Shown here in pieces: positions 1-64,000 of a DNA stretch of 64,000 bases (positions are counted from its first letter, which is position 1; every line of letters begins with the position of its first letter). The position numbers and the translations under genes were made by a program. The notes beneath the pieces are model-generated. The model had not been told where the DNA came from. It saw nothing but the letters and a program-made list of their open reading frames with translations, and ran no database searches. The stretch is from Actinacidiphila sp. DG2A-62 (GTDB lineage Bacteria > Actinomycetota > Actinomycetes > Streptomycetales > Streptomycetaceae), in NCBI RefSeq assembly GCF_035825295.1, contig NZ_JAYMGI010000002.1, positions 7,206,001 through 7,270,000 on the forward strand, in the 5' to 3' direction.

Positions 1-2
1 TG

Positions 3-524
3 CCGCGCTGGGTCCGCTGGACGGTGCTGCCGCTGCTGGTGCTGGTCCCGCTCGGCTACGTGATCATCTCCGCCGAGCAGAGCCGCGACGGCGGCGTCAG
101 CAAGCAGCAGGAGGCCGCCGCCCGGAACATGACCTGGGAGGAGCCGACCTCGCTGCAACAGCGCATCTACCAGGTGCCGTTCCCCGTCGGCGCCACCCGC
201 GTCGGCTACCTGGAGACCAACTCCTGGGACACCAGCGCGCTGTACGCGCAGTTCACCACCACCGCGGGCGGCCTGGACACCTTCCTGGCCAGGATCGGCA
301 CCAGCCGCGACGCGCTGCGCGACGGCCGCGCCGCGCTGAGCCCGGCCCAGGCCAGGACGGCCGGCTGGTCCCTGTCGGACGCCGGCCCCTGGGGCGGCAC
401 CCAACTGCACACGGTCGGCGACCGCCCCGACCACGACATCGTCGTCGACCTCTCGGACGCCGACGCCCCCACCGTCTACGTCGTCTCCACCGTCAACTTC
501 CAGCACGGCTTCGGGGGCGGGTGA
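3..524 (+). CDS. Membrane-anchored hypothetical protein, 5' end cut
   Basis: The open frame runs off the left edge, so the true start lies outside the window. The visible part begins with a basic stretch (PRWVRWT) followed by one hydrophobic segment (LPLLVLVPLGYVIIS), then about 140 mostly polar residues ending in a glycine-rich tail. This suggests a protein anchored by one N-terminal helix with the rest outside the membrane. I recognise no catalytic motif. It stops 36 bases before the probable start of the enol-lactonase gene and could be co-transcribed with it. Third positions are strongly G/C, which supports real coding. The function is unknown; it resembles conserved streptomycete membrane proteins only in general form. 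Confidence 0.7.
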   Translation, partial: PRWVRWTVLPLLVLVPLGYVIISAEQSRDGGVSKQQEAAARNMTWEEPTSLQQRIYQVPFPVGATRVGYLETNSWDTSALYAQFTTTAGGLDTFLARIGTSRDALRDGRAALSPAQARTAGWSLSDAGPWGGTQLHTVGDRPDHDIVVDLSDADAPTVYVVSTVNFQHGFGGG

Positions 525-560
525 CCCACCCCGGGGCTTCACTCGATAGCGTGAGGCGCG

Positions 561-1917
561 ATGAGCGACACGACCGACCAGACCGCCGCCGTCCTCGGCG
601 CCGCAGCGCCGGCCGCGCACGGCGGCGGCTACGACGTGCACGAGGCCGGCTGACGACGGGTACGACGACCGTGACGACCTGCAACCCCCGCTGCAGTACC
701 GGTTCGACGGCCCCGAGGACGCGCCCGTGGTGGTGCTGGGCCCGGCGCTCGGCGCGACCTGGCACATGTGGGACCGGCAGCTGCCCGAACTGACCGCCCG
801 CTGGCGGGTGCTGCGCTACGAACTGCCCGGCCACGGCGGCGCGCCCGCCGAGCCCGCCTCCTCCGTCGACGACCTGGCCAGGCGGCTGCTCGCGGTGCTG
901 GACGACGAGGGCATCGACGCCTTCGGCTACGCCGGCTGCTCGCTGGGCGCCGCGATCGGCGCCCGGCTGGCGCTGCTGCGCCCGGACCGGGTCGCCGCCC
1001 TCGCGCTGGTCTCGGCCGCGGCCCGGTTCGCCACCGGCGACACCTGGCGGCAGCGCGGCGTCGTGGTCCGCGCCAACGGCCTGGACCGCACCGCGCGGGC
1101 CACCCCCGAGCGCTGGTTCACCGGCGCCTTCCTCGCCACCCAGCCGGCCATCACTGAGTGGGCGGTGAAGATGGTCGCCACCACCGACGCCGCCTGCTAC
1201 ATCGCCGCCTGCGAGGCGCTCGCCGCCTTCGACGTGCGCGACGCGCTGTCCGGCATCACGGTGCCGACGCTGGTCATCGCCGGCGCCGACGACACCGAGA
1301 CGCCGCCGGCCGACGCCCGGCTGCTGGTGGCCGGCATCCCCGACGCGCGGCTCGCCGTGGTCCCGGCGACCGGCCACCTGGCCCCGGTCGAGGAGCCCGG
1401 CGCGGTCGGCGACCTGCTGGCCCGGCACTTCGAGAGCGCCTGGGCCGACCACACCCCGGCGCCCACCCCGTTCGCGCCCGCGCCGCCGCCGGTGCCGCCG
1501 CGCCCGCCCGCCGGGTCCGGCGCCGGCCCCGCCCAGCCCGACCGTTACGCCGACGGTCTGCGCATCCGCCGCGAACTGGTCGGCGACGCCCAGGTGGACG
1601 CCGAGACCGGCCGCGGGGACGGCTTCGGCGCCGGCTTCGACGCCTTCGCCACCCGCTACGCCTGGGGCGAGCTGTGGACCCGCCCTGGCCTGGACCGGCG
1701 CACCCGCAGCTTCCTGACCCTCGGCGCGCTCACCGCGCTCGGCCGGCTCGGCGACATCGCCGACCACACCCGCGCCGCGCTGCGCAACGGCCTGACCCCG
1801 GCGGAGATAGAGGAGGCGCTCGTGCACACCGCGGTCTTCGCGGGCCTGCCCGCCGCCCGCGCCGCCCTGGAGGCCGCCCGCCCGGTGATCGAGCAGGAGA
1901 CCCGGGCCGGCGACTGA
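561..1917 (+). CDS. pcaL: 3-oxoadipate enol-lactonase / 4-carboxymuconolactone decarboxylase fusion, with apparent frameshift
   Basis: Bifunctional enzyme of the protocatechuate branch of the beta-ketoadipate pathway. The N-terminal alpha/beta hydrolase part (PcaD) has the nucleophile elbow GCSLG, an acidic residue in AGADDTETP and the histidine in ATGHLAP. A proline-rich linker (about 1456-1545) leads to the carboxymuconolactone decarboxylase domain (PcaC; RTRSFLTLGALTALG, EIEEALVHTAVFAGLP). The probable start is ATG 561 behind GAGG. That frame runs 30 codons with good codon use to a TGA at 651, while the enzyme body is in the +1 frame and open from about 655. One extra base near 640-653 would explain this. 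If the shift is real, GTG 727 is the only conventional downstream start and would remove the first strand. No other pca genes are visible. Confidence 0.85.
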
Positions 1918-2025
1918 CGCGGGCGGCCCGCCCGCGCGCCCGTCCGCCCGTCCGCCCGTCCGTCGCGGCACCGGGCCGCCGGGTCCCGGTGCGCCCCGCG
2001 CGCGGGGCCGTAGCAGGATGGATCC

Positions 2026-2658
2026 ATGAGCCTGAAGCTGACGAAGAAGCGGCACTCGTGCGTGGTGCTGGAGAAGGACGGCCGGACCCTGGCGATCGAC
2101 CCGGGCGCCTTCAGCGAGGAGGACGCCGCGGCCGGCGCCGACGCGATCCTGATCACCCACGAGCACATGGACCACTTCGACGAGGGCCGGGTGCGCCGCG
2201 TGCTGGAGGCCGACCCGGCCGCCGAGGTGTGGACGCTCGCCTCGGTCGCCGGCACGCTCTCGGCCGCGTTCCCCGGCCGGGTGCACACCGTCGGCCACGG
2301 GGACGCCTTCGCCGCCGCCGGGTTCGACGTCCAGGTGCACGGCGAACTGCACGCGGTCATCCACCCGGACATCCCGCGCATCACCAACGTCGGCTATCTG
2401 GTGGACGGTTCGCTCTTCCACCCCGGCGACGCGCTCACCGTGCCGGACGCGCCGGTGGACACCCTGATGCTGCCGGTGATGGCGCCGTGGAACAAGATCT
2501 CCGAGGTCATCGACTACGTCCGCGCCGTCGCGCCGCGGCGCGCGATCGACATCCACGACGCGCTGCTCACCGACCTGGCCAGGCCGGTCTACGACACGCA
2601 GATCGGGCAGCTGGGCCGCGCCGAGCACGTCCGGCTGGCGCCCGGCGAGCAGGGCTGA
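2026..2658 (+). CDS. Metallo-beta-lactamase-fold hydrolase
   Basis: A 210-residue protein of the short UlaG/YcjY-like metallo-beta-lactamase type. The metal-binding motif HxHxDH is present as THEHMDHFD at about residue 44. Further candidate ligands are the histidine and acidic residue in SLFHPGDAL and the late DIHDA. It has no signal peptide, so it is probably cytosolic. ATG 2026 follows AGGATGG. It lies on the same strand after pcaL with a roughly 110-base C-rich gap, and may be transcribed separately. The fold and metal site are clear but the substrate cannot be told from sequence; lactones, phosphodiesters and N-acyl compounds are all known for this superfamily. Confidence 0.85.
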   Translation: MSLKLTKKRHSCVVLEKDGRTLAIDPGAFSEEDAAAGADAILITHEHMDHFDEGRVRRVLEADPAAEVWTLASVAGTLSAAFPGRVHTVGHGDAFAAAGFDVQVHGELHAVIHPDIPRITNVGYLVDGSLFHPGDALTVPDAPVDTLMLPVMAPWNKISEVIDYVRAVAPRRAIDIHDALLTDLARPVYDTQIGQLGRAEHVRLAPGEQG

Positions 2659-2807
2659 CCGGGGCAGCGGAGCGGGGCTGAGCGGGCAGGGGGAGCGGGG
2701 CTGAGCGGCCGGGGAGCAGGGCGCCCGGACGCGCGGGAGCGGGCCGGGGGAGGGCGACGTACCGGGCCGCGGCGGCGCTGTCGTACCCAGCCGCTAGGTT
2801 GGGGGGC

Positions 2808-3587
2808 ATGCGCATCGCGACCTGGAACATCAACTCCGTCACCGCCCGGCTGCCGCGGCTGCTCGCCTGGCTGGAGAGCAGCGGCACGGACGTCCTGTGC
2901 GTCCAGGAGCTCAAGTGCACCCCCGAGCAGTTCCCCGCCGCCGAGCTGCGCGAGCTGGGCTACGAGGCCGCGGTGCACGCCACCGGCCGGTGGAACGGCG
3001 TGGCGGTGCTCTCCCGGGTCGGCCTCGCGGACGTGGTCACCGGCCTGCCCGGCGGCCCGCTGTACGAGGGGGTCGAGGAGCCCCGCGCGGTCGCCGCGAC
3101 CTGCGGCCCGGTCCGCGTCTGGTCGGTCTACGTGCCCAACGGCCGCGAGGTGGACCACCCGCACTTCGCCTACAAGATCGAGTGGTTCGAGGCGCTGCGC
3201 GCCGCGGTGGCCGGGGACGCGGCCGGCGAGCGCCCGTTCGCCGTCCTCGGCGACTACAACGTGGCGCCGACCGACGACGACGTCTACGACCCCGCGGCCT
3301 TCGAGGGCGCCACCCACGTCACCCCGGCCGAGCGGGCCGCGCTCGCCGAGCTGCGCGGCACCGGCCTCAGCGACGTGGTGCCGCGCCCGCTGAAGTACGA
3401 CCACCCGTTCACGTACTGGGACTACCGCCAGCTGTGCTTCCCCAAGAACCGCGGGATGCGCATCGACCTGGTCTACGGCAACGCGCCGTTCGCCAAGGCG
3501 GTCTCGGACGCGTACGTGGACCGGGAGGAGCGCAAGGGCAAGGGCGCCTCCGACCACGCGCCGGTCGTCGTCGACCTCGACGTCTGA
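2808..3587 (+). CDS. xthA: Exodeoxyribonuclease III family (first copy)
   Basis: AP endonuclease and 3'-5' exonuclease of base-excision repair. It begins MRIATWNINSV, the metal-binding Asn of the EEP fold, followed by VQELKC (catalytic Glu), GDYNVAPTDDDVY (Asp/Asn pair), a tail with MRIDLVYGN, and the closing SDHAPVVVDL with the catalytic Asp-His. At 259 residues it is full length. ATG 2808 is chosen over an in-frame TTG nine bases earlier because the conserved N-terminus starts exactly there. A second member of the family lies at 60722-61531, so the strain has at least two. The downstream 100 bases hold a GC hairpin and an imperfect tandem repeat. Confidence 0.93.
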   Translation: MRIATWNINSVTARLPRLLAWLESSGTDVLCVQELKCTPEQFPAAELRELGYEAAVHATGRWNGVAVLSRVGLADVVTGLPGGPLYEGVEEPRAVAATCGPVRVWSVYVPNGREVDHPHFAYKIEWFEALRAAVAGDAAGERPFAVLGDYNVAPTDDDVYDPAAFEGATHVTPAERAALAELRGTGLSDVVPRPLKYDHPFTYWDYRQLCFPKNRGMRIDLVYGNAPFAKAVSDAYVDREERKGKGASDHAPVVVDLDV

Positions 3588-3680
3588 GCCCCGGTCGGGG
3601 CCGGCCGGACGGGCGCGGCGTCGGCGGGCCGCGTCACCGGGGCGACGCGGCGTCGGCGGGCGCCGCGTCACCGGGGCGGG
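3588..3680. repeat. Short GC hairpin plus imperfect tandem 32-34 bp repeat
   Basis: Directly after the exonuclease stop, 3588-3601 is an inverted repeat (GCCCCG-GT-CGGGGC). It is followed by two near-identical units, 3615-3646 and 3647-3680, which differ by an insertion of about two bases. The hairpin may serve as a weak terminator. The repeat looks like slippage in non-coding DNA. Confidence 0.5.
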
Positions 3681-3784
3681 GGACGGTCAGGGCGTGTCAG
3701 CAGGCATTGCCCGGGCAGGACCGCGCCGCCCGTGCATGATGGCGCCCAAGCAACGCACCCACAGCGTGAACCCGGAGGCTCGAC

Positions 3785-4036
3785 GTGGACTCCCTTCAAC
3801 AGCTGCCGAACATCGGGGCGGTGCTCGCCGAGCGCCTGCGCCGCGCGGGCGTCGACGACGCGGGCGAACTCCGCCGACTGGGCTCGGGCCGGGCGTTCGA
3901 GAAGATCAGCCCCGAACTGCCCGAGGACGCCCGCACCCACACCCTGCTCGCCCTGGAAGGCGCCCTGCGCGGCATGCGCTGGACCGCCATCCCGCAGACC
4001 GAGCGCGACACCCTCGTCAACCGCGTCCTCGGCTGA
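3785..4036 (+). CDS. TfoX C-terminal domain-like protein
   Basis: An 83-residue protein that matches only the C-terminal half of TfoX/Sxy-type proteins. It has a helix-hairpin-helix-like segment ([17 protein letters not shown]) followed by GELRRLG and a short helix ([13 protein letters not shown]). The N-terminal TfoX domain is absent, as in many free-standing actinobacterial versions. The GTG start at 3785 follows GGAGG at about 3774. In enterobacteria full-length TfoX/Sxy promotes competence gene expression, but nothing here shows that role. The protein may bind DNA or another protein through the HhH fold. The next gene starts 40 bases later on the same strand. Confidence 0.75.
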
Positions 4037-4076
4037 CCGCCGGACCGGCCCCGACCCCGCCCCCGTGCCCGCAGAG

Positions 4077-4838
4077 ATGTCCGCCTCCCCGACCCCGTCC
4101 GGCGAACCCCTCATAGCCTTGCGCGGCGTCGACAAGCACTTCGGCGACCACCACGCGCTCCGCGGCGTCGACCTCGCGGTGGCCCGCGGCGAGAGCGTCG
4201 TCCTCATCGGGCCGTCCGGCGCGGGCAAGTCCACGCTGTGCCGGGCCGTGAACGGACTGACCCCGGTCGACTCCGGGACGATCACCGTCGACGGCGCGAC
4301 GCTGCCCGCCGACCGCCGCGAGCTGGCCCGGCTGCGCGCCGACATCGGCATGGTCTTCCAGTCCTTCAACCTCTTCTCGCACCTCACCGTCCTGGACAAC
4401 CTGACCGTCGCGCCGATCCGGGTGCGCGGCCGCGACCCGCGGGACGCCGAGCGGCGGGCCCGCGAGCTGCTGGAGCGCGTGGGCCTGGCCGACCAGGCGC
4501 ACAAGCACCCCGCGCAGCTGTCCGGCGGGCAGCAGCAGCGCGTCGCCATCGCCCGCGCGCTGGCCATGGACCCCAAGGTGATGCTCTTCGACGAGCCCAC
4601 CTCCGCGCTCGACCCGGAGATGACCGGCGAGGTGCTCGCGGTGATGCGGCAGCTCGCCGCGGACGGCATGACCATGCTGGTGGTCACCCACGAGATGGGC
4701 TTCGCCCGCTCGGCCGCCGACCGGGTGGTGTTCATGGCCGACGGCCGGATCGTCGAGGACCGGCCGCCCGCGGAGTTCTTCGCCGCGCCGCGCACCGCAC
4801 GGGCCCGCGACTTCCTGGCCAAGGTGCTGCACCACTGA
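4077..4838 (+). CDS. Polar amino-acid ABC transporter ATP-binding protein (GluA/GlnQ-like), orphan
   Basis: ATPase subunit of a type I importer for polar amino acids. Visible motifs in order: Walker A GPSGAGKS (about residue 45), Q-loop [10 protein letters not shown], signature LSGGQQQR, Walker [14 protein letters not shown], and switch histidine VVTHE. The [17 protein letters not shown] tail is typical of the GlnQ/GluA group. The protein has 253 residues from ATG 4077; an in-frame GTG at 4065 is an alternative. The usual operon partners (two permeases and a binding protein) are not adjacent: the neighbours are a TfoX-like gene and transketolase. It may energise permeases encoded elsewhere or be left over from a broken operon. 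Confidence 0.85.
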
Positions 4839-5045
4839 GGCGGCGGGGCCGTCCCTCCGAGGCCGGCGGGCCGGCCCGACGGGACGGCCCGCAAGGCCGG
4901 GCTCCCGAGGCCGCGGGGCCGACCGCCCGGCCGCCGGGCCCGGTCGCCCGTGTCCCGTTTGCACCGCTCCCGCACGGGCAGCCGCTGAGCTGAGGGGCGC
5001 CGCGCGCCGGCCCGGTCGTGCGCGCCCGCCCGCGACAGGCAATCC

Positions 5046-5074
5046 GCCACCAGCCAGGGCGCCACCAGCCAGGG
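5046..5074. repeat. 14-bp direct repeat in transketolase leader
   Basis: The sequence GCCACCAGCCAGGG occurs at 5046-5059 and again at 5061-5074, just upstream of the transketolase ATG at 5093. The 15-base spacing puts the copies on different faces of the helix. It may be slippage; I have no basis for naming a regulator. Confidence 0.45.
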
Positions 5075-5092
5075 AAACGGAGAGCAGTCCTC

Positions 5093-6967
5093 ATGAACAG
5101 CACGGCCACCAGGGACCAGGTCCTCACCGACGCCGAGATCGCCGAGCTGGCGCAGCAACTGCGGGTCGACGCGGTGCGCGCGTCCGCCTCGGCCGGCTCC
5201 GGGCACCCCACCTCCTCGATGTCCGCCGCCGACCTCATGGCGGTCCTGCTCGCCCGCCACCTGCGCTACGACTTCAACGACCCCGGCCACCCCGGCAACG
5301 ACCACCTGATCCTGTCCAAGGGCCACGCCTCGCCCCTGCTGTACGCCGCCTACAAGGCGGCCGGCGCGATCGACGAGAACGAGCTGCTCACCGGCTACCG
5401 CAAGCTCGGCAGCCGGCTGGAGGGCCACCCCACGCCCCGGCTGCCCTGGGTCGACGTGGCCACCGGCTCGCTCGGCCAGGGCCTGCCGATCGGCGTCGGC
5501 GTCGCGCTCGCCGCCCAGCGCCTGGACCACCTGCCGTACCGCACCTGGGTGCTGTGCGGCGACAGCGAGATGGCCGAGGGCTCGGTGTGGGAGGCGTTCG
5601 AGCACGCCGGCATGGAGGGCCTGGACAACCTCACCACGATCGTCGACGTCAACCGGCTCGGCCAGCGCGGCCCCACCCGGCACGGCTGGGACCTGGACGC
5701 CTACGGCCGCCGGATCCGCGCCTTCGGCTGGCACACCGTGGAGATCGACGGCCACGACATCGCCGCGATCGACGAGGCGATGGCCGCCGCCCGCGACAAT
5801 CGCGGCGCGCCCACCGCGATCATCGCCCGCACCCGCAAGGGCAAGGGCGTCGTCGCCGTCGAGAACCTCGAAGGCCACCACGGCAAGCCGGTGCCGGACG
5901 CCGAGTCCGCGATCAGCGAGCTGGGCGGGGTCCGCGACATCCTGGTCCAGGTGCAGGGCCCGCCGGACGCCGACCCGCCCCGGCTGGAGGGCGGCGCCGA
6001 TCCGCACGCCGCGCTGCCCTCGTACGACCGCGGCTCGGACGTGGCCACCCGCACCGCCTTCGGCGAGGCGATCACCGTCCTGGGCACCCGCCGCGCGGAC
6101 GTGGTGGTGCTGGACGGCGAGGTCGGCGACTCCACCAAGGCCGGCCTGTTCGCCGACGAGCACCCCGAGCGCTACTTCGAGTGCTACATCGCCGAGCAGG
6201 AGATGGTCGCCACCGGCGTGGGCCTGGGCGTGCGCGGGCGCGTCCCGTACGCCTCCACCTTCGCCGCGTTCCTGACCCGCGCGCACGACTTCCTGCGGAT
6301 GGCCGCGATCAGCCGCAGCGACCTCAAGGTGGTCGGCTCGCACGCCGGCGTCTCGATCGGCCAGGACGGCCCGTCGCAGATGGCGCTGGAGGACCTGGCG
6401 ATGATGCGCGCGATCCACGGCAGCACGGTGCTCTACCCCTGCGACGCCAATCAGACCGCGCAGCTGACCGCCGCGCTCGCCGACGTCCCCGGCATCGGCT
6501 ACCTGCGCACCACCCGCGGCGAGACCCCGGTGCTCTACGGCGCCGGCGAGGACTTCCCGGTCGGCGGCTCGAAGGTGCTGCGCTCCCACCCCGACGACCA
6601 GGTCACCCTGATCGGCGCCGGCGTCACCCTGCACCAGGCGCTGGCCGCCCACGACCGGCTCGTGGCGGACGGCATCAGGGCCCGGGTGATCGACCTGTAC
6701 TCCGTCAAGCCGGTGGACACCCAGACGCTGCGCGAGGCCGCCGCGGCCACCGGGCGGTTCGTGGTCGCCGAGGACCACCACCCCGAGGGCGGTCTGGCCG
6801 ACGCGGTTCTGGAGTCCTTCGGCAACGGCCATCCGATGCCGCTGCTCACCCGGCTCGCCGTCCACACCATGCCCGGCTCCGCGACGCCCGACGAGCAGCT
6901 GCACGCCGCGGGCATCGACGCGGACGCGATCGCGGCGGCCGCGCGCAAGCTCGTCGCCGCCCGCTGA
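5093..6967 (+). CDS. tkt: Transketolase
   Basis: Thiamine-diphosphate enzyme of the non-oxidative pentose phosphate pathway, 624 residues, encoded as one polypeptide. The N-terminal ThDP domain shows SAGSGHPTSSMSAADLM, LSKGHASPLLYA, GSLGQGLPIGVG and the metal/ThDP motif GDSEMAEGSVWEAF ending in VDVN. The pyrimidine-binding domain shows DGEVGDSTKAG and the cofactor-activating Glu in CYIAEQEMVATGVGLG. The C-terminal domain carries VAEDHHPEGGLADAV. It is shorter than E. coli-type TktA and resembles the animal/archaeal-like short group. ATG 5093 follows GGAGAG. The LigD-like gene begins 29 bases after the stop. Streptomycetes usually carry another Tkt next to transaldolase, so this is probably an additional isozyme. 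Confidence 0.92.
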   Translation: MNSTATRDQVLTDAEIAELAQQLRVDAVRASASAGSGHPTSSMSAADLMAVLLARHLRYDFNDPGHPGNDHLILSKGHASPLLYAAYKAAGAIDENELLTGYRKLGSRLEGHPTPRLPWVDVATGSLGQGLPIGVGVALAAQRLDHLPYRTWVLCGDSEMAEGSVWEAFEHAGMEGLDNLTTIVDVNRLGQRGPTRHGWDLDAYGRRIRAFGWHTVEIDGHDIAAIDEAMAAARDNRGAPTAIIARTRKGKGVVAVENLEGHHGKPVPDAESAISELGGVRDILVQVQGPPDADPPRLEGGADPHAALPSYDRGSDVATRTAFGEAITVLGTRRADVVVLDGEVGDSTKAGLFADEHPERYFECYIAEQEMVATGVGLGVRGRVPYASTFAAFLTRAHDFLRMAAISRSDLKVVGSHAGVSIGQDGPSQMALEDLAMMRAIHGSTVLYPCDANQTAQLTAALADVPGIGYLRTTRGETPVLYGAGEDFPVGGSKVLRSHPDDQVTLIGAGVTLHQALAAHDRLVADGIRARVIDLYSVKPVDTQTLREAAAATGRFVVAEDHHPEGGLADAVLESFGNGHPMPLLTRLAVHTMPGSATPDEQLHAAGIDADAIAAAARKLVAAR

Positions 6968-6996
6968 GGCGGCGCCGTGACCACTCAGGGAACGCC

Positions 6997-7917
6997 ATGA
7001 GCACGCTCGCCGTCGACGCCGGCCGCCGCACGGTCGAGGTGGCCCGCGCCGAGAAGGTCCTCTTCCCGGCCGGGCCGGACGCCCCCGCCGTCACCAAGGC
7101 GGACCTGGCCGCGTACTACCGCGAGATCGCGCCCTACGCGGTGCCGCACCTCAAGGGCCGGCCGCTGATGCTGGAGATGCACCCCGACGGGATCGGCGGC
7201 CGGCCGCTGATGCGCAAGAACGTCCCCGCGCACTTCCCGGACTGGGTGCACCGGGCGGAACTGGCCAAGGAGGACGGCACGGTCTGCCACGTCCTCGCCG
7301 ACGACGCGCCCACCCTCGTCTACCTCGCCGGGCAGGGCTGCACCACGCTGCACCGCTTCCTGTCCCGCGCGGACCGCCCGCGCCACCCCGATCTGATGGT
7401 CTTCGACCTCGACCCGGCCGGCGACGACTTCGCGCCGGTCCGCACCGCCGCGCTCCAGCTCGGCGAGCTGCTGGACGCGGTACGGCTGCCCTGGGCGCCG
7501 ATGACCAGCGGCTCGCGCGGGCTGCACCTGGTCGTCCCGCTGGACCGCGGGTCGGACGTGGACGAGGTCCGCGAGCTGGCGCGGGCGATCGCGGAGACGC
7601 TGGCCGCTCGGCACCCGGACACGCTCACGACGAAGGCGCGCAAGGCCGAGCGCGGCGACCGGCTCTACCTCGACGTGATGCGCAACGGTTACGCGCAGAC
7701 CGCGGTCGCGCCCTGGTCGGTGCGGGCGCTGCCCGGAGCGCCCGTGGCCGCGCCGCTGCCCCCCGACGCGCTCCACGACACTTCACTGCACCCCCGTGCC
7801 TTCACCGTGCGCGACGCCCTCGCCCACGCCCGCACCGAGCCCTGGGCGGGCCTCCTCCCGGCCCGCCACCCCCGCGGGCTGCGCGGGGCCCGCTCCCGCC
7901 TCGACGCTGTGCGCTGA
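6997..7917 (+). CDS. Stand-alone LigD-type polymerase/primase domain protein
   Basis: A 306-residue protein equal to the polymerase (archaeo-eukaryotic primase-fold) domain of LigD, without ligase or phosphoesterase domains. Key elements are LMRKNVPAHFPDWV, the metal-binding pair in VFDLDP followed by GDDF, the nucleotide-binding SGSRGLHLVVPL, and DYxRN-like DVMRNGYAQTAVAPWSVRALPGAPVAAPL. In mycobacteria this domain fills gaps and extends ends with ribonucleotides during Ku-dependent end joining. Actinobacteria often encode separate PolDom, ligase and Ku genes. ATG 6997 follows CAGGGAACGCC. No Ku or ligase gene is seen here. It could work with Ku elsewhere or in base-excision repair. Confidence 0.88.
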   Translation: MSTLAVDAGRRTVEVARAEKVLFPAGPDAPAVTKADLAAYYREIAPYAVPHLKGRPLMLEMHPDGIGGRPLMRKNVPAHFPDWVHRAELAKEDGTVCHVLADDAPTLVYLAGQGCTTLHRFLSRADRPRHPDLMVFDLDPAGDDFAPVRTAALQLGELLDAVRLPWAPMTSGSRGLHLVVPLDRGSDVDEVRELARAIAETLAARHPDTLTTKARKAERGDRLYLDVMRNGYAQTAVAPWSVRALPGAPVAAPLPPDALHDTSLHPRAFTVRDALAHARTEPWAGLLPARHPRGLRGARSRLDAVR

Positions 7918-7967
7918 GCAATCACCAGGCCCACCCCGGCGCGCGTGACGCTGGGCGCCGCGCCAGT

Positions 7968-8149
7968 CAGGGGCGCGGGGAACTGCTCCCCCAGACTCCG
8001 TCCGGGGGTGCCCCCGACAACCAGCCACGGCCGGTGGTCCTGGGGGCACCTTCCGGGCGAAGCTCTGGGGGAGGACCGGGCTGCCCCATCAGGGCGGTGG
8101 CTGCCTGCGGGCCGCAGGTGGGTTGCTCGCGCAGTTCCCCGCGCCCCTG
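7968..8149. repeat. Nested inverted-repeat element with perfect 19-bp ends
   Basis: This fills most of the 364-base gap between the LigD-like gene and DUF6479. The outer arms CAGGGGCGCGGGGAACTGC (7968-7986) and its exact reverse complement (8131-8149) enclose a second imperfect palindrome: 7987-8016 pairs with about 8050-8080 around CCAGCCACGGCCGGTGG. Similar GGGGCGCGGGGAACTGC elements are, from memory, scattered between genes across Streptomyces genomes. It can fold into a long cruciform or RNA hairpin and may end transcription in both directions. The remaining bases at 8150-8281 hold nothing I recognise. Confidence 0.8.
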
Positions 8150-8281
8150 AAAAACGGGCCGGCGTCCTGCGCCATGCTCACGCTGACGCGAACCGGGCGC
8201 CGCGCCTGTTGCGGCGCGACGCCCAGCGCGGAGCTGACGCAGGGGGTGACGGGGGAGCGTTCTCCCGTCAGCGGGACGCGG

Positions 8282-8677
8282 TCAATCGACGTTGGGGCCC
8301 GAGTGCCGCCGCGGCCGGGTGCGTTCCTTGCCGCCGCGCACTCCCGCGTCGCGGACCTCGTACGGCATCCGCCGCCGCCCGTCCCGTGGCATCTCGTCCG
8401 GTTGTGGCTCCCGCGACTCGTGCGTGCGCGGCCCCTCGTCCTGGTGCCCGGGCCCGTGATCGTCGGGCGCCCCGACATCGTGCTCCCGGCGCGTGGACCA
8501 CGCGCCGGCCCGCGGCCGCCTGCCCTGCGGGATCGGCGGCTCCTTGCCCACCCGTCGCATCCCCACCCAGACGGCGGCGATGAGAACGATCACCACGACG
8601 ATGCCCAGCACCAGCGGCCCGATGCTGCCCGCGCCACCGACCGCGACGTCCGCGGCCCGCGCTTCGTAGAGAGACAT
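8282..8677 (-). CDS. DUF6479-type single-pass membrane protein
   Basis: A 131-residue protein with a short N-terminal segment, one transmembrane helix (PLVLGIVVVIVLIAAVWVGM) and a long polar, basic, proline-rich tail that contains the pattern REPQPDEMPRDG. This architecture matches the small streptomycete DUF6479 family, whose function is unknown. ATG 8677 (MSLYEARA) is preferred over the in-frame GTG nine bases upstream, because AGGAGG lies 8 bases before the ATG and overlaps the GTG. It is divergent from the CDF gene. The tail is likely cytosolic by the positive-inside rule. Confidence 0.75.
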   Translation of the reverse strand: MSLYEARAADVAVGGAGSIGPLVLGIVVVIVLIAAVWVGMRRVGKEPPIPQGRRPRAGAWSTRREHDVGAPDDHGPGHQDEGPRTHESREPQPDEMPRDGRRRMPYEVRDAGVRGGKERTRPRRHSGPNVD

Positions 8678-8851
8678 TCCAGCCACCTCCTTGATGGGCG
8701 GATGCCCGAGATCCGGCGGGGAACACGACCCGACGACCGGGAAAGCCCATGTCCTCCCATCTCCTCACGCACCGTGACGCCCAGCCACCCGCGGTAGGCC
8801 GTCCGGAGGACGTGAGGAGCGGGGCGGACCCACGCGACGAGAGGCGCGGCG

Positions 8852-9934
8852 ATGACCAGCACACGCACCGCGAGCACGAGGACGAGCGCGCACGCGGGCG
8901 CCCGCACGGGCGGCGGTGGGGACGGCGGCGAGGGCCGCGACCAGCGCGGTGGAGACGGCGGCGAGGGCCACGGCCAGGGCGGCGGCGCGGGCGACAGCGG
9001 CACCCGCGGCGCCGTCGTCGCCGCGCTCGCCGCCAACCTGCTGATCGCCGCGGCCAAGACCGTCGCCGGCCTGTTCGCCGGCTCGCCGGCGATGCTCTCC
9101 GAGGCCGCGCACTCGGTCGCCGACAGCCTCAACGAAGTCTTCCTGCTCACCTCGCTGCGCCGCAGCCGCCGCCCCGCGGACAGCGACCACCCCTTCGGCT
9201 ACGGCCAGGAGCGGTACTTCTGGTCACTGCTCGCGGCGGTCGGAATCTTCGTGCTCGGCGGCTGCTTCTCGCTCTACCAGGGCGTGCGGGCGCTGGGCGG
9301 CGGCGAGCACGAGACCACCGCCGGCTACATCGCGGGCCTCGCGGTGCTGGGCGTCGCGCTGCTCGCCGAGGGCGGCTCGCTGCTCAAGGCGGTGGTCCAG
9401 ACCCGCCGCCGCGGATCCGCCGAGACCGATCCGGCGCTGCGCACGGTGCTCGCCGAGGACGGCACCGCGGTGATCGGCGTGCTGCTCGCCGCGACCGGCA
9501 TGATCGTCCACATGACCACCGGCGACGCGGCCGGTGAGGCCGCGGCGTCGATGGCCATCGGCGTGCTGCTGATGGCCGTGGCCTTCGGACTCGGCCGCAC
9601 CGCGCACCGGCGGCTGATCGGGGCCGCCGCCGACCCCCGGCTGCGCGACCGGATCGGCGAGCTGCTCGCCGAGCAGCCGGAGGTCGACACGGTCGAGGAG
9701 CTGCTCACCATGCGGCTCGGCCTCGACTCCACGCTGGTCGCCGCGCGGATCGACCTGGTGCCCGGCATGGACAGCGAACGCGTCGAGGAGGTCAGCCTGC
9801 GCATCCGGCACGCGATCCGGGACCGCTGGCCCACCGCGGACCGCGTCTTCCTCGACATCACCGACGCCCGCCACGAACGCGCCGCCCGCGCGGACCCCCC
9901 GCCCCACGCCGCACAAGAGGACAGCGCTCCCTGA
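8852..9934 (+). CDS. Cation diffusion facilitator (CDF) metal transporter, ZnT9-like
   Basis: Proton-coupled divalent metal exporter, 360 residues. After a glycine/aspartate-rich low-complexity N-terminus (about 17-48) come six predicted membrane helices. Metal-site residues of helix 2 are seen in SEAAHSVADSLNE. Helix 5 begins with EDGTAVIG in place of the common HxxxD, as in the ZnT9/SLC30A9-like branch, and HPFGYGQERYFWS marks the same group. The C-terminal cytosolic domain (about 260-345) contains the ferredoxin-like fold. Zn2+ is the likely substrate, but the unusual helix 5 makes this uncertain. A ZIP-family gene follows on the same strand about 290 bases later. The start is ATG 8852, with a weak GAGAGG upstream. 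Confidence 0.85.
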   Translation: MTSTRTASTRTSAHAGARTGGGGDGGEGRDQRGGDGGEGHGQGGGAGDSGTRGAVVAALAANLLIAAAKTVAGLFAGSPAMLSEAAHSVADSLNEVFLLTSLRRSRRPADSDHPFGYGQERYFWSLLAAVGIFVLGGCFSLYQGVRALGGGEHETTAGYIAGLAVLGVALLAEGGSLLKAVVQTRRRGSAETDPALRTVLAEDGTAVIGVLLAATGMIVHMTTGDAAGEAAASMAIGVLLMAVAFGLGRTAHRRLIGAAADPRLRDRIGELLAEQPEVDTVEELLTMRLGLDSTLVAARIDLVPGMDSERVEEVSLRIRHAIRDRWPTADRVFLDITDARHERAARADPPPHAAQEDSAP

Positions 9935-9963
9935 CCGCCGCCCCGCGGCAGACGGATACGCCA

Positions 9964-10012
9964 CAGGGGCGCGGCACACCGCTCCCCGGCCTCCGTCCGG
10001 GAGGTACCCCCG
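9964..10012. repeat. Truncated second copy of the inverted-repeat element
   Basis: 9964-10012 aligns with the left half of the element at 7968-8016: it begins CAGGGGCGCGG, then CTCCCC, CTCCGTCCGGG, and CCCCCG. The internal hairpin CCTCC-GTCCG-GGAGG survives but the right arm is missing. It stands just downstream of the CDF stop and could act as its terminator. Confidence 0.6.
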
Positions 10013-10024
10013 GCCGCCACGACG

Positions 10025-10165
10025 GCGCATTGGGACGCCGCCGGCGAGCAGGCCATGGCCCGCGCGGTGCTCGACCTCCTGGACGGCCGCGGCGGCGGCC
10101 GGCAGGGACAGGGCCACGGCGGTGGCGCCGGCGGCTCCGTGCCGGGCCGGGATCACCGCTGGTGA
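10025..10165 (+). pseudogene. Possible remnant of a protein C-terminus
   Basis: A 46-codon open stretch with coding-like third positions begins after the repeat remnant and ends with TGA at 10163. It would read AHWDAAGEQAMARAVLDLLDGRG followed by a Gly/Gln/His-rich tail. There is no proper start: the frame opens inside the repeat, and only an internal ATG 10054 exists. It could be the tail of a gene whose front was lost when the repeat inserted, or chance in GC-rich DNA. The family is not recognised. No other gene is visible in 9935-10227. Confidence 0.25.
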
Positions 10166-10227
10166 GCGCCCACGGGGTTAGGCGACCCTGAGTAGCGGGC
10201 GCACGCGGCGTCCGGGATCATGACCTC

Positions 10228-10983
10228 ATGCCGGTCCTGATAGCCGCGTGCGCCTTCGCGATGACCCTGGTCGGCGGCGTCGTCGCACAGCACATCGGGG
10301 ACCGCCGCCACCTCGTGCTCGGCCTCGCCGCCGGACTGATGCTCGGCGTCGTCGGCTTCGACCTGCTGCCGGAGGCGCTGGAGAACGAGCCCCGGCACGT
10401 CTTCGGGGTGCCCGCCGCGCTGCTGACCTTCGTCCTCGGCTTCCTCGCCCTGCACGTGGTCGAGCGGTCGGTCGCCATCCACCGCGCCCACGAGGGCGAG
10501 TACGCCTCCCACACCCACGGCCACTCCCACGCGCACGACCCGGTCAAAGGCGTCGGGCTGGCCGCCGCGGCGGCGCTGGTCGGGCACAGCGTGATGGACG
10601 GCTTCGCGATCGGCGCGGCCTTCCAGGCCGGCGACACCGTCGGCGTGGTCGTCGCCATCGCGGTCGTCGCGCACGACTTCGCCGACGGCTTCAACACCTA
10701 CACGATCACCCGGCTGTACGGGAACGGCCGCCGCCGCGCCCAGATCCTGCTCGGCGCGGACGCGCTGGCGCCGGTGGTGGGCGCGGCCGTCACGCTCGCC
10801 TTCACCATCCCGTCCGGGGCGCTCGGCGCCTACCTCGGCTTCTTCGCCGGGTTCCTGCTCTACCTCGCCACGTCCGACATCCTGCCCGAGGCGCACAGCC
10901 CGCACCCGTCGAAGACCACCCTGATGTGCACGGTGGCCGGGGTGGCGCTCATGTGGCTGGTGATCGGTCTCGCTGACTCTTGA
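10228..10983 (+). CDS. ZIP-family metal transporter
   Basis: A 251-residue integral membrane protein of the ZIP (Zrt/Irt-like) family, which moves Zn2+ or related metals into the cytosol. It has about eight helices. The two signature metal-site helices are visible as HSVMDGFAIGAAFQAG and VVAHDFADGFNTYTIT. A cytosolic histidine-rich loop (HTHGHSHAHDP) lies between helices 3 and 4. ATG 10228 is the first in-frame start. It lies downstream of the CDF exporter, giving an exporter/importer pair. Its last 35 bases overlap the end of the convergent hypothetical gene. No zinc-responsive operator was recognised upstream. Confidence 0.88.
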   Translation: MPVLIAACAFAMTLVGGVVAQHIGDRRHLVLGLAAGLMLGVVGFDLLPEALENEPRHVFGVPAALLTFVLGFLALHVVERSVAIHRAHEGEYASHTHGHSHAHDPVKGVGLAAAAALVGHSVMDGFAIGAAFQAGDTVGVVVAIAVVAHDFADGFNTYTITRLYGNGRRRAQILLGADALAPVVGAAVTLAFTIPSGALGAYLGFFAGFLLYLATSDILPEAHSPHPSKTTLMCTVAGVALMWLVIGLADS

Positions 10984-11710
10984 TCTTCGGCGGGGTGGTC
11001 GCCGCCTTGGTCACGTCGGCGACCAGCTCCACCAGGTCCGAGCCGTACGCCTGGGAGTTGACCACCTTCAGCAGCAGGCAGAAGGTGCCGTCCAGGCCGT
11101 GCTTGCGGGCCAGCCTGGTGTGGTGCCTGGCCAGGTAGCGGACCGCCGCCTGGTTGGCGATGCCGCGCTGGCCGGAGGAGAGGAAGACCGGGCGCTCGTT
11201 GCCGGACTCGCGGGCCGAGGCCAGGCGGGCCAGCAGCACGTACTCCACCGAGCCCTTCTCCATCCGGTAGGTCTCGCCGCCGACGGCGATCGCGCCCTGC
11301 TCGGGACCGGGCGCGGCCTCGGTGTTGATCTCGACGCCCGGCAGCATCGACCGCAGGTGCGCGGCCAGCCGCAGGTTCGCCACCGGGCCGCCGATGCAGA
11401 ACTCGGTGCGGGCGCCGAAGCCCTGCCAGGCGGTGTCGTGCGCGAGGACCTCCGCGTGCGCGCCGCACTCCTTGATCACCGCGGCCAGCTCCAGCAGCGC
11501 GAACGCGTCGTGCCGGGCCAGGCTCCAGCCGCGCGCGCCGGGGTCGCGCGGCACCACCAGCAGGCACTCGGACTCCTTGGGCAGCCCGAAGAACTTCTGC
11601 TTGCGGTCCAGCCGGCGCCCCCATATGTAGGTGCGGAGGAACCAGCCCAGACCCGCGCCTATGACCAGGGCCGCGAGGCCGATGACGAGGTTGCGCGCGT
11701 CGTCGCTCAT
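10949..11710 (-). CDS. Membrane-anchored hypothetical protein
   Basis: A 253-residue protein starting MSDDARNLVIGLAALVIGAGLGWFL: one N-terminal helix followed by a soluble domain of about 220 residues. That domain contains IKECGAHAEVLAHD and TEFCIGGPVANLRLAAHL, suggesting alternating alpha/beta structure. I recognise no family motif. ATG 11710 is chosen because the hydrophobic helix starts there; longer readings add only low-complexity arginine/alanine sequence. Its 3' end overlaps the convergent ZIP gene by 35 bases. It diverges from ggt across a 187-base spacer that may hold both promoters. Confidence 0.7.
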   Translation of the reverse strand: MSDDARNLVIGLAALVIGAGLGWFLRTYIWGRRLDRKQKFFGLPKESECLLVVPRDPGARGWSLARHDAFALLELAAVIKECGAHAEVLAHDTAWQGFGARTEFCIGGPVANLRLAAHLRSMLPGVEINTEAAPGPEQGAIAVGGETYRMEKGSVEYVLLARLASARESGNERPVFLSSGQRGIANQAAVRYLARHHTRLARKHGLDGTFCLLLKVVNSQAYGSDLVELVADVTKAATTPPKIKSQRDRSPAT

Positions 11711-11897
11711 GGCGCGGCATCGTAGCGGTGTTCGACCCGCGCCGCCTCCATGCCTCCGGGCGGGCGACGGCCGTCCGGGCGCCGTGTGACGTCCGGATGA
11801 CGCCGCGCCCCGTGCTCCTGACGGGGCCGCAGTGGTGAAGTTACGCTGCCGGGACGGTCGTTGACCGGTCGTCGACGCGGATCTGGAGGCTTCGCCC

Positions 11898-13838
11898 ATG
11901 GGCAACCAGCACACGCCACCACTCGGGCACACGCGGGCAGCCGAGCGCACCCGAACAGCCGGGCCCACGCAGCGGTCCGAACACACCCAGCCGGCCGGGC
12001 CCGTGCGGGCGCCCGGCCGCACGCGCGCACCACGCCGCCGCGCGGTGCGCGCCGTGGCCGCCCTCGCCGTGGCGGCGGCGGTCGGCGCGCTCACCGCGGC
12101 GGCGCCCGCCGGCCACCGCGCCCCGCCCGGCGCTCCGGCCGCCGCCGACCGCAGCCCGCTCGCGGTCGGCTACGGCGGGGCCGTCGCCAGCGTCGACCCC
12201 GACGCCACCGCCGCCGGCATCGAGGTGCTGCGCCGCGGCGGCAACGCGGTGGACGCCGCGGTCGCCACCGCCGCCGCGCTCGGCGTCACCGAGCCGTACT
12301 CCTCCGGGATCGGCGGGGGCGGCTACTTCGTCTACTACGACGCCCGCAAGCACCAGGTGTTCACCCTCGACGGCCGGGAGACCGCGCCGCACAGCGCCAC
12401 CGACCAGCTGTTCGTGGAGAACGGACAGCCGCTGGCCTTCGCCGACGCCGTCACCAGCGGACGCAGCGTCGGCGTGCCCGGCACCGCGGCCACCTGGCAG
12501 ACCGCGCTGGACGCCTGGGGCACCCGCCCGCTGAAGGACGTGCTGAAGCCCGCGGAGAAGATCGCCCGCGACGGCTTCACCGTGGACGCCACCTTCAACT
12601 CCCAGACCGCGAGCAACCTCGACCGGTTCAAGGACTTCCCCGACACCGCCGCGCTGTTCCTGCCCGGCGGGCAGCCGCCCGCGGTCGGCTCCACCTTCCG
12701 CAACCCGCAACTCCTGCGCACCTACCAGGAGCTGGGCGCCAAGGGCATCGGCGCGATCTACCACGGCGACATCGGCGCCGACATCGTGCGGACCGTCCGC
12801 AAGCCCCCGGTCGACCCCGCGGCCACCCGCGTGGTGCGCAGCGGCGACCTGACGGCCGCCGACCTCGCCGCGTACCGGGTCAAGAAGCAGGCGCCCACCC
12901 ACACCACCTACCGCGGCCTGGACGTCTACGGGCCCGCGCCGTCGTCCTCCGGCGGCACCACCGTCGCCGAGGCGCTGAACATCCTGGAGCACACCGACCT
13001 GGCCGACGCCAGCCAGACGCAGTACCTGCACCACTACATCGAGGCCAGCAGGATCGCCTTCGCCGACCGCGGCCGCTGGGTCGGCGACCCGGCCTTCGAG
13101 GACGTGCCGACCGCTGGGCTCACCTCCAAGTCCTTCGCTGCCTCCCGGGCCTGCCTGATCAAGGACGACGCGGTCCTCACCAGCCCGCTGCCGCCCGGCG
13201 ACCCCGCGCACCCGGCGCCCTGCGGCGCCGCCGGCCGGGCCGCCCCGACCACCTACGAGGGCGACAACACCACGCACCTGACGGTCGCCGACAAGTGGGG
13301 CGACGTGGTCGCGTACACCCTGACCATCGAGCAGACCGGCGGCAGCGCCATCACCGTGCCCGGGCGCGGCTTCCTGCTCAACAACGAGCTGACCGACTTC
13401 TCCTTCGTGCCGGCCTCGCCGGGCGTGCCCGACCCGAACCTGCCGGGACCGGGCAAGCGCCCGCGCTCCTCGATCTCCCCGACCATCGTGCTGAAGAACG
13501 GCCACGTCGACTTCGCGATCGGCTCGCCGGGCGGCGCGACGATCATCACCACGGTGCTCCAGGTGCTCACCGAGCACGTCGACCGGGGGCTGCCGCTGGT
13601 CGACGCGATCGCCGCGCCGCGCGCCAGCCAGCGCAACGCCGCCACCACCGAGCTGGAACCCGCCCTGTGGGACAGCCCGCTGAAGGCGGACCTGGAGGCG
13701 CTCGGCCACCACTTCACGCAGAACCCGGAGATCGGCGCGGCCACCGGCGTCCAACGGCTGCCGGACGGCCGCTGGCTGGCCGCGGCGGAGAAGGTGCGCC
13801 GCGGCGGCGGCGCCGCGGAGGTGGTCCGCCCCTCCTGA
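11898..13838 (+). CDS. ggt: Gamma-glutamyltranspeptidase precursor
   Basis: Secreted or cell-wall N-terminal nucleophile hydrolase that cleaves gamma-glutamyl amides such as glutathione and gamma-glutamyl peptides; 646 residues. A long basic N-region with RRRAVRAVAALAVAAAVGALTAAAPA (about 48-73) looks like a signal peptide, possibly Tat. The large subunit shows GGNAVDAAVATAAALGVTEP and GIGGGGYFVYYD. The self-cleaving Thr that starts the small subunit is in NTTHLTVAD at about residue 458, followed later by SPGGATIITTVLQV. ATG 11898 follows TGGAGG by 8 bases. The N-terminal 45 residues are unusually long and Thr/Arg-rich. It stands alone, downstream of a divergent gene. Confidence 0.93.
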   Translation: MGNQHTPPLGHTRAAERTRTAGPTQRSEHTQPAGPVRAPGRTRAPRRRAVRAVAALAVAAAVGALTAAAPAGHRAPPGAPAAADRSPLAVGYGGAVASVDPDATAAGIEVLRRGGNAVDAAVATAAALGVTEPYSSGIGGGGYFVYYDARKHQVFTLDGRETAPHSATDQLFVENGQPLAFADAVTSGRSVGVPGTAATWQTALDAWGTRPLKDVLKPAEKIARDGFTVDATFNSQTASNLDRFKDFPDTAALFLPGGQPPAVGSTFRNPQLLRTYQELGAKGIGAIYHGDIGADIVRTVRKPPVDPAATRVVRSGDLTAADLAAYRVKKQAPTHTTYRGLDVYGPAPSSSGGTTVAEALNILEHTDLADASQTQYLHHYIEASRIAFADRGRWVGDPAFEDVPTAGLTSKSFAASRACLIKDDAVLTSPLPPGDPAHPAPCGAAGRAAPTTYEGDNTTHLTVADKWGDVVAYTLTIEQTGGSAITVPGRGFLLNNELTDFSFVPASPGVPDPNLPGPGKRPRSSISPTIVLKNGHVDFAIGSPGGATIITTVLQVLTEHVDRGLPLVDAIAAPRASQRNAATTELEPALWDSPLKADLEALGHHFTQNPEIGAATGVQRLPDGRWLAAAEKVRRGGGAAEVVRPS

Positions 13839-13949
13839 GCGGCGACGACGGGCGTGCCGACCGGCACCCGCCGAACGGGTCGCGACCGGGCGAAACGGAA
13901 ACGTCTTCGCCCGGTAACGACCGCGCTCTTGCCACAGTGGTGACTGCGC

Positions 13950-13989
13950 TTCTACGTTCGTCCCACGGCGGGGATCTACGTGCGTAGAA
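13950..13989. promoter_or_regulatory. Three related half-sites upstream of the pyrimidine-catabolism run
   Basis: Within the 182-base leader of the nitrilase-fold gene, TTCTACG (13950-13956) and its reverse complement CGTAGAA (13983-13989) face each other. A middle copy, CTACG at 13976-13980, forms the palindrome CTACGTGCGTAG (13976-13987) with the last. They end 31 bases before ATG 14021, where a repressor or activator would control the run. The cognate regulator is not encoded in the window. Confidence 0.5.
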
Positions 13990-14020
13990 CCGGCGTGACG
14001 TCTCGTCAGAGGAGCTGCTC

Positions 14021-14863
14021 ATGAGCAACGTCGTGCGTGCCGCGCTGGTCCAGGCCACCTGGACCGGCGACACGGAGTCGATGATCGCCAAGCACGAGGA
14101 GCACGCCCGCGCGGCGGCCGCCCAGGGCGCCCGGGTGATCGGTTTCCAGGAGGTGTTCAACGCCCCCTACTTCTGCCAGGTCCAGGAGGCCGAGCACTAC
14201 CGCTGGGCCGAGCCGGTGCCGGACGGCCCGACGGTCCGCCGGATGCAGGCCCTGGCGAAGGAGACCGGCATGGTGATCGTCGTGCCGGTCTTCGAGATCG
14301 AGCAGTCCGGCTTCTACTACAACACCGCGGCCGTCATCGACGCCGACGGCTCCTTCCTCGGCAAGTACCGCAAGCACCACATCCCGCAGGTCAAGGGCTT
14401 CTGGGAGAAGTACTACTTCAAACCCGGCAACCTCGGCTGGCCGGTCTTCGACACCGCGGTCGGCCGCATCGGCGTCTACATCTGCTACGACCGGCACTTC
14501 CCCGAGGGCTGGCGCGCGCTGGGCCTGGCCGGCGCGCAGCTGGTCTACAACCCCTCGGCCACCAGCCGCGGCCTGTCGGCCTACCTGTGGAAGCTGGAGC
14601 AGCCCGCCGCGGCCGTCGCCAACGAGTACTTCATCGCCGCGATCAACCGGGTCGGCCGCGAGCCCTACGGCGACAACGACTTCTACGGCACCAGCTACTT
14701 CGTCGACCCGCGCGGCCAGTTCGTCGACGGCACCGCCTCCGACGACAAGGAGGAACTGTTGGTGCGCGACCTGGACTTCGGCCTGATCGAGGAGGTCCGG
14801 CAGACCTGGGCGTTCTACCGCGACCGCCGTCCCGACGCGTACGGCGACCTGACGGAGGCGTGA
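14021..14863 (+). CDS. Nitrilase-fold carbon-nitrogen hydrolase (beta-ureidopropionase-like)
   Basis: A 280-residue amidase that probably hydrolyses an N-carbamoyl compound to amine, CO2 and ammonia. The catalytic triad is visible: Glu44 in GFQEVF, Lys118 in KYRKHHIP and Cys155 in YICYDRHFPEG. The close match around the Cys and the GDNDFYGTSYFVDP segment fit N-carbamoyl-beta-alanine or N-carbamoyl-amino-acid/putrescine amidohydrolases. The next genes are an aminotransferase and dihydropyrimidinase, so N-carbamoyl-beta-alanine (from uracil) or the beta-aminoisobutyrate analogue is the best guess. ATG 14021 follows GAGGAG by 6 bases. It is first in a seven-gene same-strand run. Confidence 0.88.
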   Translation: MSNVVRAALVQATWTGDTESMIAKHEEHARAAAAQGARVIGFQEVFNAPYFCQVQEAEHYRWAEPVPDGPTVRRMQALAKETGMVIVVPVFEIEQSGFYYNTAAVIDADGSFLGKYRKHHIPQVKGFWEKYYFKPGNLGWPVFDTAVGRIGVYICYDRHFPEGWRALGLAGAQLVYNPSATSRGLSAYLWKLEQPAAAVANEYFIAAINRVGREPYGDNDFYGTSYFVDPRGQFVDGTASDDKEELLVRDLDFGLIEEVRQTWAFYRDRRPDAYGDLTEA

Positions 14864-14867
14864 GCAG

Positions 14868-16199
14868 ATGACCGCACCCACCGACCGCCACGCCGCCCTG
14901 CACGCCCGGCACCGCGCCGTGCTGCCCGACTGGCTGGCCACCTACTACGCCCGGCCGATCGAGCTGACGCACGGCGAGGGCCGGTACGTCTGGGACGCCG
15001 AGGGCACCCGCTACCTGGACTTCTTCGGCGGCATCCTCACCACGATGACCGCGCACGCGCTGCCCGAGGTCACCGCGGCGATCACCGAGCAGGCCGGGAA
15101 GATCCTGCACAGCTCCACGCTCTACCTCAGCAGCCAGGCCGTGGAGCTGGCCGAGCGGATCGCCCGGCTGTCCGGCATCCCCGACGCCCGGGTCTTCTTC
15201 ACCACCTCCGGCACCGAGGCCAACGACACCGCGCTGCTGCTGGCCACCGCCTACCGCGGCTCCAACCAGGTGCTGGCGCTGCGCAACAGCTACCACGGCC
15301 GCTCCTTCACCTCGATCGGCGTCACCGGCAACACCTCCTGGTCGCCGACCAGCCTGTCCCCGCTGCAGACGCTGTACGTGCACGGCGGGGTGCGCACCCG
15401 CGGGCCGTTCGCGCACCTGAGCGACGAGGAGTTCACCGCGGCCTGCGTGGCCGACCTGGAGGACGTGCTCGGCCAGGCCGGCGGCACCGTCGCGGCCCTG
15501 ATCGCCGAGCCGATCCAGGGCGTCGGCGGCTTCACCTCCGGGCCGGACGGGTTGCTGGCGGCGTTCAAGCAGGTGCTCGACCGGCACGGCATCCTGTGGA
15601 TCACCGACGAGGTGCAGACCGGCTGGGGCCGCACCGGCGACCACTTCTGGGGCTGGCAGGCGCACGCCCAGGCCGGTCCGCCGGACGTGCTGACCTTCGC
15701 CAAGGGCATCGGCAACGGCATGTCCATGGGCGGCGTGGTGGCCCGCGCCGAGGTGATGAACTGCCTGACCGCCAACTCCATCTCCACCTTCGGCGGCAGC
15801 CCGATCACCACCGCGGGCGCGCTCGCCAACCTCGGCTACCTGGTCGACCACGATCTGCAGGGCAACGCCCGAAGGGTCGGCGGGCTGCTCAGGTCCCGGC
15901 TCGAAGCCCTGGCCGCCGGCAGCGGCATCGTGCGCGAGGTGCGCGGCCGCGGCCTGATGCTCGGCGTCGAACTCGTCGAGCCCGGCGGCGACACCCCGTC
16001 CGCGACCGCGGCGAGCCTGGTGCTGGAGGCCGCCCGCGAGCACGGCCTGCTGATCGGCAAGGGCGGCCGGGCCGGCAACAGCCTGCGCGTCGCACCGCCG
16101 CTGACGCTGACCGTCAGCGAGGCCGAGGAGGGCGCGGAGGCGCTCGGCGCCGCACTGAAGCAGGCGGAGTCCGCGATGGAAGGAGCGACCGCCGTATGA
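14868..16199 (+). CDS. Class III PLP aminotransferase (omega/beta-alanine type)
   Basis: A 443-residue fold-type I aminotransferase. Motifs: FFGGILTTMTAHALPEV, TTSGTEANDTALLLAT, YHGRSFTSIG, the cofactor-binding Asp in WITDEVQTGWGRTG, and the Schiff-base Lys (about 279) in TFAKGIGNGMSMG. It begins 5 bases after the amidohydrolase stop and its last four bases overlap the next start (ATGA), so translation is coupled. Family members act on omega-amines, ornithine, 4-aminobutyrate or beta-alanine. In this setting beta-alanine or 3-aminoisobutyrate to the semialdehyde is the natural assignment, by inference from neighbours. A D-amino-acid or hydantoin-derived substrate cannot be excluded. Confidence 0.88.
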   Translation: MTAPTDRHAALHARHRAVLPDWLATYYARPIELTHGEGRYVWDAEGTRYLDFFGGILTTMTAHALPEVTAAITEQAGKILHSSTLYLSSQAVELAERIARLSGIPDARVFFTTSGTEANDTALLLATAYRGSNQVLALRNSYHGRSFTSIGVTGNTSWSPTSLSPLQTLYVHGGVRTRGPFAHLSDEEFTAACVADLEDVLGQAGGTVAALIAEPIQGVGGFTSGPDGLLAAFKQVLDRHGILWITDEVQTGWGRTGDHFWGWQAHAQAGPPDVLTFAKGIGNGMSMGGVVARAEVMNCLTANSISTFGGSPITTAGALANLGYLVDHDLQGNARRVGGLLRSRLEALAAGSGIVREVRGRGLMLGVELVEPGGDTPSATAASLVLEAAREHGLLIGKGGRAGNSLRVAPPLTLTVSEAEEGAEALGAALKQAESAMEGATAV

Positions 16200-17623
16200 G
16201 CACCCCGTCTTCCGGCGGCGCCGCGGCCCGCACCATCGTCCGCGGCGGCCTGGTGATCACCGCCAGCGACGAGACGCACGCCGACGTCCTGATCGAGGGC
16301 GGCCGGATCGCCGCGCTCGCCGCGCACGACAGCGACGCCGCCGCGGCCTGGACCGCCGGCGCCGTCATCGACGCCACCGGCAAGTACGTCGTCCCGGGCG
16401 GCGTCGACGCGCACACCCACATGCAGATGCCCTTCGGCGGCACCACCGCCTCCGACACCTTCGAGACCGGCACCCGCGCCGCGGCCTGGGGCGGCACCAC
16501 CACCATCGTGGACTTCGCCATCCAGAGCGTCGGCGCGAGCCTGCGCGCCGGGCTCGACGCCTGGCACGCCAAGGCCGACGGGCAGTGCGCCGTCGACTAC
16601 GGCTTCCACATGATCGTCTCCGACGTCACCGAGCACACGCTCAAGGAGATGGACGTCCTGGTCGAGGAGGGCGTCACCAGCTTCAAGATGTTCATGGCCT
16701 ACCCCGGCGTCTTCTACAGCGACGACGGCAAGATCCTCCAGGCCATGCAGCGCGCCTCCGGCAACGGCGGCCTGGTGATGATGCACGCCGAGAACGGCAT
16801 CGCCATCGACGTCCTGGTCCGGCAGGCGCTCGCCGCGGGGAAGACCGACCCGCGCCACCACGGCGAGGTGCGGCACGCGCTGCTGGAGGCCGAGGCCACC
16901 CACCGCGCGATCCAGCTCGCCCGGGTCGCCGGCTCCCCGCTGTACGTGGTGCACGTCTCCGCCGAGCAGGCCGTGGCCGAGCTGGCCGCCGCCCGCGACC
17001 TGGGCCTGCCGGTGTTCGGCGAGACGTGTCCGCAGTACCTGTTCCTGTCCACCGACGACCTGGCCGCGCCGGACTTCGAGGGCGCCAAGTACGTGTGCAG
17101 CACCCCGCTGCGCCCGCGCGAGCACCAGGCCGCGCTCTGGCGGGCGCTGCGCACCGACGACCTCCAGGTGGTCTCCACCGACCACTGCCCGTTCTGCTTC
17201 AAGGGCCAGAAGGACATGGGCGTCGGCGACTTCTCCAAGATCCCCAACGGCCTGCCCGGGGTGGAGAACCGGATGGACCTGCTGCACCAGGCCGTGGTCG
17301 ACGGCCGCATCAGCCGCCGCCGCTGGATCGAGATCGCCTGCGCCGCGCCCGCCCGGATGTTCGGCCTCTACCCGCGCAAGGGCACCCTCGCGCCGGGCGC
17401 CGACGCCGACGTGGTGGTCTACGACCCGCACGCCGAGCAGACGCTGTCGGCCGCGACCCACCACATGAACGTCGACTACAGCGCGTACGAGGGCCGCCGG
17501 ATCACCGGCCGGGTGGAGACCGTGCTCTCGCGCGGCGTCCCGGTCGTCGACCGCGGCTCCTACGTCGGACGCGCCGGACACGGCAGCTATGTGCCCCGGG
17601 CCACCTGCGGCTACCTCGACTGA
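16196..17623 (+). CDS. hydA: Dihydropyrimidinase / D-hydantoinase
   Basis: Binuclear zinc cyclic amidohydrolase that opens dihydrouracil, dihydrothymine or 5-substituted hydantoins to N-carbamoyl products; 475 residues. Metal ligands are His73 and His75 in DAHTHMQMP, the carboxylated Lys164 in TSFKMFMAYPG, histidines in MMHAENG and YVVHVSAEQ, and Asp in STDHCPF. The last segment, YSAYEGRRITGRVETVLSRG, is typical of the dihydropyrimidinase branch. The start overlaps the previous stop (ATGA), with AAGGAG 13 bases before it. The next gene starts 26 bases after the stop. Sequence alone cannot separate pyrimidine from hydantoin preference. Confidence 0.93.
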   Translation: MSTPSSGGAAARTIVRGGLVITASDETHADVLIEGGRIAALAAHDSDAAAAWTAGAVIDATGKYVVPGGVDAHTHMQMPFGGTTASDTFETGTRAAAWGGTTTIVDFAIQSVGASLRAGLDAWHAKADGQCAVDYGFHMIVSDVTEHTLKEMDVLVEEGVTSFKMFMAYPGVFYSDDGKILQAMQRASGNGGLVMMHAENGIAIDVLVRQALAAGKTDPRHHGEVRHALLEAEATHRAIQLARVAGSPLYVVHVSAEQAVAELAAARDLGLPVFGETCPQYLFLSTDDLAAPDFEGAKYVCSTPLRPREHQAALWRALRTDDLQVVSTDHCPFCFKGQKDMGVGDFSKIPNGLPGVENRMDLLHQAVVDGRISRRRWIEIACAAPARMFGLYPRKGTLAPGADADVVVYDPHAEQTLSAATHHMNVDYSAYEGRRITGRVETVLSRGVPVVDRGSYVGRAGHGSYVPRATCGYLD

Positions 17624-17649
17624 ACGCTGCGATCTCTAAGGAACGCGCC

Positions 17650-18741
17650 ATGGACTTCGGCCTCGTCCTGCAGACCGATCCGCCCGCCTGGCAGGTGGTC
17701 GACCTGATGCGCCGCGCGGAGGCCAACGGCTTCAGCCACGGCTGGACCTTCGACTCCACCGTGCTGTGGCAGGAGCCGTACGTCATCCACAGCCGCATCC
17801 TGGAACACACCGAGCGACTGGTGGTCGGCCCGATGGTCACCAACCCCGGCACCCGCGCCTGGGAGGTCACCGCCTCCACCTTCGCGACCCTCAACTCGAT
17901 GTACGGCAACCGCACCGTCTGCGGCATCGGCCGCGGCGACTCGGCGATGCGGGTGGCCGGCCGGCCGCCGAACACCCTCGCCAGACTCGGCCGGGCGATC
18001 ACCGCCGTCCGCGACCTCGCCGAGGGCCGCGAAGCGGTGGTCGACGGCACCACGATGCGGCTGCCCTGGGTGGTCGACGGCCGGCTGCCGGTGTGGATGG
18101 CGGCCTACGGGCCCAAGGCGCTGGCGATGGCCGGCGAGCTGGCCGACGGCTTCATCCTGCAACTCGCCGACGTCTTCCTCACCGAGCGGATGGTCAAGGC
18201 GGTGCGCACCGCCGCCGAGCAGGCCGGCCGCGACCCCGCCTCGGTGACCGTCTGCGTCGCCGCGCCCGCGTACGTCACCCCGGACGACACGCCCGAAGCC
18301 CTCGCACACGCCCGGGAGCAGTGCCGCTGGTTCGGCGGCATGGTCGGCAACCACGTCGCCGACCTGGTCGCGCGCTACGGCGAGCACTCCGCGCTGGTCC
18401 CCGAGGAGCTGACCGCGTACATCGCGCGCCGGCAGGGCTACGACTACGCCCACCACGGACGGACCGGCAACCCCGACACCGCCTTCGTCCCCGACGAGAT
18501 TGTGGACCGCTTCTGCCTGATCGGCCCGCCGTCGGCGCACGTCGCCAAGCTCGCCGCGCTGCGCGACCTCGGCGTCGACCAGTTCGCCGTGTACGCCATG
18601 CACGACGCCAAGGAGGCCGTCGTCGACGCCTACGGCACGCACGTCATCCCCGCCCTGAACGGTCCGGGCGCGTCCGCGAGCGGCCCGGCCGCATCCGCGG
18701 ACGGCCCCGGCACGTCCCCGAACGGTCCGCGTACGAGCTGA
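17650..18741 (+). CDS. F420-type LLM-class flavin-dependent oxidoreductase (TIGR03842-like) with heptapeptide tail
   Basis: A 363-residue TIM-barrel protein of the luciferase-like/F420 oxidoreductase class. It opens [20 protein letters not shown] and has [43 protein letters not shown] and [20 protein letters not shown]. From memory it fits the TIGR03842 subgroup, often found beside dihydropyrimidinase genes. No classical dihydropyrimidine dehydrogenase is present, so this protein may supply the redox step on the pyrimidine ring (inference). The C-terminus (18661-18738) is four units of the pattern GPxxSxx with a 21-base period, absent from the enzyme core. ATG 17650 is preceded by AAGGAACGCGCC. 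Confidence 0.8.
18661..18738 (+). repeat. 21-bp coding repeat: heptapeptide GPxxSxx at protein C-terminus
   Basis: Codons from 18661 give [21 protein letters not shown] and GPRTS, then stop. Three full units and one partial unit of 21 bases are visible. The units have diverged in sequence but keep Gly-Pro at positions 1-2 and Ser at position 5, forming a flexible tail. Confidence 0.7.
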
Positions 18742-18765
18742 CCCCGCCCGAGACGAGGTGTGCCC

Positions 18766-20280
<1,515 letters not shown>

Positions 20281-20313
20281 TTGGATGGCGGCATGGGGAA
20301 CGAGGGGACTGCG

Positions 20314-21549
20314 GTGACGGATCAGGTCGCGGTCCGCGGCGGCTCGGCCGCCGCGGCCGGCACGCTGCCCTGCGGCGTGCCCGAGGAGGTGTCCGGGCAC
20401 ATGTCCGAGCAGGCGTCCGGGGACGGGCCCGGGTACCCGGACGGGCGGTCCGGGCAGCTGCCCGGCCGGTCCGCGCGCCCGTCCTCGGGCCTGTCTGCGG
20501 ACCCGTCCTCGGGCCTGTCCGCGGACCCGTCTGCGGATCTGTCCTCGGGCCTGTCCGCGGATCTGTCCGACGAGCGGCTCGACGATCTGCTCGCCGCGGT
20601 CGAGCAGATCGTCCGCGAGGTCGCCGACGCCGAAGTCCTGCCCCGCTGGCGGCGGTTGGCCGACGCCGACATCGCGGTCAAGAACGGGCCGCACGACCTG
20701 GTGACCACCGCCGACCGGCGGGCGGAGGAACGCCTGACCGAGCGGCTCACCGCGCTGCTGCCCGGCTCCGTCGTCGTCGGCGAGGAGGCGGTCAGCGCCG
20801 ACCCCGCCGTGCTGGACCGGCTGCGCGGCGACGCCCCGGTGTGGGTGGTCGACCCGGTCGACGGCACCGCCGCGTTCGTGCGCGGCGAGGACGGCTTCGC
20901 CACGCTGGTCGCGCTGGTGGCCGGCGGCGAGCCGCTCGCGTCCTGGACCTACGCGCCGCGCCGCGGCTGGTTCGCCACCGCGCGGCGCGGCGGCGGCGCG
21001 CACCTGGACGGCCGCCCCCTGCGGACCGCGGACGAGGACCGGCCGCTGCGGCTGTGGACCTCCAACCCGGTCTTCCGCACCGGCCGCGAACGCGCCCTGC
21101 TGGCGCGGCTGGAGGACTCCGGCGCGGTCTGTGCGCCGTGCACCTGCGCGGGCCTGGCCTACCTGGACGTGGCGCGCGGGGTGTCCGACGGGGTCGCCTT
21201 CTTCTGGGAGCTGCCCTGGGACCACGCCGCCGGGCTGCTGCTGGTCGCCGAGGCGGGCGGCGCGGACCGCACGCTGGCCGGCGCGCCGTTCCGCGTCGCC
21301 GGCGGCAACGAACTGCCGTTCACCGCGGCCCGGGACGCGGCGACCGCCGCGCGGATCGTCGCGGTGCTGCACGGCGGCGAGGACGGCGCCCGGTCGGCCG
21401 CCGGGCGGCCCGCGGGGCCGGCGGGGGCGGAGGAGAACGGGGTCCGCGCGGTGGCGCGGGCGGACGGGGAGCCGGCGGCCGGGCCGTCGGACGCGGAGCA
21501 CGAGCCGGCGGGACAGCCGTCGGACGCGGACGGGGGTGGACGGCGGTGA
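20314..21549 (+). CDS. Inositol monophosphatase-fold phosphatase with Ser/Gly repeat N-terminus
   Basis: Mg2+-dependent phosphatase of the IMPase/FBPase/CysQ superfamily, 411 residues. The metal-binding motifs are [19 protein letters not shown] and, near the end, [15 protein letters not shown]. The substrate could be inositol phosphate, histidinol phosphate or PAP. GTG 20314 is preferred because GAGGGG lies 7 bases before it; ATG 20293 is in frame but has no clear site. Residues before the domain contain a 24-base-period repeat (SSGLSADP) and the last 50 residues are another low-complexity stretch. It starts 33 bases after the permease stop and ends on GTGA of the next gene. Confidence 0.83.
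20479..20565 (+). repeat. 24-bp coding tandem repeat (SSGLSADP)
   Basis: Units begin at 20479, 20503 and 20539. The first two encode PSSGLSAD exactly and the third LSSGLSAD. A 12-base partial unit (PSAD) sits between the second and third. All lengths are multiples of three, so the frame is kept. This is a recent-looking minisatellite in a disordered N-terminus. Confidence 0.8.
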
Positions 21550-22988
21550 GCCGTGCGGTGGTGGCCGACGCGGTCGTGGTCGGCGCGGGTCCCAACGGCC
21601 TGACGGCCGCGGCCGAACTGGCCAGGGCGGGCCTGTCGGTCCGGGTGTACGAGGCCGCGGACACCGTCGGCGGCGGCGCCCGCACCGAGGAGCTGACGCT
21701 GCCGGGCTTCCGGCACGACCCGTGCTCGGCGGTGCACCCCTTCGGCATCGGCTCGCCGGCCTTCCGCGCGCTGCCGCTGGCCCGGCACGGCCTGGAGTGG
21801 CTGCAGCCGGAGATCCCGATGGCGCACCCGTTCCCCGACGGCACCGCCGCGGTGCTCGCGCGCACGGTGGGGGAGACCGCCGCCTCGCTCGGCCCGCGCG
21901 ACGCCGTCGTGTACCGCAAGCTGCTCACGCCGTACTCCGGGCACTGGAACGCCGTCGCCGCGGACTTCTTCCGGCCGCCGTGGTCGGGGCTGCCGCGCGA
22001 CCCGTACCGCTTCGTGCGGTTCGGACTGACCGGCACGCCGCCGGTGGCGCTGCTGGCCAAGCGGTTCCACGGCGCCAAGGGGCGGGCGCTGTTCGCGGGC
22101 CTGGCCGGGCACGCGATCTCCAAGCTGAACGAGCCGTTCACCGGCGCGATGGCGATGCTGTTCGCGCTGGCCGCGCACGAGCGGGGCTGGCCGGTGGCCC
22201 GCGGCGGCTCGCAGGCCATCTCCGACGCGCTGGCCGGCTACCTGCGCGAGCTGGGCGGCGAGATCACCACCGGCGTGACCGTGCGCAAGCTCGACGAGCT
22301 CCCGCCGGCCAGGGCGTACGTCTTCGACACCTCGCCGACCGCGCTGGCCCGCATCGCCGCGCTCGGCGACGCCTACCGCGGCTACCGCTACGGCCCCTCG
22401 GTGTTCAAGATCGACTACGCGCTGGACGGCCCGGTGCCGTGGACCGCGCCGCAGGCCCGCCGGGCCGGCACCGTGCACGTCGGCCCCACGTACACCGAGA
22501 TCGGCGACGCGCTGAACCGCGCGGTGACCGGACGGCCGCCGCAGACGCCGTTCCTGATCACCGCCCAGCCCAGCGTGGTCGACCCGTCCCGGGCGCCCGC
22601 GGGCAAGCACGTCTTCTGGGCGTACGCGCATGTGCCGCACGGCTGGCACGGCGATGCCACGGACGCGGTGGAGCGCCAGATCGAGCGGTTCGCGCCCGGC
22701 TTCCGCGACCTGGTGCTGGCCCGGGCCGTCACCGGACCGGCGGAGCTGGCCGCCCGCAACGCCAACTACGTCGGCGGCGACATCGCGTGCGGCGCGTTCG
22801 CCGGGCTCCAGACGGTGCTGCGGCCGCGGCTGGCCGCGATCCCGTACGCCACCCGGCGACCCGGCGTCTTCCTGTGCTCCTCGGCGACCCCGCCGGGACC
22901 CGGCGTGCACGGCATGAGCGGCCACAACGCGGCGCTCGCGGTGCTGCGCCACCTGCGCCGCACCGCCGCCCCGGCCCTGCGCGGCTAG
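21546..22988 (+). CDS. FAD-dependent oxidoreductase, phytoene-desaturase-like
   Basis: A 480-residue flavoprotein of the amine oxidase/CrtI-like group. The N-terminal dinucleotide fold [19 protein letters not shown] is followed by [36 protein letters not shown] is typical of the phytoene dehydrogenase/carotenoid isomerase relatives, and the C-terminal FAD-contact segment is [22 protein letters not shown] 21546 overlaps the phosphatase stop (GTGA). No carotenoid genes are adjacent. It is the last gene of the 14.0-23.0 kb run, though its link to pyrimidine use is only positional. A terminator follows at 23023. Confidence 0.85.
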
Positions 22989-22990
22989 CC

Positions 22991-23035
22991 GCTCCCGGCC
23001 GGGCGGCTTGCTGCTCCCGGCCGGGCGGGCTTGCT
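22991..23035. repeat. Tandem 22/23-bp repeat after the FAD gene
   Basis: Two units, 22991-23012 and 23013-23035, both start GCTCCCGGCCGGGCGG and end CTTGCT; the second has one extra G. The inner CCCGGCCGGG is itself palindromic. The second unit contributes the left arm of the terminator hairpin. Confidence 0.7.
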
Positions 23036-23049
23036 GCTCAAGCCCGCCC
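23023..23049 (+). terminator. Strong intrinsic hairpin after the FAD oxidoreductase
   Basis: GGGCGGGCTT (23023-23032) pairs perfectly with AAGCCCGCCC (23040-23049) across a 7-base loop. It stands 35 bases after the stop codon. There is no U-tract, as is usual in streptomycetes. It separates the long metabolic run from the DGPF/sigma pair. Confidence 0.65.
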
Positions 23050-23093
23050 CGGCCCCGCCCGCGGAAAAAACTTCGGGAAATCTCCCGGACGGA

Positions 23094-23120
23094 TGTCGAG
23101 AACGCGGCGTGTGCTCCGTC
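23094..23120 (+). promoter_or_regulatory. Candidate ECF42-type promoter
   Basis: TGTCGA at 23094-23099 and CGTC at 23117-23120 are separated by 17 bases and lie 58 bases before the DGPF gene ATG. From memory, ECF42 sigma factors recognise a TGTCGA -35 and a CGA/TC-type -10. The sigma gene two frames downstream would then drive its own operon. Confidence 0.55.
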
Positions 23121-23177
23121 CCCGGGGTGGAACGCGACCACAATGGGCGGCCGCACCGCACCGAGGAGGCAACCACC

Positions 23178-23584
23178 ATGGCCAAGTACCTGCTGCTCAA
23201 GCACTACCGCGGCGCACCGGAGCACGTGAACAACGTGCCGATGGACCGGTGGACCCCGCAGGAGGTCACCGCGCACATCCAGTACATGCGCGACTTCGCG
23301 GCCAAGCTGGAGGGCACCGGGGAGTTCGTCGACGCGCAGGCGCTCGCGCCCGAGGGCGCCTGGGTGCGCTACGACGGCGAGGGCCGGCCGCCGGTCACCG
23401 ACGGGCCGTTCGCCGAGACGAAGGACCTGATCGCCGGGTGGATGGTGATCGACGTCGACTCCTACGAGCGGGCGCTGGAGTTGGCCGCCGAGCTGTCGGC
23501 GGTGCCGGGGCCAGCAGCAGGCCGATCCACGAGTGGCTGGAGCTGCGGCCGTTCATGGCCGAGCCGCCGACGATCACGGAGTGA
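23178..23584 (+). CDS. YCII-related DGPF-domain protein, apparent frameshift
   Basis: Small dimeric ferredoxin-like protein of the YCII/DGPF group, found as the partner of ECF42 sigma factors. It starts MAKYLLLKHYRG behind GAGGAGG and contains the eponymous motif as TDGPFAETKDLIAGWMVIDVDSYE. The frame leaves the family after AAELSAVPG. The expected ending RPIHEWLELRPFMAEPPTITE is in another frame and ends at 23584, where it meets the sigma gene start (GTGA). One base is missing; adding a G to the GGGG at 23507-23510 restores a 135-residue protein. A sequence error is more likely than decay because the ending is fully conserved. Confidence 0.85.
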
Positions 23585-24756
23585 CGGTGTCGATGGAACC
23601 GGTCGACGGGCCGCTGCTGCGCAGCCTCACGCCCGGTGTGCTCGCGATCCTCGTCCGCCGCGGAGCCGACTTCGCGGCGGCCGAGGACGCGGTGCAGGAC
23701 GCCCTGGTCGAGGCGGTCCGGGTGTGGCCGGCCGATCCGCCGCGGGACCCCAAGGGCTGGCTGGTCACCGTGGCGTGGCGCCGGTTCCTCGACCAGGCGC
23801 GGGCCGACGCGGCCCGCCGCCGGCGCGAGGACCTCGTGGAGGAGGAGCCGGCGCCCGGGCCCGCGCCGACCTCCGACGACACCCTCCAGCTGTACTTCCT
23901 GTGCGCCCACCCCTCGCTCAGCCCGTCGTCGGCGGTCGCGCTCACCCTGCGCGCCGTCGGCGGCCTCACCACCCGGCAGATCGCCCGCGCCTACCTGGTG
24001 CCCGAGGCGACCATGGCCCAGCGGATCAGCCGGGCCAAGCGCACGGTCTCCGGCGTGCGCTTCGACCGGCCCGGCGACGTGGCGACCGTGCTGCGCGTGC
24101 TCTACCTGGTCTTCAACGAGGGCTACTCCGGCGACATCGACCTCGCCGCCGAGGCGATCCGGCTCACCCGGCAGCTCGCGGCGGCGGTCGACCACCCCGA
24201 GGTGTCCGGCCTGCTCGCCCTGATGCTGCTGCACCACGCCCGGCGCGCGGGCCGGACCGCGCCGGACGGCAGCCTGGTGCCGCTCGCCGAGCAGGACCGC
24301 ACACGGTGGGACACCCGCGCTATCGCCGAGGGCGTCGGCATCCTCCAGGCTGCCCTGGCCCGCGACCGGCTCGGCGAGTTCCAGGCCCAGGCCGCGGTCG
24401 CGGCGCTGCACGCGGACGCGCCCACCGCCGCGGAGACCGACTGGGTGCAGATCGTCGAGTGGTACGACGAACTGCTGCGGTTCACCGACAGCCCGGTGGT
24501 CCGGCTCAACCGCGCGGTGGCCGTGGGCGAGGCGGACGGCCCCCGCGCGGGCCTGGCGGCGCTGGCCGCGCTCGACCCGGCGCTGCCCCGGCACACCGCG
24601 GCGGCGGCCTACCTCCACGAACGCGACGGCGACCTCGCGCTCGCCGCCCGCCTGTACGCCGAGGCGGCGGCCAAGGCGCTCACCGTCCCCGAGCGCGACC
24701 ACCTGACCCGCCAGGCCGCCCGCCTGAACACCACCCGCGCGGCCCGGGAGGGCTAG
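23581..24756 (+). CDS. ECF-family RNA polymerase sigma factor (ECF42 group) with long C-terminal extension
   Basis: A 391-residue sigma factor that redirects RNA polymerase. Region 2 is ADFAAAEDAVQDALVEAV and PKGWLVTVAWRRFLDQAR. Region 4 is FLCAHPSLSPSSAVALTLRAVGGLTTRQIARAYLVPEATMAQRISRAKRTV. A helical, TPR-like extension of about 200 residues (VLYLVFNEGYSG to the end) replaces anti-sigma control in ECF42 proteins, from published work as I recall it. GTG 23581 overlaps the DGPF stop, so the two are coupled. The promoter upstream at 23094 fits autoregulation. The inducing signal is unknown. Confidence 0.9.
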   Translation: MTVSMEPVDGPLLRSLTPGVLAILVRRGADFAAAEDAVQDALVEAVRVWPADPPRDPKGWLVTVAWRRFLDQARADAARRRREDLVEEEPAPGPAPTSDDTLQLYFLCAHPSLSPSSAVALTLRAVGGLTTRQIARAYLVPEATMAQRISRAKRTVSGVRFDRPGDVATVLRVLYLVFNEGYSGDIDLAAEAIRLTRQLAAAVDHPEVSGLLALMLLHHARRAGRTAPDGSLVPLAEQDRTRWDTRAIAEGVGILQAALARDRLGEFQAQAAVAALHADAPTAAETDWVQIVEWYDELLRFTDSPVVRLNRAVAVGEADGPRAGLAALAALDPALPRHTAAAAYLHERDGDLALAARLYAEAAAKALTVPERDHLTRQAARLNTTRAAREG

Positions 24757-24786
24757 GACGGCCTCGGCGCACCGGCCGCGAGCGAC

Positions 24787-24807
24787 GCCGGCCCGGCTCG
24801 GGCCGGC
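24787..24807. terminator. GC hairpin between convergent genes
   Basis: GCCGGCCCG (24787-24795) and CGGGCCGGC (24799-24807) form a perfect 9-bp stem with a 3-base loop. It lies between the sigma factor stop (24756) and the stop of the convergent secreted-protein gene (24815), so it could serve both. Confidence 0.6.
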
Positions 24808-24814
24808 CCGGCGC

Positions 24815-25189
24815 TCAGGGGGTCATGCAGACGACGAAGGCGGTCACGGACCGGGTCACGCTGTCGGTGTTCTTCACACCGACGACCCAGCCGTCGCTTC
24901 CTCCGTAGGAACCGATGAAGTACGGGTCGCCGCTCTGGGCCCCGCCGCCGATGGCGCCCCCGCCGCCGGTGCTCACCATTCCCGCGGGGCAGGACGCGCT
25001 CGCCGTTCCGTACCGGCCGGGCCCCACCGAGACGTCCGTGCCCCAGTAACGCCCCACGGACGCGCGCGGCGCGCGGGTCGCGCCGTGCCCGCCGGCGTCG
25101 TCGTCCTGCGCGACGGCGAGTGTGGCCCCGCTCGTGGCGAGGACCGCCACGGCCACCAGGACGGACATCCTCGAACGCTTCATCTTCAT
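24815..25189 (-). CDS. Small secreted protein, unknown function
   Basis: A 124-residue protein with a clear signal peptide: MKMKRSRMSVLVAVAVLATSGATLAVA and likely cleavage near AVAQ. The mature part is Gly/Ser-rich and ends FVVCMTP. It has two cysteines (SCPAG and VVCMT) that could form a disulfide, and the segment WVVGVKNTDSVTRSVTAFVV looks like two beta strands. ATG 25189 follows GAGG; longer readings add arginine-rich leader sequence without support. It diverges from the SCP2 gene across a 254-base spacer. I do not recognise the family. Confidence 0.75.
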   Translation of the reverse strand: MKMKRSRMSVLVAVAVLATSGATLAVAQDDDAGGHGATRAPRASVGRYWGTDVSVGPGRYGTASASCPAGMVSTGGGGAIGGGAQSGDPYFIGSYGGSDGWVVGVKNTDSVTRSVTAFVVCMTP

Positions 25190-25400
25190 GCCGGCCTCGC
25201 GCTTTCCGGTGACGGTGGATCGACGCGTGAACGTCGTGTCCGCGGTGTTCCCCGCCCGTCGGCGGGGGTTCCGCGGGGTCACCGGGCCGGCTGAAGCAGA
25301 ACCGATTCCCCGCCGGGCGAAAGGGTGAGGGGGCGGCGACGGCGGCGCCGTGTCGTGCGGTGGGCCGCGCGCTTGTCACGGCGTGGGCGGGGACCTAGGC

Positions 25401-25430
25401 TTACTCGGCAGTAAACTTACTTCGGAGTAA
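25401..25430. promoter_or_regulatory. Two tandem palindromes TTACT-N4-AGTAA
   Basis: TTACTCGGCAGTAA (25401-25414) and TTACTTCGGAGTAA (25417-25430) share perfect 5-base arms, with starts 16 bases apart, and end 13 bases before the SCP2 ATG at 25444. They are the only A/T-rich block in the spacer. The design suits a TetR-family dimer bound twice, overlapping the promoter or ribosome site. TTACT/AGTAA operators upstream of lipid genes occur in actinobacteria, from memory. Confidence 0.6.
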
Positions 25431-25443
25431 GGATGGTTACGGC

Positions 25444-25914
25444 ATGGCCGCGGTGGACGATCTGGACCTGGAGACGCTGGACTTCGCCTCGGTGGAGCCG
25501 AAGGAGTTTGCGCGGATCGTCAAGGGGCTGAGCGCCCGGCGCATCGAGGAGTTCATGCGCGGGCCGCAGCGCCGGCGGGTCCTGGACGAGGTGTTCGGGC
25601 GGATGCACACCCTCTTCAAGCCCGAGGCCGCCGGCAGCCGCGACGCCCTGATCCGCTGGCGGATCACCGAGGCGGACGGCGAGCCCGGCGACGTCTACGA
25701 GACGCACATCGCGGGCGGCGCGTGCACGGTCACCCCGGAGCGCACCGGCCGCACCCCGCAGCTCAGCCTCACGATGGGCGCGCCGGAGTTCCTCAAGCTG
25801 GTCTCCGGCAACGCCTCGGGGCCCACCCTCTTCTTCACCCGCAAGCTCAAGGTCAAGGGCGACATCCGGCTGGCCGGCGGGCTCACCTACTTCTTCGACA
25901 TCCCGAAGGCCTGA
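25444..25914 (+). CDS. SCP2 sterol-binding domain protein
   Basis: A 156-residue protein. After about 40 helical residues (LDFASVEPKEFARIVKGLSARRIEEFM) comes the SCP2 fold with FGRMHTLFKPEAAG, IRWRITEADGE, CTVTPERTGRTPQLSLTM, APEFLKLVSGNASGPTLFFTRKLKVKGDI and LAGGLTYFFD. The GPTLFFTRKLKVKGD strand-loop is the usual SCP2 signature. Such proteins bind acyl chains or sterol-like ligands in the cytosol. ATG 25444 has a weak site (AAGGATGG). It sits under the double palindrome, so ligand-controlled expression is likely. It ends 6 bases before the convergent Nudix gene. Confidence 0.85.
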   Translation: MAAVDDLDLETLDFASVEPKEFARIVKGLSARRIEEFMRGPQRRRVLDEVFGRMHTLFKPEAAGSRDALIRWRITEADGEPGDVYETHIAGGACTVTPERTGRTPQLSLTMGAPEFLKLVSGNASGPTLFFTRKLKVKGDIRLAGGLTYFFDIPKA

Positions 25915-25920
25915 CGCGGC

Positions 25921-26433
25921 CTACCGCGGCGGGAGCCGCTCACCGGGGGCCAGGCCGTTGACCAGCTCCGCCGTGCCCGAGCCGGATTCCAGCGCGGCCA
26001 GCGCGGCGCGGACGCCGCGCGCGGCGACGGGATGGAGGTAGTCGTCCAGGGCGTCGACGGCCACCAGCTCCCAGGAGTCCAGCTCCTCCTCCTGCAACCG
26101 GATCGCGTCGAACTGCGCGGGGGTGAGGACCCCGCCGTCGTAGAGGTAGCGGGCCAGCGCGGGCCGGCCGGGCCCGGTGATCCAGTCGACGGCGAGCAGC
26201 GCCCCCGGTTCGAGGTCCAGCCCGATCTCCTCCAGCGTCTCGCGGCGCGCGGCCTCCCGCGGCGACTCGCCCGCGTCGGACTCGATCGTGCCGCCCGGCA
26301 GCGTCCACGTGCCGTCGTCGCGGTAGTTCGGCTCGACCAGGAGCACCCGGCCGTCGGCGGAGCGGAACAGCGTGTTCGCGCCCGCGATGATCTTGGGAAG
26401 CCCTGCGATGTAGGTGGCGAAGTCGGTGGTCAT
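25921..26433 (-). CDS. Nudix hydrolase
   Basis: A 170-residue Mg2+-dependent hydrolase of nucleoside diphosphate derivatives. The Nudix box is present as GGTIESDAGESPREAARRE followed by TLEEIGL; it carries two extra residues between the first Gly and the first Glu, and REx2EExG is intact. Before it, AGANTLFRSADGRVLLVEPNYRDDGTWTLPGG forms the lead strands. ATG 26433 is the first start after the upstream promoter region. It is divergent from glycerate kinase (100-base gap) and convergent with SCP2. The substrate is unknown: sugar nucleotides, oxidised nucleotides or CoA/NADH are all possible. Confidence 0.87.
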   Translation of the reverse strand: MTTDFATYIAGLPKIIAGANTLFRSADGRVLLVEPNYRDDGTWTLPGGTIESDAGESPREAARRETLEEIGLDLEPGALLAVDWITGPGRPALARYLYDGGVLTPAQFDAIRLQEEELDSWELVAVDALDDYLHPVAARGVRAALAALESGSGTAELVNGLAPGERLPPR

Positions 26434-26532
26434 GCCGCCCAACTTACGGCCGGCGGCCCGTGACGGGTGAACCGGCGGCGGGATAGGGTCGCGGACGGCG
26501 CGACGTTCGGGATCGTCATCGGGAGAGATTGC

Positions 26533-27726
26533 GTGTCGGACGCTGCAACGAGAGCACATCAGGATCCGGACCCGGCGGCAGCGGCGGAACCGCTCACGGC
26601 ACGGCATGGGCGGCTGCCGCGGGTGCTGATCGCCGCGGACAAGTTCAAGGGCTCGCTGACCGCGGCCGAGGTCGCCGAGCACGTCGCGGCGGGCCTGCGA
26701 GCCGTCGTGCCCGCCGTGTCGGTCACCGCGCTGCCGGTCGCCGACGGCGGCGACGGCACGGTCGAGGCGGCCGTCGCGGGCGGCTTCGAGCGCCGCGCGG
26801 TCCGCGTGACCGGCCCGCTCGGCGAGCCGGTGGACGCCGCGTACGCGCTGCGCGGGACGACCGCGGTGGTCGAGATGGCCGAGGCGTCGGGTCTGCGGCG
26901 GCTGCCGCCGGGCGTGTTCGCGCCGCTGAGCGCGACCACGTACGGCACCGGGGAACTGCTGCGGGCCGCCCTGGACGCGGGCGCGCGCACGATCGTGCTC
27001 GGCGTCGGCGGCAGCGCCACCACCGACGGCGGCGCGGGCATGCTCTGCGCGCTCGGCGCCCGCCTGCTGGACGCCAAGGGCGCGCCCGTCGCGCCCGGCG
27101 GCGGCGCGCTGGCCGCGCTGGCCTCCGCGGACCTGTCGGGTCTCGACCCGCGGCTCGCGCGGGCCGAGGTGGTCCTGGCCGGCGACGTGGACAACCCGCT
27201 GCTCGGTCCGAAGGGCGCAGCGGCGGTCTACGGCCCGCAGAAGGGCGCCTCGCCGGCGGACGTGGCCGCGCTGGACGCGGCGCTGACCCGCTACGCCGAG
27301 GTGCTCGGCGACCGGGAGGCCGCGCGGACGCCCGGCGCGGGCGCGGCCGGCGGCATCGGCTACGGCGCCCTGGTCGGGCTCGGCGCGCGGTTCCGCTCCG
27401 GGATCGAGGTGATGCTCGACGTGCTCGGCTTCGAGGCGGCGCTCGCGCACGCCGACCTGGTGATCACCGGCGAGGGCTCCCTCGACGCGCAGACCCTGCA
27501 CGGCAAGGCCCCGGCCGGCGTCGCGGCGGCGGCCCGGGCCCGCGGCGTCCCCGTCGTCGCGGTCTGCGGCCGCCTCGCGCTGTCCGCCGCCGAACTCGCC
27601 GCGGCGGGCATCGGCGCGGCCTATCCGCTCTCCGCCCTCGAACCCGACCCGGCCCGCTCCATCCCCGGCGCCGGGCCCCTCCTCACCGAGGTCGCCGCCA
27701 CCGTGGCCCGCGCCCACCTGGCCTGA
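26533..27726 (+). CDS. Glycerate kinase (GarK/GlxK family)
   Basis: Phosphorylates D-glycerate, in this family usually to 2-phosphoglycerate, feeding glyoxylate or serine breakdown products into glycolysis; 397 residues. Motifs are VLIAADKFKGSLTAAEVAEH, LPVADGGDGTVEA, VVEMAEASGLRRL, TTYGTGELLRAALDAG, LGVGGSATTDGGAGML and ITGEGSLDAQTLHGKAP. GTG 26533 is chosen because GGGAGAG ends 6 bases before it. Its N-terminus is about 25 residues longer than the family core. Only three bases separate its stop from the convergent VOC gene. Confidence 0.92.
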   Translation: MSDAATRAHQDPDPAAAAEPLTARHGRLPRVLIAADKFKGSLTAAEVAEHVAAGLRAVVPAVSVTALPVADGGDGTVEAAVAGGFERRAVRVTGPLGEPVDAAYALRGTTAVVEMAEASGLRRLPPGVFAPLSATTYGTGELLRAALDAGARTIVLGVGGSATTDGGAGMLCALGARLLDAKGAPVAPGGGALAALASADLSGLDPRLARAEVVLAGDVDNPLLGPKGAAAVYGPQKGASPADVAALDAALTRYAEVLGDREAARTPGAGAAGGIGYGALVGLGARFRSGIEVMLDVLGFEAALAHADLVITGEGSLDAQTLHGKAPAGVAAAARARGVPVVAVCGRLALSAAELAAAGIGAAYPLSALEPDPARSIPGAGPLLTEVAATVARAHLA

Positions 27727-27729
27727 CGC

Positions 27730-28128
27730 TCAGCGGGCGAACTTCTCGATCGCCTGCGGGGTGACCGGGGTGAAGAAGTTGACCAGGTTGCCGTCCGGGT
27801 CGCGCACCAGGAGGGAGCGGTTGCCCCAGGGCATCGTCGTCGGACCGGCGACGACGTCCGTGACGACGCCGGCCAGGTCCTGGTGGACGCGGTCCACGTC
27901 GTCCACCAGGAACTCGGTGATCACGCTGTGGTTCTCCGCCGGGCGGGCGGAACCGGGGGCGAACAGCGGGACCGTGCGGGTGCCGGCGATCGCCAGCGTG
28001 GCGCCGCCGATCCTCAGTTCGGCGAAGTCCTCGGTGGCCCAGGCCGCCCGCGCGCCCGTGGCCCGTTCGTAGAACGCGACCAGGCGCGCCACGTCGCCGG
28101 TGATGACGCGGATCGAGACGAAATCCAT
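27730..28128 (-). CDS. VOC-family (glyoxalase-like) protein
   Basis: A 132-residue protein with one pair of beta-alpha-beta-beta-beta modules of the vicinal oxygen chelate fold. It starts MDFVSIRVITGDVARLVAFYERATG and ends with LLVRDPDGNLVNFFTPVTP, the usual second module. Candidate metal ligands include the His in ENHSVITEF and the Glu after it, but the set is incomplete in what I can see. It could be an isomerase, a dioxygenase or a resistance-type binding protein. ATG 28128 has GGAGAT upstream. It diverges from a WYL-domain regulator, which is the likely controller. Confidence 0.83.
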   Translation of the reverse strand: MDFVSIRVITGDVARLVAFYERATGARAAWATEDFAELRIGGATLAIAGTRTVPLFAPGSARPAENHSVITEFLVDDVDRVHQDLAGVVTDVVAGPTTMPWGNRSLLVRDPDGNLVNFFTPVTPQAIEKFAR

Positions 28129-28152
28129 GGGAATCTCCTCGGCTGTGCTGGA

Positions 28153-28170
28153 GCGTGCGGTTCCGCACGC
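28153..28170. promoter_or_regulatory. Perfect palindrome between VOC and WYL regulator genes
   Basis: GCGTGCGG-TT-CCGCACGC has 8-base arms and lies 25 bases upstream of the VOC start. A second small palindrome, ACCGG-T-CCGGT, is at 28248-28258, 21 bases before the regulator start. Either could be the regulator's operator; the first is also close enough to act as a leader hairpin. Confidence 0.45.
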
Positions 28171-28278
28171 GTCGTGCCCTGTGCTCACGCGTCGGTGTAC
28201 GCGTTCATGCACCCTTGCTCCGCAGGCTAGGGGAGATAGGGGACAGAACCGGTCCGGTATTCGGGTTAGGCTGCGCGC

Positions 28279-29238
28279 ATGTCCCGTCCGACCGGTCGCG
28301 TGCTGACCCTCCTGGAGCTGCTGCAGTCCGGCGGCACCAGGACCGTCGCCGAGCTCGCCGACCGGCTCGGCGTCGAGGGGCGGACGGTGCGGCGGTACGT
28401 GGACCAGCTGCTCGACCTGGGTGTGCCGGTGGAGTCGGTGCGCGGCCGCTACGGCGGCTACCGGCTCGCCCCCGGCTACCGCCTGCCCCCGCTGATGCTC
28501 GACGACGAGGAGGCGCTGGCCGTCCTGCTGGGCCTGGCCGCCGGACGCCAGGCGGGGCCGGCCACGCAGTCCACGGCGAGCGAGACCGCCTCGGCGAAGA
28601 TCAGACGCGTCCTCCCGGGGCACCTCGCCCGCCGGCTCGACGCGCTCCTGGAGTCCCTCGCCTTCACCGACCGGCCCGACGAGACGGCCGCCCCGGACGC
28701 CGGGGTGCTGCTCACCCTCGCCGACGCGGTCCGCCACCGCCGGCCGGTCTCGATCCGCTACACCGACCGCGACGGCCGGCGCAGCGACCGCACCCTGCAT
28801 CCGTACGGGGTGGTCGCCCACGCGGGCCGGTGGTACGTCACGGGCGCGGACGCCGCGATCGGCGAGGACCGGACCTTCCGGCTGGACCGCGTCGCCGACG
28901 CGCGCACGCTGCCCGGCTCGTTCGAGGCGCCCGGCGGTCCCGATCCGGCGCAGCGCCTGCTGACCGGGTTCGCCACGGCCGACTACCGGCACTGGGTGAC
29001 CCTGCGCGTCCACGGCACGGCCGACCGGATCCGCGCCCGCCTCCCGGCGAGCGTCGCGGTCCTGGAGGAGCTGGACGGGTCCTGGCTGCGCGTCGAGCTG
29101 CGGGCGCAGCGGCTCGACTGGCTGCCGCCGGTGCTCGCCTCGCTGGACCTGCCCTTCGTCGTCGAACGCCCCGACGAACTCCGCGACCTGGTCGCGGCGT
29201 TCGCCGACCGCCTCGCGGCCTACGCCAGGCAGACCTGA
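28279..29238 (+). CDS. YafY-type HTH/WYL-domain transcriptional regulator
   Basis: A 319-residue regulator. The N-terminal HTH_11 domain is RVLTLLELLQSGGTRTVAELADRLGVEGRTVRRYVDQL, followed by the family link GRYGGYRLAPGYRLPPLMLDDEEALAVLLGL. The WYL domain is in the middle (RRPVSIRYTDRDGR to HPYGVVAHAGRWYVTG). A WCX-like C-terminal extension (HWVTLRVHGTADRIRARL onward) completes it. WYL domains sense ligands, in some cases nucleic acid. ATG 28279 follows GGGTTAGGCTGCGCGC, with no strong site. It is divergently paired with the VOC gene and probably regulates it and itself. Confidence 0.88.
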   Translation: MSRPTGRVLTLLELLQSGGTRTVAELADRLGVEGRTVRRYVDQLLDLGVPVESVRGRYGGYRLAPGYRLPPLMLDDEEALAVLLGLAAGRQAGPATQSTASETASAKIRRVLPGHLARRLDALLESLAFTDRPDETAAPDAGVLLTLADAVRHRRPVSIRYTDRDGRRSDRTLHPYGVVAHAGRWYVTGADAAIGEDRTFRLDRVADARTLPGSFEAPGGPDPAQRLLTGFATADYRHWVTLRVHGTADRIRARLPASVAVLEELDGSWLRVELRAQRLDWLPPVLASLDLPFVVERPDELRDLVAAFADRLAAYARQT

Positions 29239-29240
29239 GC

Positions 29241-29268
29241 GGGGCCGGGCCCGGACGGGCCCGGCCCC
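29241..29268. terminator. Strong bidirectional hairpin
   Basis: GGGGCCGGGCCC (29241-29252) pairs perfectly with GGGCCCGGCCCC (29257-29268) over a GGAC loop. It lies just after the WYL regulator stop and downstream of the convergent pssA end. Confidence 0.7.
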
Positions 29269-29280
29269 GGCACCAGGAGG

Positions 29281-29322
29281 AAGAGCGGGAAGGAAAGAGA
29301 GAAGAGCGGGAAGGAAAGAGAG
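29281..29322. repeat. Perfect tandem duplication of a 21-bp purine-rich unit
   Basis: Positions 29281-29301 and 29302-29322 are identical. The unit begins AAGAGCGGGAAGG, and the array is almost pure purine on the plus strand. It lies between the terminator and the pssA stop at 29333. Such a strand-asymmetric tract could adopt unusual structure; no function is known. Confidence 0.75.
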
Positions 29323-29332
29323 CGGGCGAGCC

Positions 29333-30199
29333 TCAGCGCGCGGCGGCGCGGGACTCGCGGCGCGCGGCGCGGAAGGTGCTGACCCGCCGCGTCGTGGCGA
29401 AGCAGGGGATCGTCGCCGCCGCGGTGCACTGGAGCGCGCAGCCCGCCTGGAGGAGCTGGTGGCCGCCGGGCACGCCCAGCGACCACGCGGCCAGGCAGCC
29501 CATGCTGACCAGCGTCCAGCAGAAGGTGACCAGCGCGAGGCGCCCGCGCGGCTTGGGGTACTCCACGCGGCTCACCATGAGCCAGGCGACGCCCAGGATC
29601 GCCAGTACGGTCGGCAGGAACGGCAGCTCCAGCAGGACCAGCGAGACCACGGTCATCGCGCCGAAGGGGCTGGGCATGCCCTGGAAGACGCCGTCCCGCA
29701 GCGTGGTGCAGGAGAACCGGGCCAGCCGGAGCACCACCGCGAGCACCACGAGCACCGCGGCCACCGCGGCGATCTTGCCGTGCGCGTTCTGGGTCACGAT
29801 GCCCCAGACGATCACGAAGTAGGCCGGGGCGAGGCCGAAGCTGATCAGGTCGGAGAGGTTGTCCAGCTCCGCGCCCATCGCCGAGCTGCGCAGCTTGCGC
29901 GCCACCAGGCCGTCGAACAGGTCGAAGACCGACGCCATCAGCATCAGCGTGACGGCGTTGGCCGCGCTGTTCTTGGACATCGCGCCGTCGCCGTCGCCCA
30001 TCAGGTGCGGCACCAGCACGCCGGTGGTGGTGAAGTACACGGCCATGAAGCCGCAGATCGCGTTGCCCAGGGTGAGCGCGTCGGCGATGGACAGGCGGGT
30101 GGACAGCGGGAGGTCGGAGACCTCCTCCTCCAGCTCGCTGACCCAGTTCGACCGGCCGCCCTGGTTCGGGTGCGTCGTGTCCGGCTCAAGCACGGTCAA
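29333..30199 (-). CDS. pssA: CDP-diacylglycerol-serine O-phosphatidyltransferase
   Basis: Makes phosphatidylserine from CDP-diacylglycerol and serine at the membrane; 288 residues. The CDP-alcohol phosphotransferase signature is complete: DLFDGLVARKLRSSAMGAE with LDNLSD following, giving the DxxDG...G...DxxxD pattern. About eight hydrophobic segments surround it, and the C-terminus is arginine/alanine-rich and cytosolic. The likely start is TTG 30199, because GGGGTG lies 7 bases upstream; GTG 30193 is in frame. Either start overlaps the end of psd, so both are made from one message for phosphatidylethanolamine synthesis. Confidence 0.9.
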   Translation of the reverse strand: MTVLEPDTTHPNQGGRSNWVSELEEEVSDLPLSTRLSIADALTLGNAICGFMAVYFTTTGVLVPHLMGDGDGAMSKNSAANAVTLMLMASVFDLFDGLVARKLRSSAMGAELDNLSDLISFGLAPAYFVIVWGIVTQNAHGKIAAVAAVLVVLAVVLRLARFSCTTLRDGVFQGMPSPFGAMTVVSLVLLELPFLPTVLAILGVAWLMVSRVEYPKPRGRLALVTFCWTLVSMGCLAAWSLGVPGGHQLLQAGCALQCTAAATIPCFATTRRVSTFRAARRESRAAAR

Positions 30200-30842
30200 G
30201 GCGTGTCACCCCAGCCGTGGTGGTCTGCCCGACCTCGACCGCGGGCTCGACGCCCTCCGGCAGGTAGACGTCGACGCGCGAGCCGAACCGGATCAGCCCG
30301 ATCCGGTCGCCCTGCTCGACCTTGCAGCCCCGCGGCACGTACGGCACGATCCGGCGGGCCACCGCGCCGGCGATCTGGACCACCTCGACGTCGCCGATCT
30401 CGGTGTCGAAGTGCCAGACCACCCGCTCGTTGTGCTCGCTCTCCTTGTTGAAGGCCGGGACGAAGCCGCCGGGGACGTGCTCGACGGAGGTGATCGTGCC
30501 GGCCAGCGGCGCCCGGTTGACGTGCACGTTCAGCGGGCTCATGAAGATCGCCACGCGGGTGCGCCCGTCCTTCCACGGCATCACGCTCTGCACCACGCCG
30601 TCGGCCGGGGAGATCACCCGGCCCTCCGCGATCTCCCGCTCGGGGTCGCGGAAGAACCACAGCATGCCGGCCGCGAGCGCGGTGGCCGGGACGGCCACCG
30701 CCGCCCAGCGCCCGGAGCGGCGTGCCTTGGCCAGGCTCACCGCCGCGGTGGCGACGGTCGGCAGGAGCCACGGCGACGCTCCGCGCGCCAGGCGCACACC
30801 GGCAAGCCTGTCGCGACGTGCAGAGGAATTGCTGTGGGGCAT
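30186..30842 (-). CDS. psd: Phosphatidylserine decarboxylase
   Basis: Pyruvoyl enzyme that converts phosphatidylserine to phosphatidylethanolamine; 218 residues, the short archaeal/actinobacterial-like form. A hydrophobic N-terminal segment (AVAVPATALAAGMLWFF) precedes DPEREIAEGRVISPADGVVQSV, IFMSPLNVHVNRAPLAGTI and VVWHFDTEIGDVEVVQIAG. The self-cleavage site is the Gly-Ser in LIRFGSRVDVYLP, where the Ser becomes the pyruvoyl group. ATG 30842 is taken as the start because the longer frame adds unlike sequence. It is followed by overlapping pssA and has its own 190-base upstream gap with a possible promoter. Confidence 0.92.
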   Translation of the reverse strand: MPHSNSSARRDRLAGVRLARGASPWLLPTVATAAVSLAKARRSGRWAAVAVPATALAAGMLWFFRDPEREIAEGRVISPADGVVQSVMPWKDGRTRVAIFMSPLNVHVNRAPLAGTITSVEHVPGGFVPAFNKESEHNERVVWHFDTEIGDVEVVQIAGAVARRIVPYVPRGCKVEQGDRIGLIRFGSRVDVYLPEGVEPAVEVGQTTTAGVTRLDRA

Positions 30843-30903
30843 GGATGACCTTCGTAGCGGAGGGTGCCGCGAGATGTTTCGGGGGACGGCGGCTTTGGTC
30901 GAT

Positions 30904-30932
30904 GGTATCGGCTGGGACGGGCAACTCGGCAA
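30904..30932 (-). promoter_or_regulatory. Candidate vegetative promoter for psd-pssA
   Basis: Read on the minus strand, TTGCCG (30932-30927) and GATACC (30909-30904) are separated by 17 bases, about 60 bases upstream of the psd ATG. This is a fair match to the sigma-70-like pattern used by HrdB. The flanking spacer 30843-31034 is less GC-rich than its surroundings. Confidence 0.35.
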
Positions 30933-31034
30933 GCTCACGGGCGAGTCGATGGCCGGTTCCGATGCCTGGGACCATGACGGAGTGTGACGTTCGCCTCGAA
31001 AAATCACCTGACATATCGGGGCGAACCCGGATAT

Positions 31035-32249
31035 TCAGTCCTGGAGTCGATATTCCTCCAGCAGCCTGCGTCCGATGATCATTTTCTGGATCTCGGCGGT
31101 CCCCTCGCCGATCAGCAGCATCGGCGCCTCGCGGTAGAGCCGCTCGATCTCGTACTCCTTGGAGAAGCCGTAGCCGCCGTGGATGCGGAAGGCGTCCTCG
31201 ACCACCTCCTTGCAGAACTCCGAGGCCAGGTACTTCGCCATGCCGGCCTCCAGGTCGCCCCGCTCGCCGGAGTCCTTCGTGCGCGCGGCGCTGACCATCA
31301 TCTGGTGGGCCGCCTCCACCTTGGTGGCCATCTCGGCCAGCTTGAACTGGATCGCCTGGTGCTGCGCGATGGGCTTGCCGAAGGTCTGCCGCTGCTGTGC
31401 GTAACCGATGCCCAGCTCGAAGGCGCGCCGCGCGACCCCGCAGCCGCGGGCCGCGACGTTCACCCGGCCGACCTCGACGCCGTCCATCATCTGGTAGAAA
31501 CCGCGCCCGGTGGCCCCGCCGAGCACCCGGTCGGCGGGGACCCGCACGCCGTCCAGGACCAGTTCGGTGGTGTCGACGCCCTTGTAGCCCATCTTCTCGA
31601 TCTTGCCGGGCACGGTCAGCCCCGGCACCGCGGGATTCGCGCCGAAGCCCGGCTCCTTCTCGATCAGGAACGTGGACATCGACCGGTGCGCGGGGGCGTC
31701 CTGCGGCTGCCCCTCGTCGGTCCGGCACAGCACCGCCACCAGGTTGGAGGAGCCGCCGTTGGTCAGCCACATCTTCTGGCCGTCGATGACGTACGCGTCG
31801 CCGTCGCGCACCGCCCGGGTGCGGATCGCCGAGACGTCCGAGCCGAGGCCCGGCTCCGACATCGAGAACGCGCCGCGCACCTCGCCGGTGGCCATCCGCG
31901 GCAGGAAGTGCTCCTTCTGCTCCTGGGTGCCGTGCTGCCTGAGCATGTACGCCACGATGAAGTGGGTGTTGATGATGCCCGACACGCTCATCCAGCCGCG
32001 GGCGATCTCCTCCACGGCCAGCGCGTAGGTCAGCAGCGACTCGCCGAGCCCGCCGTACTCCTCGGGGATCATCAGGCCGAAGACGCCGAGGTCCTTGAGC
32101 CCCTCGACGATCTGCGTGGGGTACTCGTCGCGGTGCTCCAGCTCGGTGGCGACCGGCAGGATCTCCTTGTCGACGAAGGAGCGCACGGTCGCCAGGATCT
32201 CCCGCTGGACGTCGGTCAGCCCCTCGGTACGCGCCAGGCGGTCGGCCAT
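31035..32249 (-). CDS. Acyl-CoA dehydrogenase, candidate methylsuccinyl-CoA dehydrogenase
   Basis: FAD enzyme that oxidises acyl-CoA thioesters; 404 residues. Visible signatures are GLMIPEEYGGLG, AFSMSEPGLGSDVSAIRT with YVIDGQKMWLTNGG (FAD/substrate loop), RRAFELGIGYAQQRQTFGKPI and the C-terminal HGGYGFSKEYEIERLYREAPMLLIGEGTAEIQ. It lies one base after the MaoC reading frame begins to be read upstream, in a block with ccr and ethylmalonyl-CoA mutase. The predicted step is therefore (2S)-methylsuccinyl-CoA to mesaconyl-CoA. That assignment is by context; proteobacterial enzymes for this step are longer, so a broader substrate is possible. Confidence 0.88.
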   Translation of the reverse strand: MADRLARTEGLTDVQREILATVRSFVDKEILPVATELEHRDEYPTQIVEGLKDLGVFGLMIPEEYGGLGESLLTYALAVEEIARGWMSVSGIINTHFIVAYMLRQHGTQEQKEHFLPRMATGEVRGAFSMSEPGLGSDVSAIRTRAVRDGDAYVIDGQKMWLTNGGSSNLVAVLCRTDEGQPQDAPAHRSMSTFLIEKEPGFGANPAVPGLTVPGKIEKMGYKGVDTTELVLDGVRVPADRVLGGATGRGFYQMMDGVEVGRVNVAARGCGVARRAFELGIGYAQQRQTFGKPIAQHQAIQFKLAEMATKVEAAHQMMVSAARTKDSGERGDLEAGMAKYLASEFCKEVVEDAFRIHGGYGFSKEYEIERLYREAPMLLIGEGTAEIQKMIIGRRLLEEYRLQD

Positions 32250-32250
32250 G

Positions 32251-32781
32251 TCAGTTCCCTCCCCGGCCGGCGGGCGCGCCGGTCGTCGGCTCAGGGCGGC
32301 CGGGGTGCTCCCCGCCGCGCTCCTTGACGTACGCGGCGGTCGGCACCATCACCTTGCGGCGGAAGACGCACACCAGGGTGCCGTCCTGCTTGTAGCCGCG
32401 GGTCTCGACGTGCACGATGCCCCGGTCGTCCTTCGACGAGGACGGCCGCTTGTCCAGCACGGTCGTCTCGCCGTAGATCGTGTCGCCGTGGAAGGTCGGC
32501 GCGACGTGCCGCAGCGACTCCACCTCCAGGTTGGCGATCGCCTTGCCCGACACGTCCGGCACCGACATGCCGAGCAGCAGCGAGTAGACGTAGTTGCCGA
32601 CCACCACGTTGCGGCCGAAGTCGGTCGCCTGCTCCGCGTAGTTGGCGTCCAGGTGCAGCGGGTGGTGGTTCATGGTCAGGAGGCAGAAGAGATGGTCGTC
32701 GTACTCGGTGACCGTCTTGCCCGGCCAGTGCTTGTAGAGCGCACCGATCTCGAACTCCTCGTAGGTGCGGCCGAACTGCAC
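32251..32781 (-). CDS. MaoC-family hydratase, candidate mesaconyl-CoA hydratase
   Basis: A 176-residue single hot-dog domain protein. The MaoC-type active site can be read in TMNHHPLHLDANYAEQ, followed by GRNVVVGNYVYSLLLGM and HVAPTFHGDTIYGETTVLDKRPSSS. GTG 32781 follows GGAGG by 8 bases, at the end of the mutase gene. Only one base separates its stop from the acyl-CoA dehydrogenase ATG. In the ethylmalonyl-CoA pathway it would hydrate mesaconyl-CoA to beta-methylmalyl-CoA; the Rhodobacter enzyme has two such domains, while this one probably dimerises. The C-terminal 20 residues are a Gly/Pro tail. Confidence 0.85.
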   Translation of the reverse strand: MQFGRTYEEFEIGALYKHWPGKTVTEYDDHLFCLLTMNHHPLHLDANYAEQATDFGRNVVVGNYVYSLLLGMSVPDVSGKAIANLEVESLRHVAPTFHGDTIYGETTVLDKRPSSSKDDRGIVHVETRGYKQDGTLVCVFRRKVMVPTAAYVKERGGEHPGRPEPTTGAPAGRGGN

Positions 32782-32782
32782 G

Positions 32783-34842
32783 TCATACCTCCAGCTTGTT
32801 GGCCAGCCGGATCTCGTCCACGATCCGGCCGATGATCCCGGTGATACCGAAGTCCTTCGGGGTGAACACTGCCGCCACGCCCGCCGCGCGCAGCTGCCTG
32901 GCGTCCGCGGCGGGGATGATCCCGCCGACGACCACCGGCACGTCGTCCGCTCCGGCCCGGCGCAGCCGCTCCAGCACGTCCGGCACCAGCGCGGCGTGCG
33001 AGCCGGACAGGATCGACAGTCCCACGCAGTGCACGTCCTCGGCGACCGCCGCCGAGACGATCTGCTCGGGGGTCAGCCTGATGCCCTGGTAGACCACCTC
33101 GAAGCCGGCGTCGCGGGCGCGCACCGCGATCTGCTCGGCGCCGTTGGAATGCCCGTCCAGGCCGGGCTTGCCGACCAGCAGCCGCAGCCGGCCGCCGCCG
33201 AGCTCCGCCGCGGTCGCCGCGACCCGTTCGCGCACCCGCGCCAGCTCGCCGCCCGCCTCGGCGGCGACCGCCACCGGCGCGGACGTCACCCCGGTCGGCG
33301 CCCGGAACTCGCCGAAGACCTCCCGCAGCGCGCCCGACCACTCGCCGGTGGTCACTCCGGCCCGCGCGCACTCCACCGAGGCCGCCATCAGGTTCTCCTC
33401 GCCCGCGGCCGCCACGCGCAGCGCGGCCAGCGCCCGGTCGGCGCGCGGCTGGTCCCGCTCCGCCCGCCAGCGGCGCAGCGCGGCGACCACCCGCGCCTCG
33501 TTGGCCGGGTCCACGGTCATGATCGCGGTGTCCAGGTCGGCGGTGAGCGGGTTGGGCTCGGTCTGCTCGTACACGTTGACCCCGACGATCTTCTCCTGGC
33601 CGGACTCGATCCTGGCCCGCCGCGCGGCGTGCGAGGACACCAGCTGCGCCTTGAGGTAGCCGGACTCCACCGCGGCCATCGCGCCGCCCAGCTCCTGGAT
33701 GTGCTCGATCTCCGCGGTCGCCCGCTCCACCAGCTCGGCGACCTTCGCCTCCACCACGTGCGAGCCGGCGAACAGGTCGTCGTACTCCAACAGGTCGCTC
33801 TCGTGCGCCAGCACCTGCTGGATGCGCAGGCTCCACTGCTGGTCCCAGGGCCGTGGCAGGCCCAGCGCCTCGTTCCACGCCGGCAGCTGCACCGCGCGGG
33901 CCCGGGCGTCCTTGGACAGCGTCACCGCGAGCATCTCCAGCACGATGCGCTGCACGTTGTTCTCCGGCTGCGCCTCGGTCAGGCCGAGCGAGTTGACCTG
34001 CACGCCGTACCGGAAGCGGCGGTGGCGCGGGTCCCGGATGCCGTACCGCTCGCGGGTGACGGTCTCCCAGATCCGGCCGAACGCCCGCATCTTGCACATC
34101 TCCTCGACGAAGCGCACCCCGGCGTTGACGAAGAAGGAGATGCGGCCGACCACCTCGCCCCGGCGCTCGCGCGGCACCTGCCCGGAGGCGAACACCGCGT
34201 CCAGCACCGCGATCGCCGTGGACATCGCGTACGCGACCTCCTGCACCGGCGTGGCGCCGGCCTCCTGGAGGTGGTAGCTGCAGATGTTGATCGGGTTCCA
34301 CCTGGGCATCCGCGCGACGGTGTACGCGATCATGTCGGTGGTCAGCCGCAGCGAGGGGCCCGGCGGGAAGACGTGGGTGCCGCGGGACAGGTACTCCTTG
34401 ACGATGTCGTTCTGCATGGTGCCCTGGAGCGCGGACACGTCGGCGCCCTGCTCCTCGGCGACCACCTGGTACAGCGCCAGCAGCCACATGGCGGTGGCGT
34501 TGATGGTCATCGAGGTGTTCATCCGCTCCAGCGGGATGTCCTGGAACAGCCGCCGCATGTCGCCGAGGTGCGCCACGGGCACGCCCACCCGGCCGACCTC
34601 GCCGCGGGCCAGCACGTGGTCCGGGTCGTAGCCGGTCTGCGTCGGCAGGTCGAAGGCGACCGACAGCCCGGTCTGCCCCTTGGCGAGGTTGCGGCGGTAC
34701 AGCTCGTTGGACGCCTCGGCGGTCGAGTGACCGGCGTAGGTGCGCATCAGCCACGGCCGGTCCTTGGTACGGGGCCGGTCCGCGGGCGGCTGCCCGGGGA
34801 GGGCCTCCCGGTGCGCGGCAACTCCTCCTGGGAGGCCGTCAT
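32783..34842 (-). CDS. meaA: Ethylmalonyl-CoA mutase (coenzyme B12), apparent frameshift near N-terminus
   Basis: Adenosylcobalamin enzyme that rearranges ethylmalonyl-CoA to methylsuccinyl-CoA. The substrate-binding barrel starts RTYAGHSTAEASNELYRRNL and has GLSVAFDLPTQTGYD and NTSMTINATAMWLLALY. The C-terminal B12 domain shows KPGLDGHSNGAEQI, with the cobalt-ligating His in DGHSNG, plus LSILSGSH. The start expected from coupling is ATG 34842, overlapping the ccr stop as TGATG. That frame meets a stop near 34750, while the enzyme is one frame away. One extra C in the run at 34771-34774 joins them to give TKDRPWLMRTYAG, the usual N-terminus. If not an error, ATG 34747 would have to be used. 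Confidence 0.9.
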
Positions 34843-36179
34843 CACACGTTCCGGAAGCGGTTGATGGCCGGCAGGCACCGCTCGCGCAGCGCCGGGTCGG
34901 TGACGCCCAGCCCCTCGCGGGGAGCCAGCGCGAGGACGCCGACCTTGCCCTGGTGGCGGTTGCGGTGCACGTCGTACGCGGCCTGCCCGGTCTGCTCCAG
35001 CGGGTAGGTGCGGGACAGCGTCGGATGGATCTTGCCCTTGGCGATCAGGCGGTTGGCCTCCCACGCCTCGCGGTAGTTGGCGAAGTGCGAGCCGACGATG
35101 CGCTTCAGGCTCATCCACAGGTAGCGGTTGTCGTACTGGTGGATGTAGCCGGAGGTCGAGGCGCAGGTCACCACGGTGCCGCCCTTGCGGGTGACGTAGA
35201 CCGAGGCGCCGAAGGTCTCCCGGCCGGGGTGCTCGAAGACGATGTCCACGTCCTCGCCGCCGGTCAGCTCGCGGATGCGCGCCCCGAACCGCTTCCACTC
35301 CCTGGGGTCCTGGGTGTGCTCGTCGCGCCAGAAGCGGTAGTCCTCCGCGGTGCGGTCGATGACCGCCTCGGCGCCCATCGCCCGGCACAGCTCGGCCTTC
35401 TCGGGGCTGGAGACCACGCAGACCGGGGTGGCGCCGCCGGCCAGCGCGAACTGCGTGGCGTAGGAGCCGAGGCCGCCGCTGGCGCCCCAGATCAGCACGT
35501 TGTCGCCCTGCTTCATGTTCGCGCCGTTGGCGGAGACGAGCTGCCGGTACGCGGTGGAGTTGACCAGGCCGGGCGCGGCGGCCTCCTCCCAGGTGAGGTG
35601 GCGCGGCTTGGGCATCAGCTGGTTGGACTTGACCAGGGCGATCTCGGCGAGGCCGCCGAAGTTGGTCTCGAAGCCCCAGATCCGCTGCTCCGGGTCGAGC
35701 ATGGTGTCGTTGTGGCCGTCGGCGGACTCCAGCTCCACCGACAGGCAGTGCGCGACCACCGCGTCACCGGGCTGCCAGGCGTTGACGCCGGGCCCGGTGC
35801 GCAGCACCACGCCGGCCAGGTCGGAGCCGATGACGTGGTACGGCAGGTCGTGCCGCTTGGCGAGCGGGGAGAGCCGGCCGTAGCGCTCCAAAAACCCGAA
35901 GGTGGAGACCGGCTCGAAGATCGAGGTCCACACGGAGTTGTAGTTGACCGAGCTGGCCATGACCGCCACCAGCGCCTCGCTGGGCCCGAGTTCGGGCACG
36001 GGCACCTGCTCGACGTGGAGCGACTTGCGGGGGTCCTTGTCGCGGCTGGGGATGCCGGCGAACATCTCGGCCTCGTCCTTGTGCACGGTCACCGCGCGGT
36101 AGGACTCCGGCAGCGGCAGCGCGGCGAAGTCGGCGGCCGTGGTGTCCGGCGCCATGACCGCGTCCAGGATTTCCTTCAT
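34842..36179 (-). CDS. ccr: Crotonyl-CoA carboxylase/reductase
   Basis: NADPH-dependent reductive carboxylase that turns crotonyl-CoA plus CO2 into (2S)-ethylmalonyl-CoA, for acetate assimilation and as a polyketide extender unit; 445 residues. Hallmarks are SSVNYNSVWTSIFEPVSTF, HVIGSDLAGVVLRTGPGV, RIWGFETNFGGLAEIALV, the nucleotide fold VLIWGASGGLGSYATQFAL, VIDRTAEDYRFW and IVGSHFANYREAWEAN. The Asn, Phe/Glu and His residues reported to hold CO2 in this family fall in the first, third and last of these segments. ATG 36179 is followed by the coupled mutase. The 448-base upstream region carries paired operators and a TetR gene. Confidence 0.95.
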   Translation of the reverse strand: MKEILDAVMAPDTTAADFAALPLPESYRAVTVHKDEAEMFAGIPSRDKDPRKSLHVEQVPVPELGPSEALVAVMASSVNYNSVWTSIFEPVSTFGFLERYGRLSPLAKRHDLPYHVIGSDLAGVVLRTGPGVNAWQPGDAVVAHCLSVELESADGHNDTMLDPEQRIWGFETNFGGLAEIALVKSNQLMPKPRHLTWEEAAAPGLVNSTAYRQLVSANGANMKQGDNVLIWGASGGLGSYATQFALAGGATPVCVVSSPEKAELCRAMGAEAVIDRTAEDYRFWRDEHTQDPREWKRFGARIRELTGGEDVDIVFEHPGRETFGASVYVTRKGGTVVTCASTSGYIHQYDNRYLWMSLKRIVGSHFANYREAWEANRLIAKGKIHPTLSRTYPLEQTGQAAYDVHRNRHQGKVGVLALAPREGLGVTDPALRERCLPAINRFRNV

Positions 36180-36442
36180 GTGACTCGCCTCCGGCGGTGC
36201 GCTCCGGCGCGGTGCGCGACGGCTGTCGCGTCGCGGTCGCGGTCGGGGCGCAGGGGTCGGTGTGGGTGGGGCGGGTGCCGTCGTCGGTTCGGCGAAGACG
36301 TGGCGGGTGGAGCGGTGAAGGAGGCGCGCTGTGGCGCGCCGGTGCCTGTGACGCAGGCGTCCGGACCGGGGCGCGGAGGCCCTCGGGACACACGGGGAGC
36401 GGTGGTGACCGCACCCCGCCGGTCCGGACGACGACTACCGTA

Positions 36443-36479
36443 TGGCACTGCGTGCCAGTCGTAAAGACACTGCGTGCCA
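36443..36479. promoter_or_regulatory. Paired operator-like repeats in the ccr promoter region
   Basis: TGGCACTGCGTGCCA (36443-36457) is a perfect inverted repeat with 6-base arms. A second copy, AGACACTGCGTGCCA (36465-36479), keeps 13 of 15 bases. The starts are 22 bases apart, about two helical turns, so two dimers would sit on the same face. The TetR gene immediately upstream is the obvious candidate regulator. Confidence 0.65.
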
Positions 36480-36520
36480 ACAATTTCTCTCAAGTGTCAC
36501 CCCGTCCGCGCACATGAGCA

Positions 36521-36555
36521 ACAGCGGCCGTCCGGGAAGGCCGGACGGCCGCTGT
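36521..36555 (-). terminator. Perfect 15-bp hairpin after the TetR gene
   Basis: ACAGCGGCCGTCCGG (36521-36535) and its exact reverse complement (36541-36555) flank a 5-base loop. It stands downstream of the TetR stop (36628, minus strand) and upstream of the ccr operators, so it isolates the two units. Confidence 0.75.
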
Positions 36556-36627
36556 CGGGCGGGCGCGGGGTATGGGGTGTGGGGGACGTGTGGGGGAGGG
36601 GCGTGCGGAGGCGCGGGCGGAAGGCGG

Positions 36628-37422
36628 TCAGGCCCGCCGCAGCGCCTCCTCGATGCTGCGCAGGATCTGCGCGGGTGAGGCGTCGGTACGGGCCACCGCG
36701 ACCACCACCTCGCCCTGCCGGGAGGCCGAGGCGGAGCCGCTCTCCGACGCTGCCTTGGACGGTATCCGGCCGGACCCGATGCCGGTGCCGAAGGTGGCCT
36801 TGATGACGTCGAAGGCGTGGTCGAGCTGCGCCTCCACATCGCCCTTGCCGCCGGCCCGCAGCCAGCGCCGCAGCACGTGGTTGTGCGCCGCGACCACCGC
36901 GGACGCGGCCACCTCGGCCAGCAACGGGTCGTCGTCGCCGTCGCGGTGCGCGTCCTCGTCGAAGTGGCCCAGCAGATAGCGGGTGAACAGCCGCTCGTAG
37001 CGGGACACCGACGCGATCTCGCGCTCGCGCAGCGTCGGCACCTCGCGGATCAGCCGGTAGCGCTCGACCGAGATCTCCGGCACGTACGCGTACATCCGCA
37101 GCACCTCGGTGATGCCCCGGCACACGGTGTCCAGCGGGTGCTCGCGCGGGTCCGCGGAGTCCAGCACGGCCTGCACCCGCACCAGCGTGTCGTCGTGGTC
37201 GGGGAAGATCGCCTCTTCCTTGGAGCGGAAGTGCCGGAAGAAGGTGCGCCGGGCGACGCCCGCCGCCGCCGCGATCTCGTCGACGGTGGTGGCCTCGTAC
37301 CCCTGGCTGCTGAACAACCGCATCGCGGCCGCCGCCAGGTCCTGCCGCACGCGGTGGCGCTGGGCGGCGGCGCGGCGGCCGCCTGCGGTCGCGGCGGGTT
37401 CGGTCTTCGCGGACTGCGGCAT
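36628..37422 (-). CDS. TetR-family transcriptional regulator of the ccr block
   Basis: A 264-residue regulator. The HTH lies at about residues 22-70: LAAAAMRLFSSQGYEATTVDEIAAAAGVARRTFFRHFRSKEEAIF. A ligand-binding helical domain follows (AVLDSADPREHPLDTVCRGI onward). The C-terminus is an unusual Ser/Ala-rich link and a last helix (ASPAQILRSIEEALRRA). ATG 37422 is the start just upstream of the conserved region. It is transcribed toward ccr and separated from it by a terminator and two operator copies. It probably senses an acyl-CoA and represses ccr, by inference from position. Confidence 0.85.
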   Translation of the reverse strand: MPQSAKTEPAATAGGRRAAAQRHRVRQDLAAAAMRLFSSQGYEATTVDEIAAAAGVARRTFFRHFRSKEEAIFPDHDDTLVRVQAVLDSADPREHPLDTVCRGITEVLRMYAYVPEISVERYRLIREVPTLREREIASVSRYERLFTRYLLGHFDEDAHRDGDDDPLLAEVAASAVVAAHNHVLRRWLRAGGKGDVEAQLDHAFDVIKATFGTGIGSGRIPSKAASESGSASASRQGEVVVAVARTDASPAQILRSIEEALRRA

Positions 37423-37573
37423 GTGGGGAACGTAACACGCCGGGCCGGCCGCTCCGGCGGGAGGCGGCCGATCACCGCAACCCGCCGGAAGACCCGGCCG
37501 GCCGGCCGCCCCGCGCGCGCCGAGCCGGGCCAGCCCGGCGCCGCGTCCCGGTCCGGCGCCGCGTCCCGCCGGC

Positions 37574-39598
37574 TCAGCGGCGGGCATACTCGCGGAAGCC
37601 CCGGCCGGTCTTGCGACCCAGGCACCCCGCGGACACCAGGTGTTCGAGCAGCGGCGCGGGCGCGAGACCCGGGTCGCGGAACTCCTCGTGCAGCACCTGC
37701 TCGATCGCCAGCGACACGTCCAGGCCGATAACGTCGAGCAGTTCGAAGGGCCCCATCGGGTAGCCGCCGCCGAGCTTCATCGCCGCGTCGATGTCGTCCA
37801 CGCTCGCGTAGTGGTCCTGGACCATCTTCACCGCGTTGTTCAGGTACGGGAACAGCAGCGCGTTGACGATGAACCCGGCCCGGTCGCCGCAGTCCACCGG
37901 GTGCTTGCGCAGCCGGCCGCACACCTCGTGCGCGGTCGCCACCACGTCGTCCCCGGTCAGCACGGTGCGCACCACCTCGACCAGCTTCATCGCCGGAGCC
38001 GGGTTGAAGAAGTGCATGCCCACCACGTCCTGCGGGCGGCGGGTGGCCGTGGCGATCGCCACCACCGGCAGCGAGGACGTCGTCGTGGCCAGCACCGCGC
38101 CGGGCCGGCACACCTCGTCCAGCGCCCCGAACAGCCGCTGCTTGACCGCCAGGTCCTCGGCGACCGCCTCCACCACCAGGTCCGCGTCCGCGAACGGCTC
38201 GTACGAACCGGCCGCCGTCACCGCGCCCAGCGCCGCGTCCCGCTGCTCCGCGGTCAGCCGCCCCTTGGCGACCGAGCGGTCCAGCGAACCGGCCAGGCGC
38301 GCCACCGCCCGCTCGGCCTTCTCCGCGCCGCGGGCGGCGAGCACCACCTCGAAGCCCGCCTTGGCGAACACCTCGGCGATGCCGGTGGCCATCGTGCCGG
38401 ACCCGGCGACGCCGACCCGCCGCACCGGGCGGCCGGCCACCCGGCCTGCGGCCTGACCCGCGGCCGGCCCGTCGGGCACCACGACCGCGCTGCCCGGCGC
38501 CTCGTAGCGGTAGAAGCCGCGGCCGGTCTTGCGGCCCAGCAGCCCGGCCGCGGTGAGCTGCCGCAGGATCGGCGCGGGCGCGTGCAGCCGGTCCCTGGTC
38601 GCCTCGTACATCGCGTCCAGGACGGTGGTGGCGGTGTCCACGCCGATCAGGTCCAGCAGCGCCAGCGGGCCCATCGGCAGCCCGCAGCCCAGCCGCATCG
38701 CGGCGTCGATGTCCTCGCGCCCGGCGTAGCGCGACTCGTACATCGCCGCGGCCTGGTTGAGGTAGCCGAAGAGCAGCCCGTCGGCGATGAAGCCGGGGCG
38801 GTCGCCGACCGGCACCGGCTCCTTGCCGAGGCTGCGCACCAGCGCGGTCACCGCGGCGGTGGCCTCCGGCGAGGTCAGCACCGTCGCGACCACCTCGACC
38901 AGCTTCATCGCGGGCGCGGGCGCGAAGAAGTGCAGGCCGAGCACGCGGTCCGGGCGGGCGGTCTCGGCGGCGAGCCGGGTGACCGACAGCGCGTTCGTCC
39001 CGGTGGCCAGGATCGCGCCCGGCTTCACGATCCGGTCCAGCTCCCTGAAGACCTCGCGCTTGGCGGCGTACCGCTCGTCGACCACCTCGATCACGAGGTC
39101 GGCCTCGGCGGCGGCCCGCAGGTCGGGGAAGGTGCGGAAACGGGCCAGCGCGGCGGTGCGCTCGGCCGCGGTGATCCGGCCGCGCTCGACCGCGTGGGCG
39201 GTGCCGCGCTCCAGGTCCGCGGCGGCGCGCCGGGCGGCGGCCGGATTCACGTCGACGCCGATCACCTCGTGGCCGGCGCGGGTGAGCACCTCGGCGATGC
39301 CGGCGCCCATGGTGCCCAGGCCCACGACGGCGATCAGGGCGAGCGGCGCGGCGTCGTCCGGAGCCGGGCCGGCGGTGCGTCCGGGGCGGGCGGCCGGCGC
39401 GGCGGCGGCCTCGGCGTGCGGGGTGGCGTGCGGGGTGGCGCGCGGGTTCGCGGGCGCGTCGGCGCGCGGCGCGGGCGCGGCCGGGACGTGCAGGCCGGGG
39501 GCGGCCGGGGCCGTATGCGCGGCCACGCGCGCGGGGGCGGAGGCTTCCATGGGGGCGGGAGGCTCCGCAGAGGCAGGGGTACGGGAGGGACGGTCCAT
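37574..39598 (-). CDS. Duplicated 3-hydroxyacyl-CoA dehydrogenase (two full copies fused)
   Basis: A 674-residue protein carrying two complete dehydrogenase units. After an Ala/Pro-rich N-terminus (about 1-85) unit 1 begins IAVVGLGTMGAGIAEVLTRAG; unit 2 begins VGVAGSGTMATGIAEVFAKAG at about residue 395. Each has the catalytic His region (GLHFFAPAPAMKLVEVV and GMHFFNPAPAMKLVEVV) and ends with GRKTGRGFYRYE or GRKTGRGFREYARR. It would reduce acetoacetyl-CoA or oxidise 3-hydroxybutyryl-CoA, feeding crotonyl-CoA to Ccr. ATG 39598 follows GGAG by 7 bases. It is upstream of the TetR gene on the same strand. Confidence 0.88.
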   Translation of the reverse strand: MDRPSRTPASAEPPAPMEASAPARVAAHTAPAAPGLHVPAAPAPRADAPANPRATPHATPHAEAAAAPAARPGRTAGPAPDDAAPLALIAVVGLGTMGAGIAEVLTRAGHEVIGVDVNPAAARRAAADLERGTAHAVERGRITAAERTAALARFRTFPDLRAAAEADLVIEVVDERYAAKREVFRELDRIVKPGAILATGTNALSVTRLAAETARPDRVLGLHFFAPAPAMKLVEVVATVLTSPEATAAVTALVRSLGKEPVPVGDRPGFIADGLLFGYLNQAAAMYESRYAGREDIDAAMRLGCGLPMGPLALLDLIGVDTATTVLDAMYEATRDRLHAPAPILRQLTAAGLLGRKTGRGFYRYEAPGSAVVVPDGPAAGQAAGRVAGRPVRRVGVAGSGTMATGIAEVFAKAGFEVVLAARGAEKAERAVARLAGSLDRSVAKGRLTAEQRDAALGAVTAAGSYEPFADADLVVEAVAEDLAVKQRLFGALDEVCRPGAVLATTTSSLPVVAIATATRRPQDVVGMHFFNPAPAMKLVEVVRTVLTGDDVVATAHEVCGRLRKHPVDCGDRAGFIVNALLFPYLNNAVKMVQDHYASVDDIDAAMKLGGGYPMGPFELLDVIGLDVSLAIEQVLHEEFRDPGLAPAPLLEHLVSAGCLGRKTGRGFREYARR

Positions 39599-39870
39599 CG
39601 CGTGACTCCAGACGCTGCTGGGGAGTGGGGTGGAGTCGCGGGCCGATCGCGCCTGTGGGCGCGCCCGCGCTGACCTGGCGGGCCCTGTCCCGGGGCCGCG
39701 CCGCGATGTGCCGAACCGACTGCGGTAGCCGTACGGGCGAACGGGGCTGCGTCACCGGCCGCCGTACGCCTCCCCCTGAGGGTAACCGGCGAGTAACTTC
39801 CGCGCTACCCCTGTGCGCAGATGAATTCCGCGGGGTTCAAATGAGCGGGGTGGGTGCGACGCCCGGGGCA

Positions 39871-39909
39871 CGCGGGCGCGGTGCGCGGGCGCGGTGCGCG
39901 GGCGCGGTG
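39871..39909. repeat. Three perfect tandem copies of a 13-bp unit
   Basis: CGCGGGCGCGGTG occurs three times without mismatch at 39871-39883, 39884-39896 and 39897-39909, followed by a decayed copy. Thirteen bases is not a multiple of three, consistent with non-coding DNA. Confidence 0.85.
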
Positions 39910-40026
39910 TTCGCGGGCGGCGGGCCCTGGACCGTGTGGGGGCGCTGGTCCGGAGGCGGCGGTCGGCAGCGCCGGCCACGGGCCGGCCGGAGCGCGTATC
40001 CCGGCCAGCCGAGGGCGCGGATCCTG

Positions 40027-40096
40027 GGCCGGCGGCCGGCGGCCGGCGACCGGTGACCGGTGATCGGCGACCGGTGATCGGCGGCCGGTGATCGGC
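40027..40096. repeat. Ten-copy heptamer array GRYCGGY
   Basis: From 40027 the units are GGCCGGC three times, GACCGGT twice, then GATCGGC, GACCGGT, GATCGGC, GGCCGGT and GATCGGC, with a partial GACC following. All ten keep G..CGG at fixed positions. The array lies 66 bases beyond the GNAT stop. It could be slippage, or an iteron-like array of protein sites. Confidence 0.8.
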
Positions 40097-40161
40097 GACC
40101 TGCGGCGTCGCCGCCGTGCCGGTCGGCGACACCGCTCTGCGCGTCGGGGTCGGCCGCTCGG

Positions 40162-40932
40162 TCAGCCCGTCGGCTGCTCAGGAGCGGCCGCGCTGGCTGC
40201 GTTCCGCAGGTCGCGGGCGTAGCGCACCTCGCTCAGGGACACGCCGTCGAAGGTGTCGGTGGCCTCCGTGCCGTCCGGGGCGAAGCCGGCGGCGGCGTAG
40301 AAGCGGCGGGCGCGGGCGTTGTCGGCGAGCACCCACAGCAGCAGGCGCTCGCGACCCTGCGCCGCGGCCTGCCGGACGACCTCGGCCATCAGCGCGCGGC
40401 CGACGCCGCGCCCGGCCCACTCCGGCCGCAGGTAGAGCGCGTACAACTCGCAATCCGCCGTGGTGTCCGGCTCACCGCGGTACGGCCCGAACGCCGCCCA
40501 GCCGACGACGCGTTCCCGGGCGCTGCCGCCCGACGCGGAGTCGTCCCGCGGGGAGTCGCCCCGCGCGCTGCCGCCTGCCGCGGAACTGTCCCGCGTGCCG
40601 CCGCCCGTCGCGGAGCCGCCCTGCGGGGAGTCGTCCCGCGGGGAGCCGCCCCGCGCGCTGGCGCCCGCCGCGGAGCCGTCCTCCGGGGAGTCGCCCCGCG
40701 CGCCGCCGCCCGACGCGGAGTCGTCCCGTACCACCGCGAGGAGGTTCCGCACCCGGCCCCGCGACGTCGCGAAGAACTCCCGCCGCCGCGCCGCGTCCTC
40801 TGCCGGGTCCATCGTTGCGAGATAGCCGGCCGGCACGATCCCCTCGTAGGCCCACTGCCAGCCGCGCACCCGGATCTCGGAGACCACGGGCACGTCGGCC
40901 TCGTCCATCGCGCGAATCGCCACCGTCACCAT
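40162..40932 (-). CDS. GNAT acetyltransferase with an internal repeat insertion
   Basis: A 256-residue GCN5-related N-acetyltransferase. The front half (VTVAIRAMDEADVPVVSEIRVRGWQWAYEGIVPAGYL) and the acetyl-CoA site (LYALYLRPEWAGRGVGRALMAEVVRQA) are normal, as is WVLADNARARRFYAAAGF. Between strands about 70-140 sits a Ser/Gly/Asp-rich insertion built of imperfect repeats such as GDSPRDDSA and GGSAR. It would emerge as a loop between beta-strands before VVGWAAFGPYRG. Acetyl acceptor unknown. ATG 40932 has GGAGG-like CCTCCG upstream on the minus strand. It is 18 bases downstream of the radical SAM gene and may be co-transcribed. Confidence 0.82.
   Translation of the reverse strand: MVTVAIRAMDEADVPVVSEIRVRGWQWAYEGIVPAGYLATMDPAEDAARRREFFATSRGRVRNLLAVVRDDSASGGGARGDSPEDGSAAGASARGGSPRDDSPQGGSATGGGTRDSSAAGGSARGDSPRDDSASGGSARERVVGWAAFGPYRGEPDTTADCELYALYLRPEWAGRGVGRALMAEVVRQAAAQGRERLLLWVLADNARARRFYAAAGFAPDGTEATDTFDGVSLSEVRYARDLRNAASAAAPEQPTG
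40519..40730 (-). repeat. Imperfect in-frame minisatellite inside the GNAT gene
   Basis: About 210 bases of related segments with a roughly 15-base sub-period, repeating GCGGGGAGTCG-like and CCGCCCGACGCGGAGTC-like motifs on the plus strand; near-identical blocks occur at about 40525 and 40706. Lengths keep the reading frame, so the protein grows by units of five residues. Confidence 0.75.
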
Positions 40933-40950
40933 GCACGGAGGGTAGACCGC

Positions 40951-42084
40951 TCACAGCAGCGTCAGCTGGGTGTTTTCCGGCGGGTCCGCGGGCCCGGCGC
41001 CCGGCGCGGCGCCGCCGTCCGGGAGGTCCGCGGCGGCGGGGCCATCACCGGGCGCGGGGCGGTGCGCCCCGCGCCCGTCCGCCGCCGCGGACCCGTCTTC
41101 CCGCGCCGGGGCGCCGAACCGCCGCCGCGGCTGCCCCCGCTGCCCCGGCCCGCAGCCGAACTCGGCCGCGAACTCGTGCACCTGGCGGGTGATCCGGCGC
41201 TGGTACCACTTCGGGGCGTACGCGCCGTCCGCGTACAGCGCTTCGTACCGCCGCACCAGGTGCGGGTGAGTGCGGGCCAGCCACGCCATGTACCACTCGC
41301 GCGCGCCCGGCCGCAGGTGCAGCGTCAGCGGCGTGATCGACGTCGCGCCGGCCGCCGCCACCGCCCGCACGGTGGCGCGCAGTTGCTCGGGGGAGTCGGT
41401 GAGGAACGGCAGCACGGGCGCCATCAGCACGGCCGCGGGTATCCCGTTCTCGCGCAGGGTGCGGCAGACCGCCAGTCGAGTCTGAGGGGAAGGAGTGCCC
41501 GGTTCCACGCTGCGCCACAGCTCGCCGTCGGTGAAGCCGACGGACAGCGCGACGGACACATCGGTGACGCTCGCGGCCTGCCGCACCAGTTCCAGGTCGC
41601 GCAGGATCAGCGAGCCCTTGGTGAGGATCGAGAACGGGTTCGCGCGGTCCCGCAGCGCGGTGAGGATGCCGGGCATCAGCCGGTACCGGCCCTCCGCCCG
41701 CTGGTAGCAGTCGACGTTGGTGCCCATGGCGACGTGCTCGCCCTGCCAGCGCGGCGAGGCCAGCTCCCGGCGCAGCAGCTCCGGGGCGTTCACCTTCACC
41801 ACGATCTGGCTGTCGAAGTCGTGCCCGGTGTCGAGGTCCAGATAGCTGTGCGTCCTGCGGGCGAAGCAGTACACGCACGCGTGCGAGCAACCCCGGTACG
41901 GGTTCACCGTCCATTCGAACGGCATCCGCGAGGCGCCCGGCACCCGGTTCAGGATGCTGCGGGCGCGGACCTCGTGGAAGGTGATGCCGCGGAACTCCGG
42001 GGTGTCGAAGGTCCGCGTCGTCACCGCGTCCGCCGCGAACAGCGCCCCTTCCGATGTGTGGCTGCCCAGTGCGTCCCAGCGCAT
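40951..42084 (-). CDS. Radical SAM protein, Rv2578c / SplB-like family
   Basis: A 377-residue radical S-adenosylmethionine protein. The [4Fe-4S] motif CxxxCxxC is Cys66, Cys70 and Cys73 in RGCSHACVYCFARRTHSYL. DFDSQIVVKVNAPELLRREL, GTNVDCYQRAEGRYRLMPGIL and PFSILTKGSLILRDLELV match the Rv2578c family, related to spore photoproduct lyase. The last 70 residues are low complexity. ATG 42084 is chosen for GAGGAGGGC upstream and because the conserved MRWDALGSHTSEGALF starts there. A LexA-like box lies 86 bases upstream, which would place it in the DNA-damage response. The substrate is unknown. Confidence 0.88.
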   Translation of the reverse strand: MRWDALGSHTSEGALFAADAVTTRTFDTPEFRGITFHEVRARSILNRVPGASRMPFEWTVNPYRGCSHACVYCFARRTHSYLDLDTGHDFDSQIVVKVNAPELLRRELASPRWQGEHVAMGTNVDCYQRAEGRYRLMPGILTALRDRANPFSILTKGSLILRDLELVRQAASVTDVSVALSVGFTDGELWRSVEPGTPSPQTRLAVCRTLRENGIPAAVLMAPVLPFLTDSPEQLRATVRAVAAAGATSITPLTLHLRPGAREWYMAWLARTHPHLVRRYEALYADGAYAPKWYQRRITRQVHEFAAEFGCGPGQRGQPRRRFGAPAREDGSAAADGRGAHRPAPGDGPAAADLPDGGAAPGAGPADPPENTQLTLL

Positions 42085-42169
42085 CGCGCCCTCCTCTCGT
42101 CGTCCCCCCGGGTTCCGCCGCCCTCTGCCGGCGCTCCGCCGCCCCGCGTCGGGGCCCGGCTCCCCACAA

Positions 42170-42185
42170 TAGAACAAAGATTCGA
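42170..42185. promoter_or_regulatory. Candidate LexA (SOS) box
   Basis: TAGAACAAAGATTCGA has GAAC, a 4-base spacer and ATTC, one base short of the GAAC-N4-GTTC core, inside the actinobacterial pattern TCGAAC-N4-GTTCGA (12 of 16 positions). It is in the 196-base spacer between the radical SAM and SRPBCC genes, 86 bases upstream of the former. Confidence 0.5.
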
Positions 42186-42280
42186 TACGTGCGTGTGGTT
42201 GGCTTGGGCGACACGTGAAGAACCGACGTGCACGGCCGCCGCGGCGGACCGGCGCGGCGGACACGAACCGAGGAGAACCC

Positions 42281-42736
42281 ATGGCGCTGGTCGATGCCAC
42301 CACGGAGCGGATCGTCGCGGCGGAGCCGGAGAAGGTGTACGAGGCGCTCGCCGACTACTCCGGCACCCGCGGCCGCATCCTTCCCGGCCAGTTCAGCGAG
42401 TACGAGGTGACCGCCGGCGGCACCGGCGCGGGCACGGTGGTGCACTGGCGGCTGCAGGCCACCAGCAAGCGGGTGCGCGACTGCCTCTTCGACGTCACCG
42501 CCCCCACCGCGGGCCAGTTGGTGGAGACCGACCGCAACTCCACGATGGTGAACACCTGGACCGTGACCCCGGCCGGCAGCGGCCGCAGCAAGGTCGTGGT
42601 AAGCACCACCTGGCAGGGCGCGACCGGCGTCGGCGGCTTCTTCGAGCGCACGTTCGCCCCCAAGGGGCTCAACCGCATCCACGACGAGCTGCTCGCCGCC
42701 CTCGCGGCGCAGGTCGAGGGGCCCGCGCAGGCGTAG
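42281..42736 (+). CDS. SRPBCC (START/Bet v1-like) family protein
   Basis: A 151-residue small helix-grip protein. It starts MALVDATTERIVAAEPEKVYEALADYSG, the usual polyketide-cyclase/SRPBCC entry, then EYEVTAGGTGAGTVVHWRL, TSKRVRDCLFDVT, NTWTVTPAGSG and FFERTFAPKGLNRIHDELLAAL as the closing long helix. Such proteins bind hydrophobic ligands; this one has no catalytic residues I can name. ATG 42281 follows GAGGAGAA. It diverges from the radical SAM gene and may share its LexA-like site. Confidence 0.85.
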   Translation: MALVDATTERIVAAEPEKVYEALADYSGTRGRILPGQFSEYEVTAGGTGAGTVVHWRLQATSKRVRDCLFDVTAPTAGQLVETDRNSTMVNTWTVTPAGSGRSKVVVSTTWQGATGVGGFFERTFAPKGLNRIHDELLAALAAQVEGPAQA

Positions 42737-42884
42737 CGCCGCAACGAGCGGTCATTCCGCGGGTTTCGTGATCGTTCACCGATAAGGGTGGTTTCGCCAA
42801 CTTCCTGGGAATCGTCGCCCTCGTCCCTCGTTGTCGCCTCGTGCGGGAAACGTGGCGGAGCGGACGGGACGAGGGGAGCGGGGA

Positions 42885-45521
42885 GTGAGCGGCAGCACGC
42901 TGGCCGATCGCACGGCGGCGGACGAGGAGGGGCCGGGCGGCGCGGACGCCGGACGCGCGGCGGCGGCCGACGGGGGCGCGGCGGCCGACGGGGGTGTGGC
43001 GGCGGACGTCGGGCACGCGGCGGCCGACGGGGGCGCGGCCGGGAAGGCGGCCGCCCCGGCACGGGACGACCCGGGCGGCGCCGCGCGGCCCGTCCCCGGC
43101 GGCGCGCCACCCGCCGCCGAGACACTGAGCCCGCGCCGGGTCCGGCTGGTCTTCCTCGGCCTCATGCTGGCCCTGCTGCTCGCCGCGCTCGACCAGATGA
43201 TCGTGGCCACCGCGCTGCCCAAGATCGTCGGCGAGCTGCACGGCCTGGACAAGATGTCCTGGGTCGTCACCGCCTACCTGCTGGCCTCGACCATCGGCCT
43301 GCCCATCTACGGCAAGCTCGGCGACATCTTCGGCCGCAAGGCCGTCTTCCAGTTCGCGATCCTGACCTTCGTGGTCGGCTCGGCGCTCGCCGCCTGGTCG
43401 CAGACCATGGACGAGCTGATCGCGTTCCGCGCCGTGCAGGGCATCGGCGGCGGCGGGCTGATGATCGGCGTGCAGGCGATCATGGCCGACATCGTGCCGC
43501 CCCGGCAGCGCGGCCGGTACATGGGCCTGATCGGCGCCGCCTTCGGTCTCGCCTCGGTGGCCGGACCGCTGCTCGGCGGCTTCTTCACCGACCACGCCTC
43601 CTGGCGCTGGTGCTTCTCCATCAACGTGCCCTTCGGCCTGATCACCCTCGCCATGGTCACCGCGGTGCTGAAACTGCCCAAGCCCGCCGTCCGCCCCAAA
43701 CTCGACGTCCTCGGCGCGCTGCTGCTCGCCGGCGGCTCCACCTGCCTGGTGCTGCTGACCACCTGGGGCGGCGGCACCTACGCCTGGCGGTCCAGGGAGA
43801 TCCTCGGCCTCGGCGCCGGCGCCCTGGTGTGCGCGCTGCTGTTCCTGCTGGTCGAGCACCGCGCCGCGGAACCCGTCATCCCCCTGCGGCTGTTCCGCGA
43901 CGGCGTCTTCAACACCACCGCCGTCGTCGGCGGCGTGGTGGGCGTCGCGCTCTTCGGCGCCGCCAGCTACCTGCCGACCTTCCTGCAGATGGTGGACGGC
44001 GCCAGCGCGACCGGCTCCGGGCTGCTGATGCTGCCCATGATGCTCGGCGTGGTGCTCGCCTCCATCGTCGGCGGCCAGCTGATCAGCCGCACCGGCCGCT
44101 ACAAGATCTTCCCGATCCTCGGCGGCGCGCTCTCCGCGGTGGGCATGTACCTGCTGTCGCTGCTGGACGCCGACACCCCGCGGGTGGAGTACAGCGTCTA
44201 CATGGCCGTCCTCGGCCTGGGCATCGGCATGATCATGCCGGTCCTGGTGCTGGCCGTGCAGAACTCCGTGCGGCCGGCCGACATCGGCCCGGCGACCAGC
44301 GCCAACAACTACTTCCGGCAGATCGGCGGCTCGGTCGGCGCCGCCGTCTTCGGCACCCTGTTCGCCGACCGGCTGGCCACCCGGCTGACCGCCGAGCTGC
44401 CGCGCGGCGCCACCCTCCCCGACCCCGAGTCGATCACCCCGCAACTGGTCCGCACGCTGCCCGCCCCGGTGCGCGACGGCTACATCGCCGCCTACGCCGA
44501 GGCCATGCCGCGGATCTTCCTCTACCTGGTGCCGGTGCTCGTCCTCGGCTTCCTCTTCGCCTTCCTGCTCAAGGAGAAACCTCTGGTGTCCCAGCACGGC
44601 CCCGCCGCCCCGGCGGCCCACGACCCCGCCTTCGACCCGGCGTTCGACAACACCGCCTACGACCCGCACTACGACCCGCCGCGCACCCCGGCGGCCGGCA
44701 CGCTGACCGCCGACCCGGAGCACCGGACCGAGGCGGTGCCCGGCGCCCGGCGCGGCACCGGCGGCGGCGTCCCGGTGTGCGGCACCGTGCAGCACTCCGA
44801 CGGCACCAGCGTGGGCCGCGCCGCGCTCACCCTGATCGACGGCGCCGGGCAGCAGGTCGGCCGCGGCGCCACCGCGCAGGACGGCCGGTACGCACTGAGC
44901 ACCCCCGGCAGCGGCAGCTACGTGCTGATCGCCTCGGCCGGCGGCCACCAGCCGCAGGCGGTCACCGTCACCGTCGGCGACCACCCGGTGGAGCTGGACG
45001 TGGTGCTGGGCGGCGCCGGGCGGCTGGCCGGCACCGTGCACACCGCGGACGGCACCCCGGTCAGGGACGCGATCGTCACCCTGACCGACGTGCGCGGCGA
45101 CGTGGTGGCCACCGCCCGCAGCGGCCGCGAGGGCGGCTACCTGCTGACCGAACTCGTCGCCGGCGAGTACACCCTGGCCGCCAGCGCGCCCGCCTTCCGC
45201 CCGGCGGCCATGCCGGTGTCACTGCAGGCCGCCCGCGAGACCCGGCAGGACGTGGAGCTGGCCGGCGGCGCGGTGCTGCGCGGCGTCGTGCGGGCCCCCG
45301 GCGGACGGCTGGTGGAGGACGCGCGGGTGACGCTCCTCGACGCGGCGGGGAACGTGGTGGACTCGGTCACCACCGGCCCCGACGGCCACTTCCGGTTCGT
45401 GGACCTCGCCGCGGGGGAGTACACCGTGATCGCCGCGGGCTACCCGCCGGTGGCCACCGTCCTCCAGGTGGCCGGCGGCGGCCGCACCGAGCGCGACCTG
45501 CAGCTCGGCCACGTGGACTGA
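42885..45521 (+). CDS. 14-TM MFS drug exporter (DHA2/EmrB type) fused to three carboxypeptidase-regulatory-like domains
   Basis: An 878-residue protein. An Ala/Gly/Asp-repeat N-terminus (about 1-75) precedes fourteen membrane helices. The DHA2 marks are [46 protein letters not shown] and [17 protein letters not shown]. After the last helix and [10 protein letters not shown] come a 75-residue linker and three repeats of a beta-sandwich domain ([37 protein letters not shown]), each with the DGxYxL or DGHFRF strand typical of CarboxypepD_reg. With 14 helices both ends should be cytosolic. GTG 42885 has GAGGGG 8 bases upstream; TTG 42831 is in frame. Substrate unknown. Confidence 0.9.
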
Positions 45522-45538
45522 GAACCGCCCGGGTGTTG

Positions 45539-47263
45539 TCAGCCGCCGCCCGCGGAGACCTTGGCCAGGCCCCCGGGCGGCGCGCCCGCGCCCTCGTCCG
45601 GCTTCTCGTCCTTCGGGCACTGCGTCCCGCGGATCTGCGAGTAGCTCCCGCCGATCCGGTACGTCCCGGCGGCCGGCGCGTACAGCCGTGTCCAGTCGCC
45701 GTCCGAGGTCAGGCAGCCGTGCTTGTTGTCGTCGGCGCCCTCGATGCCCAGCACCGGCGACCACGGGATGCGCAGTAGCACCGAGCCGGGCCGCGGCATC
45801 GTCACCGACAGCTCCGCCGGCCCCGCCTCGTTGACCACCGCGGGGGGATCGGCCAGCGGCAGGGCCCCGGTCACCTCGTACAGCTTCCAGTGCGCGTCCT
45901 GCCACACCGGGCGCAGCCAGTCGTTGTTGCCGGCGGCGACGATCTTCGCCTCGGCCACCGCAGCGCCGTCCGGCCGGTCCGAGGGCAGCACCACGTAGTT
46001 GACGCTCCAGTTGCGCAGCCAGTCGCGGTAGGTGTCGGCGGTCAGGGTGCCGTCGTAGAACAGCGGGTTGCGCTCCACGTCGGCCTGACGGTTCCAGCCG
46101 CGGGCCAGGTTGACGTAGGGCGACAGGCCCGACGCCTCCCAGTGGGTGCGCAGCGGCACCACCTCGACGCGGCCGCGGTCGGCCTTGACCTGCCGCAGCT
46201 CGCTGATCAGCGGGGCCGCGTACTTGATGGTGGAGGCGACCGCCGAGGTGTTCACCTGGTCCACGATCGGCTTGGCGATCTGCCAGGCGGCGACGCCGGC
46301 GAAGGCCAGCCACAGGATCACCGACCGGCGGGTGCCCCACTTGCTGGCCATCGCGATGATCAGCAGCACCGTGCCGCCGAAGAGCAGCGCCAGCCGCTCG
46401 ACGTTGCTCCCGATGGGTGACGGGATGATGTAGGTGAGCCCCACGCCCAGGGCGTACACCCAGGTGCCCAGGTGCAGCGAGCGCCAGGATTTCGGCACCA
46501 CGAAGGCGGTCACCACGGCGGTGGCGAAGGGGATGATGGCGAAGTACCAGGCGAACGGCTGCACCCCGTAGAAGGGGAAGAGCAGCGAGGTCGCGCCGAC
46601 CACCAGCGGCGGCATCACGGCCAGCACGTACGCCTCGTTGCGCCGGCCGGTCAGGAACAGCGAGGCGGCCACCACCAGCAGGAACAGGCCGGCGACCGGG
46701 CTGCACATGGTGGCGAAGGCGGTCAGCACCGCGACCGCGGCCAGCCGGGACGACCGGCCGCGCGCGGCCCGCTCGGCGGGGAACAGCAGCACCGTGGCGC
46801 CCAGCGCGAAGAGCATGCCCAGGGCGAACGTCACCCGGCCGGAGACGACGTCACACCAAAGAGCGAACACCGTCCACAGCACCGGCAGCAGCGGGCGCTG
46901 CACCCGGGCCCGCAGCAGCATCGCGGTCGCCACCGTCGCCGACAGCGTCCCGGCGATCACCGCGGTCGTCCGCACCCCCAGCACGGCCATGATGTACGGC
47001 GACAGGATGCTGTACGACGCCGGGTGCATGCCGCCGTACCAGGACAGGTTGTACGAGGCCGACGGGTGCGCCCGTATGAAGTCCGTCCAGGCGTACTGCG
47101 CGGCCATGTCGCCGGAGTCCTTGGCCAGGAACAGCGCCCAGAGCAGGTGCAGCACCGCGGCGGCCGCGGTGGCCAGGAAGATCGGATGGCGCGGGTCCAG
47201 CCATCGCAGAAGAGCCCGAGGTCCCCCGACCGGGGCCAGGCGCGCGGGCTGCCAGGTGGTCAC
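45539..47263 (-). CDS. Polytopic membrane protein with extracytoplasmic C-terminus (glycosyltransferase-C-like)
   Basis: A 574-residue protein with about ten hydrophobic helices through residue 330 and a soluble C-terminal region of about 230 residues. An early acidic pair lies just after the first helix (FLAKDSGDMAAQYAWTDFIRAH), the place where GT-C enzymes carry catalytic acid. SWYGGMHPASYSILSPYIMAVLG resembles the next segment of that fold. The soluble part has WNRQADVERNPLFYDG and NYVVLPSDRPDG. GTG 47263 is the start. It converges on the MFS gene with 17 bases between stops. I cannot assign a substrate; some databases would call it an MFS transporter, which the topology does not support. 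Confidence 0.75.
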   Translation of the reverse strand: MTTWQPARLAPVGGPRALLRWLDPRHPIFLATAAAAVLHLLWALFLAKDSGDMAAQYAWTDFIRAHPSASYNLSWYGGMHPASYSILSPYIMAVLGVRTTAVIAGTLSATVATAMLLRARVQRPLLPVLWTVFALWCDVVSGRVTFALGMLFALGATVLLFPAERAARGRSSRLAAVAVLTAFATMCSPVAGLFLLVVAASLFLTGRRNEAYVLAVMPPLVVGATSLLFPFYGVQPFAWYFAIIPFATAVVTAFVVPKSWRSLHLGTWVYALGVGLTYIIPSPIGSNVERLALLFGGTVLLIIAMASKWGTRRSVILWLAFAGVAAWQIAKPIVDQVNTSAVASTIKYAAPLISELRQVKADRGRVEVVPLRTHWEASGLSPYVNLARGWNRQADVERNPLFYDGTLTADTYRDWLRNWSVNYVVLPSDRPDGAAVAEAKIVAAGNNDWLRPVWQDAHWKLYEVTGALPLADPPAVVNEAGPAELSVTMPRPGSVLLRIPWSPVLGIEGADDNKHGCLTSDGDWTRLYAPAAGTYRIGGSYSQIRGTQCPKDEKPDEGAGAPPGGLAKVSAGGG

Positions 47264-47605
47264 GTGGCCTCTTCCGTCAGCGGTACGTCAGCGGGTGCCT
47301 CGGCGGCTGCGAGCCCCCGGCCGGGGTCCCGACCGGCGGGGGGCCGAACTGGTGCCGCGAGGTTTCCGGCCATAGTTCGAACACAGGTGTTTGGACGCTA
47401 GCACGCCCGGTTCGGTTGCTCGCGCGCGGGCGTGCGCCGGTTTCGTGCGATGCCTCCCCCGCCGGGTGGTCCCGGCCGTACGGTGGTAGCGGCACCGCAG
47501 ATCTTGTGCCGGGGGGTCCGCAGCAAGGGGGCGGCTCTCCCATGGCCCGGCCCGGGAAGCAGCCCGGCCGGCCCGCGGGCGCCACGGGAAGGAGCCCCAC
47601 GAACC
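47264..47605. other. 342-base divergent promoter region
   Basis: This lies between the minus-strand membrane protein start and the plus-strand phosphatase start. The notable element is a 20-base imperfect palindrome centred on AACAC-AG-GTGTT (47380-47391), in the only A/T-richer patch. The rest is GC-rich and holds no convincing gene; AAGGAG at 47589 is the phosphatase ribosome site. Confidence 0.5.
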
Positions 47606-50180
47606 ATGGACCCCCGTCACCTTCAAGGCGGTCCCGGCGGTGCGGAACCGGCCGCCGGCCCGGCCCCCGGCCCCGCCGTCCCCGTGCTTCCCGTCGCTCC
47701 CGCTGGTCCTGTCCCATCCCCTGTTCCTCATGCCCACGGGGAGCGCGGCGAATCCGGCGAAGGCGGCGAGTTCGGCGTGTCCGGGCGGATTCCCCTCGCA
47801 GTGGTCGTCGTGGACGGCGAGGGGCTGGTCTCCCACTGGAGCTCCGGCGCCGGGCGGCTGTTCGGACGGCCACGCGAGGAGGCCGTGGGCCGCGCCGCGG
47901 CCGATCTGCTGCCGGTCAGCGGCGCGCTGACCGGCGACGCCGGCTACCCGACGGCCGGCCGGGCCCGGGTCTTCGACGCGCCGGACCGGCCCGGCGGCGT
48001 CCTGGACCTGCTGTGGTGGGCCTACCCGCTGGTCGGCCCCGGCCCCGAGCGGCTGCTGGTGCTGGCCGCGGACGCGGCCCGGGTGCTCCCGGAGCCGGCC
48101 GCGGCGACGGCCGCGGGGCGGGCCGGGACGTCCGGCCAGGACCCGGCCGTGGAGCAGGACCCCGCTCCGGGCCGGGACCCCGCCGCGCTCGTGGAGCGGA
48201 TCGCCCCGGGCTTCGCGCTGCACACCGAGTTCGACGGCGCCGACGAACTCGCCCGCCGGCTGCCGGAGATCCTGCCCAGCATGAACCCGCTGGACAGCGC
48301 CAGGATCGTCGCCCAGGTGCTCGAACTGGGCTACCCGGTGCTGGAGATCAGCCTGGCACGACCGGGTGCCGGTCACCCCCGACTGGGGCGTGCCGCGCCG
48401 GGTGGAGCGGCAGGCCAGACGGCGTGCCGCGGCCGCCGCCGCGGCCCTCGACCCGGACGCGGTGCCCGAGGAGGACCTGGCGCCCGACCTGGAGTACGCC
48501 GCGGTCCGCGAGCACCTGGAGTTCCTCAACGAGGTCAGCGGCCGGATCGGCAGCTCGCTGGACCTGGCGCGCACCGTCCAGGAGGTCAGCGCCGCGGTGG
48601 TGCCGCGGTTCACCGACGTCGCCGGCACCTATCTGCGCGAACAGGTGCTGGCCGGCGAGGGCTTCCCGGACGGGCCGCCCGACGTCACCACGATGTGGCA
48701 CCGGGTCGCCCTGGAGCACACCGACGAGCCCGGCCGCTGGGACGACGTGGTGCCGGTCGGCGAGTCCATGCCGTTCCCCGCGCAGACCCCGTTCTTCCAG
48801 TGCATGACCACGGGTGAGCCCGTGCTGGTGCCGCGCATCACCGAGGAGGCGGGCAACGCGATCGCCGCGCAGTTCCCCAAGCGCGACATCAGCCCGCTGA
48901 TCAACAACCGCTCGATGCTGGTGGTGCCGCTCAAGGCGCGCGACGTCGTGCTGGGCTTCATGATCCTGCTGCGGCACCGCGAGCGCCCGGCGTTCAACGA
49001 CATGGACCGCGTCACCGGCGCGGAACTCGCCGCCCGGGCCGGCCTGGTGCTGGACAACGCCCGCATGTACACGTACCAGGAGAACGTCGCCGACACCCTG
49101 CAGGACAGCATGCTGCCGCGCATCCCGGCGCGGATGCCGGGCTGCGACGTGGCCACCCGCTACCTGCCGGGCACGCTGCTGGGCCGGGTCGGCGGCGACT
49201 GGTTCGACACCATCAAGCTGCCGGGTTCGCGGCTGGCCCTGGTGGTCGGCGACGTGATGGGCCACGGGCTGAACTCCGCGGCGATGATGGGCCAGTTCAG
49301 GACCGCCGTGCAGACCATGGCCGCGCTCGACATGCCGCCCGCGCAACTGCTGCGCACCCTGGACGACCTGGCCCAGCGGCTCGGCGAGCAGTATCTGGCC
49401 ACCTGCCAGTACGTCGTCTACGACCCGGTGGAGTCCGAGCTGCTGATCGCCAACGCCGGGCACATCCCGCCGGTGCTGGTGCGCGCCGCGGACGGCCGCG
49501 GCGAACTGCTGGACGTGCCCAGCGGCGCCCCGCTGGGCGTCGGCGGCGTGGCGTTCGAGGAGGTCAGGGTGCCGGTGGCGGCGGGCGACCGGCTGCTGCT
49601 GTGCACCGACGGCCTGGTGGAGGTGCGCGGGCAGGACATCGGCGCGGGCCTGGCCGCCCTGTGCGAGAGCGCCGCGCACCCGGCGGCCTCCATGGACGAC
49701 GCGTGCGACGCGGTGATCCGCGCGCTCAACCCGCGCGGCGGGCGCAAGGACGACGTGGCGCTGCTGATGGCCCGCCTCGGCGGCATTCCGCGCGAGGACG
49801 TGGCCGCCTGGGAGCTGGAGATCGACCCCCGCGAGGTGGGCAGGGCGCGCCGGCTGGTCCGCGAGGCGCTGCGCGGCTGGGGCCTGGACGCGGTCGCCGA
49901 CACCGCGGAGCTGCTGGTCGGCGAGGTGGTGACGAACGCGGTCCGGCACGCCCACACCCGCCGGGTGGGCCTGCGCCTGGTGCGCGCCGACGCGCTGTTG
50001 TGCGAGGTCGCCGACGACGACCACGAGGTGCCGGTGCTGCTGGCCGCCGAGCCGACCGACGAGGGCGGCCGGGGCCTGCGGATCGTCAGCCGGCTGGCCC
50101 GCGAGTGGGGCGTCAGCCGCACAGCGCAGGGCAAGACGGTGTGGTTCGAGCAGACGCTGCCGCGCCGGGCGGCACGCTGA
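47606..50180 (+). CDS. PAS-GAF-SpoIIE phosphatase-HATPase regulator, apparent frameshift
   Basis: Multidomain PP2C-type phosphatase of the streptomycete anti-anti-sigma control type, about 857 residues if repaired. A PAS-like domain (RIPLAVVVVDGEGLVSHWSSGAGRLFGR) comes first, then a GAF domain (LEFLNEVSGRIGSSLDLARTVQEV to DNARMYTYQENVADTLQ). The phosphatase follows, with GGDWFDTI, VVGDVMGHG, LCTDGLVEV and GRKDDVALL, then a kinase-like ATPase (LVGEVVTNAVRHAHTRRV, GGRGLRIVSRLAREWGV). ATG 47606 follows AAGGAG. The frame changes at about 48355: removal of one G from CTGGCACGAC joins ISL to HDRVPVTPDWGVPRR. Read as given, neither half is complete. Confidence 0.88.
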
Positions 50181-50229
50181 CGTACGGCCGCCGCGCCGGG
50201 CGGCGGGCCGAGCCGGAGGGGAGTTGCGG

Positions 50230-50972
50230 GTGGACGCGACGGACGCGACGAGCGGGTACGAGCAGGCGTGGGAGAGCTTCTGGCGGGACGCCCCGGACAC
50301 GCCGGGCGCGGTGTTCTGGGACGCCGACCCGGCGGTGACCGCGGCCCGCCACCTGCCGTACTTCGAGAAGGCCTTCGACCCCGGGCTGCCGCTGATCGAC
50401 CTCGGCTGCGGCAACGGCACCCAGACCCGGTTCCTGGCCGGCCGCTACCGGCGCGTGGTGGGAGTGGACATCGCGCCCGCGGCGGTGGCCAGGGCGGGCC
50501 GGGCGGACCCGCGGGGGCTGGCCGTCTACCGGTTGCTGGACGCCGCCGACCCGGCCGCGACCCGCCGGCTGCACGACGAACTGGGCGATGCCAACGTCTA
50601 CATGCGCGGCGTGCTCCATCAGTGCGAGCCCGCCGACCGCGCCGCCCTGGTCGAGGGCATAGCGACGCTGACCGGGGAGCGCGGCCGGGTCTTCGCGGTG
50701 GAGCTGGCCGAGGCCGCCAAAGCGGTGCTGCTGGGCCTGGCGCGGGGGCCGGCCTGCCGGCCAAGCTCGGCGCGGTGTTCGCCCACGGCATAGCGCCCGG
50801 CGAGGTGAGCGACGCGGCGGTCACCGGGTACTTCCGCGACGCCGGCCTGCCGCCCGCCGCGCAGGGGGAACTGCCGCTGGTGACCACCGAGTTCACCGCG
50901 GGCGGCGAGGTGCTCGAACTGCCGTCGAAATGGCTGGTCGCGGCGCATGCGGGTGCTCCACTGGAGGTATAG
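50230..50972 (+). CDS. SAM-dependent class I methyltransferase, apparent frameshift
   Basis: About 247 residues if repaired. The SAM-binding motif I is LIDLGCGNGTQTRFLAG, followed by VVGVDIAPAAVARA (motif II acid) and GDANVYMRGVLHQCEP. The first frame reads to LGLARG and then into an unrelated ending; the fitting continuation GLPAKLGAVFAHGIAPGEVSD to APLEV is in the next frame. Adding one G to the GGGGG run at 50744-50748 joins them. GTG 50230 has GGAGGGG 7 bases upstream. It follows the phosphatase by 49 bases. Substrate unknown; the fold is like small-molecule methyltransferases. Confidence 0.82.
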
Positions 50973-51043
50973 ACCACTGAAGTCATCCACAGGTCGGGCC
51001 CGGCCCTGGCAGCGGCCGGGCACGGCCGCGTAACGTGACGCGC

Positions 51044-51877
51044 ATGAAGATCCTCATCTCGGCGGACATGGAAGGCGCGACCGGTGTGACCTGGCCGGCC
51101 GACGTGCTGCCCGGCAGCGAGCAGTGGCAGCGCTGCCGCCATCTGTTCACCTCCGATGTCAACGCCGCGGTGGCCGGCTTCTTCGACGGCGGCGCCGACG
51201 AGGTGCTGATCAACGAAGCGCACTGGACCATGCGCAACCTGCTGCTGGAGAAGCTGGACGAGCGCGCCCAGATGCTCACCGGCCGGCACAAGGACCTGTC
51301 CATGGTCGAGGGCGTCCAGCACGGCGACGTGGACGGCATCGCCTTCCTCGGCTACCACACCGGCGCCGGCACCGAGGGCGTCCTCGCGCACACCTACCTC
51401 GCCAACTCCATCACCGGCGTGTGGGTCAACGGCGAGCAGGCCAGCGAGGGCAGGCTCAACGCCCTGGTGGTCGCCGAGTACGGCGTCCCGGTGGTGCTGG
51501 TCACCGGCGACGACCGCACCGGCCTGGACGCACGGGGGTACGCCCCGCGCGCCCGCACCGTCGCCGTCAAGGACTACGTGTCCCGCTACGCCGCGGTCTG
51601 CCGCCCGCCGGCCCGCACCGCGGCCGACATCCGGGCCGCGGCCAAGGAGGCCGCCGCGCTGGCGGTGCGCCAGGAGCCCGCGCAGGCAGGGCCGTTCACC
51701 GTGGAGCTGGAGTTCGACGCGGTGCACCTGGCCGGCGCCGCGGCGGTCGTGCCCGGCGTCGACCGCACCGGGGAGCGCCGCGTGGCCTACACGCTGCCGA
51801 CCATGTACGAGGCGATCCGCGCCTTCAAGGCGGTCACCACCCTCGTCTCGCAGGCCGTGGAGGAGCAGTATGGCTGA
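51044..51877 (+). CDS. M55 family D-aminopeptidase (DppA-like)
   Basis: Zinc peptidase that removes N-terminal D-amino acids, known from Bacillus DppA; 277 residues. Starting at ATG 51044 (MKILISADMEG), the metal residues fall as Asp8 and Glu10, then His60 (NEAHW), His105 (GYHTGAG) and a Glu at 131 or 135 (NGEQASE), with His116 in AHTYLANSI. This spacing agrees closely with what I recall for DppA. An in-frame GTG at 51035 would shift it. Its last 8 bases overlap the next start. It opens a four-gene hydrolase operon; D-Ala-D-Ala-containing wall peptides are a likely target. Confidence 0.92.
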   Translation: MKILISADMEGATGVTWPADVLPGSEQWQRCRHLFTSDVNAAVAGFFDGGADEVLINEAHWTMRNLLLEKLDERAQMLTGRHKDLSMVEGVQHGDVDGIAFLGYHTGAGTEGVLAHTYLANSITGVWVNGEQASEGRLNALVVAEYGVPVVLVTGDDRTGLDARGYAPRARTVAVKDYVSRYAAVCRPPARTAADIRAAAKEAAALAVRQEPAQAGPFTVELEFDAVHLAGAAAVVPGVDRTGERRVAYTLPTMYEAIRAFKAVTTLVSQAVEEQYG

Positions 51878-53429
51878 GCAGTCCGAGTCCCGGCGCCCCG
51901 CGGACGGGCCCGTCGTGGACGGCCGCGCGCTGGAGGAGGTGGTGCGCTTCACCTCCGACCTGATCCGCATCGACACCACCAACCGCGGCGGCGGCGACGG
52001 CGTCGAGCGCCCGGCCGCCGAGTACGTCGCCGAGCAGCTCGCCGACGCCGGCATCGAGCCGCGCGTCCTGGAGTCCGCCCCCGGCCGGGCCAACGTGGTC
52101 GCCCGCATCCCCGGCGCCGACCCGTCGGCCGACGCGCTGCTCGTCCACGGCCACCTGGACGTGGTGCCCGCCGAGGCCGCCGACTGGAGCGTGCACCCGT
52201 TCTCCGGCGAGGTGCGCGACGGCGTGGTGTGGGGCCGCGGCGCCATCGACATGAAGAACATGGACGCGATGATCCTGGCGACCGTGCGCGCCTGGGCCCG
52301 CTCCGGCCGCCGTCCGGCCCGCGACATCGTGCTCGCCTTCACCGCCGACGAGGAGGACAGCGCCGCCTACGGCTCCGGCTTCCTCGTCGCCGAGCACGCG
52401 GCCCTCTTCGAGGGCTGCACCGAGGGCATCAGCGAGTCCGGCGCCTACACCTTCCACGCGAGCGACACCCTGCGGATCTACCCGGTCGCCGCGGGCGAGC
52501 GCGGCACCGCCTGGCTGAAGCTGACCGCCAAGGGCAGGGCGGGCCACGGCTCCAAGGTCAACCACGACAACGCGGTCGCGCACCTGGCCGCGGCCGTCGC
52601 CCGGATCGGCGAGCACCGCTGGCCGGTCCGGCTGACCGCCACGGTCCGCGCGGCGCTCACCGAACTCGCCGCGCTGCACGGCGTCGACGCCGGCCCGCAG
52701 GCCCTGGCCGACGTGGACGCGCTGATGGACAAGCTCGGCCCGGCCGCCACCTTCGTCCGGCCCACCGTCCGCAACAGCGCCAACCCGACCATGCTCTCCG
52801 CCGGCTACAAGGTGAACGTGATCCCCGGCTCGGCCACCGCCTTCGTCGACGGCCGGGTGCTGCCCGGCGGCCAGGAGGAGTTCACCGCCACCCTCGACGA
52901 GCTGACCGGCCCGCACGTCGACTGGGAGTACCACCACCGCGAGGTGCCGCTGGAGGCGCCGGTGGACTCCGCGACGTTCGCCGCGATGCGCGAGGCGCTG
53001 GAGCACTTCGACCCGGGCGCGCACGCGGTGCCGTACTGCATGTCCGGCGGCACCGACGCCAAGCAGTTCTCCCGCCTGGGCATCACCGGCTACGGCTTCT
53101 CGCCGCTGAAGCTGCCGCGGGGCTTCGACTACCAGGCGCTCTTCCACGGCGTCGACGAGCACGTCCCGGTGGACGCGCTGCACTTCGGCGTCCGGGTCCT
53201 CGACCGCTTCCTGCGCGGCGCTGAGGCACGCGAGGAGAGCGCCGCACAGGAAGCGGGCACGGCGGCGGCCCCAGCGGCTGTCGCGGTCGGAGCGGCAGCC
53301 GGCCCCGGCGCTGCGGCGGCTCGTGCGGCCGCCGGCGGCGACACGGCGGGGGAGGCGGTCCAGACCGCCGAGCGACTTGCACGTCAGGATGTCGCCGGCG
53401 GCGACACGGCGGGGGAGGCGGTCCGATGA
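51870..53429 (+). CDS. M20 family metallopeptidase
   Basis: A di-zinc peptidase/deacylase, 519 residues. Metal-site motifs: VHGHLDVVP, GRGAIDMKNMDA, TADEEDSAAYGSGFL (catalytic Glu pair), then the lid domain (GRAGHGSKVNHDNAV) and the late YCMSGGTDAKQFSRLGITGYGF with final His in ALFHGVDEHVPV. This is the M20 carboxypeptidase/dipeptidase/acylase group; the scissile bond is not predictable. ATG 51870 overlaps the M55 stop by 8 bases. The last 80 residues are Ala-rich and end with a duplicated GGDTAGEAV segment. The final four bases (ATGA) overlap the S9 start. Confidence 0.9.
   Translation: MAEQSESRRPADGPVVDGRALEEVVRFTSDLIRIDTTNRGGGDGVERPAAEYVAEQLADAGIEPRVLESAPGRANVVARIPGADPSADALLVHGHLDVVPAEAADWSVHPFSGEVRDGVVWGRGAIDMKNMDAMILATVRAWARSGRRPARDIVLAFTADEEDSAAYGSGFLVAEHAALFEGCTEGISESGAYTFHASDTLRIYPVAAGERGTAWLKLTAKGRAGHGSKVNHDNAVAHLAAAVARIGEHRWPVRLTATVRAALTELAALHGVDAGPQALADVDALMDKLGPAATFVRPTVRNSANPTMLSAGYKVNVIPGSATAFVDGRVLPGGQEEFTATLDELTGPHVDWEYHHREVPLEAPVDSATFAAMREALEHFDPGAHAVPYCMSGGTDAKQFSRLGITGYGFSPLKLPRGFDYQALFHGVDEHVPVDALHFGVRVLDRFLRGAEAREESAAQEAGTAAAPAAVAVGAAAGPGAAAARAAAGGDTAGEAVQTAERLARQDVAGGDTAGEAVR
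53331..53424 (+). repeat. 31-bp direct repeat ending at the S9 ribosome site
   Basis: The 31 bases at 53331-53361 recur exactly at 53394-53424, 63 bases (21 codons) later, encoding GGDTAGEAV twice. The second copy contains GGGGGAGG, the ribosome-binding site for the S9 gene at ATG 53426. The first copy therefore carries a displaced duplicate of that site. Confidence 0.85.
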
Positions 53430-55420
53430 CGCCCGGCGCACCGCCCGTGACCCCCTACGGCGCCTGGCCCTCGCCGATCGACGCGGCCACCGCCGCCGCG
53501 CACGACGGCAGCCCCGAATACGTGGGCGTGGTCGGCGACGAGGTGTGGTGGACCGCGCCCCGGCCCGCGGAGGCCGGCCGCCGCGCGCTGATCCGGCGCC
53601 GCCCCGACGGCACCGAGGAGTGCCCGCTGCCCCCGCCGTGGAACGTCCGCAGCCGCGTCATCGAGTACGGCGGCACCCCGTGGGCCGGCGCGGTCGTCGA
53701 CGACTCCCCGCTCATCGTCTTCGTCCACCACCTCGACCAGCGGCTCTACGTCTTCCGTCCGGACCGGCCGGACGAGCAGCCGCAGCCGCTCAGCCCCGTC
53801 TCCGCGGTCGGCGGCGGACTGCGCTGGGCCGACCTGGCGCTGCACCCCGAGCGCGGCGAGGTCTGGGCGGTGCTGGAGGAGTTCACCGGAGAGGGCCCCA
53901 GCGACTGCCGGCGCGTCGCCGCCGCGGTGCCGCTGGACGGCTCGGCCGCGGAGGACCGCGGCGCGGTCCGCGAACTGGCCGCGACCGCCCACCGGTTCGT
54001 CACCGGTCCGCGATTGTCGCCGGACGGCCGGCAGGCCGTCTGGCTGGCCTGGGACCACCCCCTGATGCCCTGGGACGGCACCGAGCTGCTGATCGCCGAC
54101 CTCGGGCCCGACGGACGGCTCGGCCCCTCCCGCACCCTGATCGGCGGCCCCGAGGAGTCCGTCGCCCAGGCCGAATGGGCGCCGGACGGCTCGCTGCTGG
54201 CCGCCACCGACCGCACCGGCTGGTGGAACGTGCACCGGGTGGACCCCGCCACCGGCGCGGCGGAGAATCTCTGCCCGCGCGAGGAGGAGTTCGCCGGGCC
54301 GCTGTGGAAGCTCGGCCAGCGCTGGTTCCGCCCGCTGGACAGCGGCCTGGTCGCCGTCCTGCACGGCGTCGGCGCACTGCGGCCCGCCGTCCTCGACCCG
54401 GCCACCGGCGGACTCACCGAGGCCGCCGGCCCGTGGACGGAGTGGAACCCCACCCTCGCGGTGGCCGGCGACCGGGTCATCGGGGTCGCCGCCTCCGCCC
54501 GCACCGCCCACGAGATCGTCGAACTCGACACCGCCACCGGCCGCTCCCGGGCGATCGGCGCCGTGCACCACGACACCGTCGACCCCGCCTACCTCCCCGA
54601 GGCGGTGGACCGCGTCTTCACCGGGCCCGGCGGCCGAGAGGTGCACGCGCACATCTACCCGCCGCGCAACCCCGAGGCCGCCGGCGAGGGCCCCGCGCCC
54701 TACGTGGTGTGGGCGCACGGCGGTCCCACCAGCCGCGCCGCGATGGTCCTCGACCTGGAGATCGCCTACTTCACCTCGCGTGGCATCGGCGTCGCCGAGG
54801 TGAACTACGGCGGGTCCACCGGCTACGGCCGCGCCTACCGCAACCGGCTGCGCGAGCAGTGGGGCGTGGTCGACGTCGAGGACTGCGCGGCGGTGGCCGG
54901 CGGCCTGGTCGCCGAAGGCGCGGCCGACCCGGCCCGGCTCGCCGTGCGCGGCGGCAGCGCCGGCGGCTGGACCAGCGCCGCCGCCCTCACCACCAGCGAC
55001 ACCTACGCCTGCGGCACGGTCATCTACCCCATCCTGGACCTCACCACCTGGACCAGGACCGGCGGCGAGACCCACGACTTCGAGTCGCAGTACCTGGAGT
55101 CGCTGATCGGACCGCTGGACGAGGTGCCCGAGCGGTACCGCGAACGCTCGCCGGTCAACCTCGCCGACCGCATCACCGTGCCCTTCCTGCTGCTCCAGGG
55201 CCTGGACGACGTGATCTGCCCGCCGGTGCAGTGCGAACGGCTGCTCGCCGCGGTGGCCGGCCGCGGCGTCCCGCACGCCTACCTCGCCTTCGAGGGCGAG
55301 AGCCACGGCTTCCGCCGGCTGGACACGATGGTCGCCTGCCTGGAGGCCGAACTCTCCCTCTACGCCCAGGTGTTCGGCTTCGAACCGCAGGGCGTGCCGC
55401 GCCTGGAGCTGACCACGTGA
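53426..55420 (+). CDS. S9 family prolyl-oligopeptidase / acylaminoacyl-peptidase-like
   Basis: A 664-residue serine peptidase. The N-terminal two-thirds form a beta-propeller (repeated GTELLIADLGPDGRLG, GRSRAIGAVHHD-like blades). The C-terminal alpha/beta hydrolase domain starts near VWAHGGPTSRAAM and has the nucleophile in RGGSAGGWTSAAAL, the Asp in LLLQGLDDVICPP and the His in FEGESHGFRRLDT. Such enzymes release dipeptides or acyl-amino acids from short peptides. ATG 53426 overlaps the M20 stop, and GTGA of the next gene overlaps its own stop. It has no signal peptide, so it is cytosolic. Confidence 0.92.
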   Translation: MTPGAPPVTPYGAWPSPIDAATAAAHDGSPEYVGVVGDEVWWTAPRPAEAGRRALIRRRPDGTEECPLPPPWNVRSRVIEYGGTPWAGAVVDDSPLIVFVHHLDQRLYVFRPDRPDEQPQPLSPVSAVGGGLRWADLALHPERGEVWAVLEEFTGEGPSDCRRVAAAVPLDGSAAEDRGAVRELAATAHRFVTGPRLSPDGRQAVWLAWDHPLMPWDGTELLIADLGPDGRLGPSRTLIGGPEESVAQAEWAPDGSLLAATDRTGWWNVHRVDPATGAAENLCPREEEFAGPLWKLGQRWFRPLDSGLVAVLHGVGALRPAVLDPATGGLTEAAGPWTEWNPTLAVAGDRVIGVAASARTAHEIVELDTATGRSRAIGAVHHDTVDPAYLPEAVDRVFTGPGGREVHAHIYPPRNPEAAGEGPAPYVVWAHGGPTSRAAMVLDLEIAYFTSRGIGVAEVNYGGSTGYGRAYRNRLREQWGVVDVEDCAAVAGGLVAEGAADPARLAVRGGSAGGWTSAAALTTSDTYACGTVIYPILDLTTWTRTGGETHDFESQYLESLIGPLDEVPERYRERSPVNLADRITVPFLLLQGLDDVICPPVQCERLLAAVAGRGVPHAYLAFEGESHGFRRLDTMVACLEAELSLYAQVFGFEPQGVPRLELTT

Positions 55421-56418
55421 GCGCGGCGGGACCGGGCGCGACCGGAGCGGGGAAGCCGGCCGCTGGCCCGCCCGCGCCGGTGGCCGCGCTGGAGCGGCCG
55501 CGGCGGCTGCGGGCCGGCGACCGGATCGGGATCGTCGCGCCCAGCGGCGCCATCCCGCGCGAACGGCTCGACGCAGGCCTGGACATCCTGCGCGGCTGGG
55601 ACCTGGAACCGGTGGTCGCCCCGCACCTGCTGGACGACCACCCGTCCGGCTACCTGGCCGGCGACGACCGCGACCGCGCCGCCGACCTGACCCGTATGTG
55701 GTGCGACCCCACCATCGCCGCGGTGCTCTGCGCCCGCGGCGGCTACGGGGTGCAGCGCATGGTGGACCTCCTCGACTGGTTGGCCATGCGGGCGGCGCTG
55801 TCCGCTTCCGGGCCGCCCAAGGCGCTGATCGGCTACAGCGACATCACCGCGCTGCACGAGGCGTTCGCCGTCCGGCTCGGCGTCGCCACCGTGCACGGCC
55901 CGATGTGCGCCACCGAGACGTTCCTCAAGGACGCCGCCACCCAGGAGCACCTGCGCGCGACCCTCTTCGCCCCGGAGGAGACGCGGGTGATCGCGCCGCC
56001 CACGGCCCGGACGCTGGTGCCCGGGCGGGCCGCCGGCGTGCTGCTCGGCGGCTGCGCCAGCCTGCTCGCCTCCGACCTCGGCACACCGTGGGCCCGCCGC
56101 TCCGCGGCCGGGGGGCTGCTCGCCCTGGAGGACGTCGGCGAGGAGGACTACCGGCTGGACCGCATCCTCACCCAACTGCTCCGCTCCGGCTGGCTCGACG
56201 GCGTGTCCGGCGTCCTGCTCGGCTCCTGGCAGGACTGCGGCCCCTACGACAAGCTGCGGGAACTCTTCCTCGACCGGCTCGGCGGCCTCGGTGTGCCCGT
56301 CGTCGAGGAGTTCGGCTTCGGCCACTGCCCCTCGACGCTGACCCTGCCGCTCGGCGTCCCCGCCGTCCTGGACGCCGACGCCGGCACCCTCACCCTGACC
56401 GACCCCGCACTGGTCTGA
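55417..56418 (+). CDS. S66 family LD-carboxypeptidase (LdcA/MccF-like)
   Basis: A 333-residue serine peptidase that cuts L-to-D peptide bonds, as in muropeptide tetrapeptides (LdcA) or microcin C (MccF). Motifs: LRAGDRIGIVAPSGAIP, LCARGGYGVQRMVDLLDW, the nucleophile Ser in LIGYSDITALHEAF, HGPMCATETF, GGCASLLASDLGTPW, the Glu in LALEDVGEEDYRLDR and the His in FGHCPSTLTLPLG. GTG 55417 overlaps the S9 stop (GTGA). It lacks a signal peptide, which suggests cytosolic recycling of imported wall peptides. It closes the hydrolase operon; a short palindrome at 56429-56440 may end the message. Confidence 0.92.
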   Translation: MSAAGPGATGAGKPAAGPPAPVAALERPRRLRAGDRIGIVAPSGAIPRERLDAGLDILRGWDLEPVVAPHLLDDHPSGYLAGDDRDRAADLTRMWCDPTIAAVLCARGGYGVQRMVDLLDWLAMRAALSASGPPKALIGYSDITALHEAFAVRLGVATVHGPMCATETFLKDAATQEHLRATLFAPEETRVIAPPTARTLVPGRAAGVLLGGCASLLASDLGTPWARRSAAGGLLALEDVGEEDYRLDRILTQLLRSGWLDGVSGVLLGSWQDCGPYDKLRELFLDRLGGLGVPVVEEFGFGHCPSTLTLPLGVPAVLDADAGTLTLTDPALV

Positions 56419-56455
56419 CCCCGGCCGCACCGGGCCCGGTCCGCCGGCCGTCGGC

Positions 56456-57580
56456 TCAGCCCTGCGCCCGGGCGACCGGGAGGAGGACGTCGAAGCGGCA
56501 GCCCCCGGGGACGTTCTGCACGGTGGCGCGGCCGTGGTGGGCCTCGACGATGCCGCGCACGATCGCGAGGCCCAGGCCCGCCCCGGCCGGCGGCGTGCGC
56601 GCGCCGGTGCCGCGCCAGCCGGTGTCGAAGACCCGGGGCAGGTCGTCCGCGGGTATGCCGCCGCACCCGTCGGTGACCGAGAGCACCACCGCCCCGGCGG
56701 CCGGGTCCTGCCGGGCCGAGATTGCCACCGTGCCGTCGGCGGGGGTGCGGTGGATCGCGTTGGCCAGCAGGTTGGCCAGCACCCTGGTCATCTCCCGGCC
56801 GTCGACCTCCACCGGCACCGGCTCCACGCCGTCCCCGACCAGCCGCACCCCGTGCTCTGCGGCCAGCGGGTCCGCGCCGGCGATCGCGTCGCCTACCAGG
56901 TCGTACACCGACATCCGAGTGGGGGACAGCGGCAGCACGCCGGCCTGGATGCGGGAGAGCTCGAACAGGTCGGTGACCATGCCGCTGAGCCGGTCCACCT
57001 CCGTGCGTATCTGCCGGTGGTAGCGGGCCGGGTCCTCGGCGATGCCGTCCTCCAGCGCCTCGGTCATCGCCCGCAGCCCGGCCAGCGGGGTGCGCAGGTC
57101 GTGCGAGATCCAGGCGACCAGCTCGCGGCGGGAGGCCTCCAGCGCCCGCTCGCGCTCCCGCGAGGCCGCCAGCTTGGCGCTGGTGGCCGCCAGTTCCCTG
57201 CCCAGTTCGGCGAGCTCCGCCGTCGGCGCGGCGTCCGGCGCGGCGAACCCGGCGCCGTCGCCCAGCGCCCTGGTCGCCTCGGTGAGCGCCCGGCTGCCGG
57301 CCACCACCCGCCGCCCGAGGATCAGCGTGACCGCCAGCGAGACCACCGCGGCCATCGCGCACACCGTGGTGACCACCCCCAGATCGTGTTCCGACAGGAA
57401 CATCGCCCATGCCACCGACAGCGTGCCGGCCAGCATCGCGGCGACCGTGACCACCGCGACCACCGCGAGCGAGAGCGCCACCGAGCGGTGCCGCAGCAGC
57501 CGCAGCACCAGCGCGCCCAGTAGCCCGGCCGCCACCGCGCCCAGCGCGGCGTAGGCCGCCATGACCAGCAGATCACGCAT
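56456..57580 (-). CDS. Sensor histidine kinase
   Basis: A 374-residue membrane kinase. Three hydrophobic helices lie in the first 95 residues with almost no periplasmic loop, so the signal may be sensed in the membrane. A helical link (LAELGRELAATSAKLAASRERERAL) leads to the H-box AWISHDLRTPLAGL, N-box NLLANAIHRTPADG and G-boxes DGCGGIPADDL and GAGLGLAIVRGIVEAH. ATG 57580 follows GGAGG by 8 bases; GTG 57595 overlaps that site. It overlaps the regulator stop by 8 bases (57573-57580), so regulator and kinase are translated together. Confidence 0.92.
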   Translation of the reverse strand: MRDLLVMAAYAALGAVAAGLLGALVLRLLRHRSVALSLAVVAVVTVAAMLAGTLSVAWAMFLSEHDLGVVTTVCAMAAVVSLAVTLILGRRVVAGSRALTEATRALGDGAGFAAPDAAPTAELAELGRELAATSAKLAASRERERALEASRRELVAWISHDLRTPLAGLRAMTEALEDGIAEDPARYHRQIRTEVDRLSGMVTDLFELSRIQAGVLPLSPTRMSVYDLVGDAIAGADPLAAEHGVRLVGDGVEPVPVEVDGREMTRVLANLLANAIHRTPADGTVAISARQDPAAGAVVLSVTDGCGGIPADDLPRVFDTGWRGTGARTPPAGAGLGLAIVRGIVEAHHGRATVQNVPGGCRFDVLLPVARAQG

Positions 57581-58451
57581 CGCGTCCACCTCCACGGCCC
57601 CCCGGGCCGGGGCCCGCCGCCGGTCTCCCCGCCGCGTCCGCCGCGTCCGCCGGGCCCGCCTCCGCCGACTCGCCGGGCGCAGCGTCCGGCGGGTCCGCCG
57701 CGTCGAAGCGGTAGCCGACGCCCCAGACCGTGCTGATCAGCCGGGGGCTGGCCGGGTCGTCCTCGATCTTCTCGCGCAGCCTGCGGACATGGACGGTCAC
57801 CGTCGACAGGTCGCCGAACTCCCAGCCCCACACCCGCCGCATCAGCTCCTCGCGCCCCACCACACGTCCCGGGTGCCGCAGGAAGAAGGCGAGCAGGTCG
57901 AACTCCCGGATCGTCAGCGGCAGCTCCCGGCCGTCCCGCAACGCGCGGCGGGCCGCGGGGTCCAGCGCGAGCGCGCCCGAGCGCAGCCACGGTCCCGGAT
58001 CGGGCGGGCTGCCCGCCCTGCGCAGCACCGACTCCACCCGCAGCACCAGCTCACGGGGGCTGAACGGCTTGGTCACATAATCGTCGGCACCCACCTCCAG
58101 GCCGAGGATGCGATCGTCCTCGTCGCCACGCGCAGTGAGCATCACCACCGGCAGCGGCCCGTCCTCGCGGATCCGGCGGCACACCTCCAGGCCGTCCATG
58201 CCCGGCAGCATCAGGTCCAGCACCACCAGATCCGGGCGGGTGGCCGCCGCGCGCGCCACCGCGGAGGGCCCGTCCGCGGCCCGGTCCACGGCGAAACCGG
58301 CCCGGTCGAGATATCCGGCGACGACCTCGGAGACGGTCGGGTCGTCATCGACCACCAGCACCCGCCGGCGGGGCAGGCCGGCTCGTGCGGTACGGGAAGG
58401 CGTGCGCTGTTCATGGTCCCGAGTCTGACATCCGCCACTGACAGTGACCAT
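57573..58451 (-). CDS. OmpR/PhoB-type response regulator
   Basis: A regulator of about 292 residues. The receiver domain begins RVLVVDDDPTVSEVVAGYL, with the phospho-acceptor Asp in LVVLDLMLPGMDG, Thr in VVMLTARGD and Lys in DYVTKPFSPREL. The winged-helix DNA-binding domain is GRELPLTIREFDLLAFFLRH, LMRRVWGWEF and VTVHVRRLREKIEDDP, closing with TVWGVGYRF. The last 45 residues are an Ala/Pro/Gly tail. The start is uncertain: ATG 58451 gives about 30 residues before the receiver and has only GGAAG nearby. It is divergent from the M14 gene and leads the kinase. Confidence 0.9.
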   Translation of the reverse strand: MVTVSGGCQTRDHEQRTPSRTARAGLPRRRVLVVDDDPTVSEVVAGYLDRAGFAVDRAADGPSAVARAAATRPDLVVLDLMLPGMDGLEVCRRIREDGPLPVVMLTARGDEDDRILGLEVGADDYVTKPFSPRELVLRVESVLRRAGSPPDPGPWLRSGALALDPAARRALRDGRELPLTIREFDLLAFFLRHPGRVVGREELMRRVWGWEFGDLSTVTVHVRRLREKIEDDPASPRLISTVWGVGYRFDAADPPDAAPGESAEAGPADAADAAGRPAAGPGPGGRGGGRDA

Positions 58452-58732
58452 GCTTCCGCCGTTCGTCCCGCCCGCCGTCCCCGATCCGTAAGATCCGCCG
58501 CGGCGTACTCCTGCTGCGCCGCACGCCTGCCGCCGCCCTCGGCCGTCCTCCGTACGGCCTTCGGACCCGGTGCGGACGCGCGCGATGCGGACGACGAGCC
58601 TCCGCAAAAGGCCCGCATCGGTCCTGGTAGCACCGTTGACACCCCGATGCGGTGCGTGACCTACTAACGGGACCCACTACTCGATGTCGTAATACGGCCG
58701 GTCCCGACGCCGGCCGTCCCAGGGGGATTGCG

Positions 58733-59965
58733 GTGACGAGAGAGCAGTATCCGACGACAGCCGAAGTGACAGAGGGTGCCTGCTCGGTGACGGTGAGGTA
58801 TCCCGGGATCTGCCGTCTGGAGGCGGTCGGCAGGTCGCGCGCGGGACGTCCGCTGCTGATGCTGTCGGTCGGGCAGGGTCCGCGGAACGTTCTGGTGGTG
58901 GCAGGCCCGCACGCCAACGAGGCGGCCGTCGGCGGTGCGACGGTGCTGCGGCTGGCCGAGCAGATCGCCGCGGACCGCGAACGCGGCGCCGACGACGGCA
59001 CCACCTGGCGCTTCCTGCTGTGCATCGATCCCGACGGCGCCGCGCTCAACGAGCCGTGGCTGCCCGGCCCCTACACCCTGCGCGGCCACTACGAGCACTT
59101 CTTCCGCCCGTGCTCGGCCGAGCAGCCCGAGTGGCTGCCGCACGACGGCGGCCCGGGCCGCGCGGCGCTGCCCGAGACCCGCGCGCTGGTCGCGCTGCTG
59201 GACGAGCTGCGACCGGTGCTCCAGTGCTCGCTGCACGGCATCGACGTCGGCGGCAGCTTCGTGCAGCTCACCAGCGACGTGCCCGGGGTCCCCGAGCGCA
59301 TCGGCAAGTCCGCAGCCGAGCTGGACATACCGCTGGAGAGCGGCTCGTCCGACGCCTTCCAGTGGCCCAGCCCCGGCCCCGGGGTCTATGTGATGCCGCC
59401 CGCCTCCGAGGCCGGCGACGGCGCCCACTCCACCTGGGCGCACGCCCAGCGCTACGACGGTGTCACCGCCGTCGTCGAGGTCCCGATGTGGGCCTGCGAC
59501 CGCAGCGCCGACACCACCCCGCACCCCGACCCCGACCACGCGCTGCGCACCGCGGGCGCGGCACTGCGCCGCGACCTGCCCACCGTGGCCCGGGTGCTGG
59601 AGAAGATCGACCCGGACCTGATCGGCGCGGACAGTCCGATGCTGCGCACCGTCCGCGAACTCGTCGGCATAGGACCGCAGCTGAGTGCCGAGTGGGACCC
59701 CGCGCTGCGCCCGGCGGACGCGGCGCCGCTGCCCCCGATGACCACCGCGCGCGTCACCAGCATCGAGGTGTACGCGCAGCGCATCCCGCTGCGCGCCGCC
59801 GCCATGCTGCGCAGGATCGCCGCCGTGCCGACCGTCACGCACCTGGTCGACCAGTGGTGCGCGGCCTACGAGAGCGCCTACCACCCCCGCTGGGTGCCGG
59901 TCGCCGACCAGGTCGAACAGCAGGCGCGCAGCGTGATGGCGGTCTACGAGGAGCTGTGCACCTGA
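58733..59965 (+). CDS. M14-type zinc carboxypeptidase
   Basis: A 410-residue protein of the metallocarboxypeptidase fold. Zinc ligands are seen in VAGPHANEAAVGG (HxxE) and LQCSLHGIDVGGSF (second His), with the catalytic Glu likely in TAVVEVPMWACD. FLLCIDPDGAALNEPW and STWAHAQRYDG are other ordered segments. It has no signal peptide, so it probably acts on intracellular peptides or a small-molecule amide, as succinylglutamate desuccinylase relatives do. GTG 58733 has AGGGGGA 7 bases upstream. TTGACA at 58636 is a possible -35 element in the 281-base spacer. It is divergent from the two-component system. Confidence 0.82.
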   Translation: MTREQYPTTAEVTEGACSVTVRYPGICRLEAVGRSRAGRPLLMLSVGQGPRNVLVVAGPHANEAAVGGATVLRLAEQIAADRERGADDGTTWRFLLCIDPDGAALNEPWLPGPYTLRGHYEHFFRPCSAEQPEWLPHDGGPGRAALPETRALVALLDELRPVLQCSLHGIDVGGSFVQLTSDVPGVPERIGKSAAELDIPLESGSSDAFQWPSPGPGVYVMPPASEAGDGAHSTWAHAQRYDGVTAVVEVPMWACDRSADTTPHPDPDHALRTAGAALRRDLPTVARVLEKIDPDLIGADSPMLRTVRELVGIGPQLSAEWDPALRPADAAPLPPMTTARVTSIEVYAQRIPLRAAAMLRRIAAVPTVTHLVDQWCAAYESAYHPRWVPVADQVEQQARSVMAVYEELCT

Positions 59966-60010
59966 AGGCGCGGACCGGGCGCCGGCCGGGTTCCGGCTTC
60001 CGTCTTCCGT

Positions 60011-60035
60011 GGGCGCCCCGGGAGCCCCGGCGCCC
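60011..60035. terminator. Hairpin between convergent M14 and GNAT genes
   Basis: GGGCGCC (60011-60017) and GGCGCCC (60029-60035) form a 7-bp stem over an 11-base loop, 46 bases after the M14 stop and upstream of the GNAT stop at 60102. Confidence 0.45.
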
Positions 60036-60101
60036 GGCGGTGGCCGGTCCGGGCGCCGCGCGGTCCGGGCGTCGCTCGGTCCCGGCACCGCTCGGTTGCG
60101 C

Positions 60102-60590
60102 TCAGCCGCTCAGCGGCTTGCCCATGCACACGCTCAGCTCGTCGTGCCGGTAGTAGCCGAACTTGGGCACCGGGGTGTATCCCGACGACTCGTAGAGGGC
60201 GATGGCCTCCGGCTGCTTCAGGCCGGTCTCCAGCACCATGCGGGTGCGGCCCGCGGCCGTCGCGCTCGCCTCCAGCTCCGCCAGCAGCGCCCTGGCCAGG
60301 CCGCGGCCGCGCGCCTCGCGCATCACGAACATCCGCTTGATCTCCGCGTCGCCGTCCAGGAACCCCTCGGGCGAGGCGTCCTGCGCGCGCCAGCCGCCAC
60401 TGGCCACCGGGGTGCCGTCGGTGTCGTACACCAGCAGATACAGGCCGCGCGGCGGCTCGAAGTGCGCCGCGTCCATCACCGTCAGGTCGCCGTCCCCGTA
60501 CCGCTCGGCGTACTCCGCCTGCACGAGGTCGTTGAGCTTCATGGCGTCCGGGGCGTCGAAACGGGTCTTTCTGATCTCCACGCGCACCAT
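60102..60590 (-). CDS. GNAT family N-acetyltransferase
   Basis: A 162-residue single-domain acetyltransferase. The core is VYDTDGTPVASGGWRAQ, EIKRMFVMREARGRGLARALLAELEASATAAG (acetyl-CoA loop RGRGLA) and LETGLKQPEAIALYESSGYTPVPKFGYY. ATG 60590 (MVRVEIRKTRFD) is taken as the start; GTG two codons later is possible. The acceptor is unknown; a small amine or amino acid is typical for this size. It is divergent from the second exonuclease III. Confidence 0.87.
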   Translation of the reverse strand: MVRVEIRKTRFDAPDAMKLNDLVQAEYAERYGDGDLTVMDAAHFEPPRGLYLLVYDTDGTPVASGGWRAQDASPEGFLDGDAEIKRMFVMREARGRGLARALLAELEASATAAGRTRMVLETGLKQPEAIALYESSGYTPVPKFGYYRHDELSVCMGKPLSG

Positions 60591-60721
60591 CGTACGTGTG
60601 TGCGGTGACAGTCCCCGGAGGGGCGGCGCGGACACGCGTCGGCGGGCGTCCGTACGGCGGCCGGCCCGGCGCCCGACCGGCGCCCGGCGGGACCCGTAGG
60701 GCGGCCGGATAGGGTCCAGGC

Positions 60722-61531
60722 ATGCTCACCGTCACGACAGCCAACGTCAACGGCATCCGCGCCGCCGCCAAGAAGGGCTTCCTGCCCTGGCTGGAGTCCA
60801 CCGCCGCGGACGTCGTGTGCCTGCAGGAGGTGCGCGCCGAGCCCGACCAGCTGCCGGACGGCCTGCGCGACCCGGACGGCTGGCACGCCTACTGGGCGCC
60901 GGCCGCCGCCAAGGGCCGGGCCGGGGTCGCGGTGCTGAGCCGCCGCGCGCCCACCGCGGTGCGGGTCGGCTGCGGCGCGGCCGAGTTCGACGCCTCGGGC
61001 CGCTATCTGGAGATCGACCTGCCGCACGCCGGGACCACGGTCACCGTCGGCAGCCTCTACCTGCCCTCCGGCGAGGCCGGCACGCCCCGCCAGGACGAGA
61101 AGTACCGCTTCATGGACGTCTTCCACACCCATCTGACCGCCCTGCGCGCCCGCGCCCGCGAGGACGCCGGCCACGCGCTGGTCGTCGGCGACTGGAACAT
61201 CGCCCACCAGCAGGCCGACCTGAAGAACTGGCGGTCCAACCAGAAGGCGGCCGGCTTCCTGCCCGAGGAGCGCGCCTGGCTGACCGGCGTCCTCGCCCCC
61301 GACGCGTGGACCGACGTGGTCCGCGCCCTGCACCCCGGCGCCGACGGCCCCTACTCGTGGTGGTCCTACCGCGGCAAGGCGTTCGACAACGACAGCGGAT
61401 GGCGCATCGACTACCACGTGGCCACCCACGACCTGGCCAAGACCGCGGTCAGCGCGGTCGTGGAACGCGCGCCCTCCCACGACAGGCGCTGGTCCGACCA
61501 CGCGCCGGTGACCGTCGCGTACGACGTGTAG
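60722..61531 (+). CDS. Exodeoxyribonuclease III family (second copy)
   Basis: A 269-residue EEP-fold nuclease. It starts MLTVTTANVNGIRAAAKKGF and shows CLQEVRAEPDQLP (Glu), VVGDWNIAHQQADLKNWRSN (Asp/Asn), WRIDYHVATHDLA and SDHAPVTVAYDV (Asp-His). NWRSNQKAAGFLPEERAWL and YSWWSYRGKAFDNDSGWRIDYH mark the ExoA/APE1-like branch, different from the copy at 2808. So the strain encodes two distinct AP endonucleases/exonucleases. ATG 60722 is the first codon of the conserved region; GGCCGGATAGGGTCCAGGC precedes it. Probable role: base-excision repair. Confidence 0.93.
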   Translation: MLTVTTANVNGIRAAAKKGFLPWLESTAADVVCLQEVRAEPDQLPDGLRDPDGWHAYWAPAAAKGRAGVAVLSRRAPTAVRVGCGAAEFDASGRYLEIDLPHAGTTVTVGSLYLPSGEAGTPRQDEKYRFMDVFHTHLTALRARAREDAGHALVVGDWNIAHQQADLKNWRSNQKAAGFLPEERAWLTGVLAPDAWTDVVRALHPGADGPYSWWSYRGKAFDNDSGWRIDYHVATHDLAKTAVSAVVERAPSHDRRWSDHAPVTVAYDV

Positions 61532-61640
61532 GAGCAGCGCCGTCCGCGCGCCGCGCGCATGGTGCGAGGGGCCCCGGGAAAGGCCCTGCGACGAGGGCGT
61601 GCGCCCGAAACACGGGCGCGCCACCCCGCCGTACGGTGGC

Positions 61641-62378
61641 ATGCTGGGCCGCGTGGACCGACCGCGCATCACCGTCACGATCGCCCCCGAGTTGCACGTC
61701 TTCGTCCCCGCCGCCCGCCGCGGCGGCGCACACGCACTCGCCACCGACGGCACGTCCTCGCTGGGCCACGTCGTGGAGTCCCTGGGCGTCCCGCTGACCG
61801 AGGTGGGCCGGCTCACCGTCGACGGCCGCGACGCCGAGCCCGCGCACGTCCCGCGCGACGGCGAGGACGTGACCGTGCACCCCGTGACCCGCCCGCAGCG
61901 GGTGCCGGGCGCCCCGCTGCGCTTCCTGCTCGACGTCCACCTCGGCACGCTCGCCCGCCGGCTGCGCCTGCTCGGCGTCGACACCGCCTACAGCAACGAG
62001 GACGTCGGCGATCCCGCGCTCGCCGCGTGGTCGGCCCGCGAGCGCCGCGTGATGCTCAGCCGCGACCGGGGCCTGCTGCGCCGCCGTGAGCTGTGGGCCG
62101 GCGGCTACGTCTACAGCGACCGGCCGGAGGAACAACTGCGCGACGTGCTCGGCCGGTTCGCGCCGCCGCAGGCCCCCTGGACCCGCTGCGTCGCCTGCAA
62201 CGGACGGCTCGTCCGCGCCGACAAGGCCGCCGTCCGCGACCGCCTCCACGACGGGACCCGGTCCACCTACGACGTCTTCGCCGAATGCGCCGACTGCGCC
62301 CGCGTCTACTGGAAGGGCGCCCACCACGCCCGCCTCCAGGCCCTCGTCGACGAGATGACGCGGGGCGCGCAGCCGTAG
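61641..62378 (+). CDS. Mut7-C RNase-domain protein with ubiquitin-like N-terminus
   Basis: A 245-residue protein. The N-terminal 85 residues (ITVTIAPELHVFVPA to EDVTVHPVTRPQRV) form the ubiquitin-like Mut7-C leader domain. The Mut7-C domain follows: LRFLLDVHLGTLARRLRLLGVDTAY with the PIN-like acid, ERRVMLSRDRGLLRR, and two CxxC pairs (RCVACNG and ECADCARVYW) making a zinc ribbon. ATG 61641 and GTG 61653 are both possible starts; neither has a strong site. Predicted to be an RNA-processing nuclease by family; no specific substrate is known to me. It stands alone. Confidence 0.85.
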   Translation: MLGRVDRPRITVTIAPELHVFVPAARRGGAHALATDGTSSLGHVVESLGVPLTEVGRLTVDGRDAEPAHVPRDGEDVTVHPVTRPQRVPGAPLRFLLDVHLGTLARRLRLLGVDTAYSNEDVGDPALAAWSARERRVMLSRDRGLLRRRELWAGGYVYSDRPEEQLRDVLGRFAPPQAPWTRCVACNGRLVRADKAAVRDRLHDGTRSTYDVFAECADCARVYWKGAHHARLQALVDEMTRGAQP

Positions 62379-62478
62379 CCTGCCGCCGCGCGCCGACCGG
62401 GGGCGTGGCGCCCACCACCAGGGGCCCGCGTCCCATCCCGGACCCTCGGCAGCCGCCGGCGGCCGGCCCGGCCCGGTG

Positions 62479-64000
62479 TCACCGCGCCGCGAGGGACTCC
62501 CGGGTGGCGGCGAGGGCGGCGGCCGCCTGGGGGAGACCGGCCGCCTCGCAGCGGGCGACGGCCGCGGTCAGGCGGGCGCGGGCGGCGTCGGGGGCGCCGA
62601 GGGCGTTGGCCTCCAGCAGCGCCGCGATGCGCACCGCCTCCGCCCGGGGCTCCTCGCCAGCCGGCCCGCCGTCCTCGTAGGCGCTGATCGCCCGCTCCAT
62701 CTCGGCGAGCGCCTCCTGGTACGCGTGCGCGGAGGCGTGGCAGCGGGAGCGCTGGTAGCGGGTGGCGCCGCGCTGGTACCAGACGACGACATCGGGGGAG
62801 TCCGCGGCCGCCGCGATCACCTCGTCGGCGTGGGCGAGGTAGCCGAGTGCGTCGGCGAGCCCGTCGGCCTCCTGCGCGGCCATCGTCTGCCGGGCGAACT
62901 CCCGCATCATGCCGAGCACCGGCGCCGGGCGCGGGGCCTTCGCGTGGCCGGCCACCGCCCGGTCGTACGCGGTGCGGGCCGCGTCCCACAGGCCCGCCTT
63001 GGCCAGCGCCGCGGCGGCCTCGCAGGCGACGAGGGTGTGCGTGTACTGCTCGTCGGTCCACTGCGCCACCTCGTCCGCGAGCCGCAGGAACTCCTCGGCG
63101 GCGGCGCGCTGTTCGCCCAGGGACGCGAGCCCGCGGGCGAGGTTGAGCCTGATCTGCGCGGCCAGCCGCGGGTCCAGCTCCGCGGTGCCGCCGAGCACCA
63201 CGGACTCCAGGACCGCCACCGCGTCCGCCGCCCGCCCGTCCTCGGCCAGCACGTCCGCCAGCTCCAGCCTGACCTGCGCGGCGTGCGCGGGCGCGTCCTC
63301 GCGGTCCAGCCGGTCCGCGGCCTCCGACAAGTGCCGTACGGCGCCGGTGAGATCGCCGGAGTGGGCGCACGCGTGGCCGAGCAGCGCGTGGAACGGGCCG
63401 AGGGACAGCGACGCGTCCGGCCAGCGCGCGGCAGCCGCCAGCGCCTGGTGGACCAGCGGCACCGCCTCCTCGGCGTGTCCGCTCTGCACCTTGATCTGCG
63501 CGAGCAGCGCCAGCGGGCGCGGGGTGCGCCACGGCTGGCCCGCGTCCTCCACCAGTTGCAGGGCGCGGTCGAGTTCGGCGGTCGCCGCCTCGAACTCGCC
63601 GGTGCGGGCCGCGACCTCGGCCGCGTACTGGCGGGCCGCGGAGGCGCGCGACGGCGAGCCCAGGCGCTCCGCCTCGGCCAGCAGCCGCGCCACCGCGGTC
63701 TCGAAGGCGTCGACCGCCTCCCGCGGCGGCTCGGGCAGCAGGTCCACCAGGTCGTGGCGGGCGACCATCGCGGCGCACTGCAGGATCGCCAGATACCGGT
63801 CGGGCTCGATGGCCCCGGTCTCCGACAGCCGCTGGGCGAGCAGCAGTTCGGCGGCCAGCTCGGCTCGGGCCTCGGCGGTGCGACCGGTGTCCGGCTCGCC
63901 GGCCCGGCGTCCGCCCGGTGCGCCGCGCCGTCCGTCTGCTGCGCCGCGGCCACCAGCGCCGTCGCCGCGCGGGCGCGTGCCGAGGCCGCGCGGCCCGGGT
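62479..64000 (-). CDS. Tetratricopeptide-repeat protein, 5' end cut, apparent frameshift
   Basis: More than 480 residues of helical repeats. Several TPR-like units can be read: AATAELDRALQLVEDAG, HAEEAVPLVHQALAAAARWP, DLTGAVRHLSEAADRLDRED and DAVAVLESVVLGG. It ends LAATRESLAAR. The gene enters from the right edge. Upstream of about 63905 the coding-like frame is RAATALVAAAQQTDGAAHRADAG, while downstream it is GRTAEARAELAAELLLAQRL. One extra C in the CCC at 63903-63905 joins them as ADAGAGEPDTGRTAEA. The front part, possibly a regulatory or catalytic domain, lies outside the window. Function not assignable. Confidence 0.75.
   Translation of the reverse strand, partial: PGPRGLGTRPRGDGAGGRGAADGRRGAPGGRRAGEPDTGRTAEARAELAAELLLAQRLSETGAIEPDRYLAILQCAAMVARHDLVDLLPEPPREAVDAFETAVARLLAEAERLGSPSRASAARQYAAEVAARTGEFEAATAELDRALQLVEDAGQPWRTPRPLALLAQIKVQSGHAEEAVPLVHQALAAAARWPDASLSLGPFHALLGHACAHSGDLTGAVRHLSEAADRLDREDAPAHAAQVRLELADVLAEDGRAADAVAVLESVVLGGTAELDPRLAAQIRLNLARGLASLGEQRAAAEEFLRLADEVAQWTDEQYTHTLVACEAAAALAKAGLWDAARTAYDRAVAGHAKAPRPAPVLGMMREFARQTMAAQEADGLADALGYLAHADEVIAAAADSPDVVVWYQRGATRYQRSRCHASAHAYQEALAEMERAISAYEDGGPAGEEPRAEAVRIAALLEANALGAPDAARARLTAAVARCEAAGLPQAAAALAATRESLAAR

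Follow-up and report, generated by a model that had tools for sequence, protein, structure and literature searches.

RutA, the first enzyme of a uracil pathway, is an FMN monooxygenase that opens the ring oxidatively and belongs to the LLM superfamily. To our knowledge, no LLM enzyme reduces the C=C bond of a pyrimidine. The reductive pathway begins instead with dihydropyrimidine dehydrogenase (PydA, PreT-PreA), and variants of PydA use either NAD(P)H or ferredoxin as donor (PMC7332683, partial text). Mycobacterium smegmatis is reported to have a reductive uracil pathway that is induced under nitrogen limitation, for which 'not all of the genes' were identified (PMC4617892, partial text). A 2021 review of F420 contains no word beginning 'uracil'. 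Of what F420 does in the primary metabolism of streptomycetes it says that 'virtually nothing is known'; it also lists the reason for F420 in Proteobacteria as an unanswered question and records only trace F420 in Paracoccus denitrificans (PMC8498797). None of the titles and abstracts listed in literature searches (subscription literature lay mostly outside their scope) assigned uracil reduction to the protein family TIGR03842 or to any F420 enzyme.

The window, by which we mean the whole stretch of 64,000 nucleotides analysed, contains the gene set of a Pyd-pathway cluster (Table 1). A dihydropyrimidinase, a ureidopropionase-type amidase and an aminotransferase, all with presumed substrates, lie together at 14021-17623, and from the amidase through to the permease every gap is 26 nt or less. 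A member of TIGR03842 lies within this run, 26 nt after the dihydropyrimidinase and 18 nt before the permease. Thus family matches and spacing both agree with the sequence-only reading, which had noticed a tightly spaced F420-type LLM gene in a pyrimidine run. The LLM reading frame opens with ATG at 17650, 7 nt downstream of a ribosome-binding-like AAGGA, and ends with TGA at 18741 (363 amino acids). The ATG of the dihydropyrimidinase overlaps the aminotransferase stop as ATGA, with AAGGAG upstream; its start is placed at 16196, and searches were run on the range from 16202. An ATG at 18766 is a possible alternative start for the permease. The inositol monophosphatase gene that follows is probably outside the operon.

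Table 1. Features of the gene run, in window coordinates, with the matches on which they are assigned.
Feature	Coordinates	Strand	Basis
Operator-like palindrome TCTACGTGCGTAGA	13975-13988	.	32 nt upstream of first operon gene
CN-hydrolase (nitrilase-superfamily amidase), proposed N-carbamoyl-beta-alanine amidohydrolase, PydC-like	14021-14863	+	PF00795, 235 bits
Class III omega-aminotransferase, proposed beta-alanine/3-aminoisobutyrate transaminase, PydD-like	14868-16199	+	PF00202, 283 bits; substrate inferred
Dihydropyrimidinase (PydB)	16196-17623	+	TIGR02033, 564.5 bits (cut-off 393.25)
LLM-class protein, proposed F420H2-dependent uracil/thymine reductase	17650-18741	+	TIGR03842, 561.7 bits (cut-off 295.45)
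NCS1-family nucleobase:cation symporter	18760-20280	+	TIGR00800, 438 bits (cut-off 353.1); PF02133, 449 bits
Inositol monophosphatase family gene	20281-21549		Pfam match

The operon looks like a regulated unit, because the palindrome upstream of it (TCTACG-NN-CGTAGA) is conserved in Streptomycetaceae and has a single exact site in the 8.6 Mb assembly. We tried 83 Streptomycetaceae loci, 75 of which had a CN-hydrolase homologue, and scanned the 250 bases upstream of that homologue. The palindrome was exact in 55 of the 75 loci and present with one mismatch in 2, two mismatches in 10 and three to five mismatches in 8. In a control with one simple shuffle per upstream region, the best site had 3 mismatches. 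Another genome of the same family (G023) has a PucR-type regulator within the cluster (L157 4814-6397).

The LLM protein matches TIGR03842 along the full length of the model (positions 1-329 of 329). This NCBIfam entry (F420_CPS_4043) is a hypothetical equivalog, a named model without a function. Proteins from Leisingera and Paracoccus score 506 and 503 bits on it, respectively. Residues 337-363 of the window protein (18658-18741), a repetitive Gly/Pro/Ser/Ala tail, lie beyond the match. Bac_luciferase is its sole Pfam match, and no DHO_dh domain with ferredoxin-type clusters was found in it. The nearest solved sequence is that of Mer, which is F420-dependent (104 bits), followed by FGD and Adf, and the top 10 of the 12 solved sequences matched are Mer, FGD, FGD2 and Adf. 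When a fold model was compared with known structures, ranks 1 to 26 were all F420-dependent enzymes and the first FMN monooxygenase appeared at rank 27. The alignment behind the model (pLDDT 73.7, pTM 0.81) was shallow and made up of close relatives, and the model is weakest at residues 36-41, 64-72, 91-110 and 267-275, which include likely active-site loops.

To describe conservation in the family we aligned 36 members of TIGR03842, picked from 112 for diversity, and found 55 invariant positions. These include D35, S36, W40, GxxVTNPxxR (60-69), GxGRGxS (92-98), W149, YGP (153-155), Q171, WF (227-228), N234 and YDYxxH (264-269). S36 of the window protein aligns with a His of Mer, and the Ser would represent loss of a His used in other LLM chemistry.

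In the source genome the pathway is encoded from ring opening onwards, and of the enzymes that attack the ring itself, PreA and RutA were sought and neither was found. Its one DHO_dh-fold match is a quinone-dependent PyrD (489 bits), which scores 36 bits on the PreA model against a cut-off of 335; no protein matched PreA over the model cut-off, and none matched RutA at E 1e-100 or better. The classical dihydropyrimidine dehydrogenase, which the sequence-only reading had found missing from the run and whose presence elsewhere, if needed for growth on uracil, would have counted against that reading, is therefore without a match over cut-off genome-wide. CofH is present (541 bits). The best NpdG homologue reaches 66.8 bits against a cut-off of 149.8, and Fgd had no match at E 1e-90.

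What, then, reduces the pyrimidine ring? We propose, with a probability of about 0.8, that the TIGR03842 protein catalyses the first step in the reductive breakdown of pyrimidines, as an F420H2-dependent uracil/thymine reductase. Most likely the reaction itself is a known one while the cofactor and the fold differ, which would make the protein a non-orthologous replacement of dihydropyrimidine dehydrogenase. The proposal is based on gene content, linkage, co-occurrence, the absence of PreA and RutA, and the coupling to F420 biosynthesis in Rhodobacterales; from these we infer the cofactor that is bound, the substrate, the direction and the hydride chemistry. Uracil or thymine would be imported by the NCS1 permease, and the LLM protein would bind reduced coenzyme F420. 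A hydride would pass from C5 of the deazaflavin to C6 of the pyrimidine, with a proton added at pyrimidine C5, to give dihydrouracil or dihydrothymine. The dihydropyrimidinase would then open the reduced ring, the amidase would yield beta-alanine (or 3-aminoisobutyrate) with release of NH3 and CO2, and the aminotransferase would produce (methyl)malonate semialdehyde, which in relatives with MMSDH in the cluster would be converted to acyl-CoA by that enzyme. Where NpdG exists, it would reduce F420 with NADPH.

Co-occurrence was examined in 149 actinobacterial genomes, the same set being used for TIGR03842, dihydropyrimidinase, CofH, PreA, RutA, NpdG and Fgd. TIGR03842 was over cut-off in 29 genomes with nine family labels. 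Dihydropyrimidinase was over cut-off in all 29 of these compared to 15 of the 120 others (Fisher test, p = 4e-20, uncorrected for kinship), and CofH, which marks F420 synthesis, in 27 of 29 compared to 51 of 120 (p = 3e-7, likewise uncorrected). Neither PreA nor RutA reached its cut-off in any of the 149; among 14 control genomes, each did so in 2. This is the pattern that the sequence-only reading had predicted: the LLM subgroup accompanies dihydropyrimidinase in genomes where PreA is absent. We checked the 29 genomes for TIGR03842 without F420 genes; both of those without a full CofH (G119 and G145) contain pieces of CofH interrupted at contig ends, and the idea was dropped. Against our reading, NpdG was over cut-off in just 13 of the 29; if the reading holds, the remaining genomes would have to rely on other F420 reductases. 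Fgd was found in six sampled genomes, some of which are probably mycobacterial, and in none of these was TIGR03842 over cut-off. Thus, TIGR03842 may not explain the use of uracil by M. smegmatis.

Most dihydropyrimidinases found without TIGR03842 are distant ones. Fourteen of the 15 such genomes have homologues with 33-47% identity to the protein of the window or of Leisingera; around these, on contigs several of which are short, queries for the amidase, aminotransferase, permease and PreA were unmatched. Near those of G032 and G086 there were distant LLM matches, and near that of G135 a weak match to aldehyde dehydrogenase. The dihydropyrimidinase of G123 (57% identical, no TIGR03842) is at a contig end. 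The LLM proteins of G086 and G032 (L176 9108-12517 and L165 8025-18463) are below cut-off on TIGR03842, and are possibly related enzymes for other ring substrates.

The LLM gene is closely linked to pyrimidine-pathway genes, and the arrangement is not due to chance. Among 80 Streptomycetaceae loci (the best 80 of 592 relatives), some of them on contigs that end within the locus, 78 have a dihydropyrimidinase homologue on the same strand at a distance of no more than 6 kb; for 73 of these 78, the two tblastn matches are separated by 190 nt or less. The other neighbours in the 80 loci are a CN-hydrolase (69), an aminotransferase (68) and a permease (35). One locus (L031) is interrupted by a contig end, and in one Streptomyces (L035) the LLM gene is present and its neighbours are absent. 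Across the 29 TIGR03842 genomes, a pathway gene lies on the LLM strand and no more than 8 kb away in 26 (the source and 25 of the 28 others), counting homologues of the dihydropyrimidinase, the ureidopropionase types or the aminotransferase. The exceptions are a 3.4 kb contig (G141) and two genomes in which the dihydropyrimidinase is 12 kb away (G031) or shares a contig with the LLM gene at a distance of about 50 kb (G045). Four of the genomes (G061, G087, G109 and G119) have nearby pathway genes without a dihydropyrimidinase, which was matched on other contigs.

The order and orientation of the clusters vary among lineages, and so does the ureidopropionase. Near the LLM gene it is of the CN-hydrolase type in families f1, f6, f12, f17, f26 and f32, and of the unrelated Zn-hydrolase type in f15 and f43. 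That the linkage has outlasted both rearrangement and replacement of the ureidopropionase points to a shared function.

TIGR03842 is also found outside Actinomycetota, together with the genes for its presumed cofactor. The proteobacterial evidence consists of plasmid records, mostly from ten closely related Leisingera plasmids, two of which were read over 31 kb each. On both, cofG, cofH, cofD, cofC, cofE, npdG and the TIGR03842 gene follow one another in that order. Divergent from this operon are genes for a PntA/PntB transhydrogenase, an aminotransferase, a Zn-hydrolase, a dihydropyrimidinase (hydA) and an NCS1 permease. A RutR-like regulator gene follows the LLM gene; scored on the first plasmid, the regulator had TIGR03613 as its best match with 194 bits against a cut-off of 368, which places it outside RutR proper, and its YcdC-like domain (PF08362) was over cut-off. 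Paracoccus alcaliphilus has cofGHDCE-npdG-TIGR03842 followed by an NMT1-type ABC transporter; no hydA was found in the plasmid stretch read, and this plasmid is absent from the 60 HydA plasmids listed (of 79). Overall, CofH accompanies full-length TIGR03842 on 11 of 11 proteobacterial plasmids, and npdG lies upstream of it on all three that were read (two Leisingera, one Paracoccus). In terms of genes, the path from NADPH through NpdG and F420H2 to the LLM protein is laid out as one unit on the Leisingera and Paracoccus plasmids.

In a further member of the Rhodobacterales, Qingshengfaniella, PreT-PreA takes the place of TIGR03842. Its HydA is 74% identical to that of Leisingera and its RutR-like regulator 47% identical. 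Of the HydA plasmids, 60 of 79 were listed (for PreA plasmids, 60 of 62), and the records are far from independent. Of those 60 HydA plasmids, 38 carry PreA and 11 carry TIGR03842 (ten from Leisingera, one from Streptomyces); the other 11 carry neither, and on no plasmid do the two occur together. The suggestion of the sequence-only reading that an F420-type protein is a candidate replacement for dihydropyrimidine dehydrogenase is therefore supported on genomic grounds, most strongly by the Leisingera plasmids.

Other plasmids show how cof operons associate with different LLM genes. In Variovorax (L160 3509-12475), a cof operon and npdG are found with a RidA gene, a CN-hydrolase and an LLM protein that scores 202.7 bits on TIGR03842, below cut-off; this looks like a different F420-dependent breakdown pathway. 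Sinorhizobium meliloti pSymA (L162 4556-17572) has npdG-cofD-cofC-cofH with a TIGR03619 LLM gene, a CoA-transferase, an ArgE-like deacylase and a transhydrogenase, and is a further F420-linked catabolic set. A cof operon alone is thus no pointer to pyrimidines; its combination with hydA, an amidase, an aminotransferase, an NCS1 permease and a RutR-like regulator does point to them. A Caballeronia plasmid (L114 8001-11994) has a partial TIGR03842 match (query residues 202-336) beside genes for a Zn-hydrolase, an alanine dehydrogenase and a transhydrogenase, and has the look of a cluster in decay. ABC transporters whose binding proteins are of the NMT1/THI5 type (L141 4557-8229, L112 16196-18794 and L182 8505-12064) accompany the LLM clusters of an actinobacterium and of Paracoccus as well as the PreTA cluster of Qingshengfaniella. 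These are likely to be alternative pyrimidine uptake systems.

Could the LLM protein be an oxidoreductase that uses F420 on a different cyclic ureide or pyrimidine, such as a substituted hydantoin or a 5- or N-alkylated pyrimidine, the ring of which is then opened by the same dihydropyrimidinase? The dihydropyrimidinase itself would allow this, as TIGR02033 carries the name D-hydantoinase with dihydropyrimidinase as its description, and its PDB matches are D-hydantoinase/dihydropyrimidinase entries (up to 519 bits), the nearest being named D-hydantoinase. The sub-cut-off LLM proteins near distant dihydropyrimidinase homologues in G086 and G032 also fit. However, the amidase fits less well. Its highest score in the PDB was to N-carbamoylputrescine amidase (204 bits), with beta-ureidopropionases at 180-184 bits (we take the 184-bit match, CG3027-PA, to be one) compared to 95-101 bits for D-carbamoylases. 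Being nearer to the beta-ureidopropionases than to the D-carbamoylases, it favours beta-ureido acids from dihydropyrimidines over hydantoin products. An omega-aminotransferase, whose best three solved matches are 4-aminobutyrate aminotransferases, is co-encoded, some relatives add MMSDH, and the plasmid swap partner PreT-PreA is a uracil/thymine reductase under a related RutR-like regulator. We therefore regard another ureide or pyrimidine as an unlikely substrate. The hydantoin variant that the sequence-only reading had allowed for becomes less likely on the amidase, aminotransferase and MMSDH evidence, and a hydantoin-only cluster was rejected as the main reading on these grounds together with the swap.

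A second possibility is that the LLM protein acts at the other end of the pathway, as a PydE-like, F420-dependent malonate-semialdehyde reductase or dehydrogenase, and that the ring reductase lies elsewhere, unrecognised. Several characterised F420 LLM enzymes (Adf, FGD) do act on alcohols or aldehydes, and a search of the 80 Streptomycetaceae loci at E 1e-40 gave no MMSDH homologue. In other lineages, however, MMSDH is part of the cluster: it lies between the dihydropyrimidinase and the LLM gene in four genomes (G145, where it scores 694.6 bits on TIGR01722, G091, G069 and G113), and a homologue is within about 10 kb of the LLM gene in four more (G031, G045, G042 and G058). The aldehyde step is thus covered there, and the only step left without an enzyme is ring reduction. 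PreA is over cut-off in none of the 149 genomes to supply that step, and TIGR03842 has the invariant S36 where Mer has His after Asp. On these three points an aldehyde enzyme was rejected as the main reading, and we consider it highly improbable.

An FMN-dependent monooxygenase that attacks the pyrimidine ring by an oxidative route, as RutA does, would belong to the same superfamily, and NCS1 and amidohydrolase genes are compatible with several routes. Against this, the RutA model (TIGR03612) is absent among the 19 NCBIfam matches of the window protein and RutA was over cut-off in none of the 149 genomes, the partner dihydropyrimidinase takes a reduced ring as its substrate, and the proteobacterial genes travel with CofH (11 of 11 plasmids) and, where read, npdG. 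The oxidative role was rejected on TIGR03612, the dihydropyrimidinase and this company of F420 genes, and its chances appear very slim indeed. A last alternative is that operon history has kept the gene in place as a bystander that does nothing in pyrimidine breakdown. The neighbour-less copies in L035 and G045 would suit this, but it is scarcely credible, and was rejected, given linkage that spans varied orders, orientations and non-homologous partners in several actinobacterial family labels and in Rhodobacterales.

We therefore retain the F420H2-dependent uracil/thymine reductase as the function of the LLM protein. A wider claim, which we hold to be somewhat favoured by the data, is that TIGR03842 constitutes a new F420H2-dependent class of dihydropyrimidine dehydrogenase in many Actinomycetota, that it spread to Proteobacteria with its own cofactor pathway, and that Rhodobacterales keep the F420 operon and NpdG largely for uracil and thymine breakdown. 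A complete cofactor pathway would then travel as a module with one catabolic enzyme. If correct, the reading gives a function to the uncharacterised TIGR03842 and provides the first step that reductive uracil breakdown otherwise lacks in the genomes with this family. F420 would gain a role in everyday metabolism, with an enzyme that depends on this rare cofactor replacing the usual iron-sulfur enzyme, which bears both on F420 in streptomycete primary metabolism and on the reason why Proteobacteria make it. Should Paracoccus denitrificans carry the cluster, induction of F420 by uracil is a simple prediction. An F420 enzyme that acts on pyrimidines might also serve as a biocatalyst.

How does the proposed enzyme compare with known systems? 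PydA and PreT-PreA catalyse the reaction proposed here and occupy a similar position in their clusters. They differ in being built on a DHO_dh barrel with FMN and [4Fe-4S] clusters rather than on an LLM barrel with, presumably, F420, and the window protein had no sequence match to the PydA/PreA families in NCBIfam or Pfam. Mer, a hydride-transferring F420 enzyme, is nearest to the window protein in both solved sequence and fold. It has a different substrate, shares 23-27% identity in the fold matches, and has Asp-His where TIGR03842 has Asp-Ser, while the YDYxxH motif (264-269) is invariant in TIGR03842. A parallel in the literature is the putative F420-dependent 'yanthine reductase' of Chloroflexota uric-acid clusters, also a luciferase-family protein, which is proposed to substitute for a PydA-like or YgfK reductase in a reductive N-heterocycle pathway; it is putative by name, and its substrate is derived from purines (PMC12507026, partial text).
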